Positions 1-21,767 of a DNA stretch of 21,767 nucleotides are shown piece by piece. This DNA is from a virus. Every line of letters starts with the position of its first letter. The stretch's first letter is position 1. The notes under the pieces are model-generated. The model did no database searches. It was not told the origin of the DNA and saw only the letters and a list, made by a program, of their open reading frames with translations. The DNA is taken from positions 1 through 21,767 of IMG/VR virus record IMGVR_UViG_3300021085_000257; one strand, written 5' to 3'. The position numbers and the translations under genes were made by a program.

Positions 1-265
1 CTGGCTCTAATTGTCTATCTTCTCTTTGTTTAGAAATGTCAGCAATATAAGTGTCATCAGCTCTATATGCTTTTGCATTTTTTCTTCCCATATAGCCATT
101 GACTTTTTCTGCCACACCTGGTTGTGTAAGCTGGTCTATTGTACTTGATAGTATTTTCTTGTTTGCTTGTGTTCTAAAATACTTAGGAAGTAAATCTGCA
201 CTCTTTCTATTAGAGTTGTTGCCTGCTGGCAACGGTGATTCTGTCTGATCGTTATCGTAAGACAT
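1..265 (-). CDS. Virion structural protein, N-terminal part (gp7-position baseplate protein)
   Basis: This is an open frame of 88 codons that begins with ATG at 263-265 and runs off the left edge, so only the N-terminus is visible. The start codon overlaps the gp6 stop codon (TAATG), which indicates translational coupling at the end of the baseplate operon. The visible protein starts MSYDNDQTESPLPAGNN, followed by a Lys/Arg-rich helical stretch (SADLLPKYFRTQANKK) and GYMGRKNAKAYRADDTYI. From memory this resembles the N-terminus of the large structural proteins that follow gp6 in marine T4-like phages. In T4 the gene after 6 is 7, a baseplate wedge protein, so a wedge-associated role is inferred from position. 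No catalytic motif is visible. Confidence 0.65.
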   Translation of the reverse strand, partial: MSYDNDQTESPLPAGNNSNRKSADLLPKYFRTQANKKILSSTIDQLTQPGVAEKVNGYMGRKNAKAYRADDTYIADISKQREDRQLEP

Positions 266-3200
266 TAGTAATAACTTCCTCCGCTACTTGAATTATTAGA
301 ACTGCTTGAACTTGAATTGTTTAAATTATTTGAACTAGATGAACTAGTAAATGACGATGCACTTGTAATACCTGTGTTTACATTTTCACTTGATGTTACT
401 ACGTTACCAGATGCATTTAATCTAGTTGCTGTAATTTGGTCAATAATTTCTATATCTGCCACTGTTGCACTGTTAATAAAAATTTCATCAACTTCGCTTC
501 TTATTTCAAACAAACTACCAAAAGTTTGTGTTACTTGATCAGGAACAATAACAACACTTACTAAATCTGGTGCAAGTCTGTTTGTTATATATGTTGCTAA
601 TTCTTGGAAGTAAAACGTATCACCGAAGTTCCAATTTTCTAATGCAAAATATTGATTAATTGCTTCAATACATCTTGTCTTTACATCATTGTCATTTAAA
701 ACTTGATCAGGATTTTTTACTAATTTAAATGTTGCTTGTAGATCTGATCTAGCAGCTGCACCAAATAGTTCTTTGTATTTTACTGGATGGTAAATTACTT
801 CATCACTTATTGATTTAATTTTATTAAGTTCGCGACCATAAGATCTAAATAACTCATCTGAACTTGGTGGTAGTGGCTGTTGTGTTAATTGTCCATCTAA
901 GAAAAGTCTATAATTTCTATCATATGTTTTTGTTAACATATAAGTGTCAATAATATTACTTGCACTAGGATCAATCCTATTGTTAGTATCAGCAACATGT
1001 ATATAATGGAATTTTAGTTTGTCTCTTCCTATAAATGCTTTGTAGTCACTGTTAGTTACTAGTTCAAGTATTGATGCATCTAACTTCTTAAACACATTGT
1101 TGTCTCTAAAGTAAAATAGTTGTCCATCTGTGTATGTGCTTAATGGTTGTATGTTAGTTTGCGATTCTAGTATTTCAATATCTGTTGATTCAACATATCT
1201 AAATTCTTCAACACCTGCATCTGTAAAATATTTTTCGTGTATAATAATTTTTGTTAGTGGAGTATTATCCTCGTCACCTACAATATGTAAAAATAATTCT
1301 GGATCATCAATAACACCATCTGCGTCTTTGTCAGCAAATGTTATTTCTATTTTCTTAGTGTCTACATAACCTTCTTTATCTCTATATGATTCTAAAATAT
1401 CAAAATCAAAGTTATCTGTAAACGGCAACACACTGTTAGGTCTTGTGTTTATATTCAATACACTTAGTTTGTCTCTTATAGTTTTACCTGTTTGTGTGTC
1501 ATATATTTTATCTGTGCTGTCATAGTAGAATTTAATTTCCCTATCACTTTCAAATACATAACGTAACCCTCTATTTGTTACTTTGTATGTCTCGCCATTT
1601 GTTTCAAATAGCAATAACCAACTTGCATCAAGGTTAGCATTACTTACATTGCCTGCAAATCCTGTACCAAAACTACTTTTCTTATCTAAGTCTGTTGCTT
1701 TTATTAAACGCCAAACACGATTAACATCATCATAACGTAACCCAAAATCGTTGTATGCAAAAGTTTGATCAATAATTTCTACTTTAACATCGTCAATAAG
1801 ACTGTTTGCTAACTTAGGACGTATCTGTACTAGTCTGCATCCGTTAGCAATCTTATCAGCTAATGCTATTGGACCTTGTGTGTCTGATAATCCAATGTCT
1901 AGTCCGTTACCTGCAACCGCTATAACTTTAGTCCATTTATATGTAGAACTTCCTACATGGTTAGCGTCACCTGCCATTAAGGATCCGTCGGGCATAAAGT
2001 GGAATCCTGTTGGTGCTTCAAATTTAATTGCTGTGCCAGCTTCAATATATTTTAAACTGTTTGTAGTAAATGATCCAACTCGATAACCAGAGGCATCTAA
2101 TGACTGAAAATTACCTGTATAAGTGTTTGTAGCTTCTGTAGTAACGTTCCAATAAACACTTAGATCAAAAGTACTAATCTTTGGAAATTTATCTAAGTAA
2201 TAATGTTTTACTTTCTTGTCATCAAGAATAGGTTCTACAGTGTTTATTATAATACCTTCAATATCTGTTTGAGTATTAAAATTAAAACTTGTTTTGTTTG
2301 TGATGTATTCTTTGTATAGTACGCCATCATTTCCGTATAAGTTAGTATTACTATATTTGCCGGTAGCATCATTTAAATCAAAGTATCTTGATATACCACT
2401 TGATGTTCTGTTAACTGATTTTACTTTTACAATTTCTTGACTTATGCCTAAGGGAGCAACATTGTAATCTTCCCCTGTGACCATTCTATTTTGTGTATAG
2501 TATGTTGCAGGTGCATTTTGTTTAATACTTAAATTACTTTCAGATCTAGCACTATTTGCTACAGTTGTTTGTAACCCTAGAGTTAATGTAAGAGTGTGTA
2601 CTCTTCCTTTTTTGCTTAGGTATGGAATATTAACAGCAATATTAGTAATAGCTGCTGGTGTAATAACCATATTTCTATTTTCACTAGTTCTAAAATATGA
2701 TTTAAAATTACCTTTTGGAAGATTTCCAAAAACTCCATCACTAAATGCTATATTAATTCTGTCGTCAACTCTTGTTAGCACACTATAGATATTTCTTATT
2801 TTTTTGTTAATACTATTGTATATTACATTATTGCCTTCTACAGCATCAAGTTTTGACCATAACTCTGATTCGTTACCATTTGCATCTAATTTAAATAACC
2901 AAACATCTGAATCGTTAATATTTTCTGTATCAATGGAAACTGTTTGATTTGGTGTAGGTTGTGTTACACTAAATTGTCCACTTTCTAGTCTACCCTGACG
3001 GAAGTGTGCAAAAAATCCTGTGTTACTACTACCTGGTCCTTGTGTATCATTTCTATACATGAACGCAAAGTTGTTTCCTGGTATTGGTGCTTCTTCAACT
3101 AAACTACCTTCTTCTATATCTGTAGATACAATTTCAAAAGGAGTTGTTTTACCTTCAATTGGCTTTTCAAAAGAATATACAGGAACATCAGTGTTAACTC

Positions 3201-3771
3201 CGTTTATTCTGTACTGGTCTGTTGATATGCCTGCTACTGTCTCACTTTTGTTTGGCTTACCAAATACTCCGTTAACTGGTAACGAAGTGTTTAGCACTTT
3301 AATAAACTGTTCATACCAGTTTGAATTGGTGCTGTCGTTCCACTGTATTGTTTGGCCTGCTAAGTTAGTACCATTTGAATCAAGAAGATCTTCAGTAGTG
3401 CTTACGGCTGTAAATTTTAAAAGTCCGTTAGCAGATTGATTTCTTCGTGGATTATAATTTAGTAGTCTTGCTAGTCTTAGTACTGATTCTCTACGTTCTG
3501 CAAGTTCGAGGAAATTTTCTCTTGCATTTAAATCAATTCTAAAGGATAAATTTTGTCCAAGGAATGCTACTAAGTCAATTAGTGCAAGGTATTCACTTGA
3601 TTCAATATAGTCGTTGAAATCCTCAGGATAATTAGTCCTAAGATATTCTATCATTGTTCGTCTTAAATTATCAAAGTCGTAACTTTGAAAGTCGGCATTG
3701 CGAAAAGATTGGTATATTGTTTTCCAATCCTCTGCAACTAGTAATCTGTTTTGTCTATCAGTAGCTGACAT
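265..3771 (-). CDS. 6: Baseplate wedge subunit gp6
   Basis: gp6 is the structural backbone of the baseplate wedge; in T4 it forms the ring that joins neighbouring wedges. The 1168-aa product has the characteristic N-terminus of marine T4-like gp6: RQNRLLVAEDWKTIYQSF, then FQSYDFDNLRRTMIEYLR and YPEDFNDYIESSEYLALIDL (residues about 6-67), followed by NARENFLELAERRESVLRLA. It is much longer than T4 gp6 (660 aa), with a large beta-rich middle section. The last 35 or so residues are almost only Ser, Asn, Thr and Gly, a flexible low-complexity tail. The ATG at 3771 is preceded by GAGG at good spacing. A late-promoter-like AATAAATA lies 20-27 nt upstream. It follows gp25, as expected for a wedge operon. 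Confidence 0.93.
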   Translation of the reverse strand: MSATDRQNRLLVAEDWKTIYQSFRNADFQSYDFDNLRRTMIEYLRTNYPEDFNDYIESSEYLALIDLVAFLGQNLSFRIDLNARENFLELAERRESVLRLARLLNYNPRRNQSANGLLKFTAVSTTEDLLDSNGTNLAGQTIQWNDSTNSNWYEQFIKVLNTSLPVNGVFGKPNKSETVAGISTDQYRINGVNTDVPVYSFEKPIEGKTTPFEIVSTDIEEGSLVEEAPIPGNNFAFMYRNDTQGPGSSNTGFFAHFRQGRLESGQFSVTQPTPNQTVSIDTENINDSDVWLFKLDANGNESELWSKLDAVEGNNVIYNSINKKIRNIYSVLTRVDDRINIAFSDGVFGNLPKGNFKSYFRTSENRNMVITPAAITNIAVNIPYLSKKGRVHTLTLTLGLQTTVANSARSESNLSIKQNAPATYYTQNRMVTGEDYNVAPLGISQEIVKVKSVNRTSSGISRYFDLNDATGKYSNTNLYGNDGVLYKEYITNKTSFNFNTQTDIEGIIINTVEPILDDKKVKHYYLDKFPKISTFDLSVYWNVTTEATNTYTGNFQSLDASGYRVGSFTTNSLKYIEAGTAIKFEAPTGFHFMPDGSLMAGDANHVGSSTYKWTKVIAVAGNGLDIGLSDTQGPIALADKIANGCRLVQIRPKLANSLIDDVKVEIIDQTFAYNDFGLRYDDVNRVWRLIKATDLDKKSSFGTGFAGNVSNANLDASWLLLFETNGETYKVTNRGLRYVFESDREIKFYYDSTDKIYDTQTGKTIRDKLSVLNINTRPNSVLPFTDNFDFDILESYRDKEGYVDTKKIEITFADKDADGVIDDPELFLHIVGDEDNTPLTKIIIHEKYFTDAGVEEFRYVESTDIEILESQTNIQPLSTYTDGQLFYFRDNNVFKKLDASILELVTNSDYKAFIGRDKLKFHYIHVADTNNRIDPSASNIIDTYMLTKTYDRNYRLFLDGQLTQQPLPPSSDELFRSYGRELNKIKSISDEVIYHPVKYKELFGAAARSDLQATFKLVKNPDQVLNDNDVKTRCIEAINQYFALENWNFGDTFYFQELATYITNRLAPDLVSVVIVPDQVTQTFGSLFEIRSEVDEIFINSATVADIEIIDQITATRLNASGNVVTSSENVNTGITSASSFTSSSSSNNLNNSSSSSSNNSSSGGSYY

Positions 3772-3790
3772 CTAATTTCCTCATATAACG

Positions 3791-3798
3791 TATTTATT
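3791..3798 (-). promoter_or_regulatory. Candidate T4-type late promoter box upstream of gp6
   Basis: Read on the minus strand the sequence is AATAAATA, 7 of 8 matches to the T4 late -10 element TATAAATA. It sits in the 55-bp gap between the gp25 stop and the gp6 start, about 20 nt from the gp6 ATG. T4 late promoters have only this element, recognised by gp55, and gp55 is encoded in this window. In AT-rich DNA a single mismatch box is only moderate evidence. Confidence 0.4.
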
Positions 3799-3826
3799 AT
3801 AAACTGTTATGTACGTAGTTAATTCT

Positions 3827-4273
3827 CTAAGCAAGTAAGCCAGCTTCTCTATCAAATTGTAGAGTCATAGCTTCAGCAATACTATAGTTTAGGTAGATTA
3901 GAGTACATTCAATTTGTATACCACTTTCATACGTATCAACAATAACATTATCAACAGTAACCCGAGGATCATAATTAATAATATCTGCTACATTCTCAAT
4001 AATAGCGGCTTTTAGTCCTTCTGTTAATGGGTCAAATAGTAAGTCCCATATAATTGTCCCAAATTCAGGATTTTCTAATTTTTCACCTTGACGTATATGA
4101 AAATGGTTAATTATATCCTGTTTAATAACAGCAAGGTCGTACAATCTGTATCCGTCATTAACAGGATTTACTGTGCTTATAGATCTGTAAGACGCACTTG
4201 ATGCTGGTTGTTTAGGCTTTGTAGAACTTGCTACATTTACCCTTTTGTATATATTTTTCTCTAAAGTACTCAT
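3827..4273 (-). CDS. 25: Baseplate wedge subunit gp25
   Basis: gp25 belongs to the gp25-like/TssE family, which clamps the inner baseplate in contractile tails and type VI secretion. The 148-aa protein is close to T4 gp25 (132 aa). The family pattern is clear: DLAVIKQDIINHFHIRQGEK (residues 46-65), NPEFGTIIWDLLFDPL (68-83) and the helix plus YDPRV (101-105), which is in the place of the conserved EPR core motif of the family. Here the Glu is replaced by Asp. The N-terminal 35 residues are polar and probably flexible. It sits between gp5 and gp6, in keeping with a hub-then-wedge operon. The start is ATG at 4273, 15 nt after the gp5 stop, with only a weak AGAGGG ribosome site. Confidence 0.93.
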   Translation of the reverse strand: MSTLEKNIYKRVNVASSTKPKQPASSASYRSISTVNPVNDGYRLYDLAVIKQDIINHFHIRQGEKLENPEFGTIIWDLLFDPLTEGLKAAIIENVADIINYDPRVTVDNVIVDTYESGIQIECTLIYLNYSIAEAMTLQFDREAGLLA

Positions 4274-4288
4274 AGTAATATTTACCCT

Positions 4289-6676
4289 CTACGCATAACC
4301 GGAATCTTTAGCATTCCTAGCTGCAGCAATTAATTGTGTAGGGGAGATTCTTGACTTGTTGCCTGCTACACCTTGATAATAACTTTCTCCTGTTTCGACT
4401 ATTCTCTTACTACCTTGTTGTCTAAATGTAACTGGTAAACTGGCCCATTCTTGTGCCAATGATCTACAAAAAGCTGGCTCTGATTTGGAGCCTGAAATAA
4501 ACGCATCAATTCCTCTTCTCTGCAGTAATTTACGACATAATTTATCTTGGTTAGCAGGACTGAATAACTCTGTTCTACTTACTACTCCGTCTCCGTCAAC
4601 TAAACTTATCAATGTTTTCTTAATAATTTGATACTTACCTGCTGCTGAACTTGCTGATCCTGCGTCTACACTTGCAATTTGCCAATCAATTACTTCTTGT
4701 AATGTTAGTTCTGATAATTGTTTTCCATAGAACTGGAATGGTGTTATTTTAGATCCACCATAAGGAGTGTTATAGCCTGCACCTTCTGCATTACCAATAA
4801 CATCTAAAATACTACCGTCGGCACCGACACTAGTAAATTTAGTTTCTAGTGTTTTATCATCTTTTTTTGTAGTTGTAGCAACAGGAGTTGTGCCACTTGT
4901 TCCTGGAGGTGGTCCAGCGGTTGAGCTAACAGCGTCTTTGTTGCCAACTCGGTCGCTTTTTCTAAAAGTATCAACACTGGTAAGTAAATCTGCTTGAGGC
5001 AAAGGCGTATCAACTAATATATCTGTTCTTTGACTCTTAAAGAATAACGGATCTAAGTTTTCATGTTGTGCATATGGTTCATGACTTGGCATTCTTTTTA
5101 CGAATGTTTGTATGTCTGAAGGGACTTCTGTTCCTGGATTTGTTTTAGGAACAACGTGTCTAGGCAATGGTATCATTTCTATAGCATCTGCTGCATCAGT
5201 TGCCACTGTGCCTGCTGATGACGAGCTGCTGTTTAAATTAATATCCGTGTCTCCATCAATTTCAACGTTGCCGCCTGCGGCATTGATATTAATTGCTCCT
5301 TCTGTTGCTGTTAAGTATGATGCTTTTCCTACTAAATTAAGTGTTGTATCAGTATTAATAAACATATCAGTTGCTGAACGTATATGTCCTTGTGCATCTG
5401 CTAATACATATAAATTTGCATTTGTGTGATGATGAATATCACCTGTAACTAATGTACTTTGAATTCCGCCAACAGTTGTGTCTTGGTTTTGTTTAACTGT
5501 AACTAACATATTTTGTTCTGCTAATATACTAGTATCACTGTGGCTTTCTATTTTTACTTCACCAGTTCCTTCACCGTATCGTCCACTAGCTCTTACATTG
5601 ACAGCACGACCGCCTTCTATGTTTACATCTCTATCTGCTGTAAGGTTTATATCAGCGTCACTATGTATAGATATACTATCTAAACCATAAACATCAATTT
5701 TACCATCACTAGTTAATTCTACCCAAGCTGTTCCTCTACTGTTGGCAATGTAGATAAAGTCTTCACTGTTGTGCATTAATATTTGATGACCAGTTCTAGT
5801 TCTAAATCGCATAAGTTCGTTATGTGGTATACTAGACTGACCAAATGTTTCGCCAGCTTCAACATTTGCATATGCTGGCGGCCCTGCTGATGCATGTGAT
5901 GCTCTTGTTAATTTGTCATCACCGTCATCCATAACAAAACTTGAACCACCAAGCCTGTTAACAAATTTTGAATGTTTAAGTCCTGCTTCTCCAGCAAGCC
6001 CTTTAGGTGCTCCGGGTCTTTTATCTATTGGTCCAGGAGTGCTTATTCCAAATACAGCACTAGGAACTTCACGCCTAGCACTCGTGCTTGTTGTTCCTCG
6101 ATTTTCGTCTCTTATTAAACCTTGTATTTCAAGTGCTTGTGTAAAATCTTTGTTGTACGGTTTATTAAATTTTGTTGGGTCTCTTCCTGATCCTTTTTCA
6201 ACTTTTTTATTATACTCGCCTGTTGGTAATTTTAAACCTTGAATATTTTGCGGAGTACCGGGAGTTGTAAGTGCTGTTGATGCTCTTCCATCTGGAACCA
6301 TAAAGTTCATAAATTTATCTTGGATACATCCTATCCAAAATCCGTTAGCAATATCGCCTTCAGCAAATGTAACTAAAACTCTTGAGCCAATATCAGGTGG
6401 TACAAACCACATACCGTAACTTTTTTGAGTTGCGGCATATCCGTCATTTGCTGACGTATGCGCAGGATTAGTAATACCATAAAATGGTGACAAATATCTA
6501 ACTTCTATTGATGTTCCTAATCCTTCAGGTAAACTACCTGTAGAGTTATTTTTTAGAATATCAACTTTTAGTGATCCTGAATATGTAGCATCTAAATTAC
6601 TAACTACAATTGCTTCGAAGGGACCTGTGCCGATAGATTCAATTTTTTTTACGTTTGTTCTTTTAGACTGGGCCAA
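4289..6676 (-). CDS. 5: Baseplate hub/spike protein gp5-like with C-terminal lambda-R-type transglycosylase domain
   Basis: This 795-aa protein is the central spike of the tail. Residues about 15-125 form a gp5/VgrG-type OB domain (PFEAIVVSNLDATYSGSLKV, VRYLSPFYG, PPDIGSRVLVTFAEGD, GFWIGCIQD). Residues about 290-480 are a repetitive DI/NI/VNI stretch typical of a triple-stranded beta-helix needle (INLTADRDVNIEGGRAVNV). Residues about 621-760 match the phage lambda endolysin R fold (GH104 lytic transglycosylase): AEGAGY with the presumed catalytic Glu631, AAGKYQI (678-684), FSPANQ (705-710) and EWASLP (743-748). In T4 gp5 the muramidase lies between the OB domain and the helix and is of T4-lysozyme type; here it is at the C-terminus and of another family. 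The start is TTG at 6676, supported by GGAG 8 nt upstream and by abutting the upstream TAA. Confidence 0.9.
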   Translation of the reverse strand: MAQSKRTNVKKIESIGTGPFEAIVVSNLDATYSGSLKVDILKNNSTGSLPEGLGTSIEVRYLSPFYGITNPAHTSANDGYAATQKSYGMWFVPPDIGSRVLVTFAEGDIANGFWIGCIQDKFMNFMVPDGRASTALTTPGTPQNIQGLKLPTGEYNKKVEKGSGRDPTKFNKPYNKDFTQALEIQGLIRDENRGTTSTSARREVPSAVFGISTPGPIDKRPGAPKGLAGEAGLKHSKFVNRLGGSSFVMDDGDDKLTRASHASAGPPAYANVEAGETFGQSSIPHNELMRFRTRTGHQILMHNSEDFIYIANSRGTAWVELTSDGKIDVYGLDSISIHSDADINLTADRDVNIEGGRAVNVRASGRYGEGTGEVKIESHSDTSILAEQNMLVTVKQNQDTTVGGIQSTLVTGDIHHHTNANLYVLADAQGHIRSATDMFINTDTTLNLVGKASYLTATEGAININAAGGNVEIDGDTDINLNSSSSSAGTVATDAADAIEMIPLPRHVVPKTNPGTEVPSDIQTFVKRMPSHEPYAQHENLDPLFFKSQRTDILVDTPLPQADLLTSVDTFRKSDRVGNKDAVSSTAGPPPGTSGTTPVATTTKKDDKTLETKFTSVGADGSILDVIGNAEGAGYNTPYGGSKITPFQFYGKQLSELTLQEVIDWQIASVDAGSASSAAGKYQIIKKTLISLVDGDGVVSRTELFSPANQDKLCRKLLQRRGIDAFISGSKSEPAFCRSLAQEWASLPVTFRQQGSKRIVETGESYYQGVAGNKSRISPTQLIAAARNAKDSGYA

Positions 6677-9600
6677 TTATTGAGCTCCTGTAGCATTTGG
6701 ATCAAATTGTTCTGCTGCTTGTGACGGCTTTGTATTTACTGGATCACCAAACTCATTATAGGTAACCCCGGACGAAGTTTGTGTTACTGGTGAACTTGTT
6801 GCTGTGCCCCGTGATGTATAGAACGAAGCAATAGCGGCAATCTTATTACCTTTTTGTACATCATATAAGTTATCAGCTGGATCAAGTGGAAAATATGGCC
6901 TTAGTGTTGTGTCAGCTTGTGTTGATTGGGCTGTTTGCGTTGTTGATTTTGTTCCGCTAACAGAATCGTTTGTAGCACCTGCTTGCCCGTCGGACATTGC
7001 TGATGGTGGTTCAGGCGGTCCTACAACTCCACCTGGTATTTGACCGTTTCTTGTCCAATCATAAGATCCACCTTCACTTGTGGCTGCACTAAAATGCATA
7101 GCATCTGTTGCACTTTTCCAGTCACCGCCCCAACCTAGGCCATATTTAGATGCAAGCGCACTCATTAAACTTCCTGTACCGTCTCCGGGCATATCTGTAG
7201 GTTCTGGAGCGTCTTCTGGACGTGGGCGAATCATACCATTATCTTTTGAATTAATATCAATTGCAAGTCCACTAGCATGATAGCTAGGAACACCAGTATC
7301 TGTGTTACGCTGTACATATCCGCCTAACGTAGTTATTTCATAACCTAGATCAGTTTCTAACTCGTTAATTAAACCTTGGAATTTATCTGCAACTACAGCA
7401 GCAACTTGTGTTGTTTTTCCGCTTGGTGTTGTAATTGTTTTTAACGGACCGTTTGGACCTGTTGGTTTTATTATTTCATTATTTCGATTTGTAGTATCCT
7501 CCATTGCATCAGTTCCTGCAACATCGTTAGGATTTTTATCGTTAGGGTTAAGTCCCGGGCATGCTGGTTTTTCAATTACCGCTTTAACTTTACTAATACC
7601 TTCTGTACTTTGATTTCTACGTCTTACTAGTTCTAAAGTTTGTTTAAATTGGTTTCCACTAATTGAAGATGTAACCTTTACAACTTGGTACACACCGCTA
7701 AAACTATCTACAGCAACAGTTGCTCCTGGAAAAAACATTGTTCCGTCATTGTTATAATCAACTGGAGTTCTAAAATTTACAATAATATCTATTTCATTTC
7801 TTTGATGATCCATTGCGCCGCCAGATGTTATATTTTTTGATCCGCCTCTAGCCGATGTATGGTTTCCTAATCCGCTGTCAGGAATAAAATAAGGATCGCC
7901 CCAAATTTCTAAATTTGCTGTAATTAAATCTACTTTACTGTTAACTAAAGCATTATGGAACATCTTAGCAACTTCTTCACCATATTGTTTATTGTAACTA
8001 CCACCATTAAAATTACCGGCTTTTATAGTCGATCTAGTAGTGCCTTCTGGTATTGTGTTTCCTGCTGTTGGTTTTCCTAAAGATGGCTTTTTTGGAGTAA
8101 CAACAGTTTTTTCTCTATCGTTAACTAAACTTGATGCATTTAATTGTCCCATGTCCATTTGTATTGCTTGGAAAAATGCGGCATTAAATTTAATATCAAA
8201 TCCTAATACATCTTCATTTGCGCCACTATATATGTAATTGTAAGTTTTAACACAATGCTTTGCTTTTTCAATTAGTCCTGCGCCTGCTTGGTTAGGCGCA
8301 CTAAATCTACTTGCATCTACTTTGTAAGGAACAACATCATAAACATAAATCTTTGGCATTGTTCCTGTTGCACTTTCATGTTGTCTGTCACTTATAACAA
8401 AACACTGTGACTCAATTCTAAACCAATCTACTTCGCCTTTTTCGTCAGTTCTTTTTAGTGCTGTTCTACCGTACTCGCTAACAATCACTAGTTCTTCAAT
8501 AATCTTAGTAATTGGTGTTCCTTGATTAAATTTAAAAATTCTATTGGTATCGCTTATAGTAAGTTCTATGCCGTTACGACTGTAGACGTGTGTGTCTTTG
8601 TCATAAGCATACAACCCAAGACCAAACGGATTATCGCCGCCTTCGGTATAATCAGATATCATTGGGCTTGCACCTATTTTATTTAGATTTTTTACAGAAC
8701 TTGATTTTAATGTTTCTAATAATGCACTACTAGTTGTGTCTGCACCTATATTTTTAAAGAAGCTAGTTAGACTATCAACTTCGTCCTCATCTGCTGTTTG
8801 GGCACCTTTACGTGATGACCTTGCTTCTGCATTTGTTGTGGCTTGATCTAGTATATCTGGTCTTCTTAAATATGATTTTGTATAATCGCCTGTACGCTGT
8901 GAAGGGAATCTAACAAGATAAAAATCAGTTGCTGTAGAGCATGAGTCTTTAGCAATTTTTTGTAAACTATTATTAATTACTGTTGATAAACTTTGTTCGC
9001 CCACTGACAGTATTTCAACTACGTCATTTCCTGTAAGACTTAAAGGTTCTTTTATTAACTGTACATCGTCATCAAAAGATTGTTCGTTCCAAGGTATGCA
9101 TGATACTTGATATGTACTACCGCCATTATTAACATCAAACTCAATATTTGTTAATTTAAAAGGTATTTTTCTATTACAAAATGCCATTGGTTTAATTTCA
9201 TTTAATTTTTTATCAGATTCTCCAAAGCCTACAAAATCAAGTTCTAACAAATATGGGCATTGTAGATAATTTTCAAAACCTGCATCAAATGCCGCTGACT
9301 GTAGCATTTGTAAAAATATTCCCATACTGTATGGTTCTTTTACAGTAAAGCTAATATTAAATGCTTGTGTTGCACCTGTTTTACTATTAGTTGTTACAAC
9401 AGCATCCATTTCAAAATCGTCTATAAAATATTCTAGGTTGGCTTTTTCATCACCCATTTGGTCATATGCTGTTTGTATACGCTTGTTATCAATACCTCCG
9501 CCACCGCTACGTAAGATAGTAAAGTCTGCGCCATTTTGAAGATATGTATCTGATGGATTATTTGCACTGTCAGCGGTTAACGATCCTAAAGTAAATATAC

Positions 9601-10165
9601 AATTTACACTATTGAATGCTCTTAGAGGATTTTTTAATGCAATTCCCGGACCTTTTGGTTCTATCTCTGGGGAACTATCTGAGCCTTTGACAGTGTCTGC
9701 AAATTTTGAAGCATATTCTTCTACTGTTGTTTCAACAGCACCATCAAGTGCCTGAGCTGCATAATCTACTATGTCAATTGGTATTGAATCAACCAACGGA
9801 ATTACTTGTTCAACAAGTTTATCTTTCTTACCTTGTAAAGATGCTCCTAGTGCGTTTGCAAACTGATTGAGTCCCGGTGGATATATTGCATTAATGTCGG
9901 CTCCTAAATTTGCTAAGGACGGTAATGTTAAATTTCCAAATCCTCCTATTGTATTTGTTAATCCTGTTGCGTCAATTTTAGAAAATTTATCTGTAAGTAC
10001 GCTAACAGCACCTGAAGCATCATAAACTTTTCCTGTTGCGTTCTTCATGTCGCCGAAGCTTTGAGAAAGATCAACATTAGCCACCGCATCAGTAACAGCC
10101 GTACTAAGATTGCTAGTAAGTGTCTTTGCTTTATTTTCAATAATTTGCTTTGGATTAATTGACAT
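6677..10165 (-). CDS. Tail hub protein (gp27-like position) with M15 peptidase domain
   Basis: This 1162-aa protein lies directly upstream of gp5, as expected for the gp27-type hub that carries the spike. The first 170 residues are helical and Ala/Ser-rich. Residues about 180-860 are beta-rich and have no enzymatic motif; assigning them to a gp27-like hub is inference from position and size. Residues about 900-1045 are a zinc peptidase of the M15 family (VanY / L-Ala-D-Glu endopeptidase type): SYHASGLAIDIN gives His963 and Asp970, and WGGDWKSATDAMHFS gives Asp1021 and His1024. The spacings H-x6-D and D-x2-H are those of phage endolysins such as T5. It would cut peptidoglycan cross-bridge peptides. 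The last 120 residues are a Thr/Gln/Ser-rich linker. The ATG at 10165 directly follows the gp53 stop, with an AGGA ribosome site. Confidence 0.85.
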   Translation of the reverse strand: MSINPKQIIENKAKTLTSNLSTAVTDAVANVDLSQSFGDMKNATGKVYDASGAVSVLTDKFSKIDATGLTNTIGGFGNLTLPSLANLGADINAIYPPGLNQFANALGASLQGKKDKLVEQVIPLVDSIPIDIVDYAAQALDGAVETTVEEYASKFADTVKGSDSSPEIEPKGPGIALKNPLRAFNSVNCIFTLGSLTADSANNPSDTYLQNGADFTILRSGGGGIDNKRIQTAYDQMGDEKANLEYFIDDFEMDAVVTTNSKTGATQAFNISFTVKEPYSMGIFLQMLQSAAFDAGFENYLQCPYLLELDFVGFGESDKKLNEIKPMAFCNRKIPFKLTNIEFDVNNGGSTYQVSCIPWNEQSFDDDVQLIKEPLSLTGNDVVEILSVGEQSLSTVINNSLQKIAKDSCSTATDFYLVRFPSQRTGDYTKSYLRRPDILDQATTNAEARSSRKGAQTADEDEVDSLTSFFKNIGADTTSSALLETLKSSSVKNLNKIGASPMISDYTEGGDNPFGLGLYAYDKDTHVYSRNGIELTISDTNRIFKFNQGTPITKIIEELVIVSEYGRTALKRTDEKGEVDWFRIESQCFVISDRQHESATGTMPKIYVYDVVPYKVDASRFSAPNQAGAGLIEKAKHCVKTYNYIYSGANEDVLGFDIKFNAAFFQAIQMDMGQLNASSLVNDREKTVVTPKKPSLGKPTAGNTIPEGTTRSTIKAGNFNGGSYNKQYGEEVAKMFHNALVNSKVDLITANLEIWGDPYFIPDSGLGNHTSARGGSKNITSGGAMDHQRNEIDIIVNFRTPVDYNNDGTMFFPGATVAVDSFSGVYQVVKVTSSISGNQFKQTLELVRRRNQSTEGISKVKAVIEKPACPGLNPNDKNPNDVAGTDAMEDTTNRNNEIIKPTGPNGPLKTITTPSGKTTQVAAVVADKFQGLINELETDLGYEITTLGGYVQRNTDTGVPSYHASGLAIDINSKDNGMIRPRPEDAPEPTDMPGDGTGSLMSALASKYGLGWGGDWKSATDAMHFSAATSEGGSYDWTRNGQIPGGVVGPPEPPSAMSDGQAGATNDSVSGTKSTTQTAQSTQADTTLRPYFPLDPADNLYDVQKGNKIAAIASFYTSRGTATSSPVTQTSSGVTYNEFGDPVNTKPSQAAEQFDPNATGAQ

Positions 10166-10468
10166 TTATATTCCTAAAGATTTTTTAAGTTTAGCAGGAT
10201 CTGGAATGAATATAGTTGTACCCGCTAACATATCAAATACTGGGTCTTTGATAATATCCATATTTCTTTGTGCAAACACCCACCATAACTTTGGAGTTCC
10301 ATAATAGTCATATGCTAACAAGTCTGGTCTATTAGTGTATTGCGTTTCAATTGTATATTGTACATCATCTGATGATGCTGGAATAGGTCGTATTCTAAGT
10401 ATATCTAATGCGCCGGTCCTATTGTATTGTGTTTTGTGCCAAGGACTTGATGATTTGTAATTTGCCAT
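10166..10468 (-). CDS. 53: Baseplate wedge subunit gp53
   Basis: gp53 is an inner baseplate wedge protein with a LysM-like fold that helps join wedges around the hub. The 100-aa product has the family signature DLLAYDYYGTPKLWWVFAQRN (residues 49-69, written here in two parts: DLLAYDYYGTPK and LWWVFAQRN), followed by DPVFDMLAGTTIFIP, which matches the LysM-like strand-helix-strand ending of gp53. It is about half the length of T4 gp53 (196 aa), the short form usual in marine T4-like phages. Its ATG overlaps the stop of the preceding gene (TAATG), and its stop abuts the hub gene start, so the three genes are probably translationally coupled. Confidence 0.9.
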   Translation of the reverse strand: MANYKSSSPWHKTQYNRTGALDILRIRPIPASSDDVQYTIETQYTNRPDLLAYDYYGTPKLWWVFAQRNMDIIKDPVFDMLAGTTIFIPDPAKLKKSLGI

Positions 10469-11349
10469 TAGATGAAGCCCTCCCCGCTACCTATATATTC
10501 GCCGTTAGTAAAAGTGTTTAAATTAAAAGAACTAGTTCTTCTTCTAGAAAATGTAGGTTTGAGTGTTACTGATATCTGACTGTTTGTAGGACACCATGAT
10601 GTTGACGAAGTATCGCCTCCTGGTGTACTTGTAGCAATATAATCAACATCAGCCGGAAGGTCAACTGTAAAGTTTGATATAACTACAGGAACATTATTAA
10701 AGATATAATCTCCATAGCCGTTTAGTCTTACTATAGGCGGTGGTGCGCCTGCATTTGCTGAGCTTTCACCGTAAAACATTTTTGTTACAGTACGCAAATA
10801 ATGTATTGCACCAATCCAGTATTTTGCATCGTCTGCATTTTCTACTGGAAATTCTCCTGTAATAACAATGTCATCTGCTTGACTGTTTTCGTAGATTTGA
10901 AAAGGATAATTTGTATGCACAGGCTGTAGTGTATTGTAGTTTGCACTATGGCTTACAATAATCGTAGGAGTTATAGGAAAACAAAGTCCAGCTGTTTTAG
11001 CTAAAGGTGCAATTAATGTTGATGTTGTTGGGTCAATTGTAGGAGGCATTGATAATTTTACACGCCAATCATGATCAGCACTTGTAGATTCAAATCCTGA
11101 TACTTTAGCATCTGTTTTTCCTTTTTCAGAACTAGGTAAATTAATGCTTCTAGCCTGTTTTGCAAAACCTGCAGCACTAAACAGCTCGTTGACTACAGTA
11201 TTTTTTATACCATCTAAAAATCCGTTGCCGGTACTGACGCCAGTCAATGCATCTTGCACGGATGCAGCTGCTTGGTTTTTTAAGTCACCAAGTGCTTTGT
11301 TTGCTTGTGTTTTTACAGTCTTGCCCAAATCTGCTGGATTAAATGCCAT
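10468..11349 (-). CDS. Baseplate tail-tube cap/initiator, gp48/gp54-like
   Basis: This is a 293-aa structural protein and the first gene of the minus-strand baseplate operon. The N-terminal 80 residues are helical and Ala/Lys-rich. The remainder looks like a tail-tube-type beta barrel: ADHDWRVKLSMPP, then NYPFQIYENSQADDIVITGEF, DDAKYWIGAIHYLRTVTKMFYG, PPPIVRLNGYGDYIFNNVPV and NFTVDLPADVDYI (long runs abbreviated to their key parts). That pattern, with an Arg- and Ser-rich C-terminus, is what I remember for gp48/gp54-type tube caps of marine T4-like phages. It cannot be assigned to 48 or 54 with certainty. Two ATGs lie 6 nt apart (11355 and 11349). The AGGAG at 11358-11362 is 2 nt from the first and 8 nt from the second, so the second is chosen. 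Confidence 0.75.
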   Translation of the reverse strand: MAFNPADLGKTVKTQANKALGDLKNQAAASVQDALTGVSTGNGFLDGIKNTVVNELFSAAGFAKQARSINLPSSEKGKTDAKVSGFESTSADHDWRVKLSMPPTIDPTTSTLIAPLAKTAGLCFPITPTIIVSHSANYNTLQPVHTNYPFQIYENSQADDIVITGEFPVENADDAKYWIGAIHYLRTVTKMFYGESSANAGAPPPIVRLNGYGDYIFNNVPVVISNFTVDLPADVDYIATSTPGGDTSSTSWCPTNSQISVTLKPTFSRRRTSSFNLNTFTNGEYIGSGEGFI

Positions 11350-11370
11350 TTTCATATCTCCTATATGTAT

Positions 11371-11378
11371 TATTTAGT
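11371..11378 (-). promoter_or_regulatory. Weak candidate late promoter box for the baseplate operon
   Basis: On the minus strand this reads ACTAAATA, 6 of 8 matches to TATAAATA, 22 nt upstream of the chosen start of the first baseplate gene. A rival, also weak, is TATAAACT at 11397-11404. A large late operon starting here needs a promoter in this 80-bp gap, but neither box is strong. The box shares one base with the -35 element of the opposing gp55 promoter. Confidence 0.3.
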
Positions 11379-11406
11379 TGACATAATTAAGTATGTAGTT
11401 TATAAT
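11378..11406 (+). promoter_or_regulatory. Consensus sigma70 promoter for gp55
   Basis: TTGACA at 11378-11383, a 17-nt spacer, and TATAAT at 11401-11406. Both hexamers are perfect matches to the bacterial housekeeping consensus and the spacer is optimal. The gp55 ribosome site GGAG (11422-11425) and TTG start (11433) follow 16-27 nt downstream. This indicates strong early transcription by unmodified host polymerase. Confidence 0.85.
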
Positions 11407-11432
11407 AGTGTTAATTAACTTGGAGAATACCA

Positions 11433-12293
11433 TTGAGAAAACGTAATTACCTTAATAATAAGGACATATTGTCAGAAATCCATAAATCTAAGAACACTTT
11501 TAATAGTTATGTGGAATCTACGTATCATCAGTACGATTTGATACTATTAGACGTAGCTAAAATTAATAGACTGACAATCGCAGAAGCAAAAAGAGCAAAA
11601 GCAAAAAGACTCAGTTCAGCTGAATATGAGAGACGTAAAATGGCCGGCGAAAAGGTCAAACAAGCTGAGTGTGAGGTTGATTGGAAAAAGATAACAAAGG
11701 AAGAACTAATCTTCCGTGTTATGACATTTGATCATATTCCAGAAGAACCAGGACGTAAGAAAAATCCTAAAACTATAGCAGACACTAAGACTAAACTTAA
11801 CTTTCCACCATTTCATCATTACAAATTTAATGACGAAGGTGATCTTATTTTAGTTGGTAAAAGTCATTGGGTCGGTGGCATGGACAACGGACACTTTGAC
11901 AAGACACACGGCAAAGCAACAAACACACTTGCTACTATGTGGTTGAAGTTAGTTGATAGATATGCTACACGTGGCAATGTACGTGGTTACACTTATAACG
12001 ATGAAATGAAGGGACAAGCAATACTTCAGTTAGCACAGATTGGACTACAATTTGACGAGTCAAAATCAAACAATCCTTTTGCTTACTACACGGCGGCTGT
12101 AACTAACAGTTTTGTACGTGTTATTAACATTGAAAAACGTAATCAAAACATTAGAGACGACATTTTAGAGATGAACGATCTTAATCCTTCTTATACAAGA
12201 CAAGCACAAGGCGAATGGGAAGCAAGTGTAAAACGTAACGAACAAGCACCGATTACAATCTTTAAAGATAAAAAACCGGTTGACAACGCTTAA
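11433..12293 (+). CDS. 55: Late-transcription sigma factor gp55
   Basis: gp55 is the phage sigma factor that directs host RNA polymerase to late promoters, working with the sliding clamp. The sigma region-2-like core is clear at residues about 163-245: LVDRYATRGNVRGYTYNDEM, AILQLAQIGLQFDESKSNN, PFAYYTAAVTNSFVRVINIEKR. The same order of conserved blocks occurs in cyanophage gp55. The 286-aa protein is about 100 aa longer than T4 gp55 (185 aa). Most of the extra length lies before the core, including a basic helix (residues 45-78) and a segment with KSHWVGGMDNGHF (143-155). The start is TTG at 11433 with GGAG 7 nt upstream; no nearby ATG fits. Its own promoter is a perfect sigma70 match, consistent with early expression before the late genes it activates. 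Confidence 0.93.
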   Translation: MRKRNYLNNKDILSEIHKSKNTFNSYVESTYHQYDLILLDVAKINRLTIAEAKRAKAKRLSSAEYERRKMAGEKVKQAECEVDWKKITKEELIFRVMTFDHIPEEPGRKKNPKTIADTKTKLNFPPFHHYKFNDEGDLILVGKSHWVGGMDNGHFDKTHGKATNTLATMWLKLVDRYATRGNVRGYTYNDEMKGQAILQLAQIGLQFDESKSNNPFAYYTAAVTNSFVRVINIEKRNQNIRDDILEMNDLNPSYTRQAQGEWEASVKRNEQAPITIFKDKKPVDNA

Positions 12294-12308
12294 TTGTTCC
12301 GCTATAAT
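12280..12308 (+). promoter_or_regulatory. Consensus sigma70 promoter for gp47-gp46
   Basis: TTGACA at 12280-12285, a 17-nt spacer and TATAAT at 12303-12308. Both hexamers are exact. The -35 box lies inside the last codons of gp55, and the -10 box is in the 46-bp intergenic gap, 20 nt before the gp47 ribosome site GGAGG (12328-12332). This gives the recombination genes their own host-type promoter. Confidence 0.85.
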
Positions 12309-12339
12309 ACTAACATAGAAGCCTAATGGAGGACTGACT

Positions 12340-13362
12340 TTGTTTAAGAAAGCCGCTGTCTTTACTGATATCCATTTTGGTCTAAAAAGTAATTCACGTA
12401 TTCATAACGATGATTGTGAAGAATTTATAGACTGGTATATCGAAGAAGCAAAGAAGAATAACTGTGAAACAGGTATATTCTGTGGTGATTGGCACCACAA
12501 TAGAAATAGCCTTAACCTTACAACTATGGACGCAACTATACGGTCTATGGAAAAACTAGGTAATGCATTTGAAAAGTTTTACTTTTTTGACGGTAACCAC
12601 GATTTATATTATAAAGACAAAAGAGATGTAAATTCAACAGCATTTGCAAAACATATTCCTGGTATCACATTTGTTGACGAAATGATGGTTGAAGAAGATG
12701 TTGCACTTGTTCCTTGGCTAGTAGGCGACGAATGGAAGAAAATACAAAAGTGTAAAGCAAAGTATATGTTCGGTCACTTTGAACTTCCTAGTTTTTATAT
12801 GAATGCAATGGTTAAGATGCCCGATCATGGTGGCGATCTTAACAAGCAACATTTTGCAAATCAAGACTATGTGTTTAGTGGACACTTTCACAAAAGACAA
12901 ACGCAAGGAAAAATACATTATATTGGTAATGCATTTCCGCACAACTATGCAGACGCATGGGACGACGAACGTGGTATGATGATACTCGATCGTGAAAATG
13001 ATTTAGAACCAGAATATATCAATTGGAAAGATTGTCCAAAATATCGAACTGTAAAACTTTCAAAATTAATCGATGAACAAAGCACACTTATCAAAAGCAG
13101 AATGTATCTGCGTGTAGAACTTGATATTGACATTAGTTATGAAGAAGCAAGTTTTATCAAAGAAACATTTATAAGAGATTATAAATGTAGAGAAATTACA
13201 CTTATTCCTCAATCTCAAATTGAAGAAATAACGACAGACTTAGACATTAGCACATTTGTTAGTGTTGATCAAATTGTTGCAAGTGAGATAGCAGAGCTAG
13301 ATACAGAATCATTTGATAAAGTAAAACTTTTAGAAATTTATAACGGATTAGCACATGATTAA
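12340..13362 (+). CDS. 47: Recombination endonuclease subunit gp47 (Mre11-type)
   Basis: gp47 is the nuclease subunit of the gp46/gp47 complex, the phage version of Mre11-Rad50/SbcCD. It resects DNA ends for recombination-dependent replication and helps degrade host DNA. The 340-aa length matches T4 gp47 (339 aa). All metallophosphoesterase motifs are present: D10-I-H12, G49-D50-W-H52-H53, G85-N-H87-D88, the H146 of FGHFE, and G181-H182-F-H184, which bind the two metal ions. The start is TTG at 12340 with a strong GGAGG 7 nt upstream. The 3' end overlaps the gp46 start by 8 nt, so the two subunits are probably made by coupled translation. Confidence 0.95.
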   Translation: MFKKAAVFTDIHFGLKSNSRIHNDDCEEFIDWYIEEAKKNNCETGIFCGDWHHNRNSLNLTTMDATIRSMEKLGNAFEKFYFFDGNHDLYYKDKRDVNSTAFAKHIPGITFVDEMMVEEDVALVPWLVGDEWKKIQKCKAKYMFGHFELPSFYMNAMVKMPDHGGDLNKQHFANQDYVFSGHFHKRQTQGKIHYIGNAFPHNYADAWDDERGMMILDRENDLEPEYINWKDCPKYRTVKLSKLIDEQSTLIKSRMYLRVELDIDISYEEASFIKETFIRDYKCREITLIPQSQIEEITTDLDISTFVSVDQIVASEIAELDTESFDKVKLLEIYNGLAHD

Positions 13363-15127
13363 AATTAAGGACCTTACAGTAAGGAACTTTATGAGTGTTG
13401 GAAATCAGACACAGGCTGTAGATTTCGATAAACAACAACTTACATTAGTACTAGGCGAAAACTTAGACCAAGGCGGAGACGATAGCGGATCACGTAACGG
13501 CACAGGTAAGACTACAATTATTAATGCACTAAGTTATGCACTCTATGGAACAGCACTAACTAATATTAGAAAAAACAATTTAATTAACAAAACTAATTCT
13601 AAAGGTATGTTAGTCACACTTTCTTTTGAGAAAGACAATCTACAATATCGCATTGAACGTGGTAGATCACCAAACTTATTAAAGTTCTACATTAACAATG
13701 AAGAACAAGTTGACATAGACGAATCACAAGGCGATAGTCGTAAGACTCAAGAATCAATAGATCATTTACTAGGAATGAGCCATGATATGTTTAAGCACAT
13801 TGTTGCACTAAACACATACACAGAGCCGTTCTTAAGTATGCGTACTAACGATCAAAGAGCAATTATTGAACAACTTTTAGGTATTACAATACTGTCTGAA
13901 AAAGCAGATGTTCTTAAAGAAGATATAAAAGTTACTAAGGACGATCTAAGTCAAGAAACAATGCGTATTAATGCATTACAGACAGCAAATGAAAAGATTG
14001 ACGAAACTATTGTAAGTTTGCAAAGTAAGCAAAAAGCATGGCTTGGCAAACGCACTACAGACGTTATAAAACTAAAAGAAGCAATTGAAGAACTAGAACA
14101 TTTAGATATCGAAAAAGAACTAGAGCTACATGAAAAACTAACAAACTGGTCAGAATTAAATAATTCTATTATGGCTCTTAATAAAGAAAAAAGCACACTC
14201 GAGACAGCACAGTTACGTGCTACAAAGTCTGTGTCAAAAGTCGAAAAAGACATCTTAGAATTAAACAGTGCTACGTGTTATACATGTGGACAAGAACTAC
14301 ATGCTGATAAGAAAGAAGAAATTTTAGATAAAAAATCTAAAGAACTTACAGATGCTGATTCATATCTTACAGAAGTCTCAGATAAATTAAATGTTGTAAT
14401 TAGTGAACTATCAGCTATTGGTGATATCAACGGACGTCCAACAACGTTCTATGAAACTTCAAAAGAAGCATATGATCACCGAAGTAATGTTGATAATTTA
14501 ACACAAGCATGGAACAATAAAAAAGACGAAAATGATCCTTATCAAGAACAAATTGATGATCTTGAAAATAGTGCAAAACAAGAAATTGATTGGGAAATAG
14601 TTAACTCGTTAACATCACAAAAAGAACACCAAGAGTTTTTACTTAAATTACTTACAAATAAAGATAGCTTTATACGTAAGAAAATTATTGATCAAAACTT
14701 AGCATACTTAAACAATAGACTTACATACTATCTTGACAAACTAGGCTTACCGCATAGCGTTACATTCCTAAATGATCTAAGTGTAGAAATTACACAACTA
14801 GGTCAAGACTTAGACTTTGATAACTTGTCAAGAGGCGAACGTAATAGACTTATACTTGGTATGAGTTTTGCGTTTAGAGATGTTTGGGAAAGTTTATATC
14901 AGAATATTAATTTGCTGTTTATTGATGAACTTATAGACAGCGGCATGGATTCAAACGGTGTTGAGAATTCAATAGGCGTACTTAAAAAGATGGCCAGAGA
15001 AAGAGAAAAGAACATTTACTTAATATCACACAAAGACGAATTAATTGGTAGAGTTAACAATGTTCTTAAAGTAGTAAAAGAGAACGGATTTACAAGTTAT
15101 GAGAATGACGTTGAAGTAATTGTATAA
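13355..15127 (+). CDS. 46: Recombination endonuclease subunit gp46 (Rad50-type ATPase)
   Basis: gp46 is the SMC/Rad50-like ATPase that powers and regulates gp47. In the 590-aa protein (T4: 560 aa) the Walker A is GSRNGTGKTT (residues 45-54). Long charged helices that look like coiled coil (about 180-300 and 320-450) flank a zinc hook C308-Y-T-C311. The ABC signature is LSRGE (491-495), Walker B is LLFIDE (D524, E525) and the switch histidine is H559 in ISH. All catalytic elements are intact, so it should be active. The ATG at 13355 lies inside the gp47 end, and the stop overlaps the next start (TAATG). Confidence 0.96.
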   Translation: MIKIKDLTVRNFMSVGNQTQAVDFDKQQLTLVLGENLDQGGDDSGSRNGTGKTTIINALSYALYGTALTNIRKNNLINKTNSKGMLVTLSFEKDNLQYRIERGRSPNLLKFYINNEEQVDIDESQGDSRKTQESIDHLLGMSHDMFKHIVALNTYTEPFLSMRTNDQRAIIEQLLGITILSEKADVLKEDIKVTKDDLSQETMRINALQTANEKIDETIVSLQSKQKAWLGKRTTDVIKLKEAIEELEHLDIEKELELHEKLTNWSELNNSIMALNKEKSTLETAQLRATKSVSKVEKDILELNSATCYTCGQELHADKKEEILDKKSKELTDADSYLTEVSDKLNVVISELSAIGDINGRPTTFYETSKEAYDHRSNVDNLTQAWNNKKDENDPYQEQIDDLENSAKQEIDWEIVNSLTSQKEHQEFLLKLLTNKDSFIRKKIIDQNLAYLNNRLTYYLDKLGLPHSVTFLNDLSVEITQLGQDLDFDNLSRGERNRLILGMSFAFRDVWESLYQNINLLFIDELIDSGMDSNGVENSIGVLKKMAREREKNIYLISHKDELIGRVNNVLKVVKENGFTSYENDVEVIV

Positions 15128-15315
15128 TGGATGATACACACGATAAACTTATCAAAGCATATCTAACGTATTTCGAAGAAAATGAAAAGTTCGAAGCACG
15201 TAATTCTGTGCGAACACACGGAAGTGCAAGACGTGCTTTGAGACAGTTACGTTTACTCGCAAAAGAGCGAATGGACGAAATACACGAAAAACATAAAGGC
15301 AAAAGTCAGAACTAG
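15127..15315 (+). CDS. Small conserved-type phage protein after gp46
   Basis: This 62-aa protein is strongly charged and predicted helical: MDDTHDKLIKAYLTYFEEN, then FEARNSVRTHGSARRALRQL and AKERMDEIHEKHKGKSQN. Its ATG overlaps the gp46 stop by one base, so it is translated with gp46. I recall small proteins of very similar sequence next to gp46 in cyanophage genomes, but no function is known to me. The central RTHGSARRALRQLR looks like a basic helix and could bind nucleic acid or a partner protein; that is only inference. Placement with the recombination genes suggests an accessory role in DNA metabolism. Confidence 0.8.
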   Translation: MDDTHDKLIKAYLTYFEENEKFEARNSVRTHGSARRALRQLRLLAKERMDEIHEKHKGKSQN

Positions 15316-15327
15316 TCTACCACTGTA

Positions 15328-15348
15328 CAAGTATGCGGTAATTACTTG
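15328..15348 (+). promoter_or_regulatory. Hairpin just upstream of the SegE-like start codon
   Basis: CAAGTA (15328-15333) and TACTTG (15343-15348) form a 6-bp stem with a 9-nt loop, ending 1 nt before the ATG at 15350. No Shine-Dalgarno is seen in front of this gene, so the hairpin may limit or time its translation. It is short and could be chance. Confidence 0.3.
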
Positions 15349-15349
15349 C

Positions 15350-15799
15350 ATGGAGTGGACGTACAAAGGCAAAAAAATTAAAGAAATACCTGACGAGTAC
15401 GAAGGCTTCGTTTATCTAATAACGAACAAAAAGACTGGTCAAAAATACGTAGGCAAAAAGTTAGCAAAATTTAAGACCACAAAACCACCACTCAAAGGCA
15501 GAAAAAATAAACGTAGAGGCTACAAAGAAAGCGACTGGAAAACATACTATGGTAGTTCAGACAGGCTAAACGCAGACGTAGCGTCACTAGGCGAAAAACA
15601 CTTCACAAGAGAAATATTATACCTATGTAAAGGTAGGGGCGAAATGTCCTACATAGAGGCAAGAGAACAATTTGATAGGCGTGTACTTGAAACAGATGAT
15701 TACTATAACGGTATCATTAATGTTAGAGTAGGCGGATCAGAAAAACTCAAACAGGCATTGCTAGAACATCACATCAAGGCAAAACAACCCAACACATAA
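15350..15799 (+). CDS. SegE-like GIY-YIG endonuclease
   Basis: This 149-aa protein has the GIY-YIG nuclease pattern in the divergent SegE-like form. The two core strands are FVYLITNKKTGQKYVGKK (residues 20-37; Y22-L-I24 and Y33-V-G35 stand for GIY and YIG). The basic helix follows (KGRKNKRRGYKESDWKTYYG), then REIL with Arg87 and the catalytic Glu region at YIEAREQF (E103). In T4 the Seg proteins are freestanding homing endonucleases that nick or cut related phage DNA. There is no visible DNA-binding domain beyond the nuclease core. It sits at the end of the gp47-gp46 block, 34 bp after the small gene, and has no clear ribosome site. It could be a homing enzyme, a repair nuclease or a domesticated one; sequence does not separate these. 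Confidence 0.8.
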   Translation: MEWTYKGKKIKEIPDEYEGFVYLITNKKTGQKYVGKKLAKFKTTKPPLKGRKNKRRGYKESDWKTYYGSSDRLNADVASLGEKHFTREILYLCKGRGEMSYIEAREQFDRRVLETDDYYNGIINVRVGGSEKLKQALLEHHIKAKQPNT

Positions 15800-15803
15800 G
15801 GTT

Positions 15804-15939
15804 AGCGGGCCAGATTAGAAATACCGCTGTGGAAAAGCCTATGGGGACATAGGACACGTAACATACTGAGCGGCATCCGGTAGTAGGATGTTTGATTGGT
15901 ATAGGTTGAATGTTGGCAATCGAAAAACACAACACAGTA
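15804..15939 (+). ncRNA. Candidate structured RNA module A
   Basis: No coding frame is convincing here, but inverted repeats nest consistently. AGCGG (15804-15808) pairs with CCGCT (15824-15828). CCTATG (15838-15843) and CATAGG (15848-15853) form a 6-bp hairpin with a GGGA tetraloop, which fits the stable GNRA class. TACTG (15864-15868) pairs with CAGTA (15935-15939) and encloses a CATCC/GGATG hairpin (15874-15890, extendable with two G-U pairs) and TGTTG/CAACA (15911-15915 with 15930-15934). A second AGCGG (15869-15873) could compete for the same CCGCT, so an alternative fold is possible. It may be a 3' UTR of the upstream operon, a separate RNA or a riboswitch-like element. No known RNA family was recognised. 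Confidence 0.35.
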
Positions 15940-15980
15940 CATAAAAACCCTTTAGCACTAGGAACGAAGCGAGGGAATAT

Positions 15981-16033
15981 TGTACACTGTAGTTAACATT
16001 ATCTTTGATAATGTACACTGTAGTTTACATAAT
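15981..16033 (+). repeat. Tandem 22-bp direct repeat with internal inverted repeat
   Basis: Two copies start at 15981 and 16012 (31-bp period) and share TGTACACTGTAGTT followed by A/TACAT and A/T-rich bases; they differ at two of 22 positions. Between them ACATTATC (15996-16003) and GATAATGT (16007-16014) form a perfect 8-bp hairpin with a TTT loop. The arrangement resembles a paired operator, small iterons or a duplicated promoter. It separates the two structured RNA modules. Confidence 0.7.
16005..16033 (+). promoter_or_regulatory. Candidate sigma70-type promoter inside the second repeat
   Basis: TTGATA (16005-16010), a 17-nt spacer and CATAAT (16028-16033), each 5 of 6 to consensus. Predicted transcription start is about 16040, exactly where the first stem of structured module B begins. 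This is weaker than the two perfect promoters elsewhere in the window. Confidence 0.4.
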
Positions 16034-16039
16034 GTCGAC

Positions 16040-16302
16040 GTAGGTTGGGAAAGGTCAGAGCCCATTGTACTTTGTGTATAAACAATTACCTACTTCCAAG
16101 TCTCGGCTGGTACGACTCACATGAAGCGTATTTTGAGATTAGATGGAACCGTAGCAGGTTCCGTCTGACTGAAACAATCTACATGAAACTTAAACATTAT
16201 TACATTCGTAATAATGCATTTGTATCTTATTAATTACTTCTATCACAAACGAAGTATAATAGTTTGAGCGTTAGCGAAAACATTAAGAGCTTTAGCTCTT
16301 AA
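16040..16302 (+). ncRNA. Candidate structured RNA module B
   Basis: A dense series of stems starts at the predicted transcription start. GTAGGT (16040-16045) pairs with ACCTAC (16088-16093) and encloses TGGG/CCCA (16046-16049 with 16061-16064) and ATTGT/ACAAT (16064-16068 with 16082-16086; base 16064 can serve only one), a three-way junction. AGTC/GACT follows (16099-16117). Next is a 12-bp hairpin, 16139-16150 with 16157-16168, around GGAACC-GTAGCA-GGTTCC. Then comes a perfect 9-bp hairpin CATTATTAC/GTAATAATG with an ATTC loop (16195-16216), and last TTAAGAGC-TTTA-GCTCTTAA (16283-16302). The final hairpin has no T-run, so it is a poor intrinsic terminator. A 62-codon frame with a TTG start overlaps part of this but has no ribosome site. 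The RNA class is unknown to me. Confidence 0.4.
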
Positions 16303-16308
16303 CAAAAA

Positions 16309-16316
16309 CATAAATA
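16309..16316 (+). promoter_or_regulatory. Candidate T4-type late promoter box for the internal-protein gene
   Basis: CATAAATA, 7 of 8 to TATAAATA, lies 31 nt upstream of the ATG at 16347, a usual distance. The downstream protein looks like a head component, which fits late expression. Confidence 0.5.
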
Positions 16317-16346
16317 GTATTAGTAAACTTATAAGGTATATTCAAG

Positions 16347-17090
16347 ATGAAAATAAATGATATTCTAACAGAAGCAAAAGCTGATCCTGATGTAGTAAAA
16401 AGATTTGCAGGTGTAAGTGCCAGTCAAAGATCTTATTACATATATCACTGGGCTAAAGAAAAAGGCATTCCTTCAGATGATGCTATGGAAATGGCAGGTT
16501 ATACAAGAGGCTCGTATATAGGCCAAGGATCATACAATTGGGAATATAATCCACCACGTGAAAGTTTAGCAACTGAAGCTCCTGTAGGTATGTTAAAAAA
16601 AGCTGGACAGGCCGTAGGTGCTAAAGCACTTGGAGCAATTGGCATGAAGGGCAAAGCAGGCAATTTAGCAGGCAAAGCAGATCTTAGTGCTACAGCAAAT
16701 ACCTTATATAATGAATTTAGACAGTACCTTGGAACACAAGGACTAGATATAAAAAACGCAACAGGTCCATCTTTAGTTGCATTTTTAAAATCTAAGCGTG
16801 TTAAGAAAATTGGTGCTGTTCCTAAAGGTCCACTAACTAAGCAAGTTATGGATAATGCATTTATGCAAGCCGCAAAAGAAGCAATGAATACACAGCAAGG
16901 TGTAAAAGGACCAGTTGCTAGTCCTGCACCTGCTCCTAAGAAAGCTGTTGCTAAAAAAGTTCCAGCTGGGTCTAGTGGTTATGTAAAGACTAAGGATGCT
17001 GCACTTCAACTCAATGCAAAAGAGAAAAGAAGATTAATTCAACAACTTGAAAAAAGTATTAAAATTCCAGCTAAGAAACCTACTGTTTAA
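16347..17090 (+). CDS. Putative internal head protein with capsid-targeting leader
   Basis: The 247-aa protein begins MKINDILTEAKADPDV. This is like the capsid-targeting leader of T4 internal proteins (MKTYQEFIAEA) and ends in L7-T8-E9 before A10, a match to the T4 prohead protease gp21 site (L/I-x-E). Such proteins are packed into the prohead, trimmed, and injected with the DNA. That assignment is inference from the leader alone. The body has YYIYHWAKEKGIPSDDAMEMAGY (residues about 30-52; a short helical segment), an Ala/Gly/Lys-rich middle, and a proline-alanine-lysine linker (PVASPAPAPKKAVAKK) before a basic C-terminal helix. No known domain is recognised. The start has AAGG 10 nt upstream. 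The gene stands alone behind a late-type box, and its stop overlaps that of the convergent gene. Confidence 0.65.
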   Translation: MKINDILTEAKADPDVVKRFAGVSASQRSYYIYHWAKEKGIPSDDAMEMAGYTRGSYIGQGSYNWEYNPPRESLATEAPVGMLKKAGQAVGAKALGAIGMKGKAGNLAGKADLSATANTLYNEFRQYLGTQGLDIKNATGPSLVAFLKSKRVKKIGAVPKGPLTKQVMDNAFMQAAKEAMNTQQGVKGPVASPAPAPKKAVAKKVPAGSSGYVKTKDAALQLNAKEKRRLIQQLEKSIKIPAKKPTV

Positions 17091-17317
17091 AAATAAGGTA
17101 AGCCGGACTTTTTAGTAGTCTCTAGATTTTCTTTAATTATATCAGAAATAATATCACGGTCTTCCGGTGGAAGCTCAAACGTTTCATTCATAGTAAGTGA
17201 TCCACGCATATGCCATGCAAGTTTAAAAAGATTGTAACGCATTTGCTTCACTTCTTTTTCTAGGACCCCAACTTCGTGAAGTATTTCTGATACGCTTAGT
17301 GCTAAGATCCTTATACG
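17087..17317 (-). CDS. C-terminal -1 frameshift extension of the gp26-like protein
   Basis: This is a 76-codon open frame in the -1 phase of the gp26-like gene, beginning at codon CGT directly after its slippery site and ending with TAA at 17089-17087. In this phase an upstream TGA lies only a few codons before the slippery site, so the frame opens right at the junction. The peptide runs RIRILALSVSEILHEVGVL, then EKEVKQMRYNLFKLAWHMRGS, LPPEDRDIISDIIKENLE and TTKKSGLPYF, i.e. protein-like, mostly helical, with no stop. There is no good ribosome site for the first internal starts (GTG 17251, ATG 17242). Known phage tail chaperones (lambda gpG/gpGT) use this same design. Alternatively it is an independent 51-aa protein from ATG 17242. 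I recall a similar small frame near gp26 in cyanophages. Confidence 0.7.
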   Translation of the reverse strand, partial: RIRILALSVSEILHEVGVLEKEVKQMRYNLFKLAWHMRGSLTMNETFELPPEDRDIISDIIKENLETTKKSGLPYF

Positions 17318-18165
17318 AAAAAACTTGATTGATCAAATGTTACAGGAACTGTATAAGTTGCTGGCACACCTGCTTCTATTTCTTCCGGAGTAGCATCTAT
17401 TACTAGTGGCTTAATTGTAAATTTTTCTCTTTGCTTTTCGATATGATCGGTAACACTAGAAAATAATTGTTTATCTGAATTAGCAATAAACTCTTTGATA
17501 TGACCTCTATCACTAACAACATCTTCACCAATTCTAATTGAATGAATTGAATGCTCGAGTGTATCTAAAGTAAGGTCTGTTAATTTTTTAAAACTATCAG
17601 TGAACGTTTGTAGTTTATCACTTTCAGATATTTGATCGTTATTAAGTGCATTGTATATTCTTTGTTCGTTAAACGTTGCTGTACTAGTTTCAGTAAACTG
17701 TCTGTATGTTAACGGCTTTAAATGAACAGTTAAATCGCCCATGTTAAATTCGTGTTCGTAGTTTACATTTGAAAACTGATCTAACATTACTCTTAGATCT
17801 AGATCAAAGTCTTTATCTTCACCAGAAACTGGTACTTTAATACTAACTTCCATCTTTTCACCATATGTTGCTATACGAATAGCAATTAAGCATGCATCAA
17901 GATCCATTGAAGGCATATTAAATGCGTCTTTAATTGCCGGTATACAACTTTGAATTACATCAACTGTAGCTTGACCGTTCAATAAAGCATCTGGTGTTTT
18001 GATCATTATTTCGTCCCTAGCCGTCATAGGAAATACTGGATACTCACCTGTTTCAGATACTTCCAAACTTCCTTTAGGGTAATATTGCCCGTTACTTGGT
18101 AACGACAAATATATCTTAGGTTGTCTAAAATATTTCTGTAACGGATTTGTGTTTTTGTTTTCCAT
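17311..18165 (-). CDS. 26: Baseplate/tail assembly protein gp26-like
   Basis: The 284-aa protein resembles the gp26-type T4 baseplate protein of marine phages: QPKIYLSLPSNGQYYPKGSL (residues 14-33), FPMTARDEIMIKTPDALLNG, CIPAIKDAFNMPSMDLDACL, and LTYRQFTETSTATFNEQR. T4 gp26 is 208 aa. The longer frame from 18207 is not used: the ATG at 18165 has a perfect AGGAGG at 18171-18176. The gene ends AGT TTT TTC GTA TAA, so T TTT TTC stands in frame as a canonical -1 slippery heptamer two codons before the stop. A shift gives a 359-aa fusion (283 + 76). Its place beside a tape-measure-like gene fits a chaperone that binds the tape measure, as gpG/gpGT do. The hub-subunit label in databases may not reflect its real role. 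Confidence 0.8.
   Translation of the reverse strand: MENKNTNPLQKYFRQPKIYLSLPSNGQYYPKGSLEVSETGEYPVFPMTARDEIMIKTPDALLNGQATVDVIQSCIPAIKDAFNMPSMDLDACLIAIRIATYGEKMEVSIKVPVSGEDKDFDLDLRVMLDQFSNVNYEHEFNMGDLTVHLKPLTYRQFTETSTATFNEQRIYNALNNDQISESDKLQTFTDSFKKLTDLTLDTLEHSIHSIRIGEDVVSDRGHIKEFIANSDKQLFSSVTDHIEKQREKFTIKPLVIDATPEEIEAGVPATYTVPVTFDQSSFFV
17317..17323 (-). promoter_or_regulatory. Slippery heptamer T TTT TTC for -1 ribosomal frameshifting
   Basis: On the minus strand six T residues followed by C are phased as (AG)T TTT TTC in the gp26-like frame. Both Phe tRNAs can re-pair after a one-base slip (UUU and UUU). Two small possible stems follow (CTTA-GCAC-TAAG and ACTT-CACG-AAGT), weaker than a typical stimulator. 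There is no obvious upstream Shine-Dalgarno-like stimulator. Confidence 0.65.
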
Positions 18166-18170
18166 ATATT

Positions 18171-18176
18171 CCTCCT
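18171..18176 (-). promoter_or_regulatory. Shine-Dalgarno deciding the gp26-like start
   Basis: AGGAGG on the minus strand, 5 nt before the ATG at 18165. It selects this start over the ATG at 18207, which lacks a ribosome site and would add 14 residues. Confidence 0.85.
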
Positions 18177-18189
18177 GGCTAAATACTAT

Positions 18190-18197
18190 TATAAATG
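18190..18197 (+). promoter_or_regulatory. Candidate late promoter box for the tape-measure gene
   Basis: TATAAATG, 7 of 8 to TATAAATA, lies 49 nt upstream of the GTG start at 18246. Together with the minus-strand box at 18211-18218 it forms a divergent late promoter pair facing past each other. Confidence 0.5.
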
Positions 18198-18210
18198 TAT
18201 ATACCATTTT

Positions 18211-18218
18211 TATTTATA
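18211..18218 (-). promoter_or_regulatory. T4-type late promoter (perfect TATAAATA) for the gp26-like gene
   Basis: On the minus strand an exact TATAAATA lies 45 nt upstream of the gp26-like ATG (18165) and upstream of its AGGAGG. This is the best late promoter match in the window. Confidence 0.7.
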
Positions 18219-18245
18219 TACGTACTTAACTGGATTAGATTATAA

Positions 18246-20930
18246 GTGGCTGACGAAATTAAAATTGAAAATATAGGCGGTGAGAACGGTGTCGCTAGTG
18301 AAGTAACACTGGTGCGACTTGTTGCGGCTATGGAAAAAATGGCCAAGACTTCGGGTAACGATCCTAAGTCACAAGGTGCTAAAACACAACAAGCATACAA
18401 CAAAGCCCAACAGAACGGTGTTAAAGTATCAACTAAGCATAGAGAAGCTGTTAAAGATAATACTACAGCCGTTAAAAACAATACAAAGTATTTGAACTTA
18501 ATGGGCGGCGGATTATTAAAACTTGCAACAGCAAGCATTGGTGCTGCTATTGGCGGCCTAAAAGGACTTACTGAAGAGTTAATATCCGGCGGCGACAGTT
18601 TATCAGATTTTGCTAAACATGTGCCTGTAGTTGGCTCAACGTTAACAATGTTTACAGGAATACTTGATAGAAGTTATGCATCATTCCAATCAATGGCTCT
18701 TGCAGGTGCTGATTTTGGTTATAGTTTAGCAGATCTTAGATCAACAGCCGCTGAAGCAAGACTACCTCTAGAAACATTCAGTGCAATGGTAGCACAAAAT
18801 ACTGAAAATTTAGCTGCATTTGGTGGTAACGTAACACGCGGCGCCAGACAAATTGCAGGAATGACTGATTCACTAGGAAAAGATACAAGAGAAGAATTTC
18901 TTGCAATGGGCTTCACAATGGAAGACCTTAACGAAACAATGTCTAGAAATGCATACTTAAATAGAGCAGGTTCAAGGACAGAAATTCTTAGTAAAGCACA
19001 AAATGCAGAAGCAGCTGCAAGTTTAACAAAGAATATGTTAACACTTTCAAAATTAACAGGCCAAGACGTAAAAACACAACAAGATAAAATTGCACAAGCT
19101 CAAATGGACTTTGCATTCCAAATGGAATTAGCAAAACTAGATAAGAAAGAAAGAGAAAAATTAAATGCTGCAATGGCTGAAGCACAAGCTACAGGCGGCA
19201 AAGTTGCTGTTGATGCTCTAAAAGCAGAATTCTTAGGAATGCCTCCAGTAACTAGAGAACTTCAATTGTTTACAGCAACTCAATCAGAAAATGCTTCATT
19301 AGTGAGTGCTATGTTATCTAAAGCATTAGATAAAAGCACTACACTTGAACAGTTTGAATCAGGACAAGCAGATAGAATGGCCAACTATCTAGAAGCACAA
19401 GTAGCAGCTGCAGGCGAACTAGATGCAATTTTAAAATTAGCAGCCGCAGGCGGTGAAGGTATTCCTAGTGAAATATCAGCATTATTTGCAGGTCAAGTTG
19501 ATCTAATATCAAAATATTTTACAGAATCGGGCGAAGGTCTTATATTTGCAAAAGATGAATTTTTAGCAGATTATGCAGCAGGTAAGATTAAGCCAGAAGA
19601 AGGCGGCGAACTTGATTCTATGGGAACATTTATAGAAGCTCTTGGAAACGCAAGACTAGCAATTGTAGACAACTTTATTAATCCTATTGTAGATTTGCTT
19701 TCCCCGGTAATTAAGGATATAACAGCATCCTTTAGTTCATTTGTAGGCGAAGAAGGTACTAATACTAAGTTTCAAAACGCACTAAAAGGCCTAAGTACAT
19801 ACATAAACCAATTTAAAATAGATTTTAAAGAAGATCCTAGCAAAGCGGTGACAGGTGTATTTAAAGATATTTCAAAAAGCATATCTGAATTTTTTATGGG
19901 CGGAGTTGATGAAAATGGCAAAGAATTTGAAGGATTTTACCAATCAACACTAGCACCAATGTTTGTAAAGATAGGTGAAGATATAATGAAAGGAATAGGT
20001 GTTGTTTTTAAAGAAGGGGTTACGTCATTATTCCAAAATCCATTAGTGATAGGTGCGATGGTAGGTGGCATTGGTTTGATGTTTGCAGGCGGCAAAATTA
20101 AGACTGCTATGGCACTAGGCGCAGCTTCACTATTTTCACGTTTAAAAACACCCGGAGCAAGTCCTACTGTTACTAGAGCACCTGCAGGTGCAATTGATCC
20201 TAAAACAGGCAAAAAAATAGGCGGACAATTCCAACCTGTCAAAAAGAATCCTTTATTAAGTTTTGGTAAAGGCGCGGCTCGCGGAATGAAATTTATTCCA
20301 GGTGTTGGTCTTGTTGCCGCTGGTGCAATGGGATTATATGACGGCTTTGGCGGATTTAATGCAGATGAAGATGCAGGATTTGGCGAAAGTCTAGGTAATG
20401 CTGGAAGTAGCATAATGAATGGACTAACATTTGGTTTACTTGGTTCAAGTCCACAAGAAATTGCTGCAGAAGCTGAAGCTAAAAAACTAGAAGAAGCAGA
20501 GAAAAAAGATTTAGCAAAAGATCTAGGGTTAACAACTGAAAGTGCAAAATTACTAGAAAGAATGGCCGGTATCGGCGGCGGGATGGAAAGAGTTGCAGGA
20601 GCATTTGAAAGAATTGATAAATTAGAAAGATTTAGTGAAAATGTAAATGCAATACAAAAAGGACTTGACATATCAGAGCTTTCCAAGTATAATGTTAATA
20701 TGCAAGAAATAGCAAGGTCCTTAGAAGACATGAATAAAGCGTTAGCAGAAGATAATAAAGGATTATTTGGCGGATCAGGCGTAGCATCAGCTGATTTACT
20801 TAAAAAGATGGGCGGATCAGGAGTGAGCGAAGAGACTGCAAACAATATAAATACAGCGTTAGTGAAAATGTCTTCAAAACTAGATAAAATTATTACACAT
20901 ACAAAAGCGACAGCAGACGCCGTAGACTAA
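18246..20930 (+). CDS. Putative tail tape-measure protein (gp29-like role)
   Basis: This 894-aa protein has the character of a tape measure: long helical, Ala/Lys/Glu-rich stretches (about 1-80 and 230-420) and hydrophobic Gly/Ala-rich segments. These lie at about 86-108 (LLKLATASIGAAIGGL), 594-632 (PLVIGAMVGGIGLMFAGG and AMALGAASLF) and about 680-705 (FIPGVGLVAAGAMGLYDGFGG). Such segments may insert in the host membrane during DNA entry. T4 gp29 is 590 aa; a longer protein would predict a longer tail, if tail length scales with it. The divergent gp26-like chaperone candidate beside it supports the call, as tape measures and their chaperones are usually adjacent. No sequence motif proves it. 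The start is GTG at 18246 with only a weak GGA ribosome site. Portal gp20 follows after 9 bp. Confidence 0.6.
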   Translation: MADEIKIENIGGENGVASEVTLVRLVAAMEKMAKTSGNDPKSQGAKTQQAYNKAQQNGVKVSTKHREAVKDNTTAVKNNTKYLNLMGGGLLKLATASIGAAIGGLKGLTEELISGGDSLSDFAKHVPVVGSTLTMFTGILDRSYASFQSMALAGADFGYSLADLRSTAAEARLPLETFSAMVAQNTENLAAFGGNVTRGARQIAGMTDSLGKDTREEFLAMGFTMEDLNETMSRNAYLNRAGSRTEILSKAQNAEAAASLTKNMLTLSKLTGQDVKTQQDKIAQAQMDFAFQMELAKLDKKEREKLNAAMAEAQATGGKVAVDALKAEFLGMPPVTRELQLFTATQSENASLVSAMLSKALDKSTTLEQFESGQADRMANYLEAQVAAAGELDAILKLAAAGGEGIPSEISALFAGQVDLISKYFTESGEGLIFAKDEFLADYAAGKIKPEEGGELDSMGTFIEALGNARLAIVDNFINPIVDLLSPVIKDITASFSSFVGEEGTNTKFQNALKGLSTYINQFKIDFKEDPSKAVTGVFKDISKSISEFFMGGVDENGKEFEGFYQSTLAPMFVKIGEDIMKGIGVVFKEGVTSLFQNPLVIGAMVGGIGLMFAGGKIKTAMALGAASLFSRLKTPGASPTVTRAPAGAIDPKTGKKIGGQFQPVKKNPLLSFGKGAARGMKFIPGVGLVAAGAMGLYDGFGGFNADEDAGFGESLGNAGSSIMNGLTFGLLGSSPQEIAAEAEAKKLEEAEKKDLAKDLGLTTESAKLLERMAGIGGGMERVAGAFERIDKLERFSENVNAIQKGLDISELSKYNVNMQEIARSLEDMNKALAEDNKGLFGGSGVASADLLKKMGGSGVSEETANNINTALVKMSSKLDKIITHTKATADAVD

Positions 20931-20939
20931 AGGAAAAAC

Positions 20940-21767
20940 ATGAGCTGGAAAAAATACTTTACACCAGTACCAACAGGTACTAATGTTGATGGAAGCTATA
21001 GTCCGTTCAGTGGATACAATGGCGGGCTTCAGCCTGGACCTGCTACTAAGAATTATAATTCACATTTACCAGATGTATACGTAGGTAGTCCAAATCGTGT
21101 TGAACGTTATGGTCAATACAACACAATGGACAGTGATTCAGAAGTTAATGCGGCACTAGATATCCTTGCTGAGTTTTGTACACAAAAGAATGAGCAAAAT
21201 GGCACTAACTTTACATTAGAATTTAAACAAAAAGCAACAAATTCTGAAACAACAATTTTAGCAAAGTATTTACAGCAATGGTGTAAACTTAATAAGTTTG
21301 AAACACGTATGTTTAGACTTATACGTAATGCATTTAAGTACGGTGATCAATTATTTGTTAGAGATCCTGAAACTAAAAAGTTATATCATGTAGATGCAGC
21401 AAATTTAACAAAAATTATTGTTAACGAATCAGAAGGCAAGACTCCTGAACAATATATTATCAAAGATTTTAATTTAAACTTTGGTGATTTAGTTGCAACA
21501 ACTCCGCATCAAACAAATGGTCAAACAAATAACGGTGGCGCAGGCAGTTATCAAAGCGCAAGTGCTGGTAAAGGTTATATTGGAAGCCAACAAGGTAGTC
21601 AAGCAGGCACACGTTGGAGTAGAGAAGAGTCAGAAATAGCCGTAGATGCCGATCATGTTGTACATCTTAGCATGAGTGAAGGCTTAGACAACAACTATCC
21701 ATTTGGTAATTCATTATTAGAAACAATTTTTAAAGTATACAAGCAAAAAGAACTATTAGAAGACGCA
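20940..21767 (+). CDS. 20: Portal vertex protein gp20, N-terminal part
   Basis: gp20 forms the dodecameric portal through which DNA is packed and to which the tail neck attaches. The 276 codons in the window begin at ATG 20940, with AAGGA (20930-20934) as ribosome site, and run off the right edge. T4 gp20 is 524 aa. Clear gp20 landmarks are GSPNRVERYGQYNTMDSDSE followed by VNAALDILAEFCTQ, LAKYLQQWCKLNKFETRMFR, NAFKYGDQLFVRD, and DADHVVHLSMSEGLDNNYPFG-type text near the end (AVDADHVVHLSM, NYPFGNSLLE). A Gly/Ser/Gln-rich insert (residues about 185-222) separates the two blocks. It is co-transcribed with the tape-measure-like gene, from which it is separated by 9 bp. Confidence 0.95.
   Translation, partial: MSWKKYFTPVPTGTNVDGSYSPFSGYNGGLQPGPATKNYNSHLPDVYVGSPNRVERYGQYNTMDSDSEVNAALDILAEFCTQKNEQNGTNFTLEFKQKATNSETTILAKYLQQWCKLNKFETRMFRLIRNAFKYGDQLFVRDPETKKLYHVDAANLTKIIVNESEGKTPEQYIIKDFNLNFGDLVATTPHQTNGQTNNGGAGSYQSASAGKGYIGSQQGSQAGTRWSREESEIAVDADHVVHLSMSEGLDNNYPFGNSLLETIFKVYKQKELLEDA

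Follow-up and report, generated by a model that had tools for sequence, protein, structure and literature searches.

Does the gp26-like gene of this virus encode one protein or two? The gene lies on the minus strand (17311..18165) of the 21,767-nt stretch analysed here, hereafter the window, and yields a protein of 284 aa, the predicted short tail assembly chaperone (gpG analogue). It is matched by PF12322 (T4 bacteriophage base plate protein; E 7.4e-11, 42.6 bits against a gathering score of 24.5) and by phrog_150 (E 3.4e-13). An AGGAGG ribosome-binding site (18171..18176, minus strand) is found 5 nt before the ATG at 18165; the 298-aa form in a mechanical ORF list begins upstream of this site and is probably not used. 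Before the gene stands a TATAAATA element (18211..18218, minus strand), which we take to be a match to the T4 late promoter element, and a PHROG search identified a relative of the late sigma factor in the window (11433-12293). In a scan of 16900-18400, promoter-like sites were not commoner than in shuffles and no terminator-like sites were found. The window had no Rfam match at gathering scores.

The question arises at the 3' end of the gene, which reads ...TCA AGT TTT TTC GTA TAA... on the minus strand. After the slippery heptamer T TTT TTC (17317..17323), which keeps the phase of the 18165 ATG, come a single sense codon (GTA) and the 0-frame stop TAA (17311..17313). In the -1 frame, a TGA and three sense codons (Ser-Ile-Lys) precede the heptamer, from which the frame stays open to a TAA at 17089..17087. 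This extension (17087..17317, minus strand; the predicted gpT-like part) comprises 76 codons after Phe-Phe and the stop; the last base of the heptamer, C, begins its first codon, CGT. The predicted -1 fusion product is 359 aa long. The coordinates, the heptamer phase, the upstream TGA, the 76 open codons and the 359-aa fusion given in the preliminary description were all correct when the sequence was read again. At 17087-17090 the stop codons of the extension and of a convergent 247-aa gene overlap tail to tail.

Could such a motif be a chance occurrence, or the shifted frame an assembly error in one contig? In-phase heptamers are common in AT-rich DNA: the 14 long ORFs of the window hold 38 of the form X XXY YYZ (Y = A or T). 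T TTT TTC itself occurs in phase only once among these 14 ORFs, and across 15,071 codon positions of 58 distinct related gp26 ORFs, TTTTTTC appears in phase at one other place. An IMG/VR search with the single gp26 protein returned 22 loci, two of which hold the gene start only; in all 20 that reach the gene end, the heptamer is in phase and is followed by a homologous extension. Searches of IMG/VR with profiles gave the same picture. The heptamer is in phase in 80/80 loci for the gp26 profile (best 80 of at least 589), in 80/80 for the extension profile (best 80 of at least 579; the query itself begins FFR) and in 80/80 cyanophage-type loci for the cyanophage gp26 profile (best 80 of at least 594). 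These three lists overlap and favour close relatives, with contigs common to the gp26 and extension lists. The extension is incomplete at the contig end in 3/80 gp26-profile loci and 2/80 cyanophage-type loci, and the partial locus L282 was left out. Among the gp26-profile loci the 0-frame stop follows the heptamer start by 10 nt (76 loci) or 19 nt (4). With amino acids and codon usage taken into account, the chance that all clusters carry NNT TTT TTC is log10P -49.9 for 49 clusters (60 distinct sequences, 80 loci) and -65.6 for 73 clusters (79 distinct sequences, 80 loci), values that are overstated as clusters were treated as independent. In the cyanophage clusters the codon before the heptamer is AGT, TCT, GCT or AAT, so that it is the base that is kept and not the residue.

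In the three lists together the run of T is exactly six in 240/240 loci, in 174 distinct contexts. These contexts and the 16 GenBank phage records described below refute chance and assembly error, whose probability is negligible. The constant T6 run might also be taken as a site where RNA polymerase slips and produces a mixed mRNA pool, and it is indeed present in all 240 loci. A T6 run is short for transcriptional slippage. The run does not vary from six, and polymerase slippage requires neither a fixed phase, nor C as the seventh base, nor a stem about 5 nt downstream such as many of the loci possess. This explanation is therefore considered very improbable.

Beyond IMG/VR, 23 GenBank records besides T4 were taken from the hit lists by our own choice. 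Sixteen of them have T TTT TTC in phase and an extension: Phosso, PA5oct, RaK2, Atu_ph07, Vibrio 2.275, SCTP-2, XaC1, S-RIM50, P-SSM4, ORM_20, GAP32, CBB, Sharanji, Munch, SNUABM_47 and Hallingskeid. Here the distance from heptamer to stop varies between 10 and 40 nt, while the phase is constant. A less clear case is the uncultured LR756511, with the heptamer 70 nt ahead of the 0-frame stop. XacN1 (L287:2280-2522) has T TTT TTT instead of T TTT TTC; no other T run in phase was seen to exceed six. Five of the 23 records (Mel-JY01, SP-15, immuto, BRock and LIS04) carry the extension in the +1/-2 frame and have no T TTT TTC in phase; the Mel-JY01 annotation gives it a gene and a start of its own. 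Judging from these five records, different kinds of shift, or else a separate start, may be in use within the family. The expectation that relatives keep the heptamer and its phase was thus borne out, in 80/80 loci of each best-80 list and in 16/23 GenBank records. The preliminary description had further named, as contrary evidence, relatives that lack the heptamer and start the small frame independently. No heptamer-less locus occurs among the IMG/VR loci examined to the gene end (20 from the single-protein search and 80 in each best-80 list), whereas the five distant records do lack it and Mel-JY01 has its annotated start.

The small frame could instead be a separate gene, whose translation would begin at an internal codon after termination of gp26, through reinitiation or coupling. 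In GenBank a small separate gene is indeed annotated at this place in Phosso, Vibrio 2.275, XaC1 and, as gp51, in the cyanophages. This was examined in 92 representatives of 102 distinct sequences, drawn from the 160 loci of the best-80 gp26 and extension lists. The first -1 codon is Arg (CGN) in 92/92, with all four third bases in use, while the 0-frame residue at this position is Ala, Gly, Val or Glu. No possible start codon precedes this Arg codon in 91/92 representatives; the earliest one is found, in 91/92, at codon index 3 to 38 and is not conserved, although residues are conserved from index 2 on. In the window, the earliest start (the GTG of a 54-aa ORF) would omit the first 24 of 78 residues. 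Purifying selection acts on the -1 frame, with pN/pS of 0.52 for codons 2-12 and 0.40 for codons 13-77, compared to 0.98 and 1.42 when the DNA of codons 13-77 is read in the other two frames. The invariant Arg, the lack of an earlier start and the low pN/pS fit a reading in -1 from the slip site itself. A separate gene would also leave the silent positions of the heptamer without a reason for being kept, and we hold this alternative to be very unlikely.

Programmed -1 ribosomal frameshifting that yields a gpG/gpGT-type pair of tail assembly chaperones, as first proposed for this locus, is consequently the preferred reading, with a probability of roughly 0.9 on the sequence evidence. It is supported by the kept heptamer and phase, by amino-acid conservation in -1 from the slip codon onward and by the lack of a conserved start.

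Frameshifting of this type may be stimulated by RNA structure. In the window, the 11-nt 5' arm of a predicted stimulator stem (17301..17311, minus strand) follows the heptamer by 5 nt and its 3' arm lies at 17262..17272 (minus strand). Taken alone, this 11-bp stem is unremarkable (-13.5 kcal/mol, z -1.21), as 27 of 200 shuffles fold equally well. For the 92 representatives, the mean best stem score is 11.1, compared to 5.9 in synonymous-codon shuffles (sd 0.2, maximum 6.6, 60 rounds). Scores of at least 10 are reached by 55/92, against 3.9% in shuffles, and in the 37/92 marine representatives below 10 the stem is weaker or absent. The 5' arm starts at 5 nt in 63/92, a position that is partly by construction since the search was restricted to 5' arms 4 to 8 nt past the heptamer. 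In control searches 30 to 120 nt further on, at most 1/92 strong stems was found per offset. Folding of 40 of the 92 representatives, using 70 nt from 10 nt past the heptamer start, gave a mean z of -2.09; at offsets 25 to 120 the z lies between -0.41 and 0.27. An upstream Shine-Dalgarno stimulator was considered and rejected, since in 89/92 representatives nothing in -22..-4 matches AGGAGG at more than 3/6 bases, which is below background.

The 3' arm ends mainly about 36 or 54 nt downstream, and also at about 66 or 74 nt. A single RNAalifold consensus for all 92 rows showed no stem under default settings and a weak one when ribosum scoring was applied; the stem emerged once the rows were split by arm position. 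In the two main arm groups (33 and 35 of the 92 rows, with the window replacing L120, which has the same gp26), the covariation score exceeds 500/500 shuffles and all slides. These groups were picked for having a stem with its 3' arm at that place, which biases their paired percentages upward. Further pair types show no excess over shuffles in either group, pairs changed on both sides show none in one of the two, and the mid-arm structure shows none when applied to the near-arm group. On a gp26 tree of 89 of the 92 rows, the arm class needs 21 changes; well supported branches alone require no fewer than 8 for the 54-nt class and 7 for the 36-nt class. A stem about 5 nt past the heptamer thus covaries within the family, and its 3' arm has moved repeatedly. 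The RNA hairpin probably aids the frameshift. Among 70 cyanophage-type representatives the stem score is 8.2, compared to 6.2 in shuffles (maximum 6.6, 40 rounds); no common arm position was found in these loci, and the stem is weaker or absent in most. It also scores below 10 in 9/15 other records, enterobacterial jumbo phages among them.

How does this one-gene arrangement relate to T4? T4 gp26, T4 gp51 and the window gene are all matched by PF12322. The profile phrog_634 matches both the cyanophage -1 extension (E 3.4e-29, profile 56-119) and residues 147-246 of T4 gp51 (E 1.2e-23, profile 2-103), and T4 gp51 accordingly looks like the long form made from a gene of its own. The cyanophage "gp51" (L113:3738-3875, L114:3573-3758) is annotated separately, although no stop interrupts the -1 frame between it and the slip site; on this sequence evidence it is the -1 extension. 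Compared with an alignment of cyanophage, ORM_20 and T4 gp26/gp51 proteins, the window gp26 profile gives a 95% match. For the extensions, marine against jumbo-phage profiles give 99.7%, jumbo against cyanophage a weak 59%, and cyanophage against T4 gp51 36% by hhalign. The direct match of the marine to the cyanophage extension is poor (9%), and the marine extension found no support as a direct homologue of T4 gp51 (profile match to the gp51 C-terminus nil, 0.2%). In a fold search, the AlphaFold model of gp26 (pLDDT 82.6) had no clear match, the HK97 chaperone 2ob9 appearing at rank 45 (Z 5.8, rmsd 4.4, 99/107 residues), and the extension model had nothing above Z 2.3. A PDB sequence search with the gp26 profile returned nothing relevant (best E 0.13).

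The preliminary description had also placed the gene beside a tape-measure-like gene. The neighbour in question encodes 894 aa on the plus strand (18246..20930) and possibly is a tape measure gene, given its weak similarity to the RaK2 neighbour (E 1e-4). Against this, E is 0.30 for the Phosso neighbour, and the gene is transcribed divergently, a departure from the operon that chaperone and tape measure genes usually form. Tail tube, gp26, extension and tape measure follow one another in this order in SP-15, immuto and LIS04, and in BRock the gp26 gene lies between the tail tube gene and another very large gene. Two other window genes were characterized in passing. A SegE-like GIY-YIG protein is encoded at 15350-15799 (Pfam E 1.8e-35), for which the NAD synthetase label of its best PHROG (447) is probably wrong. 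Among the baseplate genes, 6677-10165 encodes 1162 aa that include an M15 peptidase domain (Pfam E 3.8e-14).

The system likened here is that of lambda. The lambda heptamer differs from T TTT TTC, and the window gene is divergent from its large neighbour. Passages of PMC5009743 describe gpG/gpGT and a frameshift that is widely conserved except in T4. In T4 the two forms come from two genes on opposite strands, whereas the window would use one gene and a -1 frameshift. In the passages of PMC3004832 that bear on these proteins, gp26 and gp51 are listed as hub assembly chaperones, gp51 being essential and of unknown function; genetic studies cited there place gp26 in the hub itself, contrary to the chaperone reading. 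In passages of PMC10885494 and PMC12846349, Vladimirov et al. 2022 is the source given for chaperone genes of T4-like phages, for two-gene forms and for poly-T slip sites. From these citing passages we infer that the chaperones of Vladimirov, Gautam and Davidson (Virology 2022) are gp26 and gp51. The T4-like chaperones would then share PF12322 with the window gene and, as excerpted from PMC10885494, have short and long forms, while the poly-T -1 slip sites cited in part of PMC12846349 resemble that of the window gene. The equation of gp26-type proteins with gpG/gpGT, made in the preliminary description, is well supported by sequence but is not new in its chaperone role. The same part of PMC12846349 describes a Vandenendeviridae chaperone (phage Adele) with a conserved poly-T -1 frameshift at a GTTTTT slip site before the tape measure gene. 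This is another lineage than that of the window virus, likened by slip site and position. A literature search of titles and abstract openings recognised no paper on the stem or on the marine and jumbo-phage breadth, which is not proof of absence. The kind of system is known; the breadth of lineages and the hairpin with its moving 3' arm are possibly new.

What the sequences show directly is the heptamer and its phase, the conservation, the selection that acts on the -1 frame from the slip codon on and the covarying family stem; from them we infer the slippage itself, its efficiency, its stimulation by the stem and its role in assembly. Most ribosomes would end at the TAA and release the 284-aa short chaperone. 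A minority would be paused on U UUU UUC by the stem-loop about 5 nt downstream and slip back by one base, the two tRNAs re-pairing in the -1 frame to UUU UUU. The slipped ribosomes would add 76 residues, for a long form of 359 aa. If the parallel with lambda gpG/gpGT holds, the tape measure protein would be coated by the short form, the extra domain of the long form would recruit tail-tube subunits, and both forms would depart before the virion is completed. A wider proposal is evenly poised between right and wrong: that a stem drives the frameshift, its 3' arm having shifted among at least four sites (about 36, 54, 66 and 74 nt) in coding sequence, with the stimulator re-made often under selection, and that the one-gene form of marine, cyanophage and jumbo phages would be ancestral and T4 gp51 a fixed copy of the long form.

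If true, the frameshift would correct the "baseplate hub" annotation in many marine and jumbo phage genomes, as well as missing or mislabelled partner genes such as the cyanophage "gp51". The hairpins would provide a natural series of stimulators for the measurement of frameshift efficiency, and T4 genes 26 and 51 would be linked to a testable chaperone role.
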